Origin: Streptomyces purpureus
GTDB lineage: Bacteria; Actinomycetota; Actinomycetes; Streptomycetales; Streptomycetaceae
Direction of reading: 5' to 3'
Length of the DNA stretch: 64,000 nucleotides
Assembly: GCF_014648195.1 (NCBI RefSeq)
Contig: NZ_BMQQ01000019.1
Span: 1-64,000, forward strand
In this document: one piece after another, positions 1-64,000 of the stretch
Layout of the letters: the number at the start of each line of letters is the position of its first letter
Numbering within the stretch: position 1 is the stretch's first letter
Position numbers and translations under genes: made by a program
The notes under the pieces: model-generated
What the model saw: only the letters and a program-made list of their open reading frames with translations
Told to the model about the DNA's origin: nothing
The model's database searches: none

Positions 1-48
1 GGGGGAGAACCCCTGCGAATCCGGGTGGACCCACCGGACATCGGCTGA
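1..48 (+). CDS. C-terminal end of an upstream gene, probably primosomal protein N' (PriA)
   Basis: The first 48 bases read as an open frame ending in TGA at 46-48, giving the tail LRIRVDPPDIG. A basic beta-strand followed by VDP near the stop resembles the C-terminus of PriA helicases, and priA commonly lies just upstream of fmt in actinobacteria. Only 15 residues are visible, so the identity is an inference from position and this short tail. Confidence 0.4.
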   Translation, partial: GGEPLRIRVDPPDIG

Positions 49-242
49 CGGGGGTGGGGGAGTGGGCGGGAGCCGTACGCCCCGGTCGCCCGCCTGTACC
101 GGCGGCACCGGCCGACGGCACCGGGGACCCGGTCGCCCGCCCCGTTCCGGGGCCATCGGCTCACGGGTCGCCGCCTCACACGACCCGGCCGCCTCCCTCT
201 ACCGGCGAACCGGTAGTGGCAAGGCGGCCGGGGTGAGCGAGG

Positions 243-764
243 TCAGCCGTTGCGCGGGCCGGGGAAAGCGCCTGGGCGGGCCTCTTCGCGGAGGGTGGTG
301 GCCGTCGACTGCGGCGGCATCGTGCGGGCCGCCGGGACCGCGGGGGACGGGAGCGTGCGCGTCGGGGCCTCCGGCTCGACCGTGGCCGTCGCCGTGCCGG
401 CGGCGGACGGCTGGGTCGTGCGGCGGGCGCCGTAGCGGCGGTGGACGGCCTGCTTGGTGACGCCGAGCGCCGAGCCCACCGCGTCCCACGAGAAGCCCAG
501 CGAGCGGTCGAAGTCCACCGCCGCGGTCACCAGTGTCTCGACGCTGTCCCTCAGCTCCTGGGCGAGACGGACGGTCGGGGCGGGCGCCCTGCCGTACACG
601 ACGAAGCCCGTGGACGGGCCGGAGCGGCGCGGACGGTAGACGTTGCCCAGCTGGGCCGTGAGCGTGCGCAGAGCGTCCACCTGCCGGCGGACCCGCTCGA
701 TGTCCCGCACCAGGAGATGCAGGCTTGCCCGGGCTTGGGCGTCGTGGGTTGCGTGGTCGGCCAT
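243..764 (-). CDS. small HTH-containing conserved hypothetical protein
   Basis: This is a 173-residue protein. Residues about 1-60 look helical and charged ([12 protein letters not shown]). Residues about 90-112 ([20 protein letters not shown]) match a helix-turn-helix of the sigma-region-4 type, often seen in small actinobacterial proteins that pick up RNA polymerase-like HTHs. The last 60 residues are a low-complexity Ala/Pro/Thr tail. It lies opposite to and upstream of fmt, with a 276-base gap that must hold both promoters. DNA binding is inferred from the HTH; no target is known. Confidence 0.75.
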
Positions 765-882
765 TTACAAGCCTCTCGAACCGGCGTTGAAAAGGGGCGG
801 GCCGCACCGGGCGGCCCGTTTCGGTCAATCTGTCTTGACCAACGCGCCAGCCGCCGATGTGGTCACGCCCTGGGGGCGTATC

Positions 883-941
883 CGCATATGCGCGGGGCGC
901 TCACATATACGTACGCCCCCTGCCCGCCCGGCCCATAGACT
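883..941 (+). promoter_or_regulatory. candidate fmt promoter region with a 10-bp palindrome
   Basis: CGCATATGCG (883-892) is a perfect palindrome in the gap between the divergent HTH gene and fmt. A -10-like TAGACT lies at 936-941, about 100 bases before the fmt start. No convincing -35 was found, so this is only a candidate. Confidence 0.25.
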
Positions 942-1040
942 GGTGAGCTGCCCGTCACCGCCCGGAACCGACCGGCGGCCGGCCGACGACGCCGCGGCGG
1001 GCGGCCACCCGCCGACACCGAAGATGCGAGGTATTTCCGA

Positions 1041-1985
1041 GTGAAGCTTGTCTTCGCAGGCACCCCCGAGGTCGCCGTACCCGCCCTGGACGCCCTGCTC
1101 GACTCCGGCCGGCACGAGGTGGCCGCCGTCGTCACCCGTCCCGACGCGCCCGCCGGGCGCGGCCGCCGGCTGGTCGCGAGCCCGGTCGCCGAGCGGGCCG
1201 AGGAAGCCGGCATCGAGGTGCTCAAGCCCACCCGGCCCCGGGACGAGGACTTCCTCGCCCGGCTGCGGGAGATCGCGCCGGACTGCTGCCCCGTCGTCGC
1301 CTACGGCGCCCTGCTGCCCACGTCCGCCCTGGAGATCCCCGCGCACGGCTGGGTCAACCTGCACTTCTCGCTGCTGCCCGCCTGGCGCGGCGCCGCTCCC
1401 GTGCAGCACTCCCTCATGGCCGGCGACCAGGTCACCGGCGCCTCCACCTTCCTCATCGAGGAAGGGCTCGACTCCGGCCCGGTGTACGGCGTGGTCACGG
1501 AGGACGTCCGTCCCACCGACACCAGCGGGGACCTGCTGACCCGGCTCGCGTTCGCCGGGGCCGGGCTGCTCGCCGCCACCATGGACGGCATCGAGGACGG
1601 CACGCTGAAGGCGGTCCCGCAGCCCGTCGAGGGCATCACCCTCGCCCCGAAGATCACCGTCGAGGACGCCCACATCGACTGGACCGCCCCGGCGCTCCGC
1701 GTCGACCGGGTCGTACGCGGTTGCACGCCCGCCCCGGGCGCCTGGACCGTCTTCCGCGGCGAGCGGCTCAAGCTCATCCAGACGGCGCCCGTCGCCGAGC
1801 GCGGCGAGCTCAAGCCGGGCGAGCTCGCGGTCGGCAAGAACAACGTGTACGTCGGTACCGGCTCCCACGCCGTCGAGCTGCTCTGGGTCCAGCCGCAGGG
1901 CAAGAAGCCGATGCGCGCCGCCGACTGGGCCCGTGGCGTGCGCATCGCCCCTGGCGAGCGCCTGGGTGGCGGCGACGTAGGCTGA
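1041..1985 (+). CDS. fmt: methionyl-tRNA formyltransferase
   Basis: Fmt transfers a formyl group from 10-formyl-tetrahydrofolate to initiator Met-tRNA in the cytoplasm. The 314-residue length is normal for the family. The N-terminal formyltransferase domain begins [18 protein letters not shown] and carries the signature [19 protein letters not shown] near residues 107-126, which includes the catalytic Asn and His; the partner Asp lies in the following EEGLDSGPV segment. The C-terminal OB-like tRNA-binding domain occupies about residues 205-310. The start is GTG. rsmB follows 38 bases downstream, and the two are likely co-transcribed. Confidence 0.96.
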
Positions 1986-2000
1986 GAGGGTTACCCCTCT
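1985..2000 (+). repeat. short inverted repeat between fmt and rsmB
   Basis: AGAGGG and CCCTCT form a perfect 6-bp stem around TTAC, right after the fmt stop codon and 24 bases before the rsmB start. It could be a weak attenuator or mRNA-processing structure. There is no U-tract strong enough to call a terminator. Confidence 0.35.
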
Positions 2001-2023
2001 TACTTTCGTCAGCGGAGCACCTT

Positions 2024-3454
2024 TTGAGCGAGCAGGCCCGTCGCCGTCCCCCCAGGCCCCACCGGCGCCCCCAGAAGGATCCCGTCCGGATCCTGGCCTT
2101 CGAGGCGCTGCGGGCCGTCGACGAGCGGGACGCGTACGCGAACCTCGTGCTGCCCCCGCTGCTGAAGAGGGCCCGGGAGAAGGAGGGCCCCGACAAGTTC
2201 GACGGGCGGGACGCGGCGCTCGCCACCGAGCTGGTGTACGGGACGCTGCGCCGCCAGGGCACGTACGACGCGGTCATCGCGGCCTGTGTCGACCGGCCGC
2301 TGCGCGAGGTCGACCCGCCGGTGCTCGACGTGCTCTCGCTCGGCGCGCACCAGCTGCTCGGTACCCGTATCCCCACGCACGCGGCGGTCTCCGCCAGCGT
2401 CGAGCTGGCGCGGGTCGTGCTCGGCGACGGGCGGGCGAAGTTCGTGAACGCCGTGCTCCGCAAGATCGCCCAGCGCGACCTGGACAGCTGGCTTGAGCAG
2501 GTCGCCCCGCCCTACGAGGAGGACGCCGAGGACCACCTCGCCGTCATGCACTCGCACCCCCGCTGGGTCGTCTCCGCGCTGTGGGACGCGCTCGGCGGCG
2601 GGCGCGCCGGCATCGAGGACCTGCTGGAGGCCGACAACGAGCGCCCCGAGGTCACCCTCGTCGCGCGCCCCGGGCGCGCGACGCCCGCCGAGCTTCTGGA
2701 CGTGCTCGGTGAGGAGTCCGGGCTGCCGGGCCGCTGGTCCCCGTACGCCGTCCGCATGGCCGAGGGCGGCGAACCGGGCGCGCTCGCCCCCGTCCAGGAG
2801 GGCCGCGCGGGCGTCCAGGACGAGGGCAGCCAGCTGGTCGCCATCGCCCTCGCCGACGCTCCCCTCGAAGGCCCCGACGCCCGCTGGCTCGACGGCTGCG
2901 CCGGACCCGGCGGCAAGGCCGCGCTCCTCGGCGCGCTCGCCGCCGAGCGGGGCGCCGCCCTGCTCGCCTCCGAGAAGCAGCCCCACCGCGCCCGGCTCGT
3001 CGAGCGCGCCCTCGCCGGCAACCCCGGCCCGTACCAGGTCATCGCCGCCGACGGCACCCGCCCGCCGTGGCGCCCCGGCACCTTCGACCGGGTCCTGATG
3101 GACGTCCCCTGCTCCGGCCTCGGTGCCCTGCGCCGCCGCCCGGAAGCCCGCTGGCGCCGCCGCCCCGAGGACCTGGAGGGCTTCGCGCCGCTCCAACGCG
3201 GCTTGCTCACCGAGGCGTTGGCGGCCGTGCGGGTCGGCGGTGTGGTCGGATACGCCACCTGCTCGCCGCATCTCGCCGAGACCCGGGCCGTCGTGGACGA
3301 CGTGCTCAAGAAGACCGGCGGCGCCGAGCTGATCGACGCGCGCCCGATGTTCCCGGGCGTCCCGGCGCTCGGCGACGGGCCCGATATACAGCTGTGGCCG
3401 CATCTGCACGGCACGGACGCGATGTACCTGGCGCTGCTCCGGCGCACCGCCTGA
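2024..3454 (+). CDS. rsmB: 16S rRNA m5C967 methyltransferase (RsmB/Sun)
   Basis: A SAM-dependent RNA cytosine-C5 methyltransferase of 476 residues. An N-terminal NusB-like RNA-binding domain (about residues 20-160, with the segment [17 protein letters not shown]) precedes the NOL1/NOP2/Sun domain. The SAM motif is [13 protein letters not shown]; the two catalytic cysteines are in [15 protein letters not shown] and [13 protein letters not shown] chose the TTG at 2024 because GGAG lies 7 bases upstream and the protein then starts with a normal basic tail. The open frame extends further upstream into fmt, but that part is not credible. The next gene is rpe. Confidence 0.93.
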
Positions 3455-3474
3455 CCCCCTCCACGGCACTGATT

Positions 3475-3523
3475 GTCCGGATTGGGGGTGTATCGAAGAT
3501 CATTGGTACACACCGATCCGGAC
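3475..3523. repeat. nested inverted repeat between rsmB and rpe
   Basis: GTCCGGAT (3475-3482) is perfectly complementary to ATCCGGAC (3516-3523), and inside it GTGTA (3488-3492) pairs with TACAC (3507-3511). The structure lies 21 bases after the rsmB stop and 52 bases before rpe. It may be a terminator-like structure or an operator. No T-run follows it. Confidence 0.45.
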
Positions 3524-3575
3524 CCGAAACCGCTCCGCGGCAAAGAAGTGGCCAAGAGCATGGCAGGCTTGGCAC

Positions 3576-4259
3576 ATGGCCCAGATCAACCCCAGCATCC
3601 TGTCCGCGGACTTCGCCCGGCTCGCCGATGAGGCGAAGGCCGTCGAAGGCGCCGACTGGCTCCATGTCGATGTGATGGACAACCACTTCGTCCCCAACCT
3701 CACCCTGGGCGTGCCGATCGTCGAGTCGCTCAGCCGGGCGACGGACATCCCGCTGGACTGCCATCTGATGATCGAGGACCCGGACCGCTGGGCCCCGCAG
3801 TACGTCGAGGCGGGGGCCGGATCGGTCACGTTCCACGTGGAGGCCGCGGCCGCGCCCGTACGGCTTGCCCGCGAGATCCGGGCCAAGGGCGCCCGCGCCT
3901 CCATGGCGCTCAAGCCCGCCACCCCCATCGAGCCCTTCGAGGACCTGCTCCCCGAGCTCGACATGCTGCTGATCATGACGGTCGAGCCGGGCTTCGGCGG
4001 CCAGGCCTTCCTCGACATCATGCTGCCGAAGATCCGCCGCACCCGGGAGCTGATCTCCAAGCACGGCCTCGAGCTCTGGCTCCAGGTCGACGGCGGGGTC
4101 TCCGAGTCCACCATCGAGCGATGCGCGGACGCCGGCGCGGACGTGTTCGTCGCCGGTTCCGCGGTCTACGGAGCGCAGGACCCGGCCCAGGCCGTGCGCT
4201 CCCTGCGGGAGAAGGCGGAGCGCACCACCGCCGCCGCGGGCTGGGCCTGCAACCACTGA
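3576..4259 (+). CDS. rpe: ribulose-phosphate 3-epimerase
   Basis: Rpe interconverts ribulose-5-phosphate and xylulose-5-phosphate in the pentose phosphate pathway. The 227-residue TIM barrel is of standard length. Visible signatures are [13 protein letters not shown] at the N-terminus, the metal/catalytic region [39 protein letters not shown] with its phosphate-binding Gly-rich turn, and [11 protein letters not shown]. It has its own upstream gap of 121 bases with an inverted repeat. The following gene is a sugar-responsive regulator on the same strand. Confidence 0.96.
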
Positions 4260-4349
4260 GCCACGCATGCACCACGGGCAGATGAACGCCGCCCAACAGG
4301 ACTGATCAAGGCCCGTCGCATCTGACAGGATGAACGGCGAGTCCAGAGT

Positions 4350-6997
<2,648 letters not shown>

Positions 6998-7008
6998 TCA
7001 GCCCCGCA

Positions 7009-7043
7009 CGAAGGCCCCCGCGATTCTCTCGCGGGGGCCTTCG
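7009..7043. terminator. bidirectional terminator between guaB1 and the convergent hydrolase gene
   Basis: CGAAGGCCCCCGCGA (7009-7023) is perfectly complementary to 7029-7043 (15 bp) around TTCTC. It begins 11 bases after the guaB1 stop and ends 26 bases before the stop of the convergent SGNH hydrolase gene, so it can serve both. Confidence 0.9.
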
Positions 7044-7069
7044 TCGTACGTACGGGCCCGTGCGGGGCG

Positions 7070-8050
7070 TCAGACGTACGGGCGCAGCACTTGGGCCACC
7101 GCGGCCGCCAGGCGGGCGTGTCCGGCGTCGTTCGGGTGCAGGCCGTCCGCGAGGTCGTCCGGTCCGAGTACCGGCAGCCCCGGCAGCAGCAGGAGCCGGG
7201 GATCGTCGGCCATCAGCTCCCTGGCCGCGTCCTCCATCGCCGTACGCAGCTCCGCCAGGCTCGCCCCGAGCGCGTTGCGGACGCTCTCCGCGGCCGGCCG
7301 CAGCACCGGCGAGACCAGCAGCAGCGGGGCGTCCGGATGGCCGGAGCGGATCAGGCGGACGTAGGCGCGGACCGTCTCGTGGAGCAGGGGAGCGCTGTAC
7401 GGGACCCCGGACCAGCAGTTGGTGCCGAAGGCGAGGGTGAGCAGATCGGCGGGGAGCCCCGCCAGCTGTTCGGCGGTGGGCAGTTCACCGCGGGCCGCGC
7501 CCGCGTACCCGAGGTTGACCGTGTCGAGGCCGAGCATCCGGCCGGCGGTGGCGGGCCAGGAGCGGGCGGGCCGGGTGGACCACCAGCCCTCGGTGATGGA
7601 GTCGCCGTGCACCACCCAGCGCGGGCGCGCGGGGGCGGGCGTCAGCGCCCCGCCGACGCCGCGCAGACCGAGGATCTCGGGTGCCTGTGCCTCGGGTGGA
7701 TGGATGGTGAACGGGCCCGGGCGGGGCGGGAGTCCGAGTACGGCCACGGCCTCCTCGGCCGGCGCGGTGAACGACTCCCGCAGCAGCCGCTCGCCTTCCC
7801 ACAGGGCGAAGCAGTGCGCCAGCTCCCGCATGCGGTCGTCCGGTTCCGGAACCGCCGCGCGGTAGTGGATCTCCACGGCGCGGGTGCCCGGTCCGGCGGT
7901 GAACTCCAGCCGTACGCCGATCGGCAGCGCCGCCCGCTCGGCCGTGTCCCAGGGGAGCCGGGCCATGTCCGCCGGATCCGCGCGCACCGCGCGGCCGCCG
8001 TCCAGCCAGGCCGTCCCGCGCAGGAAGGGCTCCGGTTCCAGCCAGCTCAC
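7070..8050 (-). CDS. SGNH/GDSL-family hydrolase
   Basis: The protein has 326 residues. The N-terminal half (about residues 1-150) is a beta-rich accessory domain. The C-terminal half carries the SGNH blocks: WVVHGDSITEGWW (nucleophile Ser), GYAGAARGEL (Gly), TLAFGTNCWSG (Asn), and DGLHPNDAGHARLA (Asp and His). An esterase or lipase acting on small esters or carbohydrate acetyl groups is likely; the substrate is unknown. No signal peptide is evident. GTG at 8050 was chosen because GGAGG lies 5 bases upstream. It is transcribed away from the permease gene, sharing a 355-base gap. Confidence 0.87.
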   Translation of the reverse strand: MSWLEPEPFLRGTAWLDGGRAVRADPADMARLPWDTAERAALPIGVRLEFTAGPGTRAVEIHYRAAVPEPDDRMRELAHCFALWEGERLLRESFTAPAEEAVAVLGLPPRPGPFTIHPPEAQAPEILGLRGVGGALTPAPARPRWVVHGDSITEGWWSTRPARSWPATAGRMLGLDTVNLGYAGAARGELPTAEQLAGLPADLLTLAFGTNCWSGVPYSAPLLHETVRAYVRLIRSGHPDAPLLLVSPVLRPAAESVRNALGASLAELRTAMEDAARELMADDPRLLLLPGLPVLGPDDLADGLHPNDAGHARLAAAVAQVLRPYV

Positions 8051-8177
8051 AGGGGCCTCCGATCCTCGAGTGCGGAAGGTCACATCTACCCCGCCGGGGG
8101 CGCCTCCTACGCGCCGCCGCGAGGACCCGGCGGGCGCGTCCCACCCTGGGGCCCAATGTGTCGATTCGTGCGGCAGG

Positions 8178-8236
8178 GCGCAATGTTTCCCCGTCTGTGC
8201 CCCGAGCGCGCAATGATCATTCGAGGGTGCGCAACA
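8178..8236 (+). promoter_or_regulatory. cluster of GCGCAATG/GCGCAACA motifs, candidate AsnC-family operator
   Basis: GCGCAATG occurs at 8178-8185 and 8208-8215, and GCGCAACA at 8229-8236, within the 355-base gap between the SGNH hydrolase and the permease. The same two octamers recur ahead of the nitrilase gene (10421-10428 and 10452-10459), on either side of the regulator gene that separates the two promoters. The spacing of 30 and 21 bases fits binding by an oligomeric Lrp/AsnC protein. The role is inferred. Confidence 0.4.
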
Positions 8237-8405
8237 ACGATGCATTACAAGCGCGAAGCGCGTGCCGTTAGGGTGATGCCTCGTACCAAGTGTGGCGGCG
8301 ACCGCCTGCTCGGCGGTTTCCTCATCCCTCGCGGCTGATCCGCCCTGCCCGCGAGCCGCCGTCGGTCGTCTCCCCCCGACAGGCAGCGATGAAGGAGCCT
8401 CCGTA

Positions 8406-9869
8406 GTGCTGGACCAAGGCGCAGCCCCGCCGGCCACCGAAAACATGGCCCCCAAGCCCTCCGGGCTCGCCGCGCTGATGCGCCGCAAGCCGGTGGAACG
8501 GCTGGTCGAAGAGGGTGGGCAGGGTGAAGGCGGTTCGCTCCGCCGCACGCTCTCCATGTGGCAGCTGACCATGATCAGCATCGGTGCCACGCTCGGCACC
8601 GGCATCTTCGTCGTCCTCGGCGAGGCCGTTCCGCTGGCCGGCCCGGCCGTCACGGTCGCCTTCGTCTTCGCAGGGCTCACGGCGCTCTTCTCGGCGCTGT
8701 CGTACGCCGAGCTGGCGGGCACCATCCCGGTCGCGGGCTCTTCGTATTCGTACGCTTACGCAACGATGGGCGAAGTCGTCGCCTGGATCTGCGGCTGGTG
8801 CCTGCTCCTGGAGTACGGCGTGTCCGTCGCCGCGGTGGCGGTCGGCTGGGGCGACTACCTCAACGAGCTGCTCGACGGCACGATCGGTGTGACCCTGCCG
8901 GCGGCGCTCTCCGCGCCGCCCGGTGACGGCGGGATATTCAACCTGCCGGCGCTGATCGTCGTGATGCTGGCGATGATCTTCCTGCTCGGCGGAGCCAAGG
9001 AGTCGGCCCGCGCCAACACGATCATGGTGGTCGTCAAGATCGCCGCGCTCGTGCTGTTCTGCACCATCGGCTTCATGGGCTTCAAGGCCGGCAACTACTC
9101 CGACTTCATGCCGCTGGGCGCGACCAGCATCGGCGCGGCCGGAGCCATCCTGTTCTTCTCGTACATCGGCTTCGACGCCGCCTCCACCGCCGGTGAGGAG
9201 GCCAAGAACCCCAAGCGGGACCTGCCGCGCGCGATCATGCTGTCGCTGGTCATCGTCACCGCGCTGTACGTGCTGGTCGCGGCCGTCGCCGTGGGCGCCT
9301 GGGACTGGAAGAAGTTCGAAGGCTCCGAGGCCTCCCTCGCCGCGATCATGAACGACGTCACCGGCCAGAGCTTCTGGGGTACCCTGCTCGCCGCCGGCGC
9401 GGTCATCTCGATCGCCAGCGTCGTCCTCACCGTGCTCTACGGCCAGACCCGCATCCTCTTCGCGATGTCCCGCGACGGCCTGGTGCCCAAGGTCTTCGGC
9501 AAGGTCAACCCCAAGACGGGCACGCCGCGCGTCAACACCGTGATCGTCTCGCTGTTCTGCGGCATCCTCGCCGCCGCCGTCCCGCTCGGCGAGCTGGTCA
9601 ACGCCACCAGCATCGGTACGCTCTTCGCCTTCGCCCTGGTCAACATCGCGGTCGTGGTGCTCCGCTACACCAAGCCGGGCCTCGACCGCAGCTTCAAGGT
9701 GCCGTTCGGTCCCGTGTTCCCCGTCCTCGGGTTCCTGTGCTGCGGCTACAGCATGTACAGCCTCGACATGATCACCTGGGTGTACTTCGGAATCTGGATG
9801 GCCGTCGGTCTCGTGGTCTACTTCGTGTACGGCATGCGCCGCTCCCGATTGGCCACGGCAGAGAAGTGA
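8406..9869 (+). CDS. APC-superfamily amino acid permease, CAT type
   Basis: A 487-residue integral membrane transporter with about 12 hydrophobic segments. The cytosolic N-terminus (about 45 residues, basic: MRRKPVERL) leads to the APC signature TMISIGATLGTGIFVVLGEA, and GFDAASTAGEEAKNPKRDLP is typical of the cationic-amino-acid (CAT) branch. With the downstream lysine-type monooxygenase/amidase pair, import of lysine or another basic amino acid is the likely role. GTG at 8406 is preceded by AAGGAG. It is followed after 10 bases by an AsnC regulator in the same operon. Confidence 0.88.
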   Translation: MLDQGAAPPATENMAPKPSGLAALMRRKPVERLVEEGGQGEGGSLRRTLSMWQLTMISIGATLGTGIFVVLGEAVPLAGPAVTVAFVFAGLTALFSALSYAELAGTIPVAGSSYSYAYATMGEVVAWICGWCLLLEYGVSVAAVAVGWGDYLNELLDGTIGVTLPAALSAPPGDGGIFNLPALIVVMLAMIFLLGGAKESARANTIMVVVKIAALVLFCTIGFMGFKAGNYSDFMPLGATSIGAAGAILFFSYIGFDAASTAGEEAKNPKRDLPRAIMLSLVIVTALYVLVAAVAVGAWDWKKFEGSEASLAAIMNDVTGQSFWGTLLAAGAVISIASVVLTVLYGQTRILFAMSRDGLVPKVFGKVNPKTGTPRVNTVIVSLFCGILAAAVPLGELVNATSIGTLFAFALVNIAVVVLRYTKPGLDRSFKVPFGPVFPVLGFLCCGYSMYSLDMITWVYFGIWMAVGLVVYFVYGMRRSRLATAEK

Positions 9870-9879
9870 TCCACCCGTA

Positions 9880-10335
9880 GTGCGACTCAACGACCTCGAC
9901 GAACGCATCGTGCACGCCCTGGCGGAGGACGCCCGCCGCTCCTACGCCGACATCGGCTCGATGGTCGGACTCTCCGCACCGGCGGTCAAGCGCCGGGTGG
10001 ACCGGCTGCGGGCCGAGGGGGCCATCACCGGCTTCACCGTCCGGGTGGACCCGGCGGCGCTGGGCTGGGAGACCGAGGGGTTCGTCGAGATCTACTGTCG
10101 CCACAACACCTCTCCCGACGACATCCGTCGCGGCCTGGAGAGGTATCCGGAGGTTGTGTCCGCGTCCACCGTCACCGGTGAGGCGGACGCGGTCGTCCAG
10201 GTCTTCGCCTCGGACATGCGCCACTTCGAGCGCGTGCTGGAGCGGATCGCGGGCGAGCCGTTCGTGGAGCGCACCAAGTCCGTCCTGGTGCTCTCGCCGC
10301 TGCTGCGGCGTTTCTCCTCCGGTTCGCCCGCGTAG
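9880..10335 (+). CDS. Lrp/AsnC-family transcriptional regulator
   Basis: The 151-residue protein has an N-terminal winged HTH (about residues 4-50, SYADIGSMVGLSAPAVKRRV) and a C-terminal RAM ligand-binding domain (about residues 62-140, VEIYCRHNTSPDDIRRGLE and VVSASTVTGEADAVVQVFA). It is co-transcribed with the permease and followed by a strong terminator. The next two genes are amino-acid catabolic, so it most likely senses the amino acid handled by this cluster. Repeated GCGCAATG-type octamers flank it on both sides and are candidate targets. Confidence 0.92.
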   Translation: MRLNDLDERIVHALAEDARRSYADIGSMVGLSAPAVKRRVDRLRAEGAITGFTVRVDPAALGWETEGFVEIYCRHNTSPDDIRRGLERYPEVVSASTVTGEADAVVQVFASDMRHFERVLERIAGEPFVERTKSVLVLSPLLRRFSSGSPA

Positions 10336-10350
10336 CACCGTCTCGTACCC

Positions 10351-10385
10351 CGTCCGCCCTGGGCCTCCCCGGCCCGGGGCGGACG
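10351..10385 (+). terminator. terminator after the permease-AsnC operon
   Basis: CGTCCGCCCTGGGC (10351-10364) pairs with GCCCGGGGCGGACG (10372-10385) over 14 bp with one G-T wobble, followed by TGTTT. It separates the permease-regulator transcript from the nitrilase-monooxygenase transcript. Confidence 0.8.
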
Positions 10386-10420
10386 TGTTTCAGGCCGCCT
10401 CCCGCCTGCGGTGGAGGCGC

Positions 10421-10459
10421 GCGCAATGAATCACCGCGATGGCCCACAACAGCGCAACA
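10421..10459 (+). promoter_or_regulatory. GCGCAATG and GCGCAACA motifs upstream of the amidase gene
   Basis: These are the same octamers as in the permease promoter region, at 10421-10428 and 10452-10459, about 105-145 bases before the nitrilase-family start. Their presence in both upstream regions of the cluster suggests joint control by the AsnC-type protein encoded between them. Confidence 0.4.
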
Positions 10460-10565
10460 GTTCGACGGTCGGTCCGCAACGGTCGCGCCTTGTCCGGATC
10501 GAAGCGCAAACCGTACGGTTTTGACGTCTCCCGTACGCCTTCCTTCACCCGACTGAGGTCTGCCG

Positions 10566-11372
10566 ATGCCGCCGCTGCGCACCGCCCTGCTCCAGAGCTC
10601 CGGACGGCCCGGTGACGTCTCCGCGAACCTCGCGGCCCTCGACGACGCGGCCGCCCGTGCCGCGCGGACCGGGGCACGGCTGCTGGTGACCCCCGAGCTC
10701 TTCCTCACCGGGTACGCGATCGACGATGACCTGCCCCGGCTCGCCGAGACCGCCGACGGCTCCGGCTCCCGGGCCGTCGCCGCCATCGCCGTACGCCACG
10801 GCCTGGCGATCGTCTACGGCTACCCCGAGCGCGACCCGGCCGACGAGGAGACCCTCTACAACTCCGCGCAGCTCATCGGCGCCGACGGCACCCGGCTGGC
10901 GAACTACCGCAAGACCCACCTCTTCGGCTGCTTCGAGCAGAAGTGGTTCACCCCCGGTGAGCAGTCCGTCGTCCAGGCCGAGCTGGACGGCCTGAAGCTC
11001 GGCCTGATGATCTGCTACGACGTCGAGTTCCCCGAGAACGTCCGCTCGCACGCGCTCGCCGGCACCGATCTGCTGCTGGTGCCCACCGCGCAGATGCACC
11101 CCTTCCAGTTCGTCGCCGAGTCGGTCGTCCCGGTCCGGGCCTTCGAGAACCAGATGTACGTGGCGTACGTGAACCGGACCGGCCCCGAGGGCGAGTTCGA
11201 GTTCGTCGGCCTGTCCACCCTCGCCGGCCCCGACGGCACCGCCCGGGCCCGCGCCGGCCGCGGCGAGGACCTGGTCGTCGGGGACGTCGACCCCGAGTTC
11301 CTGGCCGCCTCCCGGGCGAACAACCCCTATCTGCGGGACCGCCGCCCCGGCCTCTACGGCTCCCTGATCTGA
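10566..11372 (+). CDS. davA: nitrilase-superfamily amidase, probable 5-aminovaleramidase (DavA)
   Basis: A 268-residue carbon-nitrogen hydrolase with the full catalytic triad: Glu44 in TPELFLTGY, Lys116 in NYRKTHLFG and Cys150 in MICYDVEFPEN. The protein resembles Pseudomonas putida DavA as I remember it (IVYGYPER, YNS.QLI, SNYRKTHLFG). DavA hydrolyses 5-aminovaleramide to 5-aminovalerate and ammonia. It sits 56 bases ahead of a DavB-like gene, which would supply the amide. An indole-acetamide or phenylacetamide hydrolase role would be the alternative if the partner accepts aromatic amino acids. Confidence 0.8.
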   Translation: MPPLRTALLQSSGRPGDVSANLAALDDAAARAARTGARLLVTPELFLTGYAIDDDLPRLAETADGSGSRAVAAIAVRHGLAIVYGYPERDPADEETLYNSAQLIGADGTRLANYRKTHLFGCFEQKWFTPGEQSVVQAELDGLKLGLMICYDVEFPENVRSHALAGTDLLLVPTAQMHPFQFVAESVVPVRAFENQMYVAYVNRTGPEGEFEFVGLSTLAGPDGTARARAGRGEDLVVGDVDPEFLAASRANNPYLRDRRPGLYGSLI

Positions 11373-11428
11373 GCCGGTCCCCAGCCTCCTCCCTCCCCCC
11401 CGTAGTCCGTGCAAGGAGTCCGTACCCC

Positions 11429-13123
11429 ATGACGTCCACGGTGCCCACCACCGCCGTCCCCCACAGCGACGGTCAGCCGCCGATCACCATGTTCGGTCCG
11501 GACTTCCCGTACGCCTACGACGACTTCCTGGCCCACCCGGCCGGGCTCGGCCAGATACCCGCGACCGAGCACGGCACCGAGGTCGCCGTCATCGGTGGCG
11601 GGCTCTCCGGCATCGTGGCCGCGTACGAGCTGATGAAGATGGGCCTCAAGCCCGTCGTCTACGAGGCCGACCAGATCGGCGGCCGGCTGCGCACGGTCGG
11701 CTTCGACGGCTGCGACCCGTCGCTGACCGCCGAGATGGGCGCGATGCGCTTCCCGCCCTCCTCCACCGCGCTCCAGCACTACATCGACCTGGTGGGCCTG
11801 GAGACCCGGCCGTTCCCGAACCCGCTGGCCGAGTCGACCCCCTCGACCGTCGTCGACCTCAAGGGCGAGTCGCACTACGCGGTCACCGTCGACGACCTGC
11901 CGCAGGTCTACCGCGACGTGATGAACGCCTGGAACGCCTGCCTGGACGAGGGCGCCGACTTCTCCGACATGAACCAGGCGATGCGCGAGCGGGACGTCCC
12001 GCGCATCCGCGAGATCTGGTCGAAGCTCGTCGAGAAGCTCGACAACCAGACCTTCTACGGCTTCCTGTGCGAGTCGGAGGCCTTCAAGTCCTTCCGTCAC
12101 CGCGAGATCTTCGGCCAGGTCGGCTTCGGCACCGGCGGCTGGGACACCGACTTCCCCAACTCCATCCTGGAGATCCTGCGCGTCGTCTACACCGAGGCCG
12201 ACGACCACCACCGCGGCATCGTGGGCGGCTCCCAGCAGCTGCCGCTGCGCCTGTGGGAGCGCGAGCCGCAGAAGATCGTGCACTGGGCGCAGGGCACCTC
12301 GCTCTCCTCGCTGCACGACGGTGCGCCGAAGCCGGCCGTCACCCGCCTGGGCCGCACCGCCGGGAACGGGATCACGGTCACCGACGCGAACGGCGACATC
12401 CGCACGTACCGTGCCGCGATCTTCACCGCGCAGTCGTGGATGCTGCTGTCGAAGATCGAGTGCGACGACTCGCTCTTCCCGATCGACCACTGGACGGCGA
12501 TCGAGCGCACCCACTACATGGAGTCGTCCAAGCTGTTCGTCCCGGTCGACCGGCCGTTCTGGCTGGACAAGGACGAGGAGACCGGCCGTGACGTCATGTC
12601 GATGACGCTGACGGACCGGATGACCCGCGGTACGTACCTCCTGGACGACGGCCCGGACAAGCCTGCCGTCATCTGCCTCTCGTACACCTGGTGCGACGAC
12701 AGCCTCAAGTGGCTGCCGCTGTCCGCGCAGGAGCGGATGGAGGTCATGCTGAAGTCGCTCGGCGAGATCTACCCGAAGGTCGACATCCGCAAGCACATCA
12801 TCGGCAACCCGGTGACCGTGTCCTGGGAGAACGAGCCCTACTTCATGGGCGCGTTCAAGGCGAACCTGCCGGGCCACTACCGCTACCAGCGTCGTCTGTT
12901 CACGCACTTCATGCAGGACCGGCTGCCCGAGGACAAGCGGGGCATCTTCCTCGCGGGTGACGACATCTCCTGGACCGCCGGCTGGGCCGAGGGCGCCATC
13001 CAGACCGCGCTGAACGCCGTGTGGGGCGTCATGCACCACCTCGGCGGCGGCACCGACGCGACCAACCCGGGCCCGGGTGACGTCTACGACGAGATCGCGC
13101 CGGTGGAGCTGCCGGAGGACTGA
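11429..13123 (+). CDS. davB: flavin monoamine oxidase family protein, probable L-lysine 2-monooxygenase (DavB)
   Basis: A 564-residue FAD enzyme. The Rossmann motif is VAVIGGGLSGIVAAYELMKM (about residues 52-71), followed by YEADQIGGRLRTVGF and AEMGAMRFPPSS; FAD contacts recur at the C-terminus in FLAGDDISWTAGWAEGAIQT. The start (ITMFGPDFPYAYDDFLAHPA) and the block TVSWENEPYFMGAFK closely resemble Pseudomonas DavB from memory. DavB decarboxylates and oxidises lysine to 5-aminovaleramide. The davA-like gene upstream makes the next product. Substrate specificity is inferred; aromatic amino acid 2-monooxygenases share the fold. Confidence 0.82.
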   Translation: MTSTVPTTAVPHSDGQPPITMFGPDFPYAYDDFLAHPAGLGQIPATEHGTEVAVIGGGLSGIVAAYELMKMGLKPVVYEADQIGGRLRTVGFDGCDPSLTAEMGAMRFPPSSTALQHYIDLVGLETRPFPNPLAESTPSTVVDLKGESHYAVTVDDLPQVYRDVMNAWNACLDEGADFSDMNQAMRERDVPRIREIWSKLVEKLDNQTFYGFLCESEAFKSFRHREIFGQVGFGTGGWDTDFPNSILEILRVVYTEADDHHRGIVGGSQQLPLRLWEREPQKIVHWAQGTSLSSLHDGAPKPAVTRLGRTAGNGITVTDANGDIRTYRAAIFTAQSWMLLSKIECDDSLFPIDHWTAIERTHYMESSKLFVPVDRPFWLDKDEETGRDVMSMTLTDRMTRGTYLLDDGPDKPAVICLSYTWCDDSLKWLPLSAQERMEVMLKSLGEIYPKVDIRKHIIGNPVTVSWENEPYFMGAFKANLPGHYRYQRRLFTHFMQDRLPEDKRGIFLAGDDISWTAGWAEGAIQTALNAVWGVMHHLGGGTDATNPGPGDVYDEIAPVELPED

Positions 13124-13143
13124 CCCTCCCCGGCCCCCTGACC

Positions 13144-13185
13144 CGGGCCGTCGTCGTGCCTTCCCCTGGGCGCGGCGGCGGCCCG
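13144..13185. terminator. terminator-like hairpin between convergent genes
   Basis: CGGGCCG (13144-13150) pairs with CGGCCCG (13179-13185), with further GC pairing inside and TTT after it on the plus strand. It lies between the stop of the DavB-like gene and the stop of the convergent DUF5995 gene. Confidence 0.6.
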
Positions 13186-13215
13186 TTTCCATACCCGCAG
13201 GGGCTGAGGCCGGCG

Positions 13216-13905
13216 TCAGCGGCGTGGGGCGAGGGGCGTGAGCAGCATGCGTCCCACCAGCCCGACCGACCGGTCGAGGCGTTCGGTGAACTCCTCGGCA
13301 AGGTCGGGCAGCCGGCGCAGCTGCCACAGCGAGCGGGCCGCGAGCCAGGCCCCGTCCCTGGCGCGCTCCAGGCTCCAGCACCCCAGCAAGTGGGTGAGCG
13401 GGTCGGCGACCTCCAGCAGGTCGGGGCCGGGCATCAGCTCCTCGCGGATCCGTTCCTCCAGCAGGGCGAGGATGTCGCCGACCCGGTCGAACTCGTCCTC
13501 CAGGTCGGCGGGCCGGCAGCCCAGCGCCCGGCAGGTGTCGACCACGGCCAGGGCCAGGTCGTGGCCGATGTGCGCGTTGATGCCGGCGAGGGCGAACTGC
13601 AGGGGACGTACGCCGGGATGGCGGCGGTACTGCAGCAGTGGCCGCCAGCAGGCGGGCGCCCGGCCCCCGGTCGCGGCCGCGTCGACCGCCGCCAGATAGC
13701 GCGCGGCGAAGGTGACGCCGAGGGCGGAGGCGGCCCGCCGGTCGGGGAAGACGCCGTCCGTGACGGCCTGCCCGATCTCTTCCGTGACGGTCAGATAGAC
13801 CCGGTTGAAGACCGCGACCCCGTCCTCGGGGTGCCACGCGGCGCGGAAGGCACGCATCCGCACCACCACCGCGTCGACCGTCGTGAACTGTTCGCTCAGC
13901 GTCAT
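13216..13905 (-). CDS. DUF5995 family protein
   Basis: A 229-residue, mostly helical soluble protein. It shows the family's characteristic segment PLQFALAGINAHIGHDLALA near the middle and repeated helices such as DEFDRVGDILALLEERIREE. Function is unknown. No signal peptide or membrane segment is visible. Upstream, 64 bases separate it from the stop of the NCS2 permease gene on the same strand, so the two could share a transcript. Confidence 0.8.
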   Translation of the reverse strand: MTLSEQFTTVDAVVVRMRAFRAAWHPEDGVAVFNRVYLTVTEEIGQAVTDGVFPDRRAASALGVTFAARYLAAVDAAATGGRAPACWRPLLQYRRHPGVRPLQFALAGINAHIGHDLALAVVDTCRALGCRPADLEDEFDRVGDILALLEERIREELMPGPDLLEVADPLTHLLGCWSLERARDGAWLAARSLWQLRRLPDLAEEFTERLDRSVGLVGRMLLTPLAPRR

Positions 13906-13969
13906 GGGGGCAGCGTCCCAGCAGCCGGGCCCCGCGAGAAGTACGCGGCCCGGCTTCGCCCGGAACGGA

Positions 13970-15364
13970 TTACCGCCGGGCGGTGTCGCCGTCCTCGCTG
14001 TCGTACGTGGACGTGCCGGAGTCGAGCAGCGGCTCCTGCTCCTTCATGTGTGCCGGGGCGAAGGCCCGCAGGACGTGGTAGCCGGTGATCACGACGAGGG
14101 TGCCGAGCGCGATCCCGCCGAGCTCGAAGGTGTCGGTGAAGGTGAGCTTCACCCCGCCGACGCCGATGATGATGCCCGCGGCGGCCGGCACGAGGTTGAG
14201 CGGATTGCGCAGATCCACCGCGGAGTTGATCCAGATCTGGGCGCCGAGCAGGCCGATCATGCCGTAGAGGATCACGGTGATACCGCCGAGGACACCGCCG
14301 GGGATCGCGGCGACCACCGCGCCGAACTTGGGGCAGAGGCCGAAGAGCAGCGCGAAACCGGCCGCGGCCCAGTAGGCGGCGGTGGAGTAGACGCGGGTGG
14401 CGGCCATGACGCCGATATTCTCGGAGTACGTGGTGTTCGGCGGGCCGCCCACCGCGGTCGACAGCATCGAGGCGGCGCCGTCGGCGGCGATCGCCGTACC
14501 GAGCTTGTCGTCCAGCGGGTCGCCGGTCATCTCGCCGACGGCCTTGACGTGTCCGGCGTTCTCGGCGATCAGCGCGATGACCACGGGCAGGGCGACCAGG
14601 ATCGCCGACCATTCGAAGCTGGGGCCGTGGAAGCTGGGCAGCCCTATCCAGTCGGCCTTGGCGACGCCGGAGAGGTCGAGCCGCCAGTGGTCGGTGACCT
14701 GCCCGCCCGGACCCATCGAGTGGATCTTTCCGAAGACCAGGTCGAAGACCCAGGAAATGGCGTAGCCGAAGACCAGACCGAGGAAGATCGCGATCCGGGA
14801 CCAGAAGCCGCGCAGCGCCACCACGGCGAGACCGGTGAAGAGCATCACGAGCAGGGCGGTCCACTGGTCCTGCGGCCAGTACGTGGCCGCGGTCACCGGC
14901 GCCAGGTTGAAGCCGATGAGCATGACCACCGCGCCGGTCACCACGGGCGGCATGGCGGCGTGGATGATCCGGGCGCCGAAGCGCCGTACGGCCAGGCCGG
15001 CCAGGAAGAGGACCACGCCCACGACGAGGACCGCGCCGGTGACCGTGGCGCTGGTGCCGCCGGAGGCCCGGATCGCCGCGGCCACGCCGACGAACGACAG
15101 CGAGCAGCCCAGGTAGCTGGGGACGGTGCCTCGGGTGGCCAGCAGGAAGATGATCGTCGCGACCCCGGAGAGCATGATCGCGAGGTTGGGGTCGAGGCCC
15201 ATGAGCACCGGGGCGACGAACGACGCCCCGAACATCGCCACCACGTGCTGGGCACCGAGGCCGACCGTACGGGGCCAGGACAGCCGCTCGTCGGGCCGTA
15301 CGACGGCTCCGGGGGCGGGTGTTCGTCCGTCGCCGTGCAGGGTCCAGCGCACGCCGAGGTTCAT
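13970..15364 (-). CDS. NCS2-family uracil/xanthine permease
   Basis: A 464-residue polytopic membrane protein with about 12-14 hydrophobic segments. It has the NCS2 motifs FGASFVAPVLMGLDPNLAIM near the first segments and IAENAGHVKAVGEMTG in the substrate-binding region, followed by GGPPNTTYSENIGVMAATRV. It should import uracil or a purine base by proton symport. ATG at 15364 is preceded by GGAG at seven bases; an in-frame extension upstream to 15427 has no comparable site. The charged C-terminal tail is cytosolic. Confidence 0.9.
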   Translation of the reverse strand: MNLGVRWTLHGDGRTPAPGAVVRPDERLSWPRTVGLGAQHVVAMFGASFVAPVLMGLDPNLAIMLSGVATIIFLLATRGTVPSYLGCSLSFVGVAAAIRASGGTSATVTGAVLVVGVVLFLAGLAVRRFGARIIHAAMPPVVTGAVVMLIGFNLAPVTAATYWPQDQWTALLVMLFTGLAVVALRGFWSRIAIFLGLVFGYAISWVFDLVFGKIHSMGPGGQVTDHWRLDLSGVAKADWIGLPSFHGPSFEWSAILVALPVVIALIAENAGHVKAVGEMTGDPLDDKLGTAIAADGAASMLSTAVGGPPNTTYSENIGVMAATRVYSTAAYWAAAGFALLFGLCPKFGAVVAAIPGGVLGGITVILYGMIGLLGAQIWINSAVDLRNPLNLVPAAAGIIIGVGGVKLTFTDTFELGGIALGTLVVITGYHVLRAFAPAHMKEQEPLLDSGTSTYDSEDGDTARR

Positions 15365-15469
15365 GGGGTGGCTCCACTTCTGAGGATTCCGCCGGCCGGA
15401 GGTGGCCGAAAAGCGATCAGCGGCCATGGTAGTGCGGGGCCGGCGGGCCCTTGAGTGGTCATGCGCCCG

Positions 15470-16690
15470 TCAGCGCGGGGCGGTGGTCTGCGCCTTGTCG
15501 GCCGGTACGCTCCCGCGGCCACCGGGCCGCAGCACCCCCGCGCCCAGCACCAGCCCGAAGGTGAGCAGCGTCACCAGCCCGAAGGACACCACCAGCGAGG
15601 TCACGTCCGCCAGCCCGCCGATCGCCGAGGGGGCGATCAGGCCCGAGGTGTACGTGATCGTGGCGACGCCCGCGATGGCCTGGCTGGGGTTCGGGCCGCT
15701 GCGGGCCGCCGCCGCGAAGGCGAGCGGCACGACCACGGCCACACCGAGGCCGATCAGCCCGAACCCGGCCATGGCCAGGGCCGGATGGGCGGCGGTGACC
15801 ACCATGACCCCGCCCGCCGTCGCCGCCACGCCCCCGACCCGTACGGTCCGCGCCGCGCCGAACCGGTCGACCACCCGGTCGCCCACCAGCCGTGCCACCG
15901 CCATTGTCAGCGCGAACGCCGTCGTGGAAGCGGCCGCCAGACCGGCCGACGTTCCGAGCTCGTCCTTGAGGTAGACGGCCGACCAGTCCAGGCTCGCGCC
16001 CTCCGCGAAGACCCCGCAGAAGCCGATGGCGCCGATGACCAGCGCCGACTTCGGCGGCAGCGCGAAGCGCGGCGGCGGTGCCTCGTCCGGCGCGCTGCGC
16101 AGGTCCAGGACGCCCTGGCAGAACACCACGCCGAGCACGGTCAGCACGAGCGCCGCGAGGAGATGGTGCAGCCGGGCGTCGGCGCCCAGATGCGCGGCGA
16201 GCGTGCCGCCCGCCGAGCCGATCAGCGCGCCCGCGCTCCACATGCCGTGCAGACTCGACATGATCGACCGCTCCATGCGGTTCTCGACCTCGACGCCGAG
16301 CGCGTTCATGGCCACGTCCGACATCCCGGACGTCGCGCCGTACACGAAGAGCGCCGCGCACAGCCCGTAGAGGTTCGGGGCGAGCGAGGGGAGCGTCAGC
16401 GAGAGCGTCCACAGCACGAGCAGGCCGCGCAGCGCGGCACGCGCCCCGAAGCGGTGGCTGACCGCCCCGGCCAGCGGCATCGCGAGCGAGGCGCCGATCG
16501 CCGGGAAGGCGAGGGCGAGCCCGAGCTGGCCCGGGCTGACGCCCGCGTGCTCCTGGATCCACGGGATGCGGGTGGCGAAGCTGCCGGTGACCGAGCCGTG
16601 CACGCAGAAGATCGCGGCGACGGCGAACCTCGCCCGCCGCAGCCGCTCCGTACCGAACAGTTCCTTGCCGAACTGGGCCTCGCCCGCCAT
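15470..16690 (-). CDS. MFS transporter of the YbjJ/fucose-permease-like group
   Basis: A 406-residue transporter with 12 predicted membrane segments. The N-terminal region FATRIPWIQEHAGVSPGQLG and the block SLHGMWSAGALIGSAGG are typical of the YbjJ-like MFS branch often linked to sugar regulators. It is divergent from a ROK-type regulator, with 129 bases between starts and a palindrome in the gap, so that regulator most likely controls it. The substrate is unknown; a sugar or sugar derivative is a reasonable guess. Confidence 0.88.
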   Translation of the reverse strand: MAGEAQFGKELFGTERLRRARFAVAAIFCVHGSVTGSFATRIPWIQEHAGVSPGQLGLALAFPAIGASLAMPLAGAVSHRFGARAALRGLLVLWTLSLTLPSLAPNLYGLCAALFVYGATSGMSDVAMNALGVEVENRMERSIMSSLHGMWSAGALIGSAGGTLAAHLGADARLHHLLAALVLTVLGVVFCQGVLDLRSAPDEAPPPRFALPPKSALVIGAIGFCGVFAEGASLDWSAVYLKDELGTSAGLAAASTTAFALTMAVARLVGDRVVDRFGAARTVRVGGVAATAGGVMVVTAAHPALAMAGFGLIGLGVAVVVPLAFAAAARSGPNPSQAIAGVATITYTSGLIAPSAIGGLADVTSLVVSFGLVTLLTFGLVLGAGVLRPGGRGSVPADKAQTTAPR

Positions 16691-16736
16691 GCGCCCTCCC
16701 CGGAAACCGAACCATGCCGCCGTGCGGGCCGTAAAC

Positions 16737-16757
16737 TATCAGGAACCCTGCCTGATA
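16737..16757. promoter_or_regulatory. operator-like inverted repeat between the MFS and ROK genes
   Basis: TATCAGG (16737-16743) and CCTGATA (16751-16757) are perfect inverted arms around a 7-base spacer. The site lies 47 bases from the transporter start and 63 bases from the regulator start. It is the only AT-rich palindrome in this divergent gap and is the best candidate for binding by the ROK protein. Confidence 0.55.
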
Positions 16758-16819
16758 AATAGAGCGCTTCTCGAAGGAGTGCCCGAGCCGCTCCAGGGTG
16801 ATCTGAGAGGATTCCCGGC

Positions 16820-17953
16820 ATGCCCGCATCACCGAGCACCGCCCGGGCCATCAACGACCGCTTCGCCCTGCGGCTGCTCCAGGACGAGGGTCCGCTGACG
16901 GCCACTCAGCTCAAGACGCTCACCGGCCTCTCCCGGCCCACCGTCGCCGACCTGGTGGAACGGCTCCAGGGCTCGGGCCTGGTCAAGGTGGTGGGCGAAT
17001 CGGGCGAGCAGCGCCGCGGCCCCAACGCCAAGCTGTACGGCATCGTCGCCGACCGGGCCCACCTCGCCGCGCTCGACGTACGCACCGGCGGAGTCTCCGT
17101 CGTCGTCGCCGACCTGCTCGGCACCACCCTGGCCGAGGCGGCCCTGCCCATCGGCGGCGGCACGGCCACGGAAGGGGCCGTCGAACAGGCCGTCGCCCTG
17201 CTGGAGCGCACGACGAAGGAGGCCGGCGTCGAGCGGCTGCACAGCGTCGGCGTCGGAGCGCCCGGGCTGATCGACCCCGCGACGGGGCAGCTCAACGACT
17301 CCTCGGGACTGCCCGCCTGGCACCGGCGGCTGGTTCCCGCGCTCCAGGAACGGCTGCCCGCCACGGTCCTCGTCGAGAACGAGACCAATCTGGCCGCGGT
17401 CGCCGAACAGCGGCTGGGCGCCGCGCGCGACTGCGACACCTTCGTCCTGCTGTGGCTGGGGCAGGGCGTCGGCGCGGCCGTCGTCCTGGACGGCCGGCTG
17501 CGGCGCGGGGCCTCGGGCGGCGCCGGTGAGATCGGTTTCCTGCCGGTGCCGGGCACCTCCGGGCTGCCCTCGGCGACCGGCTGCGACGGCGGCTTCCACG
17601 AGCTGGTGTGCGCGGCCGCGGTCGACGCGCTGGCCGTACGCCACGGGCTGGCCCCCGGCGCGGCCCTGGCCTCCGGCGACGGCCCGTTCCTCGACGCGCT
17701 CGCCGAGCGCCTCGCCGTCGGCGCGGCCGCCGTCGTCTCGGTCCTGGACCCCGGGTGTGTGGTCCTCGCGGGGGAGACCGGTCACGCGGGCGGCGCGGCC
17801 CTGGCGGCCCGCGTCGAGGAGCGGCTGGCCGCCCTCTCGCCGCTGCGCACCGAGGTCCGCGCCACCGCCCTCGGCGACACCGCCGTCCTGCGCGGCGCGC
17901 TGCTGGCCGCCCGCGACGCGGCCCAGGACGCACTGTTCCCGGCGGCCGGCTGA
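16820..17953 (+). CDS. ROK-family transcriptional regulator
   Basis: A 377-residue protein with an N-terminal MarR-like winged HTH (about residues 8-60, TATQLKTLTGLSRPTVADLV) and a ROK sugar-kinase-like domain (about residues 75-370) with LLWLGQGVGAAVVLDGRL and GASGGAGEIGFLPVPG. The zinc-binding CxCGxxGCxE block expected after GEIGF is missing; the sequence there is SGLPSATGCDGGFHEL. It therefore probably lacks kinase activity and may bind ligand differently from zinc-containing ROK repressors. It is divergent from the MFS transporter gene. Confidence 0.88.
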   Translation: MPASPSTARAINDRFALRLLQDEGPLTATQLKTLTGLSRPTVADLVERLQGSGLVKVVGESGEQRRGPNAKLYGIVADRAHLAALDVRTGGVSVVVADLLGTTLAEAALPIGGGTATEGAVEQAVALLERTTKEAGVERLHSVGVGAPGLIDPATGQLNDSSGLPAWHRRLVPALQERLPATVLVENETNLAAVAEQRLGAARDCDTFVLLWLGQGVGAAVVLDGRLRRGASGGAGEIGFLPVPGTSGLPSATGCDGGFHELVCAAAVDALAVRHGLAPGAALASGDGPFLDALAERLAVGAAAVVSVLDPGCVVLAGETGHAGGAALAARVEERLAALSPLRTEVRATALGDTAVLRGALLAARDAAQDALFPAAG

Positions 17954-17972
17954 GGCCGCGGGCCATCGACGC

Positions 17973-18716
17973 CTAGCCGGAACCCACCTGAGACCGGGCC
18001 AGGAATTCGGTGAAGGTCCGCAGTCCCACCCGCCGTTCGGGGGTCAGGAGGCCGCCCCGCCGCAGCGCCGTGAACGTCGCGCCCGGCAGGGTGAACGGCA
18101 CGCGCACCCGGCTGCGGCCACTCGCCCACAGATACAGCTCGGCCAGGTCGTGGAAGGTCAGGATCTGCGGGCCGCCCATCTCCGGCACCCGCCCGGCGGG
18201 CGGGCCCATGGCCAGCTCGGACAGCCGGGCGGCCACCTCCTCGGCCTCCACCGGCTGCACCGGCACCCCGGCCGGCACGGGCATCAGCGGCGAGCGGGCC
18301 ATGCCGCGCAGCAGCCGCAGCACCAGATCGTGGAACTGGGTCGTGCGCAGCAGGGTGAAGCCAAGGCCCGACTCCTCGACCAGCCGCTCGACGGCGCGTT
18401 TGGCCCCGTAATAGCCGAGGGGCACCCGGTCCACCCCGACGATCGAGATGTAGACCAGATGCCCCACACCGGCCCGTCGCGCCGCCGCGACCAACTGCCG
18501 GGCCGCCCGCTCGTCGCCGCGCGGCGCGCTCGCGCAGTGCACGACCGTGTCCACCCCGTCGAGGGCGGCGTCCAGGCCGTCGCCCGTACGCAGATCGACG
18601 GGGTACGTCTCGGCGTGCCGGCTCAGCACGCGCACCTCGTGGCCCTCGGCCCGCAGGCGTACGGTCGTCAACCGCCCGAGGGTGCCGGTGCCGCCGGTCA
18701 CCAGAATCGTGCTCAC
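17973..18716 (-). CDS. NAD(P)-binding NmrA/SDR-like protein
   Basis: A 247-residue protein of the atypical short-chain dehydrogenase/NmrA group. It begins with the dinucleotide-binding motif ILVTGGTGTLGRLTTVRLRA; LVYISIVGVDRVPLGYYGAK contains the Ser-x-Tyr-xxx-Lys-like arrangement. GTG at 18716 puts the Rossmann strand at the N-terminus as usual; longer in-frame starts upstream add only low-complexity residues. The role could be redox sensing or quinone/isoflavone-type reduction. It is convergent with the ROK gene and upstream of nothing obvious. Confidence 0.82.
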   Translation of the reverse strand: MSTILVTGGTGTLGRLTTVRLRAEGHEVRVLSRHAETYPVDLRTGDGLDAALDGVDTVVHCASAPRGDERAARQLVAAARRAGVGHLVYISIVGVDRVPLGYYGAKRAVERLVEESGLGFTLLRTTQFHDLVLRLLRGMARSPLMPVPAGVPVQPVEAEEVAARLSELAMGPPAGRVPEMGGPQILTFHDLAELYLWASGRSRVRVPFTLPGATFTALRRGGLLTPERRVGLRTFTEFLARSQVGSG

Positions 18717-18801
18717 CCCAGCAGCGTGGCAGAGGGGCGCGGACCCGGCGACGGCAAGGGCCGTGAACCGCCGCCGGGCGTTTCGTGCGGTTCGTACGGG
18801 A

Positions 18802-21135
18802 TCAGCAGGCGCCCAGGTCCTGCCACACCCCCCACTCACCGGTGGTGCCGGGCTCCTCGCCCTTCGTCCACCACTTCGCCTTCCATGTGTGCGCCTTGTG
18901 GGAGACGGTCGTGCCGCCGCCGTACTCGGCCGCCGCGCTCCACGCGGGGGCCGTGCAGGCGCCCGGGGTCGGGGTGGGCGTCGGGTTCGTCGGGTCAGGG
19001 GACGGGCCGGGGTCCGTGCCGGGCTCGACCACCCTCGTGCCGCGCGCCAGGTCGCCGGTGAGGGCGTACTTCTTCCCGCCGACGGTCACGGTCCAGTTCG
19101 ACGGCGTGGACACCGGCAGGTAGTAGTTGAACGCCAGGTCGACCGAGGCGCCGGGGGCAAGCGACTGCCAGGCCGGGAGCTTCAGGGACACCCGGTGGAA
19201 GTCGCCCTTCAGACCGCCCACGTTGCTGCCCGTGTGGTCGCTGCTGATCACCTTCGTGCCGAAGCCGGACTGGTCGGACGCGTTGTTCGGCGCGGCGGTG
19301 GCGTAGTCGAACTGGAACTCCGTGCCGCCCGGCAGCGCGGTCTTCGTGTTGTTGGTGATCTTGATCTTGGGGGTCAGCGGGTAGTTGGAGTCGCCCAGCT
19401 TGAAGTCGGTGAACTCCACGCCCACGTCCACCGCTTCGGTCGGCAGGGCCGCGTTGGACTTCTTCGCGCCGTACGGACTCGCCGACCTGAACTTGTCGTA
19501 CATCAGCGTGGTGAGCGTGTCGCCCATCTCGTACTGGCCCTTGGCGGCGTTCCAGTCGTAGTCGCCGGCCATCTCCCAGACCATCGTGCCGCCGATACCG
19601 CGGTCGATCACGTAGTCGGCCTTGGCCGCCACCGACTGCTCGTCCTCGGTGGAGAGGAAGACCTTCTTCTCGGCGTTCCACAGCCACGGCGCGACCAGTG
19701 TCGAGTCGTACTTACGGGCGTAGGTGCCGGTCAGCCTGGTGTCCGCCGGGAAGCCGTACCGCGTGACGTAGTCGCCGACGACACCCTTCTCCAGGTTCTT
19801 GGCGTGCCACATCGGGTTGGAGCCGGCCGGCGACTCCTTGCCCGCCGTGTCCTTGTCGTGCCACAGGTTGTCGATCCCGACGGCGCCGTCACCGCACTTG
19901 GTCAGGCCCGCGCCGGCCGGGCAGGTGGCCGCGGGCGCCTTGCCCCACAGTCCGTCCGTGCCGCCCTGCACGTTCTTGAAGCCGCGGGTGTAGTACGGCA
20001 GGCCGATGTTGATACGGCCGGCCGGCATCGAGCCACGGAAGTAGTGGTACGCCCAGTCGGTGTTGAGGTAGCCGATCCCGCCGTACTGCTGGCTGCCGTA
20101 GACGTTCGCGGCCGCGAGCTCCCCGTCCTTGCCGTCGTCGAAGAGCGAGGCGTTGGGGCCGACGTACTCGTTCCAGGCGCCGTGCAGGTCGTAGGACATG
20201 ATGTTGACGTAGTCCAGGTACTTCTGGACCTGGAAGGTCTCCATGCCGCGCAGCAGATAGCCGGAGGACGGCGCGGCGACCGTGAGCAGGTAGTGCCTGC
20301 CGTCGGCGGCGCCCGCCCGGTCCAGCTTCTCGCGCAGCGTCTTCATCAGCGCGGCGTAGCCCTTGACCAGCCCGGCGCGGCGGCTGTTGGCGAGCTGCCA
20401 GTCCAGCGGGTTGCCGGCGTCCTTCATCGTCGTCGGGTATTCGTAGTCGATGTCGACACCGTTGAAGCCGTACTTCTTGACGAACGCGACGGCCGAGTCC
20501 GCGAAGGTGTCGATCCCGGCCTGGTTGACCGAACCGTCGGCGTTGGTGGCCATCGAGTAGAAGCCGCCGGAGTTCACCCGGTTGCCGCTGGCGTCGAAGT
20601 AGCCGCCGGTCTCGGCCCATCCGCCCACCGAGATCAGCGTCTTGACATCGGGGTGCTGCTTCTTGAATTTGTTCAGCAGATTGAAGTGGCCCTTGTACGG
20701 CAGGGCCGGGTCCATCTCGGCGCCCGCGACACCGGGCCAGGTCATCCCGGTGGCGGCGTTGTCCGCGCCGTCGGGGCCCACGGACAGCTTGTTGTCGCCG
20801 CCGACGTGCCCGAAGGCGTAATTGATGTGGGTGATCTTGTCCCACGGGATGTTGTTGGCCAGATAGGCGGGCTCGCCGTTCTTTCCGGTGCGCCAGCCCG
20901 TGAAGTAGCCGATGACACGGCGCTGGTGGTCCGCGCCCATCTTCTCGCGCCCCTCGGTGTCGTAGACCGAGCAGTACGGCACGTCGACACCGGGTGTCTT
21001 GTAGAGGCCGTCGGGGCGACAGCTCTCCTGGTCGGCGGCGTGCGAGACACCGCCGGCGAGCGAGCTGAGCAGCAGTCCGGCGACGGCCGCGCCGGAGGCG
21101 AGCAGCGAAGCTCTCGCTCTGGTGGGGGACAACAC
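18802..21135 (-). CDS. secreted family 18 chitinase with C-terminal chitin-binding domain
   Basis: A 777-residue exported enzyme that cleaves beta-1,4-linked GlcNAc polymers. A signal peptide covers about residues 1-34 ([18 protein letters not shown], cleavage near SHAA-DQE). The GH18 barrel spans about residues 65-560; the DxxDxDxE motif is GVDIDYEYP with catalytic Glu near residue 232. A beta-sandwich domain (about 580-710) and a Pro/Thr linker lead to a C-terminal CBM5/12 chitin-binding domain ([20 protein letters not shown]). GTG at 21135 has AGGAGG seven bases upstream. The promoter has the Streptomyces chitinase repeats. Confidence 0.95.
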
Positions 21136-21248
21136 GATCGGTCCTCCTGGGGATAGGGGAGGGCGGCAAACACAACTGGTCGTGCGGTGGGTCGTGTTGG
21201 GCCCAGATGTGCGCACACCTCAGGCCCGTACCTTCGGAGGTGACGCAG

Positions 21249-21290
21249 AGATTAAGAGGACTAGACCAGTCGGTCAATAGGTCTGGACCA
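21249..21290 (-). promoter_or_regulatory. chitinase promoter with paired 12-bp direct repeats
   Basis: On the minus strand TGGTCCAGACCT (21290-21279) and TGGTCTAGTCCT (21268-21257) are direct repeats with a 22-base period. Between and after them sit a -35 TTGACC (21277-21272) and a -10 TAATCT (21254-21249) separated by 17 bases. This layout matches the known Streptomyces chitinase promoters, where such repeats mediate chitin induction and glucose repression. The ACTGGTCTAG core also resembles DasR response elements. Confidence 0.8.
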
Positions 21291-21386
21291 AAGTGGGGCC
21301 GATGGAGGGGCCTGTGAGCCAGCCCACAGCCCCTCACCCGCATGGCCGACGCGGCGACGTGGCAGACTGGCCCTGTATCAGCAGCA

Positions 21387-21512
21387 GCGCACTCCGGGGT
21401 CGGTGTAATTCCGAACCGGCGGTATAGTCCGCGACCCGTCCGCAGCCAGCGGCCGGTTGACCAGGTGAAATTCCTGGACCGACGGTGAAAGTCCGGATGG
21501 GAGGCAGTGCGC
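21387..21512 (+). ncRNA. FMN riboswitch (RFN element)
   Basis: The closing helix pairs GCGCACT (21387-21393) with AGTGCGC (21506-21512). Conserved RFN blocks are present: CGGGGTCGGTGTAATTCCGA, ACCGGCGGTATAGTCCGCGA, CCGGTTGACCAGGTGAAATT and GACGGTGAAAGTCCGGATGG. It lies 160 bases upstream of ribD and should repress the riboflavin operon when FMN binds. Between the aptamer and the ribD ribosome binding site is a small hairpin (ACACC/GGTGT near 21521-21536). No clear terminator was seen, so translational control or a Rho-type mechanism is likely. Confidence 0.95.
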
Positions 21513-21672
21513 GGCGGGTGACACCCCAGTGGTGTGCCGGCCGTATCGACGCTGGTCGCCGTCATTGGTGACCGGTGGCGGCGGCCTCGGCATCCCCCGT
21601 GACGTGTCGTACCCGCTTCTCTGTCGTCATCGACAGCCCCGGAGTCCGTGCCCGAAGAGGCAGGAGGACCCG

Positions 21673-22761
21673 GTGGCCACAGCGGCCGACATCGACGCCA
21701 TGCGCCGAGCCATCGCGCTCGCCGCCCGCGGACTCGGCACCACCAGCCCCAACCCCGTCGTCGGCTGCGTCCTCGTCGACGCCACCGGACGGATTGTCGG
21801 CGAGGGCCACCACCAGCGCGCCGGCGGACCGCACGCCGAGATCCACGCCCTGCGCGCGGCGGGCGACCGCGCCCGCGGCGCCACCGCCTACGTCACCCTC
21901 GAACCCTGCAACCACACCGGCCGCACCGGCCCCTGCGCCCAGGCCTTGATCGAGGCCGGGGTTCGCCGGGTCGTGTACGCGGTCGGCGACCCCAACCCGC
22001 AGGCCACGGGCGGAGCGGAGACCCTGCGCGCCGCCGGGACCGAGGTGCTCGGCGGCCTGCTCGCGGACGAGGCCGAGGCGGGCAACATCGCCTGGCTCAC
22101 CTCCGTACGCCTCGGCCGCCCCTTCGTCCGCTGGAAGTACGCCGCCACCCTCGACGGCCGGATCGCCGCCGCCGACGGCACCAGCCGCTGGATCAGCTCG
22201 CCCGAGTCCCGCGCCGACGTCCACCGCCTGCGCGCCGAGGCCGACGCCGTGATCGTCGGCTCGGGCACCGCCCGCGCCGACGACCCGCACCTCGCGGTCC
22301 GCGGCATCGAGGGAGCCGTACAGCCCCTGCGGGTCGTCGTCGACACCGACGCCACCGCCGTGAAGCCCGGCGCCCGCGTCCTCGACGACGCGGCCCGCAC
22401 CGTGATCGCCGTGGCCGACGACATCCCCGTCGAGGACACCGCGCACTTCCCCGAGACCTGGCGGCTGACCCGCGCACCCGGCGGCGGACTCGACATCCCC
22501 GAACTCCTCGCGGCGCTCCACCAGCAGGGCGTCCGCTCCGTCCTCCTCGAAGGCGGGCCGACCCTGGCCGGCGCCTTCGTCCGCGCCGGCGCCGTCGACC
22601 AGATCGTCGGCTACCTCGCCCCGGCCCTCCTCGGCGCGGGCCCCACCGCCCTCGCCGACGCCGGAATCACCACCATCTCCGATGCGCTGCGCCTCGAAGT
22701 GACCGAGGCCGTCCGCATCGGCCCCGACCTGCGAATCACCGCCACCCCCAAGGGAGCCTGA
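21673..22761 (+). CDS. ribD: bifunctional riboflavin biosynthesis deaminase/reductase (RibD)
   Basis: A 362-residue enzyme that deaminates and then reduces the pyrimidine intermediate of riboflavin synthesis. The N-terminal cytidine-deaminase-like domain (about residues 1-145) has the zinc ligands in GGPHAEIHAL and EPCNHTGRTGPCAQAL. The C-terminal reductase domain (about 150-360) starts RPFVRWKYAATLDGRIAAAD and has VLLEGGPTLAGAF. GTG at 21673 has AGGAGG five bases upstream. It is the first gene of the operon behind the FMN riboswitch. ribE follows after two bases. Confidence 0.96.
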   Translation: MATAADIDAMRRAIALAARGLGTTSPNPVVGCVLVDATGRIVGEGHHQRAGGPHAEIHALRAAGDRARGATAYVTLEPCNHTGRTGPCAQALIEAGVRRVVYAVGDPNPQATGGAETLRAAGTEVLGGLLADEAEAGNIAWLTSVRLGRPFVRWKYAATLDGRIAAADGTSRWISSPESRADVHRLRAEADAVIVGSGTARADDPHLAVRGIEGAVQPLRVVVDTDATAVKPGARVLDDAARTVIAVADDIPVEDTAHFPETWRLTRAPGGGLDIPELLAALHQQGVRSVLLEGGPTLAGAFVRAGAVDQIVGYLAPALLGAGPTALADAGITTISDALRLEVTEAVRIGPDLRITATPKGA

Positions 22762-22763
22762 GC

Positions 22764-23372
22764 GTGTTCACCGGAATCGTCGAAGAACTGGGCGAGGTCA
22801 CCGCCGTCGAGAAGCTGGCGGACGCCTCCCGCTTCCGCCTGCGCGGCCCCCTGGTCACGGAAGACGCCAAGCACGGCGACTCCATCGCCGTCAACGGTGT
22901 CTGTCTCACGGTCGTGGAGGCGGCGGACGGCGAGTTCACCGCCGACGTGATGGCCGAGACGCTGAAGCGCTCCAGCCTCGGCGCACTGGAGCCCGGCTCC
23001 CGGGTCAACCTCGAACGCCCGATGGCCGTCGGCGAGCGCCTCGGCGGCCACATCGTGCAGGGCCACGTCGACGGCGTCGGCACCGTCCTGGACCGGACCC
23101 CCTCCGAGAACTGGGAGATCGTCAAGATCTCGCTCCCCGCGCAGCTCTCCCGCTACGTCGTCGAGAAGGGCTCGATCACGGTCGACGGCATCAGCCTCAC
23201 CGTCGTCGACGCCGCGGCCGACCACTTCACGGTCAGCCTCATCCCCACCACCCTCGCCCTGACCACGCTGGGCATCAAGCAGAGCGGCGACCCCGTCAAC
23301 CTCGAGGTCGACGTCATCGCCAAGTACGTCGAGCGGCTGCTCGGCCCCAACGCCCAGGAGAGCCTCAAGTGA
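22764..23372 (+). CDS. ribE: riboflavin synthase alpha subunit
   Basis: A 202-residue protein with the family's two tandem lumazine-binding repeats: residues about 1-95 ([32 protein letters not shown]) and about 98-190 ([32 protein letters not shown]). It dismutates two 6,7-dimethyl-8-ribityllumazine molecules to riboflavin. The GTG start lies two bases after the ribD stop, and its stop overlaps the ribM start (GTGA), so translation is coupled along the operon. Confidence 0.96.
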
Positions 23373-24007
23373 ACTGGCTGAACTCCGAGGCGTTCACCGT
23401 CCTCGGCCAGCACATCCTGTGGTCCGACATGATCGGCAACACCATCGGACTCATCGCCCTGGCCCTGGGCTGGCGGCGCTCCGTGCTGACCTGGCCGGCC
23501 CAGCTGCTCTCCGGTCTGATCCTCGTCGGCGCCTACGCCTCCGCCCACCTCACCGGCGGCGTCGGCAAGCAGGTCCTGGTCATCGGCGTCGCCGCCTGGG
23601 GCTGGCACCAGTGGAGCCGCGGCCGACAGCAGGCCCAGGACGGCTCCATCGCCGTCCGCTTCGCCACCTGGAAGGAGCGCGGGCTGCTGCTGGGCGGCGC
23701 GGCCCTCGGCACCCTCGCCGTCGGCGGCCTGTTCACCGCGTACCCCTCGCTCTCCTGGAGCCCCTGGGCCGACGCGTACATCTTCGTCGGCACCCTCGTC
23801 GCGATGGTCGCCCAGGCCCGCGGACTGGTCGAGTTCTGGTTCGCCTGGCTCCTGGTCGACCTGGTGGGCGTGCCGCTCGCCTTCAACAGCGGCCTCGCCT
23901 TCTCCGGCTTCGTCTACGTCATCTACGGCGCGCTTGTCCTGTGGGGTATGCGCGACTGGTGGCTCCGTTCCCGTACGGCTCCGGTTCTGGAAGGAACACC
24001 CGCATGA
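23369..24007 (+). CDS. ribM: PnuC-family vitamin transporter, probable riboflavin transporter RibM
   Basis: A 212-residue membrane protein with about six to seven hydrophobic segments and the PnuC-like features [15 protein letters not shown] and WAAWGWHQW-type aromatic clusters. PnuC relatives carry nicotinamide riboside, but RibM members encoded inside riboswitch-controlled rib operons of actinobacteria transport riboflavin. Its position between ribE and ribBA, with four-base overlaps at both ends, supports that assignment. Confidence 0.88.
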
Positions 24008-25278
24008 GTTCTCTCTCCCTCTGGGACGCCGACCTCGCCCTCGACCCCGTCGAGCAGGCCATCAGTGACATCGCCGCCGGCCGCCCCGTCGTCGTCGTCG
24101 ACGACGAGGACCGCGAGAACGAGGGCGACCTCGTCATCGCCGCCGAGAAGGCCACCCCCGAGATCGTCGCCTTCATGATGAGCGAGTGCCGCGGCCTGAT
24201 CTGCGCGCCCATGGAGGCCGACGAGCTGGAGCGCCTCCAGCTGCCGCAGATGGTCGACCACAACACCGAGTCGATGCGGACCGCGTTCACCGTCTCCGTC
24301 GACGCCGGCCCCGCGTACGGAGTCACCACCGGCATCTCCGCCGCCGACCGCGCCACCACCCTGCGGATGCTCGCCGACGGCGCGCACGAGCCCGGCGACT
24401 TCGTCCGCCCCGGCCACATCTTCCCGCTGCGCGCCAAGGAAGGCGGCGTCCTGGCCCGCAACGGCCACACCGAGGCCGCCGTCGACCTCGTCCGGCTGGC
24501 CGGCCTGCGCCCCGCCGGCGCGATCGTCGAGATCGCCGGCGAGGACGGGGTGATGCTCCGCCTGCCCGAGCTGATCCCCTTCGCCCGCAAGCACGGCCTG
24601 ACGATCATCTCCATCGAGGACCTGATCGCCTACCGCCGCTCCAGCGAGCCGACCGTCCGCCGCGAGGCCGAGGTCGCCCTGCCCACCGCCCACGGCGACT
24701 TCACCGCCTACGGCTACCGGTCCACCGTCGACGGCGTCGAGCACATCGCCCTCGTCCACGGCGACCTCGGCGACGGCGAGGACCTCCTGGTCCGGGTCCA
24801 CTCCGAGTGCCTGACCGGCGACATCTTCCACTCGCTGCGCTGCGACTGCGGACCCCAGCTCCAGGCCTCCATGGAGCGCATCACCGAAGCCGGCCGAGGC
24901 GTCGTGGTCTACCTGCGCGGTCACGAGGGCCGGGGCATCGGGCTGATGTCCAAGCTGCGCGCGTACGAGCTCCAGGAGCGCGGCCGTGACACCCTCGACG
25001 CCAACCTGGAGCTCGGCCTGCCCGCCGACGCCCGGGACTACGCGGCCGGCGCCCAGATCCTCGTCGACCTCGGCGTCCGCAGCCTGCGGCTGATGACCAA
25101 CAACCCCGAGAAGACCGCCGCACTGGTCAGGCACGGACTGAAGATCCAGGGGCGCGAGCCCATGCCCGTCCAGGCCGGCGAACACAACCTCCGGTACCTG
25201 CGCACCAAGCGCGACCGGATGGGGCACGACCTGCCGTGGCTCGATGCCTCCAAGGCATCCACCTGCGGCAACCAGTAA
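24004..25278 (+). CDS. ribBA: bifunctional DHBP synthase / GTP cyclohydrolase II
   Basis: A 424-residue fusion supplying both riboflavin precursors. The N-terminal 3,4-dihydroxy-2-butanone-4-phosphate synthase domain (about residues 10-205) has [20 protein letters not shown] and [20 protein letters not shown]. The C-terminal GTP cyclohydrolase II domain (about 212-410) has [20 protein letters not shown] with the three zinc cysteines, and [13 protein letters not shown]. The ATG start overlaps the ribM stop (ATGA). Confidence 0.96.
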
Positions 25279-25307
25279 GTCAGAGCGTTCAAGGACCGAG
25301 GAGAGAA

Positions 25308-25793
25308 ATGAGCGGCAAGGGCGCACCCGTCCTCAGCGTGAAGAACTGCGGCGACCTCCGGGTCGCCGTGATCGCGGCACAGTGGCACGAGAAGATCATG
25401 GACGGTCTCGTCGACGGCGCCCTGCGCGCCCTGCATGAGCTCGGCATCGACGAGCCCACGCTGCTGCGTGTCCCCGGCAGCTTCGAACTGCCGGTGGTGG
25501 CGAAGGTGCTCGCCGGACGCGGTTACGATGCCATCGTCGCGCTCGGCGTCGTCATCCGGGGCGGTACCCCGCACTTCGAGTATGTGTGCCAGGGCGTGAC
25601 CAACGGCCTCACCCGGGTCTCCATCGACACCGGCGTACCCGTCGGCTTCGGCGTGCTGACCTGCGACAACGAGGAGCAGGCGCTGGACCGCGCCGGCCTC
25701 GAGGGCTCCACCGAGGACAAGGGGCACGAGGCGGTCACCGCCGCCGTCGCCACCGCGACCACGCTGCGCACGGTCAGCGAACCCTGGCGCTGA
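25308..25793 (+). CDS. ribH: 6,7-dimethyl-8-ribityllumazine synthase
   Basis: A 161-residue enzyme that condenses the pyrimidine and four-carbon precursors; family members assemble into pentamers or 60-mer capsids. Signatures include [20 protein letters not shown] near the N-terminus, [34 protein letters not shown] and [19 protein letters not shown] at 25308 has GAGGAG about seven bases upstream. Thirty bases separate it from ribBA, still within the operon. Confidence 0.96.
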
Positions 25794-25876
25794 GTTCCCA
25801 CCCGTCGCCCGGCCACCACCCCTCATTGGAGGCGCTGCGCGCCCGCCCCTTCACACCCCGTACTCTTAGGACCATC

Positions 25877-26149
25877 ATGGCGAACAAAACCTTCGAAGAG
25901 CTCTTCGCCGAGCTCCAGCTCAAGGCCGCGAACGGCGACCCGGCCACCTCCCGCACCGCGGAACTGGTGGACAAGGGCGTCCATGCGATCGGCAAGAAGG
26001 TCGTCGAAGAGGCCGCCGAGGTCTGGATGGCCGCCGAGTACGAGGGCAAGGAAGCCGCCGCCGAGGAGATCTCGCAGCTGCTGTACCACGTCCAGGTGAT
26101 GATGGTCGCCCGCGGGATCTCGCTCGACGACGTCTACGCCCACCTCTGA
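25877..26149 (+). CDS. hisE: phosphoribosyl-ATP diphosphatase
   Basis: A 90-residue MazG-like pyrophosphatase for the second step of histidine synthesis. The helical core [18 protein letters not shown] carries the acidic metal-binding residues, and [20 protein letters not shown] is the usual C-terminal helix. The ATG is 83 bases after ribH. hisG follows 48 bases later, the standard actinobacterial pairing hisE-hisG. Confidence 0.95.
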
Positions 26150-26197
26150 GCACCCACCCACTCCCCAGAAGACTCCCAGGCAAAGGAAGCTCATCCC

Positions 26198-27046
26198 ATG
26201 CTGCGCATCGCCGTCCCCAACAAGGGTTCCCTCTCCGGACCTGCGTCGGAGATGCTCCATGAGGCCGGCTACCGCCAGCGCAAGGAGTCCAAGGAACTGG
26301 TCGTCATCGACCCCGACAACGAGGTCGAGTTCTTCTACCTGCGGCCGAAGGACATCGCGATCTACGTCGCCTCCGGCAAGCTCGACATCGGCATCACCGG
26401 CCGTGACCTGCTGCTGGACTCCGGCGCCAACGCGGAGGAGATCCTCCCGCTGAACTTCGGCCGCTCCACGTTCCGCTATGCCACCCGCCCGGGCACCGCC
26501 AAGGGCCCCGCGGACTTCGGCGGGATGACCATCGCGACCTCGTACGAGGGCATCGTCGCCAAGCACCTCGCCGATCAGGGCATCGACGCCTCCGTCGTCC
26601 ACCTGGACGGCGCCGTCGAGACCGCCATCCAGCTGGGCGTCGCCGAGATCATCGCCGACGTGGTGGAGACCGGCACCTCGCTGCGCAACGCCGGCCTCGA
26701 GGTCATCGGCGAGCCGATCCTCAAGTCCGAGGCCGTCGTCGTGCGCCGTGCCGGCGCGGTCGCCGACGACCCGCAGGTCCAGCAGTTCCTGCGCCGCCTC
26801 CAGGGCGTCCTCGTCGCCCGCAGCTACGTGATGATGGATTACGACTGCCGCGCCGAACACCTGGAGCAGGCTGTCGCCCTCACCCCCGGGCTCGAGTCGC
26901 CTACGATCTCCCCCCTGCACAACGAGGGCTGGGTCGCCGTCCGCGCCATGGTCCCGGCCAAGGACGCGCAGCGGATCATGGACGATCTGTACGCGCTCGG
27001 CGCCCGCGCCATCCTGACGACGGCCATCCACGCCTGCCGCCTCTGA
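26198..27046 (+). CDS. hisG: ATP phosphoribosyltransferase, long form
   Basis: The first enzyme of histidine biosynthesis, 282 residues. The catalytic domain starts LRIAVPNKGSLSGPASEMLH and includes LDIGITGRDLLLDSGA and the PRPP-binding stretch VVETGTSLRNAGLEVIGEP. The C-terminal regulatory ACT-like domain (about residues 208-282, SPTISPLHNEGWVAVRAMVP) marks the long, histidine-inhibited form. AGGAAG lies upstream of the ATG. Confidence 0.96.
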   Translation: MLRIAVPNKGSLSGPASEMLHEAGYRQRKESKELVVIDPDNEVEFFYLRPKDIAIYVASGKLDIGITGRDLLLDSGANAEEILPLNFGRSTFRYATRPGTAKGPADFGGMTIATSYEGIVAKHLADQGIDASVVHLDGAVETAIQLGVAEIIADVVETGTSLRNAGLEVIGEPILKSEAVVVRRAGAVADDPQVQQFLRRLQGVLVARSYVMMDYDCRAEHLEQAVALTPGLESPTISPLHNEGWVAVRAMVPAKDAQRIMDDLYALGARAILTTAIHACRL

Positions 27047-27070
27047 AGGCCCGAAGGAACCGCACCGCCG

Positions 27071-27526
27071 ATGTCTGCCGAAGTCCCGCTGCCCTCCCTG
27101 CCGGTCACGTTCCGGCCGACCCGCACCCGGGTCGTCCTGCTGACCGTGGGGACGGCGATGTTCGTCGTCCTGACCGCCGTCGCGCTGATGCTGGAGAGGC
27201 TCGGCCCGGGGGAGCGCGTCAGCTTCGTCTTCACCGCCGCGCTCTTCCTCGGCGTCCTGACGATGCTGAGCCGCCCCAAGGTCGTCGCCGACGACACCGG
27301 GGTCACCGTCGTCAACATCACCCGGACGCGCCGACTGGCCTGGGCGGAAATCCTCCGGGTCAACCTCCGGCCCGGAGACCCCTGGGTCTTCCTCGACCTG
27401 AGCGACGGCACGAGCCTGCCCGCACTGGGCATCCAGCCCGGTGTGGCCAAGCAGCAGGCCATCCGCGACGCCCGCGCGCTGCGGGCCCTCGCGGACAGCC
27501 GCGGGACCGGCGCGGAAGGCGCCTGA
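27071..27526 (+). CDS. PH domain-containing membrane protein
   Basis: A 151-residue protein with two hydrophobic segments near residues 20-62 (VVLLTVGTAMFVVLTAVALM and VSFVFTAALFLGVLTML) and a C-terminal bacterial PH-like domain (VVADDTGVTVVNITRTRRL, WAEILRVNLRPGDPWVFLDL). It follows hisG by 24 bases and is probably the last gene of the rib-his transcript. Function is unknown; the PH-like domain may anchor or organise membrane partners. Confidence 0.88.
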   Translation: MSAEVPLPSLPVTFRPTRTRVVLLTVGTAMFVVLTAVALMLERLGPGERVSFVFTAALFLGVLTMLSRPKVVADDTGVTVVNITRTRRLAWAEILRVNLRPGDPWVFLDLSDGTSLPALGIQPGVAKQQAIRDARALRALADSRGTGAEGA

Positions 27527-27731
27527 GTCCCCCGGACGGCCGCCGCCCCCTGCCGGGGGTGGCTCCCGCGTGATTACTCTTGGGGCGGCGGCGCCGAGTG
27601 CGCCGCCGCTCCGCACCATCCGGCCACGCCACACGGCCCGCGGGGCACCTGCGACCCGAGGAGTGACTCCCTCCGGCAATGGACGGATCGTCCGGTAGTA
27701 CCCGCGCCGCCCCCTCCCTGGAGGCGGCGGC

Positions 27732-29084
27732 ATGATCGTCTCCCTGCTGCTGCTCACCGCGGCATTCCTTCTCATCCTGGCCAACGGCTTCTTCGTGGCC
27801 GCCGAGTTCGGACTCGTCACCGTCGAGAAGGCGGACGCCGAACGGGCCGCCGCGAGCGGCGACCGCCGCGCCCGCGGTGTCGTACGCGCCCTGCGCGAGC
27901 TGTCGTTCCAGCTCTCCGGCACCCAGCTCGGCATCACCCTCACCTCGCTCGTCATCGGCATGCTGGCCCAGCCCGCGCTCTCCGGTCTCCTCGACGGGCC
28001 GCTGACCGCCGCCGGTCTGCCCCACGGCGCCGTCTCCGGCATCGCGGTGGTGGTGGGCATGCTGCTCGCCTCCGCCGTGCAGATGGTGATCGGCGAACTC
28101 GTCCCCAAGAACTGGGCGGTCTCCCGGCCGCTCCAGGTCGCGAGGTTCGTCGCCGGACCGCAAGCCCTCTTCTCGACCGTCTTCCGGCCGGTCATCACCC
28201 TGCTCAACGCGGTCGCCAACCAGCTCGTCCGCCTCCTGGGCGTGGAGCCCGCCGAGGAGCTGGCCTCCGCCCGTACCCCCGGCGAGCTGGTCTCCCTGGC
28301 CCGACACTCGGCCCTGGCGGGCGCCCTGGAACAGGACACCGCCGACCTCTTCGTGCGGACCCTCACCCTCGGCGGGCTCACCGCCCGGGACGTCATGACC
28401 CCCCGGGTCAAGGTCAGCGCCCTCCAGTGGGACGCGACGGCCGCCGACGTCCTCAACCTCACCCGGGCCACCGGTCTGTCGCGTTTCCCGGTGTACCGGA
28501 CCCGGATCGACGAGATCACCGGCATGGTCCACCTCAAGGACGCGCTCGCCGTCCCCCGGCCCGAACGCTCCCGCGTCCCGGCCGGCCGGATCGCCGTCCC
28601 GCCGCTGCTCGTCCCCGAGACCCTGCCCGCGCAGGCGCTCCTGGACCGGCTCCGCCGCGAGCAGCCGATCGCCGTCGTCGTCGACGAGTACGGCGGGACG
28701 GCCGGAGTGGTGACCCTGGAGGACATCGTCGAGGAGCTCGTCGGCGAGGTACGCGACGAGCACGACACGGACGGCGATGCCCGCCCCGAGCTGGCCCCGG
28801 TCGCCGCCGAGGACGGCCGGCCCGCGTGGGAGGCCGACGGCAGCTGCCGCGTGCACACCCTGCGCCGGATAGGACTCGACGTGCCCGACGGGCCGTACGA
28901 GACCGTCGCCGGACTCGTCGCCGATCTGCTCGGCCGGATCCCCGCCCCCGGGGACCGCGCCGAACTCCCGGGCTGGCGGCTGTCCGTCCGGCAGGTCGAG
29001 CGCTACCGCGCCGACCGCGTCCGCCTTGTGCGCACGGACAGCGGAGCCACCCGGACCGCCGACATCGCGGAGGCCGTCCGATGA
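27732..29084 (+). CDS. CNNM/HlyC-CorC family membrane protein
   Basis: A 450-residue protein. The DUF21/CNNM transmembrane domain (about residues 1-195) begins LLLLTAAFLLILANGFFVAA. A CBS pair follows (about 215-335, GLTARDVMTPRVKVSAL, AVVVDEYGGTAGVVTLEDIV), and the CorC/HlyC domain is C-terminal (about 350-440, GPYETVAGLVADLLGRIP). Relatives are implicated in magnesium or other divalent cation efflux. The second gene of the pair overlaps by four bases. Confidence 0.92.
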   Translation: MIVSLLLLTAAFLLILANGFFVAAEFGLVTVEKADAERAAASGDRRARGVVRALRELSFQLSGTQLGITLTSLVIGMLAQPALSGLLDGPLTAAGLPHGAVSGIAVVVGMLLASAVQMVIGELVPKNWAVSRPLQVARFVAGPQALFSTVFRPVITLLNAVANQLVRLLGVEPAEELASARTPGELVSLARHSALAGALEQDTADLFVRTLTLGGLTARDVMTPRVKVSALQWDATAADVLNLTRATGLSRFPVYRTRIDEITGMVHLKDALAVPRPERSRVPAGRIAVPPLLVPETLPAQALLDRLRREQPIAVVVDEYGGTAGVVTLEDIVEELVGEVRDEHDTDGDARPELAPVAAEDGRPAWEADGSCRVHTLRRIGLDVPDGPYETVAGLVADLLGRIPAPGDRAELPGWRLSVRQVERYRADRVRLVRTDSGATRTADIAEAVR

Positions 29085-30172
29085 GCCTTCTCCAACTGCT
29101 CTTCGCCGCCCTGCTGGTCCTCGGCAACGGATTCTTCGTGGGCGCCGAGTTCGCCCTCGTCTCCGTACGCCGTAGCCAGATCGAACCGCTCGGCACCGCC
29201 CGGGCCCGCCAAGTCCTCCACGGCCTGGAGAACCTGCCGCAGATGATGGCCGCCGCGCAGTTCGGCATCACCGTCTGCTCCCTCACCCTCGGCGCGGTCG
29301 CCGAGCCGACAGTTGCCCACCTGCTGGAACCGGTCTTCCACGCTGCCCGCGTCCCCGAGGGCCTGGTTCACCCGCTGGGCTTCGTCATCGCCCTCGCGGT
29401 GGTCGTCTTCCTCCACCTCGTCATCGGCGAGATGGTCCCGAAGAACCTGGCCATGGCGGCCCCCGAGCGGACGGCGCTGCTCCTGAGCCCCGGCCTGGTG
29501 GCCTTTGCCCGGATCTGCCGGCCGGTCACCCGGGGTCTGGACGCCTGCGCCCGGCAGATCCTGAGGCTCTTCCGGGTCGAGCCCAAGGACGAGGTGGAGG
29601 CCGTCTTCACCAGCGACCAGCTCGGCAAGCTCGTCGAGGACGCCGGTCTTGCCGGACTGCTCGACCCGGCGGAGCAGGAGCGCCTGGAGGACGCGCTGGA
29701 GCTGGGCAGCCGCCCGGTCACCGACGTCCTCATTCCCCGCGCCGCGCTGGTGACCGTGGCGCCCACGGTCACGCCCCGGCTGGTGGAGGAGCTGACCGTA
29801 CGCACCGGCTTCTCCCGCTTCCCGGTGTGCGCCGAAGGCGGCGGCCGGTTCATGGGGTTCGTGCACGTCAAGGACGTGCTGGACCTTGAGGACGGCGAAC
29901 GGGCCGTCCCGCAGCACCTCTGGCGGCCCATGGCGACCGTACGGGCCGAGCTGCCGCTCGACGACGCGCTGGCCGTGATGCGGCGCGCGGCGACCCATCT
30001 CGCCCAGGTCGCCGACGCGTCGGGGCGGGTGCTCGGTCTCGTCGCCCTGGAGGACGTCCTGGAGACCCTGGTCGGCGAGGTACGGGACCCCTCCCACCGC
30101 GTGGTCGCGCCGCCTGCGGCCACCGTCGCGGAGCCCCGCCCGGCGCCGCAGCCGGGCGTGCTCACCCACTGA
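29081..30172 (+). CDS. CNNM family membrane protein lacking the CorC/HlyC domain
   Basis: A 363-residue paralogue of the preceding gene with the DUF21 domain (LQLLFAALLVLGNGFFVGAE) and a CBS pair (RPVTDVLIPRAALVTVAP, RVLGLVALEDVLETLVGEV). It ends after the CBS domains in a 25-residue Pro/Ala tail, without the CorC/HlyC domain seen in its neighbour. The ATGA overlap implies translational coupling and a hetero-oligomeric complex, which is an inference. Confidence 0.91.
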   Translation: MSLLQLLFAALLVLGNGFFVGAEFALVSVRRSQIEPLGTARARQVLHGLENLPQMMAAAQFGITVCSLTLGAVAEPTVAHLLEPVFHAARVPEGLVHPLGFVIALAVVVFLHLVIGEMVPKNLAMAAPERTALLLSPGLVAFARICRPVTRGLDACARQILRLFRVEPKDEVEAVFTSDQLGKLVEDAGLAGLLDPAEQERLEDALELGSRPVTDVLIPRAALVTVAPTVTPRLVEELTVRTGFSRFPVCAEGGGRFMGFVHVKDVLDLEDGERAVPQHLWRPMATVRAELPLDDALAVMRRAATHLAQVADASGRVLGLVALEDVLETLVGEVRDPSHRVVAPPAATVAEPRPAPQPGVLTH

Positions 30173-30182
30173 GTCCGTCGGG

Positions 30183-30208
30183 CCCGCCCGGTTCACATAC
30201 CGGGCGGG
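30183..30208. terminator. bidirectional terminator between CNNM and AAA ATPase genes
   Basis: CCCGCCCGG (30183-30191) pairs perfectly with CCGGGCGGG (30200-30208). It lies between the plus-strand stop at 30172 and overlaps the last codons of the convergent ATPase gene. Confidence 0.7.
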
Positions 30209-32094
30209 TCCTGCGGCCCCCGGTCCACCGGGCCGCGGCCCGACAGGACCTCGCCGTAGGCCTGCATCAGATCCGGCAGCCGCAGCGTGGCCAGATCGTC
30301 CCGGGTCGGGGTCAGCGCGAAGCCGGACAGCCGCAGATCGCGGTAGGCGCAGGACTTCTCGTAGAGCGTGCGCAGAAACCGCCCGTTGCCCAGCTCGTCG
30401 ATCCACCCCTGGTCCACCACATGGCCGCTGATCGAGCGCAGCTCGTCGAGCGCCTCCTCGTCCCACACGTCGCCGTTCTCGGCGGCGAGCACCTCCCCGA
30501 TCGCGGTGAGTTCGAGCGGGCGGTACGAGGGGAAGTCGACGCGGGTCGTGAAACGGGAGGACAGTCCCGGGTTGGTGGCCAGGAGCCGGTCCATGCCCTC
30601 GGGGTAGCCGGCGAGGATCACCACCAGATGGTCGCGGTTGTCCTCGGCGCGCTTGAGCAGCACCTGCAGCGCCTCGTCGCCGTACGCGTCGCCCTTGGTG
30701 TAGCCGGAGTTGGACAGGGCGTACGCCTCGTCGACGAAGAGCACGCCTCCGAGCGCCGAGTCGATCAGCTCGTTGGCCTTCACCGCGGTCTGGCCGAGGA
30801 ACTCGCCGACCAGATCGGCCCGCTGGGCCTCCACGAGATGGTCGCCGCCGAGGAGTCCGAGGGCGTAGAAGACCCGGCCGAGAATCCGGGCCACCGTGGT
30901 CTTCCCGGTGCCAGAGGGGCCGGAGAAAACAAAGTGACGTTTCGGCGGCTGGACGGGCAGCCCCTGGCTCGCCCGCAGCCGCGCCATCTCCAGCTGCGCG
31001 GAGAGCGCCTTCACCTGCCGCTTCACCGGTTCGAGACCCACCATCCGCTCCAGCTCGGCGAGGGCCGCCGCCAGCAGGACGGGGTCGGTCGCGCTCGCCG
31101 GGAAGCGCGGCGGCGCGGGCTGGACGGGGATCCCCGCCTTCTCCCGTACCCGGTCCGGCGGGGCCGGCGGACCGGGGTTCTGGGCGGGCTGCTGCGGCGG
31201 GGTCTCCGGCCCGAGCCGCAGGCCCTCGCCGGGCGAGACGTCCGGGCCGTCCTGGGCGTCGGCCGTGTCCTGGCCGAGCCCGCCGAGGGAGACCGCGGCG
31301 AGGCCCGCAGGGTCGTCGGTGCCGTCGAAGCCGTCGTACTCGGTGATCGCGGCGAGCCGGGCGGAGGTGTCCATGAAGGCCGGATCGACGCGGTGCACCG
31401 CGCGGTAGAGCGGCAGGGCGGCGGCGCTGCGGCCGGTGCCCTCGTGGGCGCGGGCCAGCCAGTACCGCAGCTCCTTGCGCTGGGGCTGTTCGCTGCGGCA
31501 GCGCATCAGCGCGGCGGACAGCAGCGGCTCGGCCTGCCCGTACATCTCCATACGTACACGTGCCATCCCGCCGAAGAGTCCCGCCTCGATACCCAGCAGG
31601 GGGTCGTCGACCAGCGGCTCGGTGTGCCGGACGAGCTGTTCCCAGTCCTTGACCAGATACGCCCGGCAGGCGTGCAGGAAGCGCACATGGGGGTCGGTGT
31701 CCACGGGCGGCAGGCCCGCGAGGGCCCGGTCCAGCTCGGGCACATGACGGCCGTCCAGCCAGTGCGAGGCGTGGGCGAGCAGCAGGTCCCGCGGGCTCTC
31801 CAGGACGGGCTGGACCCACCAGCCCAGCCAGTACCAGGAGTTCAGTGTCCGGCGGTGGCGGCTGCGCTGTTCGCCGAAGCGCTCGCGGTTGCGGTACATC
31901 CGCAGCAGCGCGGTGGTCGTGTCGACCCGCAGCGCGTGGAGTCCGAGCCAGCCGTCGGCCATCGCGGGATCGAGCCGCACCGCGGCCCGGAACTCCTCCT
32001 CGGCCTGGGGGTACGCCCCCATCGTGTAGGCGTCGACGCCGCGCAGCCAGGCGAGGTCGGCCGGGGCCTGTGCGCCCTGCGTGCCGATGTCCAT
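30193..32094 (-). CDS. CbxX/CfqX-type AAA ATPase with N-terminal TPR domain (EccA-like)
   Basis: A 633-residue cytosolic ATPase. The N-terminal half (about residues 1-260) is a TPR-like helical array (YPQAEEEFRAAVRLDPAMAD). A Pro/Gln-rich linker follows at about 265-335. The C-terminal AAA+ domain has Walker A FSGPSGTGKTTVARILG, Walker B GGVLFVDEAYAL and sensor residues in SSRFTTRVDFPSY. This architecture is that of EccA of type VII secretion, yet no eccB-E, esx or mycosin gene is near. ATG at 32094 has GGGGGA five bases upstream; longer starts are possible. Confidence 0.86.
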   Translation of the reverse strand: MDIGTQGAQAPADLAWLRGVDAYTMGAYPQAEEEFRAAVRLDPAMADGWLGLHALRVDTTTALLRMYRNRERFGEQRSRHRRTLNSWYWLGWWVQPVLESPRDLLLAHASHWLDGRHVPELDRALAGLPPVDTDPHVRFLHACRAYLVKDWEQLVRHTEPLVDDPLLGIEAGLFGGMARVRMEMYGQAEPLLSAALMRCRSEQPQRKELRYWLARAHEGTGRSAAALPLYRAVHRVDPAFMDTSARLAAITEYDGFDGTDDPAGLAAVSLGGLGQDTADAQDGPDVSPGEGLRLGPETPPQQPAQNPGPPAPPDRVREKAGIPVQPAPPRFPASATDPVLLAAALAELERMVGLEPVKRQVKALSAQLEMARLRASQGLPVQPPKRHFVFSGPSGTGKTTVARILGRVFYALGLLGGDHLVEAQRADLVGEFLGQTAVKANELIDSALGGVLFVDEAYALSNSGYTKGDAYGDEALQVLLKRAEDNRDHLVVILAGYPEGMDRLLATNPGLSSRFTTRVDFPSYRPLELTAIGEVLAAENGDVWDEEALDELRSISGHVVDQGWIDELGNGRFLRTLYEKSCAYRDLRLSGFALTPTRDDLATLRLPDLMQAYGEVLSGRGPVDRGPQDPPGM

Positions 32095-32455
32095 CGGGTC
32101 CCCCACAAACCGTGCCCCCGTTGCTGTCCCGCCGGGCGGGCGCCCGCCGGAGCCGTACCCAACAGCGTTCTCGTGGACGGGATTTGACCGCACCGGGGGC
32201 ATCGTACCTGCGCAGGGCGGGTGTGATTAAGGGCCCGGAGGGTGAACGGCGGCAGTGACCGAGGGTGATCGAAAAGTGTGGTACGGCGCCGGGGAAGGGG
32301 AGGAAGGGGCAGAACGAAGCCCCCGATCACGGGGGAACAACCGGGGGCTTCGCGTCTGCGGCGGCTCCGAAAAGCCGCACATTGAGAACGTAAGACCTGT
32401 ACGCCCCGTCGGTCAAGCAGAGTTGAAGGCTTGGCCGAGGGTGAATGCCGACTGG
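32095..32455. other. intergenic region with two hairpins
   Basis: This 361-base gap separates the AAA ATPase start from the stop of the kinase-like gene. It holds a perfect 11-bp stem (32315-32325 with 32342-32352) with an extra GGGGG in its loop, and a 6-bp stem (32361-32366 with 32373-32378). The ATPase promoter must also lie here. No protein-coding sequence is convincing. Confidence 0.5.
32315..32352. terminator. terminator-like hairpin with a competing loop segment
   Basis: CGAAGCCCCCG (32315-32325) pairs with CGGGGGCTTCG (32342-32352). The loop contains ACGGGGGA, which could compete for the same C-run, so two alternative hairpins can form. It lies downstream of the minus-strand kinase gene, where it would act as a terminator. 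Confidence 0.55.
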
Positions 32456-33085
32456 TCAGTACGGAGGCACGAACCCCTCACGGGGAGTGACGGGACGGTC
32501 CGCGGACGCGGTCGCAGAAGGCCCCGGCAGCCACTCGTACCCCTCTGGACACTCACGTATCAGCGCATCGGCGTAGGGACGCGAAGGGTCGCCCGCGAAA
32601 TGGCGGGTCTCCGCCACTGTCCAGCCGTCCCAGAAAGTGGACTGCGCAGGTCCGTCCCGGTGCCGGCCCCGGGCCCAGGACTCCTCGGGGCCGCGCTCCA
32701 TCCACAGCAGCCGCGCCAGATACGGTCGCAGCGCCCGCCTCCCGGCGCCCACCCCCTCCACCAGGACCACCGGCTCCGCGGGCAGCGCGCGCGGCGGCCC
32801 GAAGCGGCGCAGATTCCAGTCGTACGGGTGATAAAGCGCCCGCTCGCCGCGCGACAGCGGCTCGATCACCTCGGCCAGCATCCGGCCGGTCCAGGAGAAC
32901 AGCTCCTCATGGGTGGCAAGATCGTCGAGCCGGAGCACGGGCGCGCCGCCCAGCGCGGCGGACAGCAGGGTCGCGAAGGTGGACTTGCCCGAACCGGCGT
33001 GACCGTCCACGGCGATCAGCCGCACCGGCCCGCACGAGGGGGGCAGGGCGCGCAGCCGGGCGGCCGGACGGTCGAGAGGGTCCAT
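32456..33085 (-). CDS. uridine kinase-like P-loop protein
   Basis: A 209-residue P-loop NTPase. Walker A is AVDGHAGSGKSTFATLLSAA (about residues 25-44); LRLDDLATHEELFSW and LVEGVGAGRRALRPYLARLL match the nucleoside/uridine kinase-like layout with an acidic residue following the first strand. The substrate is not evident. It starts divergently from the secreted peptidase gene, with a 184-base gap. Confidence 0.85.
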   Translation of the reverse strand: MDPLDRPAARLRALPPSCGPVRLIAVDGHAGSGKSTFATLLSAALGGAPVLRLDDLATHEELFSWTGRMLAEVIEPLSRGERALYHPYDWNLRRFGPPRALPAEPVVLVEGVGAGRRALRPYLARLLWMERGPEESWARGRHRDGPAQSTFWDGWTVAETRHFAGDPSRPYADALIRECPEGYEWLPGPSATASADRPVTPREGFVPPY

Positions 33086-33269
33086 GGCGCCACCCTACGA
33101 GGCGCCGCTCTCCAGGGAGCGGACGGTTCCAGTGGTCGAGACCCATATTGGTACGGCGGCACACGGCGAATCGCTGGCACGGGCGCCGTCACAGCCGGGA
33201 TAGTGAGCCCACGCCCGGCACACCCCATCCATTCCGCAGCGCCGCCGTCCCGACTGGGGGTCACCGCCC

Positions 33270-34634
33270 ATGCCCGAATCCACCCCGCGCAGGACCGTGC
33301 TGGCCGCCGCGCTCGCCGCCGTCGCGTCCACCGCCGCCGACCCGGCCGTCGCCGCGACGCGCGCACCGGACCCGGCGCCGCCCGCCCGGCCGCCGGCCCG
33401 CACCGGACTGGTGGACAACCGCTTCTGGTCCTCGTACACCGACTGGCGCGGCGGCCACGCGGCCGGCACGCGCGCGGTGGCCGGGCGCCGCCCCGGGATC
33501 GCCATCGACTCCCCGCTGGGCCGCACCGATTACACCGACCCGCACACCGGCACCACGGCGTCCTGGGAGTACGCCACCTGGACCTCCCCGCGCCACACCG
33601 CCACCGTGCCCGCCACCGAGATCATCGCCTCCTGGAACGCGGACACCCCCGCCGGCACCTGGCTCGCCGTCGAGCTGCGCGGCACCTACCCGGACGGCGG
33701 CGAGACACCCTGGTACGTGATGGGCCGCTGGGCCGCCGGCGACGGCGACCTGCGCCGCACCTCCGTCGACGACCAGGGCGACGGCCGCAGCACCGTGTGG
33801 ACCGACACCCTCGCCGTCGACGATCCGACCGGCGGCCTGCGCCTGGTCGCGTACGAGCTGCGGGTCACGCTCTACCGCGCCCCGGGGACCGCGCTCACCC
33901 CGACGGTGTGGCGGGTCGGCGCGATGGCCTCCGACATCCCCGACCGGTTCACCGTCCCCGCGTCGGCCCCCTGCACCGCGCGCGAGCTCACTGTGCCGCG
34001 CTACTCGCAGAACACCCACGTCGGCCAGTACCCCGAGTACGACAACGGCGGCGAGGCGTGGTGCAGCCCCACCTCGTCGCAGATGATCGTCGAGTACTGG
34101 GGCCGGCGGCCCACCGCTGAGCAGCTGGCCTGGGTGAACCCGGCCTTCGACGACCCGCAGGTCTGCCACGCGGCCCGGTACACCTACGACTACCAGTACG
34201 GCGGCTGCGGCAACTGGCCCTTCAACGCCGCCTACGCGGCCACGTACCCGGAGATGAGCGCCGTGGTCACCCGCCTGCGGTCGCTGACCGAGCTGGAGAG
34301 CCTGATCCGCGTGGGCATCCCGGTGATCACCTCCCAGTCCTTCCGCAAGGAGGAGCTGACGGGCGCGGGCTACGGCACGGCCGGGCACCTGATGACGGTG
34401 ATCGGCTTCACCGCGGACGGCGACGTGATCGCCAACGACCCCGCCTCGCCGAACAACGACGCCGTACGCCGGGTCTACCTGCGGCGGGAGTGGGAGAACA
34501 TCTGGCTGCGGACCAATCGGTACAACGCGAGCGGCAAGGTCGTCTCCGGCACGGGCGGTGTCTGTTACCTCTACTGGCCCGCTGAGCCGGCACCGAGCCA
34601 GCGCCGCGTGCTGCGGTCGCTCGGCCTGGTCTGA
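33270..34634 (+). CDS. secreted C39-family cysteine peptidase
   Basis: A 454-residue protein with a probable Tat-type signal (PRRTVLAAALAAVA, then TAADPAVAAT). The N-terminal beta-rich domain (about residues 45-235) resembles a carbohydrate-binding or adhesion module. The C-terminal peptidase_C39-like domain has catalytic Cys in GGEAWCSPTSSQMIVEYWG, His in GYGTAGHLMTVIGF and an Asn/Asp in VIANDPASPNND. It probably processes extracellular peptides or cell-wall proteins. Peptidases of this group in Streptomyces are often secreted; the target is unknown. Confidence 0.87.
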   Translation: MPESTPRRTVLAAALAAVASTAADPAVAATRAPDPAPPARPPARTGLVDNRFWSSYTDWRGGHAAGTRAVAGRRPGIAIDSPLGRTDYTDPHTGTTASWEYATWTSPRHTATVPATEIIASWNADTPAGTWLAVELRGTYPDGGETPWYVMGRWAAGDGDLRRTSVDDQGDGRSTVWTDTLAVDDPTGGLRLVAYELRVTLYRAPGTALTPTVWRVGAMASDIPDRFTVPASAPCTARELTVPRYSQNTHVGQYPEYDNGGEAWCSPTSSQMIVEYWGRRPTAEQLAWVNPAFDDPQVCHAARYTYDYQYGGCGNWPFNAAYAATYPEMSAVVTRLRSLTELESLIRVGIPVITSQSFRKEELTGAGYGTAGHLMTVIGFTADGDVIANDPASPNNDAVRRVYLRREWENIWLRTNRYNASGKVVSGTGGVCYLYWPAEPAPSQRRVLRSLGLV

Positions 34635-34742
34635 GCGTGTGGGAGTCGACGGGCCCCAGTTTTGAGACACGGGGAGCCGCTTGATCGGGCGAAACCTCGC
34701 GAACCGCGTGCGACGGTGATCACGGGATGCCACAGTCACGCC

Positions 34743-35165
34743 ATGCGCAGTGACGAGGCCGGAGTGAAGGGATCAGTCACCGACCTGGCACAGGAGCGGT
34801 GGGGAGTCACGCTGGGCGGAGAGTTCCCGGCGCGGTTCGCGGAGCCGGGGTGGAGCCATGAGGGGACCGTCGACCGCCGCTGTCCCGCGTGCGGTGGCGA
34901 ACTGCACGCCCTGCGCAGACCGTACGAGTCCCAGGGGCGCACCTACCAGTACACGGCGCTCGTCTGCCCTGTCTGTCCCACTGCCTTCACCCTCTCGGAT
35001 CTCGGGGTTCAGCGGTACGACCAGCTGACCGAAGCCGTTCCGCTCGCGGCCTGCCCGGACGGGCCGGGGGTCACCGTGACCGCGATCGTCAGGGTTCCGG
35101 CGCAGCCGGGGCCGGGCGTGCGCGCGAGCCGGCCGAGGGGCCGGGCGGCTGCTGTGGATGTGTGA
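34743..35165 (+). CDS. small zinc-ribbon hypothetical protein
   Basis: A 140-residue protein with one CxxC pair in RRCPACGGELHALRRPYES and another in TALVCPVCPTAFTLSDLG, together a probable zinc ribbon (about residues 42-85). I chose ATG at 34743; an in-frame open stretch upstream lacks a good ribosome binding site. The stop overlaps the start of the next gene by a few bases. No function can be assigned. Confidence 0.65.
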   Translation: MRSDEAGVKGSVTDLAQERWGVTLGGEFPARFAEPGWSHEGTVDRRCPACGGELHALRRPYESQGRTYQYTALVCPVCPTAFTLSDLGVQRYDQLTEAVPLAACPDGPGVTVTAIVRVPAQPGPGVRASRPRGRAAAVDV

Positions 35166-35559
35166 GCGCATGGCCACGCCCCCGCTCGTGCCTCGCATGT
35201 GGGACGCGGCCCGGGCCCGCGGCATCGACGCGCCCGACTGGAACGGCACGACCCCGCCAGGCGACCGCGCCCTGCCCCCGGACCGCTACCGCGCCCTCCT
35301 CGCGGAGCGGGCCACCGGCACGCGCCTCACCCTCCAGGACGACGCGGTCCGGGTATGGGCCCCGCCCGGAGCCGTGATCCGCCTGTGGAACGGTGCGACC
35401 ACCGCTCTGCACCTCGCCGACGGCGAGGAGACCACGCTGCTCCTGCCGCCCGCCGACCCGGCCGCCCCATCGGCGGGGCGCTGCGGCGCGACCGTCTTCA
35501 CCCGCGGTGACCGGCTGGCGGGAGGGTGGCTCGGAGAGTACGCGGCGATGCGGGCCTGA
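35158..35559 (+). CDS. hypothetical protein
   Basis: A 133-residue protein without recognised domain. It starts at ATG 35158, overlapping the end of the zinc-ribbon gene by eight bases, or at ATG 35170. The predicted fold is mixed, with DDAVRVWAPPGAVIRLWNGA and a beta-rich C-terminal half. Coupled translation with the upstream zinc-ribbon gene is likely. Confidence 0.6.
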   Translation: MCERMATPPLVPRMWDAARARGIDAPDWNGTTPPGDRALPPDRYRALLAERATGTRLTLQDDAVRVWAPPGAVIRLWNGATTALHLADGEETTLLLPPADPAAPSAGRCGATVFTRGDRLAGGWLGEYAAMRA

Positions 35560-36016
35560 CCCGGCCGGCCGCGGGCCCGAGATCAACCGGCCGGTGAGGA
35601 GGGACGGGCAGTGCCGGGCTCCGGATACGGCACCCGGGCGTCCGGAACTCTCGGCGGAAGCGGAGCCGGATGCGGATCCGGAAGACGAGCCGGAAGCGGC
35701 CGCCGGAACCGTCCGGAAACCGGCCGTCGACCTCCTCCCGGCCGGGCCCGCACCGGCGCGCGGGCCATGAGGCGGGGGCGGGGAGCACCCTTCCCGCCCT
35801 TCCCGCAGACCACGCCGTGTTCGGGCCCCGCCGGAGCGGGTACTTCCACCCCGTGACGGGAGCCGCCCGATCGGGCATACTCAACCCGCCACAGCCGCTG
35901 GTCAGCCACTTCCGTGATCCGGGGAGGCAGCATCGGCGCGTAAGTGAGACCCGGCGGCGCCGCCCAACCCTTCGCGCGCGACCGCCGTAGCGCCCGACAG
36001 GGAGGAGAGCGCCGCA
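35560..36016. other. intergenic region without a supported gene
   Basis: This 457-base stretch precedes the acyl-CoA dehydrogenase. A short frame at 35594-35770 would encode an acidic Glu/Pro-rich peptide, but it has no usable ribosome binding site and the region is low complexity. The acyl-CoA dehydrogenase ribosome binding site GGGAGGAG lies just before 36017. Nothing else is evident. Confidence 0.45.
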
Positions 36017-37189
<1,173 letters not shown>

Positions 37190-37569
37190 CCCGAGCCGTC
37201 CGGTCAGCCCAGACGGGGGCCGCCGTGAGCCTGGTCCACTCCTGGTCACGGCGGCCCGGCAGGGTTCTGCCATGGCTCGCCCACTGGCGCAGCACCGCCT
37301 TGTAGATCGGCGGCTCGGAGGCGAGAGGAACCGATTCTTCGGCGCTCGGAGCGGCCGATCGGCGCCGCCCGTAGCTCCCGGGGGAGTACAGCGAAGTCAT
37401 GCCCGTCCCAACGCGCCCCGCCGGGTGCGGGTCACCGCCGGGCGGATTCGACCGGCAGTTCGCTCCTTACCCGGGATTCGTATGCCCGGTCAGGGTCCCG
37501 GTCCGCCTCCGCCCGCCGGAACGGCCGCCGAAGCGCCGCCCGCACGGCTATGGCCTCCCGCAGGAAGTC

Positions 37570-37582
37570 TGACGTACCGTCA
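37570..37582. promoter_or_regulatory. TetR-type operator-like palindrome
   Basis: TGACG-TAC-CGTCA is a perfect inverted repeat 28 bases upstream of the lipocalin-like gene. Similar TGACGG/CCGTCA palindromes are common before TetR-controlled lipid-related genes in actinobacteria. No TetR gene lies nearby, so the regulator would be encoded elsewhere. Confidence 0.45.
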
Positions 37583-37610
37583 ACTCCCCTTCCCGCCCAG
37601 GAGGTCAGGC

Positions 37611-38732
37611 GTGCTGGACGACCGACCGATCGCGCTCGACGAGTACCCTGTGCACCAGGCTCCGCTCTCCATGAAGCACCACGTCAGCGGCGACCGGAAC
37701 GCCTACGACCGGTGCATCTTCCATGTCTTCGACCACGGCGGCCGCGCCCTGCTCATCGTCGGCCTCGGCGTCTACCCCAACACCGGCGTGATCGACGCCT
37801 ACGCCACCGTGCGCATCGGCGAGCGCCTGCACGCCGTCCGGGCCTCCGACGCGCTGGGTGAGGACCGGCTGAACCTCACCGTCGGCCCGCTGCGCATCAC
37901 CGTCGACCAGCCGCTGCGCCGCATCGGCCTGCACTGCGACGCCGACCCGGACGATCCGGACTCGCTCTCCTACGACCTCACCTGGACCGCGGACTTCCCC
38001 GCCCTGTGGGAACCCCACCACACCCAGCGCCGCGGCGATCGCCTCACCCTGGAGGGGCGCCGGTTCGTCCAGGCCGGCCACTGCACCGGCACGATCCGCG
38101 TGGCCGGCGAGGAGATCCCCGTGACCGCGGGGGAGTGGACCGGAACCCGCGACCGCAGCTGGGGCGTGCGCCCCATCCCCGGCGAAGAACCCGGCCGCGC
38201 CGAGGAGTTCCGCCCCGAGGGCTTCCACTGGCTCTGGGTCCCCATGCGCTTCGAGGACCGCTTCGTGATGGTGATCGTCCAGGAGGACGCCGACGGCTAC
38301 CGCGGCCTCGGCGAGGCCGTGCTCGTCCGCGACGGACGGCGCGACACCCAACTCGGCTGGCCCCGCACCGAGATCACCTACCGCTCCGGCACCCGCCACC
38401 CCGAGCGCGCCGTCATCCACCTCACCGACCCCACGGGCAAGCCGCTGGAGGTCGGCGTCGACATCCTCGCCTCCTCCCCGCTCGCCGTCGGCGCCGGCTA
38501 CCCGCCCGCCACCGACTGGCAGCACGGCACCTGGCAGGGCCGCGGCTGGACCGACCGGCGCGTCTACGACCTCGCCGACCCCACCGCCCACCCCATGGCC
38601 GCCTTCGGCGTCACCGACCACGCCGCCCGCTTCACGATGGACGGCCGCGTCGGCCACGGCATCTTCGAGCACGGCTCCTTCGGCCGCCACGACCCGAGCG
38701 GCTTCACCGGCTACGACTCGGTCGCCCCCTAG
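37611..38732 (+). CDS. lipocalin/CrtC-like conserved protein (DUF7064-type)
   Basis: A 373-residue beta-rich protein. FRPEGFHWLWVPMRFEDRF and EWTGTRDRSWGVRPIPGEE resemble the hydratase/lipocalin-like fold seen in CrtC/AttH-related proteins, where HxSWGxR blocks recur. GTG at 37611 has AGGAGG seven bases upstream. It is followed by an aminoglycoside phosphotransferase-like gene after 20 bases; such pairs occur in actinobacteria together with acyl-CoA dehydrogenases, suggesting lipid or terpenoid metabolism. The reaction is not known. Confidence 0.7.
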   Translation: MLDDRPIALDEYPVHQAPLSMKHHVSGDRNAYDRCIFHVFDHGGRALLIVGLGVYPNTGVIDAYATVRIGERLHAVRASDALGEDRLNLTVGPLRITVDQPLRRIGLHCDADPDDPDSLSYDLTWTADFPALWEPHHTQRRGDRLTLEGRRFVQAGHCTGTIRVAGEEIPVTAGEWTGTRDRSWGVRPIPGEEPGRAEEFRPEGFHWLWVPMRFEDRFVMVIVQEDADGYRGLGEAVLVRDGRRDTQLGWPRTEITYRSGTRHPERAVIHLTDPTGKPLEVGVDILASSPLAVGAGYPPATDWQHGTWQGRGWTDRRVYDLADPTAHPMAAFGVTDHAARFTMDGRVGHGIFEHGSFGRHDPSGFTGYDSVAP

Positions 38733-38752
38733 CGGCCGGCAGGGAGGACGTC

Positions 38753-39823
38753 ATGGCCACGGCACCCCGGCCCCGTACCACCACCCGCGACCCCGAGGAA
38801 CTGGCCCGCCGGCTCACCGCCTGGCTGGACGCCCGCCTCCCCGGCGCGAAGATCTCAGGACTCCGCGTGCCGCAGTCCAACGGCATGTCCAGCGAGACCC
38901 TGCTCTTCGACCTCGACCATCCCGAACCGCCCGTACGGGCCTGCGCGTTGCGTCTCGCCGCCGATCCCGCCGCGTACACGATCTTCCCCGTCTACGACCT
39001 GCGCGGCCAGTACGAGACGATGCGCGACGTCGCCCGCCACACGGACCTGCCCGTCCCGCGCGTGCTCTGGCTGGAGGAGGATCCCGGCCCGCTCGGCGCC
39101 CCCTTTTTCGTGATGGAGCGCGTCGAGGGCCGCGTGCCGCCCGACGTCATGCCCTACACCTACGAGGGCAACTGGCTGCACGCCGCCACCGACGCCGAGC
39201 GCGCGACCCTGGAAGCGGCGACCGTCTCGCTCCTCGCCCGGCTGCACGACCAGTACCCCGCGCCCGCCGTCGAGGGCAGCGCGCTGCGGCGCCATGTGAC
39301 GGCCGCGCGGGAGCACTACGCCTGGGTGGTGGACGGGCTGCCCCGCTCACCGCTGATCGAGTCCGGCTTCGACCGGCTGGAGGAACACTGGCCCGCCGAC
39401 GAGGGCCCCCCGGTCCTCAACTGGGGCGACGCCCGCATCGGCAACGTCATCTACGACGGTTTCACTCCCGCGGCCGTCCTCGACTGGGAGATGGCGGCGC
39501 CCGCCCCGCGCGAGGTCGACCTCGGCTGGACCGTCTACCTGCACCGCTTCTTCCAGGACCTGACCGCCGGCTCCGGACAGCGGGGCCTGCCCGACTTCCT
39601 GCGCCGGGACGCCGTCGAGCGGCGCTACGCCGGACTCACCGGCCACACACCGCGCGACATGGACTTCTACACCCTCTACGCGGCCCTGCGGCATGCCGTG
39701 GTCATGCTGCGGGTGGCCTACCGCCAGGTCCACTTCGGTGAGGTGCGGGTGCCGGAGAACCCGGACTTGATGATCCTGCACCACGCCGAGCTCGCCGCCA
39801 TGGTGCAGGGAACGTACTGGTAG
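38753..39823 (+). CDS. aminoglycoside phosphotransferase-family kinase
   Basis: A 356-residue protein of the APH/choline-kinase fold. Visible features are the N-lobe, the Brenner-type motif LNWGDARIGNVIYDGF and the metal-binding LDWEMAAPAPREVDLGW. Small-molecule phosphorylation is likely; antibiotic resistance is not implied, since relatives cluster with acyl-CoA dehydrogenases in lipid-type loci. AGGGAGGA precedes the ATG. Together with the preceding gene it forms an operon. Confidence 0.87.
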   Translation: MATAPRPRTTTRDPEELARRLTAWLDARLPGAKISGLRVPQSNGMSSETLLFDLDHPEPPVRACALRLAADPAAYTIFPVYDLRGQYETMRDVARHTDLPVPRVLWLEEDPGPLGAPFFVMERVEGRVPPDVMPYTYEGNWLHAATDAERATLEAATVSLLARLHDQYPAPAVEGSALRRHVTAAREHYAWVVDGLPRSPLIESGFDRLEEHWPADEGPPVLNWGDARIGNVIYDGFTPAAVLDWEMAAPAPREVDLGWTVYLHRFFQDLTAGSGQRGLPDFLRRDAVERRYAGLTGHTPRDMDFYTLYAALRHAVVMLRVAYRQVHFGEVRVPENPDLMILHHAELAAMVQGTYW

Positions 39824-39826
39824 CCG

Positions 39827-40240
39827 TCAGGCCGCGCGCCGCATCTGCGGCACCTTCATCGGACGCGAGCCCGGACCGCCGACGTGCGAGAAGGGCTGTG
39901 TCCGCCAGTCGAGCCCCTGCGGGAGCGTCAACAGCAGCGCGGTGTCCTGCTCCTGGACGTCGAGCGTCTCGTCGGCGGCGTGCGCGTCGGCCGCGTCACG
40001 GCCCGTGCCGGCGCAGACCGACAGCACGAACGGGTTCCACGGCGTGGGGCACAGAGCGTGCTCGGGCAGCCGGTCCTCGTCCGCGAGAAGCGCGATCGGC
40101 TGCGCGCAGTCCGGGCAGATCACCCGGACCATCTCGAAGGTGTCGTACGTGTCGTACTCCTCGGACTCGTCGAGTCCGCCGGAGACGACGCCTGTATCAG
40201 GTTCCGGTTCGGTGCGTCCGGTCCGCTTCACGCTCTGCAT
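39827..40240 (-). CDS. conserved hypothetical protein with CxxC pair
   Basis: A 137-residue protein with one CxxC in VRVICPDCAQPIALLADEDR and a later Cys in HALCPTPWN, giving a possible single metal site. ATG at 40240 has GGGGGAGA six bases upstream. It is convergent with the phosphotransferase gene, three bases apart, and divergent from an AsnC-type regulator. Function unknown. Confidence 0.65.
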   Translation of the reverse strand: MQSVKRTGRTEPEPDTGVVSGGLDESEEYDTYDTFEMVRVICPDCAQPIALLADEDRLPEHALCPTPWNPFVLSVCAGTGRDAADAHAADETLDVQEQDTALLLTLPQGLDWRTQPFSHVGGPGSRPMKVPQMRRAA

Positions 40241-40429
40241 GGGAATCTCCCCCTCGGGTGGGCCGCTCAGGCTGCTGGCCTCGACCACAGCAAGCTTTTC
40301 CCTCCGCGGCCACTGGATAACCGTAAGGTCACGGCCGACGGCGAGACTATGCCTGTGGTCTTCGTCACATGCCTGTCGCATCTGCCCCTTCGGGTTGCCC
40401 CCGACTGTGCCGTGGACCACCCGGGGCAA

Positions 40430-40441
40430 TAGGTTGACCGC
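40430..40441 (+). promoter_or_regulatory. -10 element immediately before a leaderless start
   Basis: A -10-like TAGGTT at 40430-40435 ends six bases before the ATG of the AsnC-type gene, and no ribosome binding site precedes that ATG. The transcript would therefore start at or near the A of the start codon. The -35 region is weak. Confidence 0.45.
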
Positions 40442-40882
40442 ATGGAGGAGCTGGATCGTCAGATCGTGGAATTGCTCGTCAAGGACGGGCGGATGAGCTA
40501 CACCGACCTGGGCAAGGCCACCGGCCTGTCCACCTCGGCGGTTCATCAGCGGGTACGCAGGCTGGAGCAGCGCGGAGTGATCCGCGGCTACGCCGCCGTC
40601 GTCGACCCCGAGGCCGTCGGCCTGCCGCTGACCGCCTTCATCTCGGTGAAACCGTTCGACCCCAGCGCCCCCGACGACACACCCGACCGGCTGGCCGACA
40701 TCCCCGAGATCGAGGCCTGCCACAGCGTCGCCGGCGACGAGAACTACATTCTTAAGGTGCGCGTGGCCACCCCGCTGGAGCTCGAGCACCTGCTCGGCCG
40801 CATCCGCTCCCAGGCGCATGTCTCCAGCCGCACCACGGTGGTCCTGTCGACCCCGTACGAAGCGAGGCCGCCACGAATCTAG
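40442..40882 (+). CDS. Lrp/AsnC-family transcriptional regulator
   Basis: A 146-residue regulator with HTH at about residues 17-40 (SYTDLGKATGLSTSAVHQRV) and a RAM domain (PLTAFISVKPFDP, ACHSVAGDENYILKVRVATP). It probably starts from a leaderless transcript. The amidohydrolase gene starts ten bases downstream in the same direction, so the regulator may govern it. The ligand is unknown. Confidence 0.92.
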   Translation: MEELDRQIVELLVKDGRMSYTDLGKATGLSTSAVHQRVRRLEQRGVIRGYAAVVDPEAVGLPLTAFISVKPFDPSAPDDTPDRLADIPEIEACHSVAGDENYILKVRVATPLELEHLLGRIRSQAHVSSRTTVVLSTPYEARPPRI

Positions 40883-40892
40883 GCTGGTCACC

Positions 40893-42521
40893 ATGACCGA
40901 GAGCCTGACCGAGCCGCTGCCCGACGACGCGCACCGCACCGTGCTGCTGCGCGGCGGAGAAGTCCACAGCCCCGCCGACCCCTTCGCCACCGCCATGGTC
41001 GTGGAACGCGGCCATGTCGCCTGGGTGGGCTCGGAGGGGGCCGCGGACGCCTTCGCCTCCGGCGTCGACGAGGTCGTCGACCTCGACGGCGCCCTGGTCA
41101 CCCCCGCGTTCGTCGACGCCCATGTGCACACCACCTCGACCGGCCTCGCCCTCACCGGACTCGACCTCACCGGCGCCGCCTCCCTCACGGAGGCCGCCGA
41201 CCGGATCCGCGCCTACGCCGCCGCCCGCCCCGCCGACCGCATCCTCATCGGCCACGGCTGGGACGCCTCCCGCTGGCCCGAGCGCCGCCCGCCGCACCGC
41301 GCCGAACTCGACGAGCTCACCGGCGGCCGCCCGCTCTACCTCACCCGCGTCGACGTCCACTCGGCCGTCGCCACCACCGCCCTGCTCGCCCTCGTGCCCG
41401 GCATCCGCGCCATGACCGGCTTCCACGACGGCGAGCCGCTCACCGGCGACGCCCACCACGCCGTCCGCGCCGCCGCGTACGCCGCGCTCTCCCCGCTCCA
41501 GCGCACCGAGGCGCAGCGCGCCGCCCTGCGCCACGCCGCCTCCCTCGGCATCGGCACCGTCCACGAGTGCGCCGGCCCGGAGATCTCCTCCGAGTCCGAC
41601 TTCACCTCCCTGCTCGCCCTCGACGAGCCCGGCCCGCGCGTCGTCGGCTACTGGGCCGACCTCGACGTCGAACGGGCCCGCGCGCTCGGCGCCCACGGCG
41701 CCGCCGGAGACCTCTTCGCCGACGGCTCCCTCGGATCCCACACCGCCTGCCTGCACGACCCGTACGCCGACAACCCGCACACCGGCCTCGCCCACCTCGA
41801 CGCGGCCACCGTCGCCGCCCATGTCGTGGCCTGCACCGAGGCCGGGCTCCAGGCCGGCTTCCACGCCATCGGCGACGCGGCGATCAGCACCGTCGTCGAC
41901 GGCGTCCGCGCGGCCGCCGAGAAGCTCGGCCTCGCCCGGATCCGCGCCGCCCGCCACCGCGTCGAGCACGCCGAGATGCTCATCCCCGAGACCATCGCCG
42001 CCTTCGCCGAGCTGGGCCTGACCGCCTCCGTCCAGCCCGCCTTCGACGTCGCCTGGGGCGGTGAGGACGGCATGTACGCCGAGCGGCTGGGCGCCGAGCG
42101 GGCCCGTACCCTCAACCCGTACGCCGCCCTGCTGCGCGCCGGCGTACCGCTCGCCTTCGGCTCCGACAGCCCGGTCACCCCGCTCGACCCCTGGGGCACC
42201 GTCCGCGCGGCCGCCTTCCACCGGACGCCCGAGCACCGCATCTCGGTCCGCGCCGCCTTCACCGCCCACACCCGGGGCGGCTGGCGGGCCACCGGCCGGG
42301 ACGACGCGGGCGTGCTGGTCCCCGGTGCCCCGGCCGACTACGCGGTCTGGCGCACCGGCGAGCTGGTGGTCCAGGCACCCGACGACCGGGTCGCCCGCTG
42401 GTCCACCGACCCGAGGTCCGGAACGCCCGGCCTGCCCGACCTGACCCCCGGCCATGACCTGCCGGTGTGTCTGCGCACCGTGGTCTTCGGACAAACGGTT
42501 TTCGTACGGCCCAACGAGTGA
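40893..42521 (+). CDS. amidohydrolase of the YtcJ/Amidohydro_3 group
   Basis: A 542-residue metal-dependent hydrolase. The metal motif DAHVHTTSTGLAL lies near residues 75-87. GFHAIGDAAISTVVDGVR and HRVEHAEMLIPETIAAFAEL carry further histidine ligands, and FGSDSPVTPLDPWGTVRA carries the catalytic Asp. Substrates of this group are poorly known; N-acyl or cyclic amides are typical. It forms a short operon with the AsnC-type regulator. Confidence 0.88.
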   Translation: MTESLTEPLPDDAHRTVLLRGGEVHSPADPFATAMVVERGHVAWVGSEGAADAFASGVDEVVDLDGALVTPAFVDAHVHTTSTGLALTGLDLTGAASLTEAADRIRAYAAARPADRILIGHGWDASRWPERRPPHRAELDELTGGRPLYLTRVDVHSAVATTALLALVPGIRAMTGFHDGEPLTGDAHHAVRAAAYAALSPLQRTEAQRAALRHAASLGIGTVHECAGPEISSESDFTSLLALDEPGPRVVGYWADLDVERARALGAHGAAGDLFADGSLGSHTACLHDPYADNPHTGLAHLDAATVAAHVVACTEAGLQAGFHAIGDAAISTVVDGVRAAAEKLGLARIRAARHRVEHAEMLIPETIAAFAELGLTASVQPAFDVAWGGEDGMYAERLGAERARTLNPYAALLRAGVPLAFGSDSPVTPLDPWGTVRAAAFHRTPEHRISVRAAFTAHTRGGWRATGRDDAGVLVPGAPADYAVWRTGELVVQAPDDRVARWSTDPRSGTPGLPDLTPGHDLPVCLRTVVFGQTVFVRPNE

Positions 42522-42630
42522 CGTAGGGGCATTCCGTACCCCCGGCCGCCGGTTCCCCGGCTCGTCCTCGACCTGCGGATCTTCCTCACCGGCCCCCGTC
42601 CATGGGCCGTCGCCGCAGGTCAGGGCGGTA

Positions 42631-42661
42631 TTGACAGCAAACCGCCGACGGCCGGTAGGTT
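42631..42661 (+). promoter_or_regulatory. vegetative-type promoter upstream of ppm1
   Basis: TTGACA (42631-42636) and TAGGTT (42656-42661) are separated by 19 bases. Transcription from here would start near 42668 and give a leader of about 265 bases before the ppm1 start codon. Confidence 0.55.
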
Positions 42662-42680
42662 CGGCCGGGTCCACCCCAGG

Positions 42681-42769
42681 ACGTCCGGCCGGCTGAAGGT
42701 TTCTCCCGGGCGGGGGTTCCCCGTGCTCGCAGGAGCCGGCGAGGTGCGACCCGGGTGGGGCCCGGACGT
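42681..42769 (+). ncRNA. candidate structured leader RNA upstream of ppm1
   Basis: ACGTCCGG (42681-42688) pairs with CCGGACGT (42762-42769), enclosing further complementary blocks: CGGGG/CCCCG near 42711-42723 and GCCGGC/GCCGGC segments. This lies within the inferred 265-base leader after the promoter at 42631. It does not match an RNA family I can name. No short coding frame with a clear ribosome binding site accounts for it. Confidence 0.35.
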
Positions 42770-42932
42770 TCAGTAGACAACGGCTCTCGGTCGACCCGCA
42801 GCCAGCGGGTCCCAAGGCCGGCCCGAAGGACACCCGGGCCCCCATCCGCAGACCGGCGCCGCACCGGAAGTCCGTGTGACGCGTGAGGCTCGCTATGGTG
42901 GGGATCTGCGTACGGACGTCAAAGGGGCAGTA

Positions 42933-43709
42933 GTGAACGACGGTGGCCAGAGGCGATACGGCCCACTCGGCAGAACCTTGGTGATCATCCCCACCTACAA
43001 CGAGGCCGAGAACATCCAGCCGATCGTCGCCCGGGTGCGGGAATCCGTGCCCGACGCGCACATCCTCGTCGCCGACGACAACAGCCCCGACGGCACCGGC
43101 AAGATCGCCGACGAGCTCTCCGCCGAGGACGACCACGTCCACGTCCTGCACCGCAAGGGCAAGGAAGGGCTCGGCGCCGCCTATCTCGCCGGCTTCCGCT
43201 GGGGCATGGACAACGGCTACGGCGTGCTCGTCGAGATGGACGCCGACGGTTCCCACCAGCCCGAGGAGCTGCCCCGGCTGCTCACCGCCCTCAAGGGCGC
43301 CGATCTGGTCCTCGGCTCCCGCTGGGTACCCGGCGGCCGGATTGTGAACTGGCCCAAGTCCCGCGAGTTCATCTCCCGCGGTGGCAGCCTCTACTCCCGC
43401 GTCCTGCTCGACGTCCCGATCCGCGATGTCACCGGCGGCTACCGGGCCTTCCGCAAGGAGACCCTGGAGGGCCTCGGGCTCGACGAGGTGGCCTCCGCCG
43501 GCTACTGCTTCCAGGTCGACCTGGCGCGCCGCGCCGTCGCCGCCGGCTTCCACGTCGTCGAGGTCCCCATCACCTTCGTCGAGCGCGAGCGCGGCGACTC
43601 CAAGATGAGCCGGGACATCCTCGTCGAGGCGCTGTGGCGGGTCACCGCCTGGGGTGTCGGCTCCCGCGCGAACAAGGTCCTCGGCCGGCGGCCCGCGAAG
43701 CGCCGCTGA
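42933..43709 (+). CDS. ppm1: polyprenol monophosphomannose synthase
   Basis: A 258-residue GT2 glycosyltransferase making polyprenyl-phosphate mannose, the donor for protein O-mannosylation and phage-receptor glycosylation in Streptomyces. The sequence shows LVIIPTYNEAENIQPIVARV, the metal-binding VEMDADGSHQPEELPRLL, LGSRWVPGGRIVNWPKSR and the C-terminal VPITFVERERGDSKMSRD. GTG at 42933 has AAAGGGG upstream; an in-frame GTG at 42876 would add 19 residues. The lipoprotein-acyltransferase half present in some Ppm1 fusions is absent. Confidence 0.93.
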   Translation: MNDGGQRRYGPLGRTLVIIPTYNEAENIQPIVARVRESVPDAHILVADDNSPDGTGKIADELSAEDDHVHVLHRKGKEGLGAAYLAGFRWGMDNGYGVLVEMDADGSHQPEELPRLLTALKGADLVLGSRWVPGGRIVNWPKSREFISRGGSLYSRVLLDVPIRDVTGGYRAFRKETLEGLGLDEVASAGYCFQVDLARRAVAAGFHVVEVPITFVERERGDSKMSRDILVEALWRVTAWGVGSRANKVLGRRPAKRR

Positions 43710-43768
43710 CCTTCGCACCGCCGCCGGTCTTTATGCCGTACCGGCGAGGCGCCAGGCACACTGGGTCC

Positions 43769-44359
43769 ATGACGACCGGCGCCCCGCCTCCCCTCGCCCG
43801 CAAGCGCTCACGCGCCCGTACGCTCGCTCCGCTCGGTATCGCCGCCTATCTGGTCCTGGAGATCTGGCTGCTGATCCAGGTCGGCGGAGCCGCCGGCGGC
43901 CTCACCGTCCTCGCCCTGCTCGTCGGAGCCGGGGTGCTCGGCGCGGTGGTGGTCAAGCGCGCGGGCCGGCGGGCCTTCCAGTCCCTCACCGAAACGCTTC
44001 AGCAGCAGCAGTCGGGCCAGGCGCCCACCCAGGACCCCAAGTCCACGCGCAACGGCCTGCTGATGCTCGGCGGCCTGCTGCTCATGCTGCCCGGCTTCGT
44101 CTCCGACGTCGCCGGACTGCTGCTGCTCGTACCGCCGGTGCGCGGCGCGCTGGGCCGGTACGCGGACAAGGCGCTGGACCGCAAGATGCGCTCGGCCACG
44201 GCCGGCAGCTTCGGCGACGCCTTCCAGCAGGCCCGCATTCACCGCCCGGACGGCAAGATCGTGCAGGGTGAGGTCATCCGCGATGACGGCCCGTCGGCGC
44301 AGCCGCAGAACGGCGGCCCTTACGGCTCCGAGGGCCCCCGCCCGCCGCTCACCCCCTGA
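43769..44359 (+). CDS. fxsA: FxsA-family membrane protein
   Basis: A 196-residue protein with two membrane segments in the first half (APLGIAAYLVLEIWLLIQVG and GLTVLALLVGAGVLGAVVVK), then LLMLGGLLLMLPGFVSDVAG, the FxsA signature, and a charged cytosolic tail. FxsA of E. coli relieves phage exclusion; in actinobacteria the role is unknown. It follows ppm1 after 59 bases and is convergent with rbpA. Confidence 0.93.
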   Translation: MTTGAPPPLARKRSRARTLAPLGIAAYLVLEIWLLIQVGGAAGGLTVLALLVGAGVLGAVVVKRAGRRAFQSLTETLQQQQSGQAPTQDPKSTRNGLLMLGGLLLMLPGFVSDVAGLLLLVPPVRGALGRYADKALDRKMRSATAGSFGDAFQQARIHRPDGKIVQGEVIRDDGPSAQPQNGGPYGSEGPRPPLTP

Positions 44360-44397
44360 CGGCTCCGTGTCCGGGGTCGCCCGGGCGCGCACATGCG

Positions 44398-44448
44398 AAC
44401 AGCCGCGGGGCGCGGTACACACTCGGTGTACCGCGCCCCGCGGCTGTT
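44398..44448. terminator. bidirectional terminator between fxsA and rbpA
   Basis: A perfect 23-bp stem: 44398-44420 is fully complementary to 44426-44448 around a five-base ACTCG loop. It lies between the stop codons of the convergent fxsA and rbpA genes and serves both. Confidence 0.95.
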
Positions 44449-44469
44449 GTTCGACCTGAAGTGGCGCGC

Positions 44470-44844
44470 TTACGCGGACTTCCGGCTGTCGCGCGGATGC
44501 ACGGCGATGTTCATGGCGCCGGAGCGCAGGACGGCCAGCCTCTCGGCCAGCACCTCCTCGAGCTCCTCGCGGGTGCGCCGCTCCATGAGCATGTCCCAGT
44601 GCGTACGCGCAGGCTTGCCCTTCTTCTCCTCGGGGCCGTCCCCGTCCACCAGAAGTGCCTGGCTTCCGCAGACCTTGCACTCCCACTCCGGCGGAATCTC
44701 CGCCTCGACCGAGAAGGGCATCTCGAAACGATGGCCCTTCTCGCATGCGTACTCCACCGCCTGGCGCGGGGCCAGATCGATGCCGCGGTCGGTCTCGTAG
44801 CTGGTCACCACGAGGCGCGTGCCGCGAAGAGCTCGCTCACTCAT
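44470..44844 (-). CDS. rbpA: RNA polymerase-binding protein RbpA
   Basis: A 124-residue actinobacterial transcription factor that stabilises the open complex with group 1 and 2 sigma factors. MSERALRGTRLVVTSYETDR begins the N-terminal tail and core RNAP-contacting region. The zinc-like centre (YACEKGHRFEMPF and WECKVCGSQALLV) is followed by the basic linker (KKGKPARTHWDMLMERRT) and the sigma-interaction domain (REELEEVLAERLAVL). The upstream region has a SigR-type promoter. Confidence 0.97.
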   Translation of the reverse strand: MSERALRGTRLVVTSYETDRGIDLAPRQAVEYACEKGHRFEMPFSVEAEIPPEWECKVCGSQALLVDGDGPEEKKGKPARTHWDMLMERRTREELEEVLAERLAVLRSGAMNIAVHPRDSRKSA

Positions 44845-44905
44845 GAATCGTGCCTCCCGGGCTTGTCGCCCACAGGACAGGTGTCGCTGTCGTCGTCATC
44901 CGGTC

Positions 44906-44931
44906 AACGTCCGGTCGGCGGTAAAGATTCC
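44906..44931 (-). promoter_or_regulatory. SigR-type promoter of rbpA
   Basis: On the minus strand GGAAT (44931-44927) and GTT (44908-44906) are separated by exactly 18 bases, the spacing of the SigR consensus GGAAT-N18-GTT. The predicted start is about 55 bases upstream of the rbpA ATG. SigR control of rbpA during thiol stress is established in S. coelicolor. Confidence 0.85.
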
Positions 44932-44944
44932 CGTTCCGGGTAAT

Positions 44945-45187
44945 GCGTCGCCCGTCGTGCCGCTGCTTTTTCCCAAGCTTGGGTACCCACCAGTGCCCGG
45001 TTTGTCACATCTGGCAGCAGATGTCACCCAGCGTCTTCACGAAGTCAACACGCAGTAACGGTCCGCCTGGCAGGCCAAAGGCGTACACTACCGGCCTTTC
45101 ACTTCCGCGTCTAAATTCGCGGCGAATCCGGGCCGGAACCCATGCCGTGGTTCACGCCACATCCGCCGCCGCAACCGGCCCGGGCGG
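44945..45187. other. intergenic region with palindromes between UMF1 gene and rbpA promoter
   Basis: CCCAAGCTTGGG (44972-44983) is a perfect 12-bp palindrome. ACATCTG/CAGATGT (45007-45024) is a 7-bp inverted repeat around GCAG, and AAAGGC/GCCTTT pairs near 45076-45098. One or more could terminate the UMF1 transporter transcript, which runs toward rbpA. No protein-coding sequence is evident. Confidence 0.4.
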
Positions 45188-46552
45188 CTAAATCCGGTCC
45201 GGGACAGGATTGCCCGCCGCGGCCACCGCCTGCCGCACCGGCACCCTCGCGAGCAGCACGGAACCGAGCGCGAAGAAGATCACCAGGGAGATGATGGCAT
45301 CCCGGTAGCTGCCGGTCACCTGGAACGCCAGCCCGAACACGAGCGGACCGAGCCAGCTCAGGCCCCGGTCGCTCATCTCGTACGCGGAGAAGTACTCCGC
45401 CTCCTTGCCGCGCGGCACCAGATGCGAGAACAGCGAACGCGACAGCGCCTGGCTGCCGCCGAGCACCAGACCGATCGCCCCGGCCATGCAGTAGAAGAAC
45501 CCCGGCGCCCGCGCGGGCAGGAAGTAGCCGGCGGCAAGGATCAGCGTCCAGACGGCCAGGGACCCGAGGATCGTCCGCTTCGCTCCGTACGTCCGCGCGA
45601 GCCGCCCCATCCCCAGCGCCCCGGCCACCGCCAGCACCTGCACCAGCAGCACCGCCGTGATCAAGGTCGTCTGGTCCAGGCCCAGCTCCTCCGACCCGTA
45701 GACCGACGCCTGCGAGATCACCGTCTGCACGCCGTCGTTGTAGACGAGATAGGCGAGCAGGAAGGAGAGCGTCAGCGGATGACGGCGCATGTCCTTGAGG
45801 GTCGCGATCAGTTGGCGCCAGCCCGCGCCGACCGCGCCCTCACCACTCGGCGCCACCCTCCGGTCCCGCAGCCGCCGCAGCGGCACCAGCGTCCACGCGC
45901 CCCACCACAGCCCGGCCGACGCCAGGCAGATCCGCACCGCCGTGGACTCGGAGAGCCCGAAGGACTCATGGCCGCTGTACAGCACCAGATTCAGTACGAG
46001 GACCAGCGCCCCGGACGTGTAGCCGAACGCCCAGCCCCGGGAGGAGACCCCGTCCCGCTCCTCCGGATCGGCGATCTGCGGCAGATAGGCGTTGTAGAGC
46101 ACCATCGACACCGCGAGCGAGGCGTTCGCCACGATCAGCAGCCCGGCGCCCAGCAGATAGCGGTCCCCTGACAGGAAGAACATCCCCGCCGTGGCCGCCG
46201 CCCCGAGATAGGCCGCGGCCGCCAGCAGCGGCTTCTTCCGGCCCGTACGGTCCGCGGCCGCGCCCGCCAGCGGCATCACCAGCACCGCGAGCACCACCGA
46301 CACCGACACCGCGTACGGGAAGACCGAACCGGCCCGCACCGGAATCCCCAGCGGATGCACAAAGCCGTCCGCGTCAGCCGCGGCCTTGGCCACCGACGTC
46401 AGATAGGGGCCGAGGAACACCGTCAGCACGCTCGTCGAATAGACGGAGCACGCGAAGTCGTAGAAATACCAGCCGCGTTGCTCGCGTCTGCGTGCGTCCG
46501 GACCGGCCTCCCGGCCGGAGCTCTCCTCAGTGCCGACGGTTTCGCCGCTCAC
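45188..46552 (-). CDS. UMF1-type MFS transporter (Atg22-like)
   Basis: A 454-residue transporter with 12 membrane segments. The start, after a hydrophilic N-terminus, is RGWYFYDFACSVYSTSVLTV, the UMF1/Atg22 signature, and MPLAGAAADRTGRKKPLLAA is the first cytosolic loop. Atg22 exports amino acids from fungal vacuoles; bacterial substrates are unknown. Next on the strand is the glycerophosphodiester phosphodiesterase gene, ending 49 bases upstream. Confidence 0.9.
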   Translation of the reverse strand: MSGETVGTEESSGREAGPDARRREQRGWYFYDFACSVYSTSVLTVFLGPYLTSVAKAAADADGFVHPLGIPVRAGSVFPYAVSVSVVLAVLVMPLAGAAADRTGRKKPLLAAAAYLGAAATAGMFFLSGDRYLLGAGLLIVANASLAVSMVLYNAYLPQIADPEERDGVSSRGWAFGYTSGALVLVLNLVLYSGHESFGLSESTAVRICLASAGLWWGAWTLVPLRRLRDRRVAPSGEGAVGAGWRQLIATLKDMRRHPLTLSFLLAYLVYNDGVQTVISQASVYGSEELGLDQTTLITAVLLVQVLAVAGALGMGRLARTYGAKRTILGSLAVWTLILAAGYFLPARAPGFFYCMAGAIGLVLGGSQALSRSLFSHLVPRGKEAEYFSAYEMSDRGLSWLGPLVFGLAFQVTGSYRDAIISLVIFFALGSVLLARVPVRQAVAAAGNPVPDRI

Positions 46553-46600
46553 GCCCGCGCCCCCTCGTTCGTCCCCGTGGTGAACGCCCCCGACCGCCGG

Positions 46601-47365
46601 TCAGACCCAGACTCCCCGGTCGGTCAGCACCGTGCGCAGCGTCTCCAGATGATCGGTCATGATGCCATCCACTCCCAGGTCGAGGAGAGAGGCCATCCGC
46701 TCCGGATCGTTCACGGTCCACACATGCACCTGGAGGCCACGGGCGTGCGCCGCGGCGACGAACCGCCGGTCCACCACCCGTATCCCGCTCTGGCTCTCCG
46801 GCACCTGCGCGGCCACCGCACCCCGGCGCAGCGCCGCCGGTATGCCGAGCGAGCGCAGCCGCAGCCCGAGGACCCCGCGCACGCCGTACGAGGTGGCGAG
46901 CCGCGGGCCCGCCAGCTTCAGCGCCCTGGCAACCCGGCCCTCGTCGAAGGAGCCCACGCAGACCCGGTCCCAGGCATCGGCCCGGCGTATCAGCTCGACC
47001 AGCGGCGCCAGGGCCGATTCGGCCTTGATGTCCACGTTCCAGCGGGCCTCGGGGAACTCTTCCAGCAGGTCCTCGAAGAGCGGCAGCGGCTCCTTGCCGG
47101 CCACCCTGGCCTCCCGGACCGCGCTCCACGGCAGGTCCCGGATCCGGCCCCGGGCGTCGGTCACCCGGTCCAGGGTGGTGTCGTGGAAGGCGACCAGGGC
47201 GCCGTCGGCGGTGGTGTGCACATCCGTCTCGAAGTACCGGTAGCCGCTCGCTGCGGCGCGCCGGAAGGCGGCGGCGGTGTTCTCGAGACCGTCGGCCGTC
47301 CCGCCCCGGTGGGCGAACGGGATCGGGGCCGGATGGTCCAGATAGGGGTGGCGTACGCGAGTCAC
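46601..47365 (-). CDS. glycerophosphodiester phosphodiesterase
   Basis: A 254-residue enzyme releasing glycerol-3-phosphate from glycerophosphodiesters. The catalytic block is PFAHRGGTADGLENTAAAF with the first catalytic His, followed by ETDVHTTADGALVAFHDTTL with the metal-binding Glu-x-Asp and the second His. The C-terminal VHVWTVNDPERMASLLDLGV is also typical. The start is GTG overlapping the yczE stop by four bases (GTGA). No signal peptide is visible. Confidence 0.92.
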   Translation of the reverse strand: MTRVRHPYLDHPAPIPFAHRGGTADGLENTAAAFRRAAASGYRYFETDVHTTADGALVAFHDTTLDRVTDARGRIRDLPWSAVREARVAGKEPLPLFEDLLEEFPEARWNVDIKAESALAPLVELIRRADAWDRVCVGSFDEGRVARALKLAGPRLATSYGVRGVLGLRLRSLGIPAALRRGAVAAQVPESQSGIRVVDRRFVAAAHARGLQVHVWTVNDPERMASLLDLGVDGIMTDHLETLRTVLTDRGVWV

Positions 47366-48069
47366 CGCCGCAGTATGGCCTGCTTCGGTGTCGGGGAGGC
47401 GACGGAGGCGCTGCCGTCCTGCTGAGCGGGGATGGCGAAGACGCGCAGGAAGAACTGGGCGAGCGGCCCGATGGACAGGGCGTACAGCACCGTGCCGACG
47501 CCCAGCGAGCCGCCGAGCAGGAAGCCCGTGACGACGACCGCGACCTCGATGGCGGTCCGCACGAGCCGGATCGAGCGGCCCGTGAGCCGGTGCAGCCCGG
47601 TCATCAGGCCGTCGCGGGGGCCCGGCCCGAAGCGGGCGGCGATGTACAGACCCGTGGCGACCCCGTTGAGGACGATGCCGGCCACCATCAGCGGGATCCG
47701 CGGCATCAGGCCGTCCAGCTCGGGGACGAGCGCCAGTGTGGCGTCCATGGCGATGCCGATCACGAAGACGTTGGAGACCGTGCCGAGGCCTGGCCGCTGG
47801 CGGATCGGGACCCACAGCAGGAGCACGATCGCGCCGACGATGATGGAGACGACGCCGATGGTCAGCCCGGTGAGCTCGGCCAGACCCTGGTGCAGCACCC
47901 CCCACGGCTCCAGGCCGAGCCCGCCACGGACCAGGAGGGCCGAACTCACGCCGTACACGGCCAGTCCGATGTACAGCTGAAGGAGTCGACGGGTGAGATA
48001 CGGGCCGCGCAGCGCGGACGCCATGGACAAGGAGTGCCCCCCTGGGTTGGTGGTGGTGGACCGACTCAT
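47362..48069 (-). CDS. yczE: YczE/YyaS/YitT-family membrane protein
   Basis: A polytopic protein of 235 residues with about five hydrophobic segments (LYIGLAVYGVSSALLVRGGL, VVSIIVGAIVLLLW, VLNGVATGLYIAARFGPGPR). YczE homologues are often controlled by a divergently encoded MocR regulator, as here. The start is uncertain: ATG at 48069 is used, but ATG at 48024 or a TTG at 48030 with GGGGGG upstream would also work. It overlaps the phosphodiesterase gene by four bases. Confidence 0.86.
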   Translation of the reverse strand: MSRSTTTNPGGHSLSMASALRGPYLTRRLLQLYIGLAVYGVSSALLVRGGLGLEPWGVLHQGLAELTGLTIGVVSIIVGAIVLLLWVPIRQRPGLGTVSNVFVIGIAMDATLALVPELDGLMPRIPLMVAGIVLNGVATGLYIAARFGPGPRDGLMTGLHRLTGRSIRLVRTAIEVAVVVTGFLLGGSLGVGTVLYALSIGPLAQFFLRVFAIPAQQDGSASVASPTPKQAILRR

Positions 48070-48085
48070 GACACTCTGTGGCGGG

Positions 48086-48112
48086 GAATTGGATACCAGC
48101 CAGGGCCAATTC
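48086..48112. promoter_or_regulatory. inverted repeat in the yczE-MocR divergent promoter
   Basis: GAATTGG (48086-48092) and CCAATTC (48106-48112) are perfect 7-bp arms around a 13-base spacer. The site is 17 bases from the yczE start used here and 21 bases from the MocR start, so it can act on both promoters. Binding by the MocR protein is inferred. Confidence 0.55.
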
Positions 48113-48133
48113 GAGGAAGGTGGACTGAGTTCC

Positions 48134-49651
48134 ATGGCGCAGTGGACTTCAGCGGTTGGGCCGGCTCAGCTGGCCCGGCAGCTCAACGCACAGCAGCCCC
48201 GGCCCGCGGGGCCCGGCACCCGCAAGCCGCCCGCCTACCGCGCGCTGGCCGACGGGATCCGCTTGCTGGTCCTGGAGGGACGGGTGCCGGTGGCCGCGCG
48301 GCTGCCTGCCGAGCGGGAGCTCGCTCTCGCGCTGTCGGTGAGCCGTACGACGGTCGCCGCGGCGTACGAGGCGCTGCGCGGCGAAGGCTTCCTGGAGTCC
48401 CGGCGCGGCGCCGGCAGCTGGACCGCGGTCCCGGCCGGCAACCCGCTCCCCGCCCGCGGCCTGGAGCCGCTGCCGCCGGAGTCGCTCGGCTCCATGATCG
48501 ACCTTGGCTGCGCGGCGCTCCCCGCCCCCGAACCGTGGCTCACCCGCGCCATCCAGGGCGCCCTGGAGGAGCTGCCGCCGTACGCCCACACCCACGGTGA
48601 CTATCCGGCCGGGCTGCCGGCGCTGCGCCAGATGCTCGCCGACCGGTACACCGAGCGCGGGATCCCCACCATGCCCGAGCAGATCATGGTGACCACGGGC
48701 GCCATGGGCGCGATCGACGCGATCTGCCATCTCTTCGCCGGACGGGGGGAGCGGATCGCCGTCGAATCCCCCTCCTACGCCAACATCCTCCAGCTGATGC
48801 GGGAGGCCGGGGCCCGGCTGGTGCCCATCGCCATGGCCGAGGGCCTGACCGGCTGGGACCTGCCCCGCTGGCGCCAGGTGCTACGGGACGCGGCGCCCCG
48901 GCTGGCGTACGTGGTCGCCGACTTCCACAACCCGACCGGCGCTCTGGCCGACGAGGACCAGCGGCGCCGGCTGGTCGACGCGGCCCGGTCGGCGGGGACG
49001 GTGCTGGTCGTCGACGAGACCATGTCCGAGCTGTACCTGGACGACGACGTGGTGATGCCCCGGCCGGTCTGCGCCTTCGACCCGGCGGGGAGCACGGTCC
49101 TCACGGTCGGCTCGGCGAGCAAGGCGTTCTGGGCGGGGATGCGGATCGGCTGGGTCCGGGCGGCCCCCGACGTCATCCGCTCCCTGGTCGCCGCGCGCGC
49201 TTACGCGGACCTGGGCACCCCGGTCCTGGAGCAGCTCGGCGTGAACTGGCTGATGCGGACGGGCGGCTGGGAGCAGGCGGTCTCGATCCGCCGCACCCAG
49301 GCCCGTGAGAACCGCGACGCCCTGGTCGCGGCGGTCCGCGCGGAGCTCCCGGACTGGGAGTTCGACGTCCCCCAGGGCGGCCTCACCCTCTGGGTCCGCA
49401 CCGGCGGCCTCTCCGGCTCCCGCCTCGCCGAAGCCGGTGAACGCGTCGGCGTCCGCGTCCCCTCGGGCCCCCGCTTCGGCGTCGACGGCGCCTTCGAAGG
49501 CTACGTCCGCCTCCCCTTCACAGTCGGCGGCCCGGTCGCCCAAGAGGCCGCGGCCCGCCTGGCAGCCGCAGCCCACCTGGTGAAGTCGGGCCCCACGCCG
49601 GGAACGTCCACGGGGCCGGGTGCGGAGCCGCCGAGGACGTTTGTGGCGTAG
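48134..49651 (+). CDS. MocR-family transcriptional regulator (GntR HTH plus aminotransferase-like domain)
   Basis: A 505-residue protein. The winged HTH of GntR type occupies about residues 35-100 (LSVSRTTVAAAYEALRGEGF), followed by a fold-type I aminotransferase-like domain. PLP-binding Lys is in VGSASKAFWAGMRIGWVRA, and VVADFHNPTGALADEDQ contains the usual Asn. MocR proteins use PLP or an amino acid adduct as effector. It is divergent from yczE, the same arrangement as the yczR-yczE pair known in bacilli. The tail is low complexity. Confidence 0.9.
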   Translation: MAQWTSAVGPAQLARQLNAQQPRPAGPGTRKPPAYRALADGIRLLVLEGRVPVAARLPAERELALALSVSRTTVAAAYEALRGEGFLESRRGAGSWTAVPAGNPLPARGLEPLPPESLGSMIDLGCAALPAPEPWLTRAIQGALEELPPYAHTHGDYPAGLPALRQMLADRYTERGIPTMPEQIMVTTGAMGAIDAICHLFAGRGERIAVESPSYANILQLMREAGARLVPIAMAEGLTGWDLPRWRQVLRDAAPRLAYVVADFHNPTGALADEDQRRRLVDAARSAGTVLVVDETMSELYLDDDVVMPRPVCAFDPAGSTVLTVGSASKAFWAGMRIGWVRAAPDVIRSLVAARAYADLGTPVLEQLGVNWLMRTGGWEQAVSIRRTQARENRDALVAAVRAELPDWEFDVPQGGLTLWVRTGGLSGSRLAEAGERVGVRVPSGPRFGVDGAFEGYVRLPFTVGGPVAQEAAARLAAAAHLVKSGPTPGTSTGPGAEPPRTFVA

Positions 49652-50334
49652 GGGGCGGGCCCGCCTGCGGCGGGCGGCCCCGCACTTCGTGCGGCACGAA
49701 GCCGCGAGACCGGGGCCCTGCCCCTGCCGTCCCGCGCTTCGCGCGGCGCGCAGCAACCGCCGGGGGTTCGGGGGCGGAGCCCCCGCCGCCCCAGTCCCGG
49801 GCTGCCCTTCGCGGCGCGAAGCCGCGAGGCCGGGGGGCCGCCCCAGCCGTCCCACGCTTCGCGCGGCGCGCAGCAACCGCCGGGCTTGGGGCCTGCCCCG
49901 GTCTCGGCCGGCCCTTCGCTGCGCGCAGCCGCGAGGCCGCCCCGCGCGGGGCGTGGGTCGCTGCCGAGCTGTCCGGCCTTCGTGCGCTGCCGCCACGGCA
50001 GGGTTTGGGCCTGCCCCAGCCGTCCCGCGGCGCGCAGCGCCCGCGCCGGGGGTCCGGGGGCGGAGCCCCTGGTCCCGTCAGGGTTTCGGGGAGGGGCGGG
50101 GTGGGGGAATCTCCCCGCCCACCGGACCTCCGGCTTGTGTGTGCCCCCGCATCGGTGCTTGGCGGTGCGCAGCCGCCGACGGGTTTGTGGCCTGACCCTG
50201 TCGTCCCGCGCTTCGTGCGGCGCGCAGCTGCCGCGCCGGGGGGTTCGGGGGCCGAGCCCCTGGTCCCGTCAGGGTTTCGGGGAGGGGCGGGGTGGGGGAG
50301 CTTCAAACGCCCCCGGACCCCGCCGCGCGGCCCC
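49652..50334. repeat. GC-rich intergenic region with long direct repeats and hairpins
   Basis: This 683-base spacer has no supported gene. A perfect 46-bp direct repeat occupies 50063-50108 and 50254-50299. A second repeat of 30 bp occurs at 49735-49764 and 49855-49884, inside a longer similarity of about 70 bp with a 120-base period. Hairpins such as GGGGGC-GGA-GCCCCC follow the MocR gene and may terminate it. Such repeats are common downstream of Streptomyces genes and create spurious open frames. Confidence 0.7.
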
Positions 50335-51921
50335 TCAGCCCTCCGCCGGGACCGCCGGTGGCGCGACCCGGATCACCGGGAGGGACTCCGTCGGCGGGCC
50401 CGGGTCGTCGTCCAGGGACGGGGGGCGAGGGGGGAGGAGGGCCAGGACCGCCTGGCGGTGGGGGTCGCTCGTGGCGTCGTCGTAGGGGTCCGGTGTCGCC
50501 GGGACCTGGAGCCGGAGCACCGGGCCCGTGCCGAGGCGGGCGTAGCCGCGGCCCGGTGGGACGACCGGGGTCGGGGTCGTCCGGGGCTCGGCGCCCAGGA
50601 CCGCCGCGATCTGCCGCGGGGAGGCGGGGCCGAGCACGACCCGGGCCCGCGTGTGGCTCCGTACCGTCTCGTCCAGCAGCTCGACCGTGTCGAACTGCTC
50701 CGCCACCACCACCGTGACCTGCGCCGCCCGCCCGTGCCGCAGCGGCACCTGGAGCAGCTCCTGCGGGTCGGTGCGGCCGTCCGCCGCGGCCAGGTGGCCG
50801 AGGACGCTGGGCCGGTCCAGCAGGATCCACAGCGGGCGCCGGGTGTCATCCGGCGCCGGATGCCCGGCCTGCCGGGCCCGGTTCGCCGCGATCAGCCGGC
50901 GCTCGGTCTCGTGCGCCGCCCATTCCAGGCTCGTCAGCGCCCCGGCGAGCCCGCACTCGACGCCGAGGACCCCCTCCCGGCCGGTCATGCATGCGTACTC
51001 GCCCGTCCCGCCACCCTCGACGATCAGCACGTCGCCGTAGGCCAGCGCCTGCAGGGCGACGGAGCGCAGCAGCGTCGTCGCACCGCTGCCCGGCTGCCCG
51101 ACCACCAGCAGGTGCGGCTCGGTGGAGCGGGGCCCCGTGCGCCACAGGACCGGCGGGGCGTCGGCGGGGCCGTCGCAGGTGAGGACCGGCACGGTCCGCT
51201 GGACCGCGGCCGCGTCGGTGAAGCCCAGGACCGTTTCACCGGGCGCGGTGACGAAGCGCTGCGCGGCGATGGTCGTCGGCAGCGCGGGCAGCACGCTCAT
51301 CTCGAGCTGGTTGGCCTCCTCGTCCCAGTCGAAGAGGTACTCCCGGCCGCGGCCGGACTTGGCGTGCAGCAGCTGTTCGATCCGGGCGCGGGCGGCCGGC
51401 TCGCCGTCGGTGAAGTACGCCGGGTACTTCACCCGCAGGCGGGTGGGCCGTCCGTCGTCGAACGCGAAGTCACTGAAGGCGGCCGACCAGTCGCCGCCGT
51501 GGGTGAAGAGCGGCGCCGGGTCCTCCGGGACGGAGAAGTACGGCACCAGGGCCTCGTAGAGGGCCTTGAGGCGTTCGGTCTCCGCGTCGTCGGGGCCGGT
51601 CTTCACGGCCGGCCGCTCACGCCCCTTCCACGCGGCGGCCCCCATCAGCGACACGAGCGCGAGGAGCGGCCCGTACGGGACGAGGGCGACCACCAGGACG
51701 CAGGCCGCGACCAGGATCAGCAGGGGACCGCGGCGTTCCTTGGGTGTCGCGGCCCACTTGGCTCGCGCGGTCGCGGCCAGCCTCCGCAGACCACGAGTGA
51801 TCGTGATCAGCGGGTGGAGGACGTCGGTGGCGCTGTCGGCGGCCGTACGCGCGATCTCTCGGCTGCGAGCGATCTGTGCGTTGCCGCTGCTCAGAATGCG
51901 GGGGAGTGGTCGCCGGGCCAC
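50335..51921 (-). CDS. FtsK/SpoIIIE-like membrane ATPase
   Basis: A 528-residue protein with a basic N-terminal region, two adjoining membrane segments at about residues 65-95 (LLILVAACVLVVALVPYGPL) and a cytosolic ATPase domain. Walker A is LLVVGQPGSGATTLLRSVAL. RRPLWILLDRPSVLGHL replaces the usual Walker B acidic pair with LDRP, and VVPPGRGYARLGTGPVLRLQ matches the late FtsK/TraB-type block. GTG at 51921 has AGGAG six bases upstream. It follows a small membrane protein gene by 37 bases. Conjugative TraB or EccC-like function is possible but unproven. Confidence 0.75.
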   Translation of the reverse strand: MARRPLPRILSSGNAQIARSREIARTAADSATDVLHPLITITRGLRRLAATARAKWAATPKERRGPLLILVAACVLVVALVPYGPLLALVSLMGAAAWKGRERPAVKTGPDDAETERLKALYEALVPYFSVPEDPAPLFTHGGDWSAAFSDFAFDDGRPTRLRVKYPAYFTDGEPAARARIEQLLHAKSGRGREYLFDWDEEANQLEMSVLPALPTTIAAQRFVTAPGETVLGFTDAAAVQRTVPVLTCDGPADAPPVLWRTGPRSTEPHLLVVGQPGSGATTLLRSVALQALAYGDVLIVEGGGTGEYACMTGREGVLGVECGLAGALTSLEWAAHETERRLIAANRARQAGHPAPDDTRRPLWILLDRPSVLGHLAAADGRTDPQELLQVPLRHGRAAQVTVVVAEQFDTVELLDETVRSHTRARVVLGPASPRQIAAVLGAEPRTTPTPVVPPGRGYARLGTGPVLRLQVPATPDPYDDATSDPHRQAVLALLPPRPPSLDDDPGPPTESLPVIRVAPPAVPAEG

Positions 51922-51958
51922 GTCGTGCTCCTGATGGGGTGGAAGGGGTCGAGGGGCG

Positions 51959-52153
51959 TCAGAACTTGATCCCGCCCACGAGGCTGGCGAGGCTCTGGCC
52001 GCCCGCCGTGATGCTTGGGGCGATGGCCGTGCCCGCGAGGTAGAAGCCGAAGAGCGCGCAGACGAGTGCGTGCGATGCCTTGAGCCCGTCCTTCTTGAAG
52101 AACAGGAAGCAGATGATTCCGAGCAGCACCACACCTGAGATGGACAGGATCAT
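51959..52153 (-). CDS. small two-segment membrane protein
   Basis: A 64-residue protein with hydrophobic segments ISGVVLLGIICFLFF and ALVCALFGFYLAGTAIAP joined by a basic KKDG turn. It has a strong AGGAG site and lies just upstream of the FtsK-like gene on the same strand, in one operon. Size and layout recall the spread (Spd) proteins of Streptomyces conjugative elements, but there is no direct sequence motif for that. Confidence 0.75.
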   Translation of the reverse strand: MILSISGVVLLGIICFLFFKKDGLKASHALVCALFGFYLAGTAIAPSITAGGQSLASLVGGIKF

Positions 52154-52482
52154 TTGAGGTTCTCCTGGTTGAGGGGACAGTCACCATGAGTCCTTCCAGG
52201 TTCACGGGAAGTATCTATGCGATAAAAGGCCCATCAGGGTGAAAACCCGGCGATTTCACTTGACTGGCGGACGACAGGGAGTTCCCCGGGTGGCGCTCCG
52301 GCGGAATCGGGGGTTCAGGGGCCCTCCCCGGGCCCGTGGACACCGGCCGGATCGCGGTCATCTTTGCCATGGACAGCGCCGCTCATGTCCCTGAACGGGC
52401 AGTACCCTGTCGATTCACTCGTACGGCGGGCCCTGCCGTGCGCCCCACCAGCAGCAGTACCAGCGAAAGGCGGTCCGTCCCG
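52154..52482. other. intergenic region with divergent promoters
   Basis: This 329-base region lies between the small membrane protein (minus) and the ankyrin protein (plus). TATC/GATA arms lie at about 52210-52223 on the minus-strand side, next to a -10-like TAGATA for the membrane protein operon. No gene is evident. Confidence 0.35.
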
Positions 52483-52875
52483 ATGAGCGAAGCCCCGGAT
52501 CCCGAGGTGATCGAGCTGGCCTCCAAGATCTTCGACCTGGCCCGCCGGGGCGAGACCGAGACGCTCGCCGCGTACATCGACGCCGGTGTCTCCGCGGACC
52601 TCACCAACGACAAGGGCGACTCCCTGGTCATGCTCGCCGCCTACCACGGACACGCCGGGGCGGTCGAGGCACTGCTCGCGCGCGGCGCCGACGCCGACCG
52701 CGCCAACGACCGTGGCCAGACCCCGCTCGCCGGTGCCGTCTTCAAGGGCGAGGACGCCGTCATCCGCGCGCTGCTCGCCGGCGGCGCAAATCCGGAAGCG
52801 GGGACTCCGTCCGCCGTGGATACTGCTCGGATGTTTGGGAAGACGGATCTCCTGGAGCTGTTCGACCCCCGGTGA
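52483..52875 (+). CDS. ankyrin repeat protein
   Basis: A 130-residue protein with about three ankyrin repeats: GETETLAAYIDAGVSADLTN, GDSLVMLAAYHGHAGAVEAL and GQTPLAGAVFKGEDAVIRAL, each about 33 residues apart. Ankyrin domains bind proteins; no catalytic domain is present. ATG at 52483 follows a weak AAAGG. The upstream frame is open but has no better start. Confidence 0.85.
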   Translation: MSEAPDPEVIELASKIFDLARRGETETLAAYIDAGVSADLTNDKGDSLVMLAAYHGHAGAVEALLARGADADRANDRGQTPLAGAVFKGEDAVIRALLAGGANPEAGTPSAVDTARMFGKTDLLELFDPR

Positions 52876-52989
52876 ACGGGGGTTGAACGCCGGGTGGGAA
52901 CGGCGCCGGAAATGTGGTCGCGGTGGCGAAATGGCTGGGTCATCATGACGTCGGGCCCGCAGGGGGCCACCGACGAGAGGCAGAGGAAG

Positions 52990-53046
52990 ATGGTCAACAG
53001 CAAGCGAAGGACGACGAGCGGCCGATCATGTTGCTGCGCGGCCTAG
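52990..53046 (+). CDS. 18-residue ORF ending in three consecutive Cys codons
   Basis: MVNSKRRTTSGRSCCCAA is preceded by AGAGG four bases before its ATG; the in-frame ATG at 52945 would lengthen it to 33 residues. TGT-TGC-TGC lies just before the stop, 61 bases upstream of the HEAT-repeat gene. A Cys-codon run near the end of a short leader frame is the design of cysteine-responsive attenuators described in mycobacteria. No attenuator hairpin was identified here. Confidence 0.3.
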   Translation: MVNSKRRTTSGRSCCCAA

Positions 53047-53106
53047 GCGAACACCTTGTCCCGGTACTTCCCGGTTGCGTCGACAGCTTGATGTGAGGCA
53101 TCTTCC

Positions 53107-54534
53107 ATGTTCGATCCAGTCATAGCGCCGAGCGGCACACTGCTCGGCCTGCTGCAGAGGGGCCGCGGCGACGGCACGCTGCACGCGCTCGCCGCGCCCC
53201 GCGCCGAAGCGCTCGCCGCCCTCAACCACTGCGTCCTCGAAGACCCCCGCCACGACTGGCAGGTCGAGAACCGCTCCCTCTACTACGCGCGCCTCTTCCT
53301 GGACCTGCACGGCGGGCTCCAGGCGATCGAGGCCCACCTCTTCGCCGCCGAGGACCACTACGACGACGAGGAGGCCCGCACCGGGCTCGCCCTCGCCGTC
53401 CTCGGGCACCTCGCCTCCTACGGGCGCAGGGACGCCCTGGTGGTGCTCCGGCGGTACGCCGCCACGGGTGCCAACTGGGCCTGGGCCCTCGACGAGCTCG
53501 CCCTGCGCGACGACGACGCGGGCCTGCGCTCCCTGGCCGAGCCCGTCCTCGCCCGCTTCCCGGCCACCCCCGAGGGCGACGCCGAGCTGGCCGCCGCCGT
53601 GCGCGACGCGTTCGAGCCCCGGCCCTGGCGGCTGTGGGCCGAGGACCCCCGTGACGCCGTCGGCGCCCGCGTCCGGGCCGCCCAGGAGCAGGGCTCGTTC
53701 GACCGCTGGCAGCGGCAGATGCGCCCCAGCGGGCCCCGGCCCGGCTGGAGCGTCCAGGCGGTCTTCGACTGGGCCCAGCAGGGCCTGGAACGCGGCAGCG
53801 TGCTGCACGTGCCCGCCGCCCGCTGCCTCAGCGCCGTCGCCGGACCCGACGACCGGCCCGCGATCCTCGACGCCGCCCGCGGCGGCCCGGACGGCGCCCG
53901 ATGCGCCGCCCTGCACTATCTTGCCGAGGCCCGCGACCCCGCCGTCCTCGACCTCATCGAGGCCGCGGCGAGCAGCCCGTCCCGTACCGTCGCCGAAGCC
54001 GCCGTCGGCGCCTTCGAGCGCATGTGCGGCGAGGAGGCGGTCGACCGGGCCCGCGGCTGGGCCCACCGCCCCGACGCCCTCGGCGCCTCGGCGGCCGGCG
54101 TGCTCGCCTGCCGCGGCGGTGCCCAGGACGCCCCCCTGGTCCTCGGCGCCCTGCGCGAGACCGTACGGGCCGAAGGCCCCGACGCGCCTGCGCTCTACAC
54201 CCTGGTCGACGGCGCCGGGCGGCTCGGCATCGCCTGCGCCGCGCCCGTACTGCGCCACGTCTACCGCGAAACCGCCTCCTCCCAGCTGCGCGGCCGCACG
54301 GCCCGCGCACTGGCCGGCACCGACCCCACCTTCGCCACCGGCTTCGCCGTCGAATGCCTGTGGGACTGCGAGGAGACCACCCGCGAGGTGGCCGCGCTGC
54401 ACGCCGAGACCGGTGACATACGGGTCGCCGAGCGGCTGCGCAGGCTCGCCGCCGACCCGGCCGAGGAGGCCGAGGTCCAGCTCGCGGTACGCAGCCGCAT
54501 CGGCGGCGTACAGCCCGACGCCCTCCAGCCGTAG
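53107..54534 (+). CDS. HEAT-repeat-like protein
   Basis: A 475-residue all-helical protein with repeated helical pairs, for example LPVLARFPATPEGDAELA-type segments, DPAVLDLIEAAASSPSRTVA and GASAAGVLACRGGAQDAPLV. The repeat length of about 30 residues matches HEAT/PBS-lyase-type repeats. No enzymatic motif is seen; a scaffold or adaptor is likely. It is followed by a 38-bp tandem repeat and a 270-base gap before the glycosyltransferase operon. Confidence 0.8.
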   Translation: MFDPVIAPSGTLLGLLQRGRGDGTLHALAAPRAEALAALNHCVLEDPRHDWQVENRSLYYARLFLDLHGGLQAIEAHLFAAEDHYDDEEARTGLALAVLGHLASYGRRDALVVLRRYAATGANWAWALDELALRDDDAGLRSLAEPVLARFPATPEGDAELAAAVRDAFEPRPWRLWAEDPRDAVGARVRAAQEQGSFDRWQRQMRPSGPRPGWSVQAVFDWAQQGLERGSVLHVPAARCLSAVAGPDDRPAILDAARGGPDGARCAALHYLAEARDPAVLDLIEAAASSPSRTVAEAAVGAFERMCGEEAVDRARGWAHRPDALGASAAGVLACRGGAQDAPLVLGALRETVRAEGPDAPALYTLVDGAGRLGIACAAPVLRHVYRETASSQLRGRTARALAGTDPTFATGFAVECLWDCEETTREVAALHAETGDIRVAERLRRLAADPAEEAEVQLAVRSRIGGVQPDALQP

Positions 54535-54647
54535 CGGCGTACGGATCAGGCGTACGGTCCGGGCCGGAGCAGCGGCGTACGGATCGGGCGTACGGGCCCG
54601 GCCGGAGCAGCGGTGTACGGATCGGGGAGTACGAACCGGGCAGGAGC
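54534..54647 (+). repeat. three tandem copies of a 38-bp repeat
   Basis: Copies begin at 54534, 54572 and 54610 with the core GCGGCGTACGGATCAGGCGT (first copy) and diverge slightly from one another. The array starts at the last base of the HEAT gene stop codon, so the first copy is contiguous with the coding sequence. Each copy contains GTAC and GGATC steps. Confidence 0.85.
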
Positions 54648-54803
54648 GGACACGTGCCCGCGGGGTGACCGACCGCAGGGACGGGGGAACCGCACCACCC
54701 AGCCCGGGGCGCACGCCGCCCGCGCCCAAACGCTCATAGGACGTTCCACGGGCGGAAAGATCCACGTTGGCCGGGCCACGCCGGGCGCGACGACAACACC
54801 GGT

Positions 54804-55922
54804 ATGCGTGTCGTCATCGTCACCGAATCCTTTCCCCCCGACGTCAACGGTGTGGCGCACTGCGCCCTGCAGACCGCACGGCACCTCGCCGCCCGCGGCC
54901 ATGAACCGCTCGTCATAGCCCCGGCCGTACCCGCCGGGGACGACACGGACGCGCCCTGCCCGGTGGTGCGGGTCCCCTCCCTGCCGCTGCCCGGCTATCC
55001 GCAGGTGCGCGTCGCCCTGCCCAGCCGGCGGGTGGCTGCCGCCATCGCCGACCACCGCGCCGACCTCGTGCACCTCGCCGGCCCCTTCGTCCTCGGGGTG
55101 CGGGGGATGGCCGCGGCCACCCGGCTCCACCTGCCCGCCGTCGCCGTCTACCAGACCGACCTCGCCGGCTACGCCCGCACCTACATGGGCACCGGCGAGG
55201 GCACCGCATGGCGGCGGCTGCGGGCGGTCCACGGCGCCGCCGACCGCACCCTCGCCCCGTCCACCGCCGCCCTGCGCGACCTGGAGGACCACGGCGTCGC
55301 GCGCGTGCGGCTGTGGCCCCGCGGCGTCGACACCGAGCGTTTCCGGCCCGACCTGCGCGACGACGCCCTGCGCCGCACCCTCGCCCCCGGCGGTGAGGTG
55401 CTCGTCGGGTACGTCGGCCGGCTCGCCCCCGAGAAGCACGTCGAGCTCCTCGCCCCGGTCGCCGCCCTGCCGGGCGTCCGCCTCGTGGTCGTCGGCGACG
55501 GCCCGAGCGCCCCCGCCCTGCGCACCGCCCTGCCGGGCGCCCACTTCCTCGGCCGCCGCACCGGCGACGACCTCGCCCGCATCTTCGCCTCGCTGGACGT
55601 CTTCGCCCACACCGGCCCGTACGAGACCTTCTGCCAGACCGTCCAGGAAGCCATGGCCGGCGGCGTACCGGTCATCGCCCCGGCGGCCGGCGGACCCCTG
55701 GACCTCGTCGACCACGGTCGTACGGGACTCCTCGTCCCGCCCCACGACGCGGGCGCGCTCCGGGCCGCCGTCGCCCTCCTCGCCGCCGCCCCCGCCCTGC
55801 GCCGGGAGTACGGGCGCGCCGCGCGGGCCGCCGTCGAGGGACGCACCTGGACGGCCGTCGGCGACCAGCTCCTCGACCACTACGCCGAGGTCCTGCGCGA
55901 CCGGACGGCGGTGGCCGCGTGA
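54804..55922 (+). CDS. GT4-family glycosyltransferase
   Basis: A 372-residue GT-B fold enzyme. The N-terminal domain begins VVIVTESFPPDVNGVAHCAL; the C-terminal donor-binding domain has LVGYVGRLAPEKHVELLAPV and FAHTGPYETFCQTVQEAMAG, with the usual Glu-x7-Glu pair at ETFCQTVQE. It resembles MgtA/PimB-like mannosyltransferases, acting on membrane lipid or another acceptor. Its stop overlaps the next gene by four bases (GTGA). Confidence 0.9.
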   Translation: MRVVIVTESFPPDVNGVAHCALQTARHLAARGHEPLVIAPAVPAGDDTDAPCPVVRVPSLPLPGYPQVRVALPSRRVAAAIADHRADLVHLAGPFVLGVRGMAAATRLHLPAVAVYQTDLAGYARTYMGTGEGTAWRRLRAVHGAADRTLAPSTAALRDLEDHGVARVRLWPRGVDTERFRPDLRDDALRRTLAPGGEVLVGYVGRLAPEKHVELLAPVAALPGVRLVVVGDGPSAPALRTALPGAHFLGRRTGDDLARIFASLDVFAHTGPYETFCQTVQEAMAGGVPVIAPAAGGPLDLVDHGRTGLLVPPHDAGALRAAVALLAAAPALRREYGRAARAAVEGRTWTAVGDQLLDHYAEVLRDRTAVAA

Positions 55923-57079
55923 ACGGCCTGCGGATCGTCCGCCTCGCCAACTTCGTCACCCCCACGTCGGGCGGACTGCGCACCGCCCTCTACCAGCTCG
56001 GCCGCGGGTATCTCGCCGCGGGACACGAACCCGTCCTCGTCATGCCGGGCGACACCGACAGCGACCGGCACACCGCACAGGGCCGCGTCATCACCCTCCC
56101 CGGACCCGTGCTGCCCGGCACCGGTGGCTACCGCGTCCTCGCCGACCGGCGCCGGCTGCGCCGCCTCTTGGAGAGCCTCGCCCCGGACCGTATCGAGGTC
56201 TCGGACCGCACCACCCTGCGCTGGACCGGCGAATGGGCCCGGCGCGCCCGTATCCCGTCCGTGATGGTCTCCCACGAGACCGCCGACGGCGTGCTGCGCA
56301 CCTGGGGCCTGCCCGCGGCCGCCGCCACGCGCGTGGCGGACCGGCTCAACCGCCGTACCGCATGGGCCTACTCACGGATTGTCTGCACCACCGAGTGGGC
56401 CGAGCGCGAGTTCGTCCGGATCGGGGCACGCAACGTCGTACGGGCCCCGCTCGGCGTCGACCTGGACCGCTGCCGCCCCGGCCGGCGCAGCACCGTCCTG
56501 CGCGCCCGGCACGCCGACGGCGCCCGCGTGCTGCTCCTGCTGTGCTCGCGGCTGTCCGTCGAGAAGCGGCCCGGCACCGCACTGGACGCGCTCGGCGAAC
56601 TGCGCGCCACCGGGACCGAGGCCGCGCTCGTGGTCGCCGGCGACGGCCCGCTGCGCGCCACCCTGGAACGCCGGGCCCGCGCCGAGCGGCTGCCCGTCCG
56701 CTTCCTCGGCCATGTCGGCGACCGCGAGTCGCTGGCGGACCTCCAGGCGGCCGCCGACCTCTGCCTGGCCCCCGGCCCGGCCGAGACCTTCGGCCTATCG
56801 GCCCTGGAGGCCCTCGCCTGCGGCACCCCCGTCGTGGTGAGCGGCTCCTCCGCCCTCCCCGAGGTCGTCGCCGACGCCGGCCTGCCCGCCGCCGACACCC
56901 CGGCCGCGTTCGCCGACGCCGTGCGTACCCTCCTCGCCCGGTCCGAGCCGCAGCGGCGCGCCGCCGCACGCGCGCGTGCAGCGCTCTTCACCTGGGAACG
57001 GGCCACCGCCGCCTTCCTCACCGCCCACGACGCGCCCCCCGCCCCGCTGCGCGTCCCGCCGCAGGGAGCGCCGGCATGA
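55919..57079 (+). CDS. GT4-family glycosyltransferase
   Basis: A 386-residue GT-B enzyme. The N-terminus RIVRLANFVTPTSGGLRTAL and the C-terminal LLCSRLSVEKRPGTALDALG with LCLAPGPAETFGLSALEALA show the acceptor and donor halves of a GT4 transferase. It overlaps the preceding GT4 gene by four bases and the following SGNH gene by four bases, so the three proteins are probably made together and act in one glycoconjugate pathway. Confidence 0.9.
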   Translation: MNGLRIVRLANFVTPTSGGLRTALYQLGRGYLAAGHEPVLVMPGDTDSDRHTAQGRVITLPGPVLPGTGGYRVLADRRRLRRLLESLAPDRIEVSDRTTLRWTGEWARRARIPSVMVSHETADGVLRTWGLPAAAATRVADRLNRRTAWAYSRIVCTTEWAEREFVRIGARNVVRAPLGVDLDRCRPGRRSTVLRARHADGARVLLLLCSRLSVEKRPGTALDALGELRATGTEAALVVAGDGPLRATLERRARAERLPVRFLGHVGDRESLADLQAAADLCLAPGPAETFGLSALEALACGTPVVVSGSSALPEVVADAGLPAADTPAAFADAVRTLLARSEPQRRAAARARAALFTWERATAAFLTAHDAPPAPLRVPPQGAPA

Positions 57080-57987
57080 CGATCACCGACCCCGCCATAG
57101 GCGGCCGCCACGCGCGCGAGGACCCGCCCTCCCCGCTGCGGTTCGCCGCCCTCGGCGACTCGCTCACCGAAGGCGTCGGCGACCGCGTGGAGGGCGCCTG
57201 GCGGGGCTGGGCCGCCCTGCTCGCCGCCGGACTCGGGCCCGCCCACGCACCCGCGCTGTTCCGTAACTTCGCCGTCAGCGGCGCCCTGTGCCGGGACGTC
57301 GCCGAACAGCAGACCCCGGCCGCCCTCGCCTACCGCCCCCACGTCGCATCCGTCGTCCTCGGCGTCAACGACACCCTCAGACGCACCTTCGACATCGAAG
57401 AACTCGCCCGCCGGCTCGACCGGCTCTGCGCCGACCTCACCGGCCACGGCGCCCACCTTCTCACCGCCTGCCTGCCCGACCCCGGCCGCATGCTCGGACT
57501 CCCCGCCCCGCTCGCCCGGCCCCTGGCCCGCCGCCAACGGGCCGTCAACACCGTCGTCCATGCCCTGTCCGCCCGCCACGGCGCCACCCATCTGCACATC
57601 GCCGACGCCGCCTGGGTCGACGACCGCACCATGTGGAGCGCCGACCGGCTCCATCCCGGCGAACGCGGCCACCGCATGATCGCCGCCCGCTTCCACACCC
57701 TCCTCACCATCCAGGGCTTCGCGCACGGCCCCGCCCCGCGCCGCGAACCCGACCAGAGCCCGCCCACCCGCACCGAGTCCCTGCTCTGGCTCGCCACCGC
57801 CGGGACCGGCTGGGTCGCCCGCCGCTGCCACGACCTGCTGCCCCAGCTCCTGCGGCTCGCCGGCGCCGAACTGCGCCACTGGGCCGACGGCACCGCCGCC
57901 CACCTCGACCACCGCGCCGAACACGCCCTCCACGCCGCCCTCGCGGCGGTGTCACTGGACGTGCCCGCGGCCAGAATGGGGGAATGA
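57076..57987 (+). CDS. SGNH hydrolase
   Basis: A 303-residue hydrolase. The SGNH blocks are [18 protein letters not shown] (Ser), [11 protein letters not shown] (Gly), [11 protein letters not shown] (Asn) and [20 protein letters not shown] (Asp/His). The C-terminal 70 residues carry two helices with [18 protein letters not shown]. It may deacylate a lipid or glycan made by the two glycosyltransferases. The ATG overlaps the GT stop (ATGA). Confidence 0.9.
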
Positions 57988-60900
57988 GCGGGCGCTGGGA
58001 ATTCTGGATCGACCGTGGCGGCACCTTCACCGACGTCGTCGGCCGGCACCCCGACGGCCACCTCGTCACCCGCAAACTGCTCTCCCACGACCCGGACCGC
58101 CGCCACGACGCGGCCGTCGCCGGCATCCGGCTCCTCCTCGGACTCGGCCCCGACGAGCCCGTACCGCCCGATCGGGTCGGCCTGGTGAAGATGGGCACCA
58201 CCGTCGCCACCAACGCCCTCCTGGAGCGCCGCGGCGAACCGACCGTCCTCGTCATCACCCAGGGCTTCCGGGACGCCCTGCGGATCGCCTACCAGAACCG
58301 CCCCCGCCTCTTCGACCGGCGCATCCTCCTCCCCGAGGCCGTCTACGACCGGGTCGTCGAGGTCCCCGAACGCATCGACGCCCACGGCGCCGTCGTCACC
58401 CCCCTCCGGCTCGACACCGTGACCGAAGAACTGCGCCACGCGCGCGAGGCCGGATTCACCAGCGTCGCAGTCGTCCTCCTGCACGGCTACCGCCACCCCG
58501 GCCACGAGACCCAGGTCGCCGAATCCGCCCGGACCCTCGGCTACACCCAGGTCAGCTGCTCCCACGAGGTCAGCCCGCTCATCAAGCTTGTGCCCCGCGG
58601 CGACACCACCGTCGTCGACGCCTACCTCTCACCCATCCTGCGCCGCTACGTCGACGAGGTCGCCGCCGAACTCGCCGGAATCCGGCTGATGTTCATGCAG
58701 TCCAACGGCGGGCTGCGCGAAGCCGCCCACTTCCGCGGCAAGGACGCCGTCCTGTCGGGCCCGGCCGGCGGAGTCGTCGGCATGGCCCGCACCTCCGAAC
58801 AGGCCGGATTCGGGCGGGTCATCGGCTTCGACATGGGCGGCACTTCCACCGACGTGTCGCACTACGCCGGAGAGTTCGAGCGTGAACTCGGTACACAGGT
58901 CGCCGGGGTGAGGATGCGCGCCCCGATGATGAGCATCCACACCGTCGCCGCCGGCGGCGGCTCGATCCTCCACTTCGACGGCAGCCGCTACCGCGTCGGC
59001 CCCGACTCGGCGGGCGCCGTCCCCGGCCCGGCCTGCTACCGCCGGGGCGGCCCCCTCACCGTCACCGACGCCAATGTGATGCTCGGCCGGATCCAGCCCG
59101 ACCACTTCCCCGCCGTGTTCGGGCCCGGCGGCGACATGCCCCTCGACGCCGACGTCGTACGGGAACGCTTCCAGGCCCTCGCCGAACGCATCGGCGGCGG
59201 CCGCACACCCGAGGAGGTCGCCGCCGGATTCCTGGAGATCGCCGTCCTCAACATGGCCAACGCCGTCAAGAAGATCTCCGTCCAGCGCGGCCACGACGTC
59301 ACCCGCTACGCCCTCACCAGCTTCGGCGGCGCGGGCGGCCAGCACGCCTGCGCCGTCGCCGACGCCCTGAGCGTCGACACCGTCCTCGTACCGCCGCTCG
59401 CCGGGGTGCTCTCCGCGTACGGCATCGGCCTCGCCGACGCCACCGCCATGCGCGAACACTCCGTCGAGCTGCCCCTCGACGACGACCGCACCGCCGGCCG
59501 TCTCCAGGCCCTGTGCGACCGGCTCACCCGGCAGACCCGCGACGAACTGCGCGCCGACCACATCCCCGACGACGCCGTCACCAGCCACGCGCGCGTACTG
59601 CTGCGCTACGCCGGAACCGACGCGAGCCTCCCCGTCACCCTGGACAGCCCGCAGGCCATGGCCGCCGCGTTCACCGCCGCACACCGCGCCCGGTACGCGT
59701 TCACCATGGACAAGCCTCTGGTCGTCGAGGCCGTCTCCGTCGAAGCCGTCGGCACGGCCGGGCCCCACGCCCCCGTCACCACCCCCGTCAGCAGCGCCCC
59801 GGCCGCGCGGCCCGTGACCGTCGGCATGTTCGTCGCCGGCAAGCGCACCGACACCCCGCTGTACCGGCGCGAGGACCTGCGCCCGGAACAGACCGTCACC
59901 GGCCCCGCGATCATTGCCGAGGCCGACGCCACCACCGTCGTCGACCCCGGCTGGCAGGCCGCCGCCACCGCCACCGGGCACCTCCTGCTCACCCGCGTAC
60001 GGCCCAGGCCCGGCCGCGTCGCCGTCGGCACCGACGTCGACCCCGTCCTCCTGGAGGTCTTCAACAACCTCTTCATGGCCATCGCCGAGCAGATGGGCGT
60101 CCGCCTGGAGAACACCGCCCACTCGGTCAACATCAAAGAACGGCTCGACTTCTCCTGCGCCCTCTTCGACGCCGAGGGCAACCTGATCGCCAACGCGCCC
60201 CACATCCCCGTCCACCTCGGCTCGATGGGCGAGTCCATCAAGGAGGTGCTGCGCCGCAACGGCCCGGGCATGCGCCCTGGGGACGTGTACGCCATCAACG
60301 ACCCGTACCACGGCGGCACCCACCTGCCCGACGTCACCGTCGTCACCCCCGTCTTCGACGGGGGCGTGAACGGGGGAGTGCTGCGGTTCCTCGTCGCCTC
60401 CCGGGGCCATCACGCCGAGATCGGCGGCATCACCCCCGGCTCGATGCCCGCCTTCAGCCGCACCGTCCAGGAGGAGGGCGTCCTCTTCGACAACTGGCTG
60501 CTCGTACGCGACGGACGCCTCCGCGAGACCGAGACCCGCGCCCTGCTCACCGGCGCCCCCCACCCCTCCCGGGACCCCGACACCAACCTCGCCGACCTGC
60601 GCGCCCAGATCGCCGCCAACGAGAAGGGCATCGAGGAACTGCGCGCCATGGTCGACCAGTTCGGCCTCGACGTCGTCCACGCCTACATGCGCCACGTACG
60701 CGCCAACGCCGAGGAGTCCGTCCGCCGGATCGTCGCCGGCCTGAGCGACGGCTCGTACCGCTACGAGACCGACGGCGGCGCCGTCATCCAGGTCGCCGTG
60801 CGTGTCGACCGCGAACGGCGCTCGGCCGTCCTCGACTTCACCGGCACCTCCCCGCAGCGGGAGGACAACTTCAACGCACCCACGTCCGTGGTGAAGGCCG

Positions 60901-61580
60901 CCGTCCTGTACGTCTTCCGCACCCTGGTCGCCGACGACATCCCGCTCAACAGCGGCTGCCTGGAACCCCTGGAGATCCGCGTCCCGGAAGGCTCCATGCT
61001 CGCCCCCGTCCCGCCCGCCGCGACCGTCGCCGGGAACGTGGAGACCTCCCAGGCCGTCACCGGAGCCCTGTACGCGGCCCTCGGCGTCCAGGCCGAGGGC
61101 TCCGGCACGATGAACAACGTGACCTTCGGCAACGACCGGGTCCAGTACTACGAGACGGTCGCCTCAGGCTCCGGCGCAGGCGACGACTTCGACGGCGCAG
61201 ACGCCGTGCAGACCCATATGACCAACTCCCGCCTCACCGACCCCGAGGTCCTCGAATGGCGCTACCCGGTACGGGTGGACGCCTTCGCGGTACGCGACGG
61301 CAGCGGCGGCCGAGGCCGCCGGCGAGGCGGCAATGGAGTCGTCCGCCGCATCCGCTTCCTGGAACCCATGACGGTCACCCTCCTCACCGGCCACCGCCGC
61401 ATCCCCCCGTACGGCATGGCGGGCGGCGCCCCGGGCGCCCTCGGCGACAACCGCGTGGAGCGCGCCGACGGAACCGTGGAACGGCTGGGCGGGGTCGACA
61501 CCGTCGAGATGCGCCCCGGTGACGTCCTCGTGATCGCCACCCCGGGAGGCGGCGGGTACGGCCGGGCGGACGGGGCGTAG
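57984..61580 (+). CDS. fused hydantoinase A/B, 5-oxoprolinase-type protein
   Basis: A 1198-residue fusion of HyuA and HyuB modules as in 5-oxoprolinase (OplAH). The ATP-binding HyuA half (about residues 1-655) has [35 protein letters not shown] and [17 protein letters not shown]. The HyuB half (about 670-1190) has [20 protein letters not shown] and [17 protein letters not shown]. It should open a 5-oxoproline or hydantoin ring with ATP. Its ATG overlaps the SGNH stop, an unexpected partner for glycosyltransferases. The 3' end borders the tRNA fragment. Confidence 0.9.
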
Positions 61581-61601
61581 CTCTTCGGCGTCCTGCCGGG
61601 C

Positions 61602-61653
61602 GAGCACCGCTCTCCTAAAGCGGGTGTCGCAGGTTCGAATCCTGCCGGGGGCA
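61602..61653 (+). tRNA. 3' part of a tRNA-Arg(CCT), probable attachment site
   Basis: The anticodon stem is CCGCT (61607-61611) with AGCGG (61619-61623); the loop CTCCTAA gives anticodon CCT at 61614-61616. The T arm is GCAGG-TTCGAAT-CCTGC (61629-61645), and the 3' acceptor strand CGGGGGC with discriminator A ends at 61653. A 5' acceptor strand GCCCCCG is absent, so no functional tRNA can be formed. It lies between oplAH-type gene and a tyrosine integrase, the usual site of an integrated element. Confidence 0.7.
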
Positions 61654-61672
61654 CAACGCATTACCGCTCTGA

Positions 61673-61692
61673 CCTGGGGTTTCTCCCCCAGG
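61673..61692. terminator. terminator-like hairpin next to the attachment site
   Basis: CCTGGGG (61673-61679) pairs with CCCCAGG (61686-61692) around a short T-rich loop. It lies between the tRNA fragment and the stop of the integrase, where it could end the integrase transcript. Confidence 0.5.
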
Positions 61693-61700
61693 GAGGGGTC

Positions 61701-63393
61701 CTATTCGGCCTCGGACTCGTCGTCCGGGGCCGTTTGCGTGAGCGGTGCGTGAGCGGACGGGTCGCCAGGCTCCGATATTTCTCCCGATGGATCAGCACCA
61801 TCCGGCACGGAGTCCGCTTCGGCTTCTTCGGCTTCGCCGGGCTCTTCGGAGTCCGCTTCGGGGGTGGCGTTCTCGGTGGTGACGTTCTCGGTGGTGGCGC
61901 GGGCTCGCGGTACGAGCCGGGCTGCGGCCTCGGCGATGGCGAGGTCCGCCTCCGGGAGCAGGCTCGTGTACGTGTCGGCCGTGATGGTGATCGAGGAGTG
62001 GCCGAGCATCTCCTGGATGTCCTTCAGGTCGGCCCCGGCCGCATGGGCCAGCGTCGCGGCGCCATGGCGGAGGTCGTGGAGCCGGACCGGCGGGAGACCG
62101 ATCTCCTCGTACAGCTCGACGAACCGCCGCGTGACGTTGGCGGGGTGGAGCAGCTCGCCGTTCTCGCGCGTGAAGACCCGTCCGGTCTCCACCCAGGCGC
62201 TCTCCCACTCCTCGCGGTCCTTGTCCTGCTGGGCGCGGTGCCGCTTGAGAGCCTGGACCGTGTCGGAGTCGAGCGCGATGGTGCGCGCGCCGGCGTCGGT
62301 CTTGGGGTCGTCCTCGTACACCTCCCAGCCGTCCACGACGAGTTGCTTGGCGACGGTGATGAGCCCGGCGTCCAGGTTGGTGTCGGTCCACTTCTGGCCA
62401 CACGCCTCGCCTCGCCGCAGCCCGCGGAACGCGATCAGGTGGAACAGCGCGTACAGGCGGTCCTCTGCAATGTGGTCGAGGAAGAGGCCGGTGTGCTCCG
62501 GTGTCCACACCATCACCGGCGAGGGCTTCTCGCCGGTCCGCTTCCAGTGAAGGATGCGCTCCTCGGTCCACACGAGGGCCTTCGGCCGCTTGCCTGCCTC
62601 CAACTCGACGTGGGCAGCCGGGTTGAAGGTGATCAACTGCTGTGCGATCGCGGCGTTCAGCGCGGCCCGCAAGGTGGAGCGGACGCGCTGCCGCGTGGCC
62701 GGACCGACGATGCGGCGGTAGGGCTCCATCTCTGCGATGGCTGCCTTCATTGCCTTACGGCGGGCGCGATGCTCGCGCCCCCTTCCAAGGAATCTGGGCG
62801 AGGTCCTCGAACGCCTTGCGCCGCGCGGCGTTGCCCTCGGCGATCTCGACGTTGGCATCGGCGATGGCCTCGAACATCTCCGACAGGTGGGCGACCCGAA
62901 GGCGGTCGAGCCGGTAGTGCCCGATCCTGGGTTTGAGGTGCACCCGGATGTTGCTCTCGTCGCGGCTGATGGCGCTCTGCCGCCCCTTCTTGCCCGCCAG
63001 CCACATGTCCAGCCACTCGCCGACCGTGAGCCTGCTCGTCAGGTCCAGGCCGTGGCTGAGGCGCCTGCGGGTCGCCTCGACGTTCGGCAGCGGCGCCTTC
63101 TCGTCTGCCACCTTCTCCAGCAACTCGGCTATCTGGGCCAGGCCCTCGGCGTCGTCGGCGTCGGCGAGGCCGATGAGCGCGCGCACGTGGTCGAGGTCGG
63201 CCTGTGCAGCCTTGAGCGAGTCGTAGCCGGCACGGCTGAAGGAGCGGCGGGTGCCGTCTTCGCGGGGCGGGAGCTCCTGGCGTATGGAGTACGAGCCGTG
63301 CTTGCGGCTGGAGAGCTTCGGGCACTTCTTGCCGAGCGGCTTTCCGGTGTGGGGATCGCGGCAGTAGCAGCGGCGGTGGGTGGAACCCTTCAA
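61701..63393 (-). pseudogene. int: tyrosine recombinase (integrase) interrupted by a one-base frameshift
   Basis: Two overlapping frames together encode one integrase of about 563 residues. The N-terminal part (63393-62755, 212 residues) has a Cys-rich CYCRDPHTGKPLGKKCPKL start and an N-terminal core-binding domain. The C-terminal part has Arg in AFRGLRRGEACGQKW, HxxR in LHDLRHGAATLAHAAG and catalytic Tyr in LGHSSITITADTYTSLL. The frames meet at a G run near 62790: deleting one G restores IPWKGREHRARRKAMKAA. Either the gene is inactive or the base is a sequencing error. The C-terminus has a long acidic tail. Confidence 0.85.
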
Positions 63394-63995
63394 AGATCAT
63401 TCTCCTCATCGGTGTTGCCGACGTCCGGGTCGACGTCGGCGAGTTCTGGTGGCAGGTCCGGTGGTGTGCCGCCGTCTTCGCGGATGAAGACGCGGGCGCT
63501 GCGGAGCCGGTACTTGGCTTCCAACACCCTTTCCGCATAGTCGGCTTGAGCGAGTACGGCTTCCTCGCGTTCGGCCTGGTGGGGTGCCGTCTCGGCCTTC
63601 CAGCGCTCGTGCTTCTCGCCCTTCAGAGCGGCCAGGGCTGCGCGCTGGTGGCGGACGTGGGCGCGGAAGGAACGGAGCATGTCGTCCTCCATGCCGAAGT
63701 CCTCGCTGTCGCCGGTGAACCAGCGCATGGCATCCCACGTCGGCTCGGAGTACTGCAGGGGAAGGCGCTGGACTCGGTCGACGTAGCCGACGGGGTAGAG
63801 CAGGCAGATCGGGTAGGTGTGCAGGGCTTCCGCGAGGACGAGGACATCGACCAGGGGCAGGTTGGCGCGGCGGCCGGATTCCATGTTGGCGATCACGTTG
63901 CGCGGGATCGGATGGCCGATCTCCTCGCAGCGGTCGGCCAGGTCCTGGGCGCTCATGCGCAGCTCCTTCCTTCGTCTGCGTACCTCGGCGGCCAC
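63390..63995 (-). CDS. XRE-family transcriptional regulator
   Basis: At least 201 residues. The N-terminal HTH (about residues 12-70, MSAQDLADRCEEIGHPIPRN) is followed by an extended helical region and an acidic C-terminus. The stop overlaps the integrase start by four bases (ATGA), so both are co-transcribed. The GTG at 63995 is the visible start; a start further upstream may lie beyond the window. In integrative elements such regulators control excision or transfer genes. Confidence 0.8.
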   Translation of the reverse strand: MAAEVRRRRKELRMSAQDLADRCEEIGHPIPRNVIANMESGRRANLPLVDVLVLAEALHTYPICLLYPVGYVDRVQRLPLQYSEPTWDAMRWFTGDSEDFGMEDDMLRSFRAHVRHQRAALAALKGEKHERWKAETAPHQAEREEAVLAQADYAERVLEAKYRLRSARVFIREDGGTPPDLPPELADVDPDVGNTDEENDL

Positions 63996-64000
63996 CGTGG

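Follow-up and report, generated by a model that had tools for sequence, protein, structure and literature searches.

Background

The closest described system to the gene pair studied here is the smeA-sffA operon of Streptomyces coelicolor, for which Ausmees in 2007 reportedly found SmeA-dependent localisation of SffA to sporulation septa, in a founding paper whose title is said to ascribe several functions to SmeA. Later papers describe smeA-sffA (SCO1415, SCO1416) as an operon whose small membrane product directs an FtsK-like partner to the septa of sporulating cells (PMC4255298, PMC4125116, PMC5839063, PMC5859096), and the published lengths are 64 aa for SmeA and 596 aa for SffA (PMC10090380). 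According to a 2021 review, anucleate spores become five times as frequent when smeA and sffA are deleted, and whether SffA acts as a DNA pump or assists segregation in some other way is unclear (PMC7985256). The gene name is spelt both sffA and ssfA within the same papers.

Further described relatives include FtsK/SpoIIIE, the ATPase of structure 6o1w, and TrwB, which have the superfamily and a membrane anchor in common with SffA, and the EccC-type ATPases of type VII secretion, whose membrane segments lie near the N terminus, as in SffA. Here, we analysed a stretch of 64,000 nucleotides from Streptomyces purpureus (hereafter the window; contig NZ_BMQQ01000019.1, positions 1 to 64,000, from a genome of 7.54 Mb), in which an original prediction, made from the letters alone, had picked out an FtsK-like ATPase and a tiny membrane protein as a two-gene unit.

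A smeA-sffA operon in the window

The pair and the elements discussed in this section are as follows:

smeA, positions 51959-52153, minus strand: 64-codon ORF that opens the operon and encodes a 64-aa membrane protein with two segments
sffA, positions 50335-51921, minus strand: 528-codon ORF for an FtsK-superfamily protein with a degenerate active site
SffA hydrophobic stretch, positions 51616..51738, minus strand: residues 62-102, a likely hairpin by hydropathy
smeA upstream region, positions 52215..52265, minus strand: corresponds to the smeA promoter footprinted with BldC and has the CTTTTATCG repeat in common with it

The sffA ORF starts with GTG, has AGGAG 6 nt upstream, and is separated from smeA by 37 bp. 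ORFs and coordinates bear out a 64-residue membrane protein directly upstream of the ATPase, and its hydropathy shows two hydrophobic segments. Two membrane segments had also been proposed for the ATPase; hydropathy gives one long stretch, with 19-residue windows covering residues 62-97, which could offer room for two helices around P82, a proline invariant in 19 aligned rows. The C-terminal part of SffA is a P-loop domain. The flanking genes, judged from their translations, presumably encode an ankyrin-repeat protein and a MocR-type regulator, and a 46-bp GC-rich exact repeat lies downstream of sffA (window positions 50063-50108 and 50254-50299).

Because of gene order, protein size, and the published BldC operator in orthologous loci, the window pair is identified, by sequence comparison, as the already described smeA-sffA sporulation operon (SCO1415-SCO1416 in S. 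coelicolor); the operon itself is already known. Gene order, a 64-aa SmeA, an FtsK-like SffA, a related promoter region, and core-gene status are all common to the window and to smeA-sffA of S. coelicolor and S. venezuelae (SCO1415-SCO1416; vnz_04885-vnz_04890), nothing of substance differs, and the window holds an orthologue.

The BldC-bound repeats published for the S. coelicolor smeA promoter (PMC5859096) were converted to a gap pattern and scanned over genome contigs, which yielded two genome records only, S. violaceorubidus (L037) and S. tendae (L038). In both, the pattern precedes, by 67 bp, the gene for a 64-aa orthologue of SmeA that is 83% identical to the window's and is followed by an SffA orthologue (72% and 71% identical, respectively). 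The S. coelicolor record is not among these two, so the tie to SCO1415-SCO1416 runs via close relatives. The window's own upstream region has one of the four BldC repeats exact, a loose site of a kind that, as stated in PMC6428758, sequence alone cannot judge. Over the 97 bp upstream of smeA, the window and L037 agree at 78% identity, where 50 shuffles average 59% and reach at most 64%; among the 20 loci compared, the more distant L051, L042, L039, and L115 do not exceed their own shuffles. Upstream of smeA, neither the BldM-WhiI Group II site TGnnCCGnnCGGGTGA (one 3-mismatch match in 250 bp vs 173 in 64 kb) nor the BldM motif was found better than chance.

Altered catalytic positions in SffA

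Two motifs define the altered site:

Walker A loop GQPGSGATT, degenerate, positions 51073..51099, minus strand: residues 275-283, with Ala at the lysine position 281
Walker B WILLDRP, degenerate, positions 50809..50829, minus strand: residues 365-371, with Asp369 kept and Arg at the glutamate position 370

Searched against solved structures, a 19-row SffA profile matched 4nh0 best (whole-sequence E 1.7e-16; best stretch residues 269-511), then 6o1w (3.8e-9), TrwB (3.9e-6), and FtsK (4.9e-4), that is, other coupling or secretion ATPases match better than FtsK itself. We take 4nh0, deposited as 'Cell divisionFtsK/SpoIIIE', to be EccC, and 6o1w, a DNA translocase coupling protein, to be TcpA. The profile alignments to 4nh0 and 6o1w place GQPGSGATT on Walker A and WILLDRP on Walker B. 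The original prediction had counted the former as a Walker A motif, which does not stand with Ala at position 281; its observation that Walker B lacks the usual acidic pair was correct, and is no artefact of alignment, as the profile of 19 homologues sets WILLDRP on the DE of both structures. With Ala at the lysine position and Arg at the glutamate position, both catalytic signatures are broken, and the change in the ATPase, as read from these residues, had been understated, the Walker A lysine being lost as well.

Active FtsK/SpoIIIE translocases are marked by a score above the Pfam cut-off and by a Walker A lysine with a Walker B DE, whereas SffA lacks the catalytic lysine and glutamate and the window protein scores 12.7 bits against Pfam FtsK_SpoIIIE, below the curated cut-off of 24, a marginal value for a single protein. 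The same model matches 15 of 19 aligned SffA relatives at E<=0.1 (best 1.5e-7), and the FtsK gamma-domain model is not among the eight families listed for the window's SffA at E<=1. EccC-type ATPases, the best solved match, differ in having three ATPase domains where SffA has one, with lysine and glutamate lost in SffA and no ESX genes recognised beside sffA. As a control, the FtsK of the same genome keeps GATGSGKS and VDE; a three-P-loop protein of that genome also has normal motifs in its first domain.

How widespread the change is was surveyed in 116 loci (L007-L127 minus five non-sffA loci), of which 113 contain sffA (not L063, L064, L065); setting aside five identical copies and the broken L058 left 107 distinct proteins. 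Asp369 is present in every one of them (107/107). The lysine at 281 has been lost from 85 of them, with Thr as the replacement in 74 of the 85, and survives in the other 22; position 370 is non-acidic in all 85 (Arg 69, His 14, Gly 1, Gln 1), including both S. coelicolor relatives, L037 and L038, where the two catalytic residues are likewise lost. Among the 22 that keep the lysine, position 370 is acidic in 18 (Glu 16, Asp 2, with Gly 3 and Asn 1 in the remainder). The 22 comprise seven proteins of the genera g2 and g5 within the family, and every one of the 15 that came from the two other families sampled. The literature searched, available in part and with the founding 2007 paper outside it, yielded no text on the missing catalytic residues of SffA, and in the Streptomyces papers found with both SffA and 'Walker', the latter refers to something else.

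One loss, then constraint and a presumably changed pocket

A tree of SffA was built from 54 rows, with near-copies thinned at 80% identity and the trait columns left out. On this tree, loss of the catalytic residues is a single change (SH-aLRT 91), the exact branch being less sure because of a long basal row (L040). Proteins that lost the residues have a median dN/dS of 0.185 (maximum 0.467, 27 pairs), against 0.125 (maximum 0.286, 7 pairs, L127 left out) for the group that keeps the site, so the altered SffA is under purifying selection, with strong constraint that is slightly relaxed relative to the site-keeping group.

The loss is accompanied by changes at two further positions: every lost row (100%) and no kept row (0%) has an acid at 408, and 409 is basic in 4% of lost vs 95% of kept rows. 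Because of their place after the next strand, we read these positions as part of the former pocket, where the changes are possibly a charge swap. No compensating basic residue was found near the P-loop at the thresholds used, at which the basic residues gained in the lost group were R3, R4, R19, and R425, the last alone in the ATPase domain. Majority identity is 0.84 for the P-loop residues 275-286 vs 0.78 for residues 266-480. P-loops without lysine can on occasion still bind nucleotide, and with the loop this well conserved, nucleotide binding by SffA may persist. AlphaFold2, run on a three-row alignment of the window protein with L037 and L038, gave a mean pLDDT of 42, too low for a usable model.

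Alternatively, SffA might still move DNA at the expense of ATP with an unusual set of catalytic residues, for example if the acid that arose at 408 has taken over the catalytic role of Glu370. The strong conservation of the P-loop and of Asp369, and the presence of an acid at 408 throughout the 85 lost rows, fit this explanation, as does the name DNA translocase given to SffA in PMC4125116, PMC5859096, PMC6428758, and PMC4151990. Lys281 is nevertheless gone in 85 of 107 proteins, R425 is the sole basic residue gained in the ATPase domain at the thresholds used, and the 2021 review itself treats DNA pumping by SffA as unclear; we regard a working translocase as unlikely.

A core gene pair, with smeA kept where sffA is gone

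SffA matches at E<=0.001 were present in 146 of 150 genomes of the family (f1, which we take as Streptomycetaceae), mostly one per genome (weak in G010), and in 197 of 197 genomes of an order sample, where only G098, G221, and G267 were weak (2e-6 to 9e-4). A class sample gave matches at this threshold in 92 of 296 genomes; its 27 strong matches all fall in the window's genus, of which G098 is again weak, and the best match outside these 27 is 7.9e-13. SmeA matches were found in 150 of 150 family genomes, in two of them only at paralogue level (G010, weak for both proteins, and G138, a genome 71% complete), and in G131 SmeA is cut at residue 51. Identity of SmeA orthologues to the window's is 56-59% in one other family (f3) and 62.5% or more elsewhere. 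Of 108 distinct sffA loci, 107 have smeA upstream of sffA in the same orientation; the remaining one, L127, starts 95 bases from the beginning of its contig. The pairing is thus above chance, with smeA and sffA recurring together across the family and order samples. The proposal of a small membrane protein paired with a member of the FtsK superfamily whose ATPase is altered is supported. We conclude that smeA-sffA is a core unit of its family and not a recent conjugative relic.

A few genomes have retained smeA without an intact partner. The usual flanking genes enclose smeA in G008 (L064) with sffA absent, and in G084 (L058) sffA is broken beside an intact smeA; in G098 (L063) and G221 (L169), smeA (66% and 70% identical) stands without sffA in another neighbourhood that is common to both. 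The apparent loss of sffA in G131 and G267 may reflect the position of smeA at a contig end. Retention of smeA without sffA agrees with the several functions that the 2007 title reportedly assigns to SmeA.

These cases, and the slightly higher dN/dS of the lost group, could be taken to mean that SffA is decaying and contributes little, with SmeA as the working part, and that sffA is in the course of being lost. Such decay is at odds with the strong SffA matches in the large majority of the 150 family and 197 order genomes, with a median dN/dS as low as 0.185, and with residues that are fixed rather than drifting at 281 (Thr) and 370 (Arg or His), and the fivefold rise in anucleate spores upon deletion of smeA and sffA argues further against it. 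We therefore consider decay quite improbable.

SffA as a probable pseudo-motor

The reading we favour, to which we give a probability of about three in four, is that SffA is a conserved pseudo-motor, tethered by SmeA, that helps spore chromosome segregation and maturation without ATP-driven pumping. During sporulation, SmeA brings SffA to the sporulation septa, as reported for S. coelicolor. On the tree, a single change within the family removed both the Walker A lysine (281) and the Walker B glutamate (370) from the motor domain, and the altered protein was then kept under selection with what we read as a rebuilt pocket (Arg or His at 370, an acid at 408). In this reading, SffA still folds like a translocase subunit, may still interact with DNA, with nucleotide, or with FtsK as the genuine motor, and acts as a septal scaffold or adaptor, perhaps together with FtsK, and not as an ATP-driven pump. 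The joint loss of the residues and the constraint that followed are observed; loss of ATPase activity, a scaffold role, and any partner are inferred.

Papers call SffA a DNA translocase, and conserved loss of both catalytic residues predicts no pumping. The seven sequences from two genera of the family, and the relatives in two other families, which all keep the lysine, are natural controls for this prediction. If the pseudo-motor reading is true, Streptomyces relies on a dead motor as a structural component when it segregates spore chromosomes, beside a working FtsK.

SmeA-like genes on plasmids and elsewhere in the genome

The original prediction had also suggested that the pair may be a domesticated relic of a conjugative system. 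A tblastn search of 72,556 plasmid records with SffA gave one match, and 50,697 phage records gave none. The single match (NZ_CP081497.1, 362000-363769) has smeA and sffA together, on a 2.8-Mb replicon that is listed as a plasmid of Streptomyces sp. BHT-5-2 and is perhaps a chromosome piece or fusion. SmeA-like genes were found on 63 plasmid records, one of these being that same pair. In the four annotated of five plasmid regions examined, the SmeA-like gene comes after genes labelled 'ATP/GTP-binding protein', 'TraB', and 'ParM', and on Streptomyces plasmids 62-aa SmeA-like genes lie directly behind a gene for a P-loop ATPase of ~714 aa in a conserved transfer-type block (e.g., L176:3769-6183, L177, L178, L179). 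When the best 60 rows for each protein were compared, drawn from totals of 159 and 89 records, 36 records were common to both lists, and in 34 of these 36 the SmeA-like gene follows the ATPase on the same strand by 40-140 bp (within 300 bp).

This plasmid ATPase is annotated as 'chromosome segregation protein ParM', or as 'putative TraA protein' in two records, and the ParM label looks wrong. Its Walker motifs read as intact (GVSRSGKT, Y[AG]DEF), and comparison with Pfam, NCBIfam, and solved structures returned nothing solid. We also considered whether it is membrane-bound, and rejected this on a hydropathy that is only weakly hydrophobic (best window 1.73). Homology to SffA was not detectable by hmmsearch or hhalign (hhalign probability 0.7%).

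The closely spaced SmeA-like genes behind plasmid ATPases in 34 of 36 shared records, and the gene labelled TraB that adjoins in the four annotated regions, are what a conjugation relic has in its favour. They are outweighed by the lack of a detectable relation between the plasmid ATPase and SffA, by the reversed order of the two genes on plasmids, by the confinement of SffA, among plasmid and phage records, to the one 2.8-Mb replicon, and by homologues in other families with the same smeA-sffA arrangement. Compared with a pSAM2-type TraB/Spd module, we found neither a presence of SffA on mobile elements nor a relation to the plasmid transfer ATPases compared (pSAM2 TraB lies outside this comparison). 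The relic idea is thus very improbable for the pair as a whole, SffA being a core gene with one plasmid match and no phage match, while, given the SmeA-like genes behind plasmid P-loop ATPases, the SmeA part may share ancestry with plasmid transfer modules.

Taken across the lineage, it is on balance probable that SffA is a pseudo-translocase that arose in one event, with a change from E370/R409 to R370 and an acid at 408 and with a septal role, and that proteins of the SmeA family partner P-loop ATPases both on chromosomes and in plasmid modules.

Three further SmeA-like genes (43-57% identical) occur in the window's genome (L060, L061, and L062, on contigs C13, C1, and C29, respectively), and by eye most genomes of the genus have counterparts of them. 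Inspection by eye within 1.5 kb revealed no ATPase gene directly beside the three, and their neighbours include what we take to be one MshB-type deacetylase-like gene and one trigger-factor-like gene. PMC3878966 reports that several SmeA homologues are encoded with FtsK-type proteins, and describes a SCO1195-SCO1196 pair. L061 precedes a secreted-protein-like gene and resembles this reported pair.
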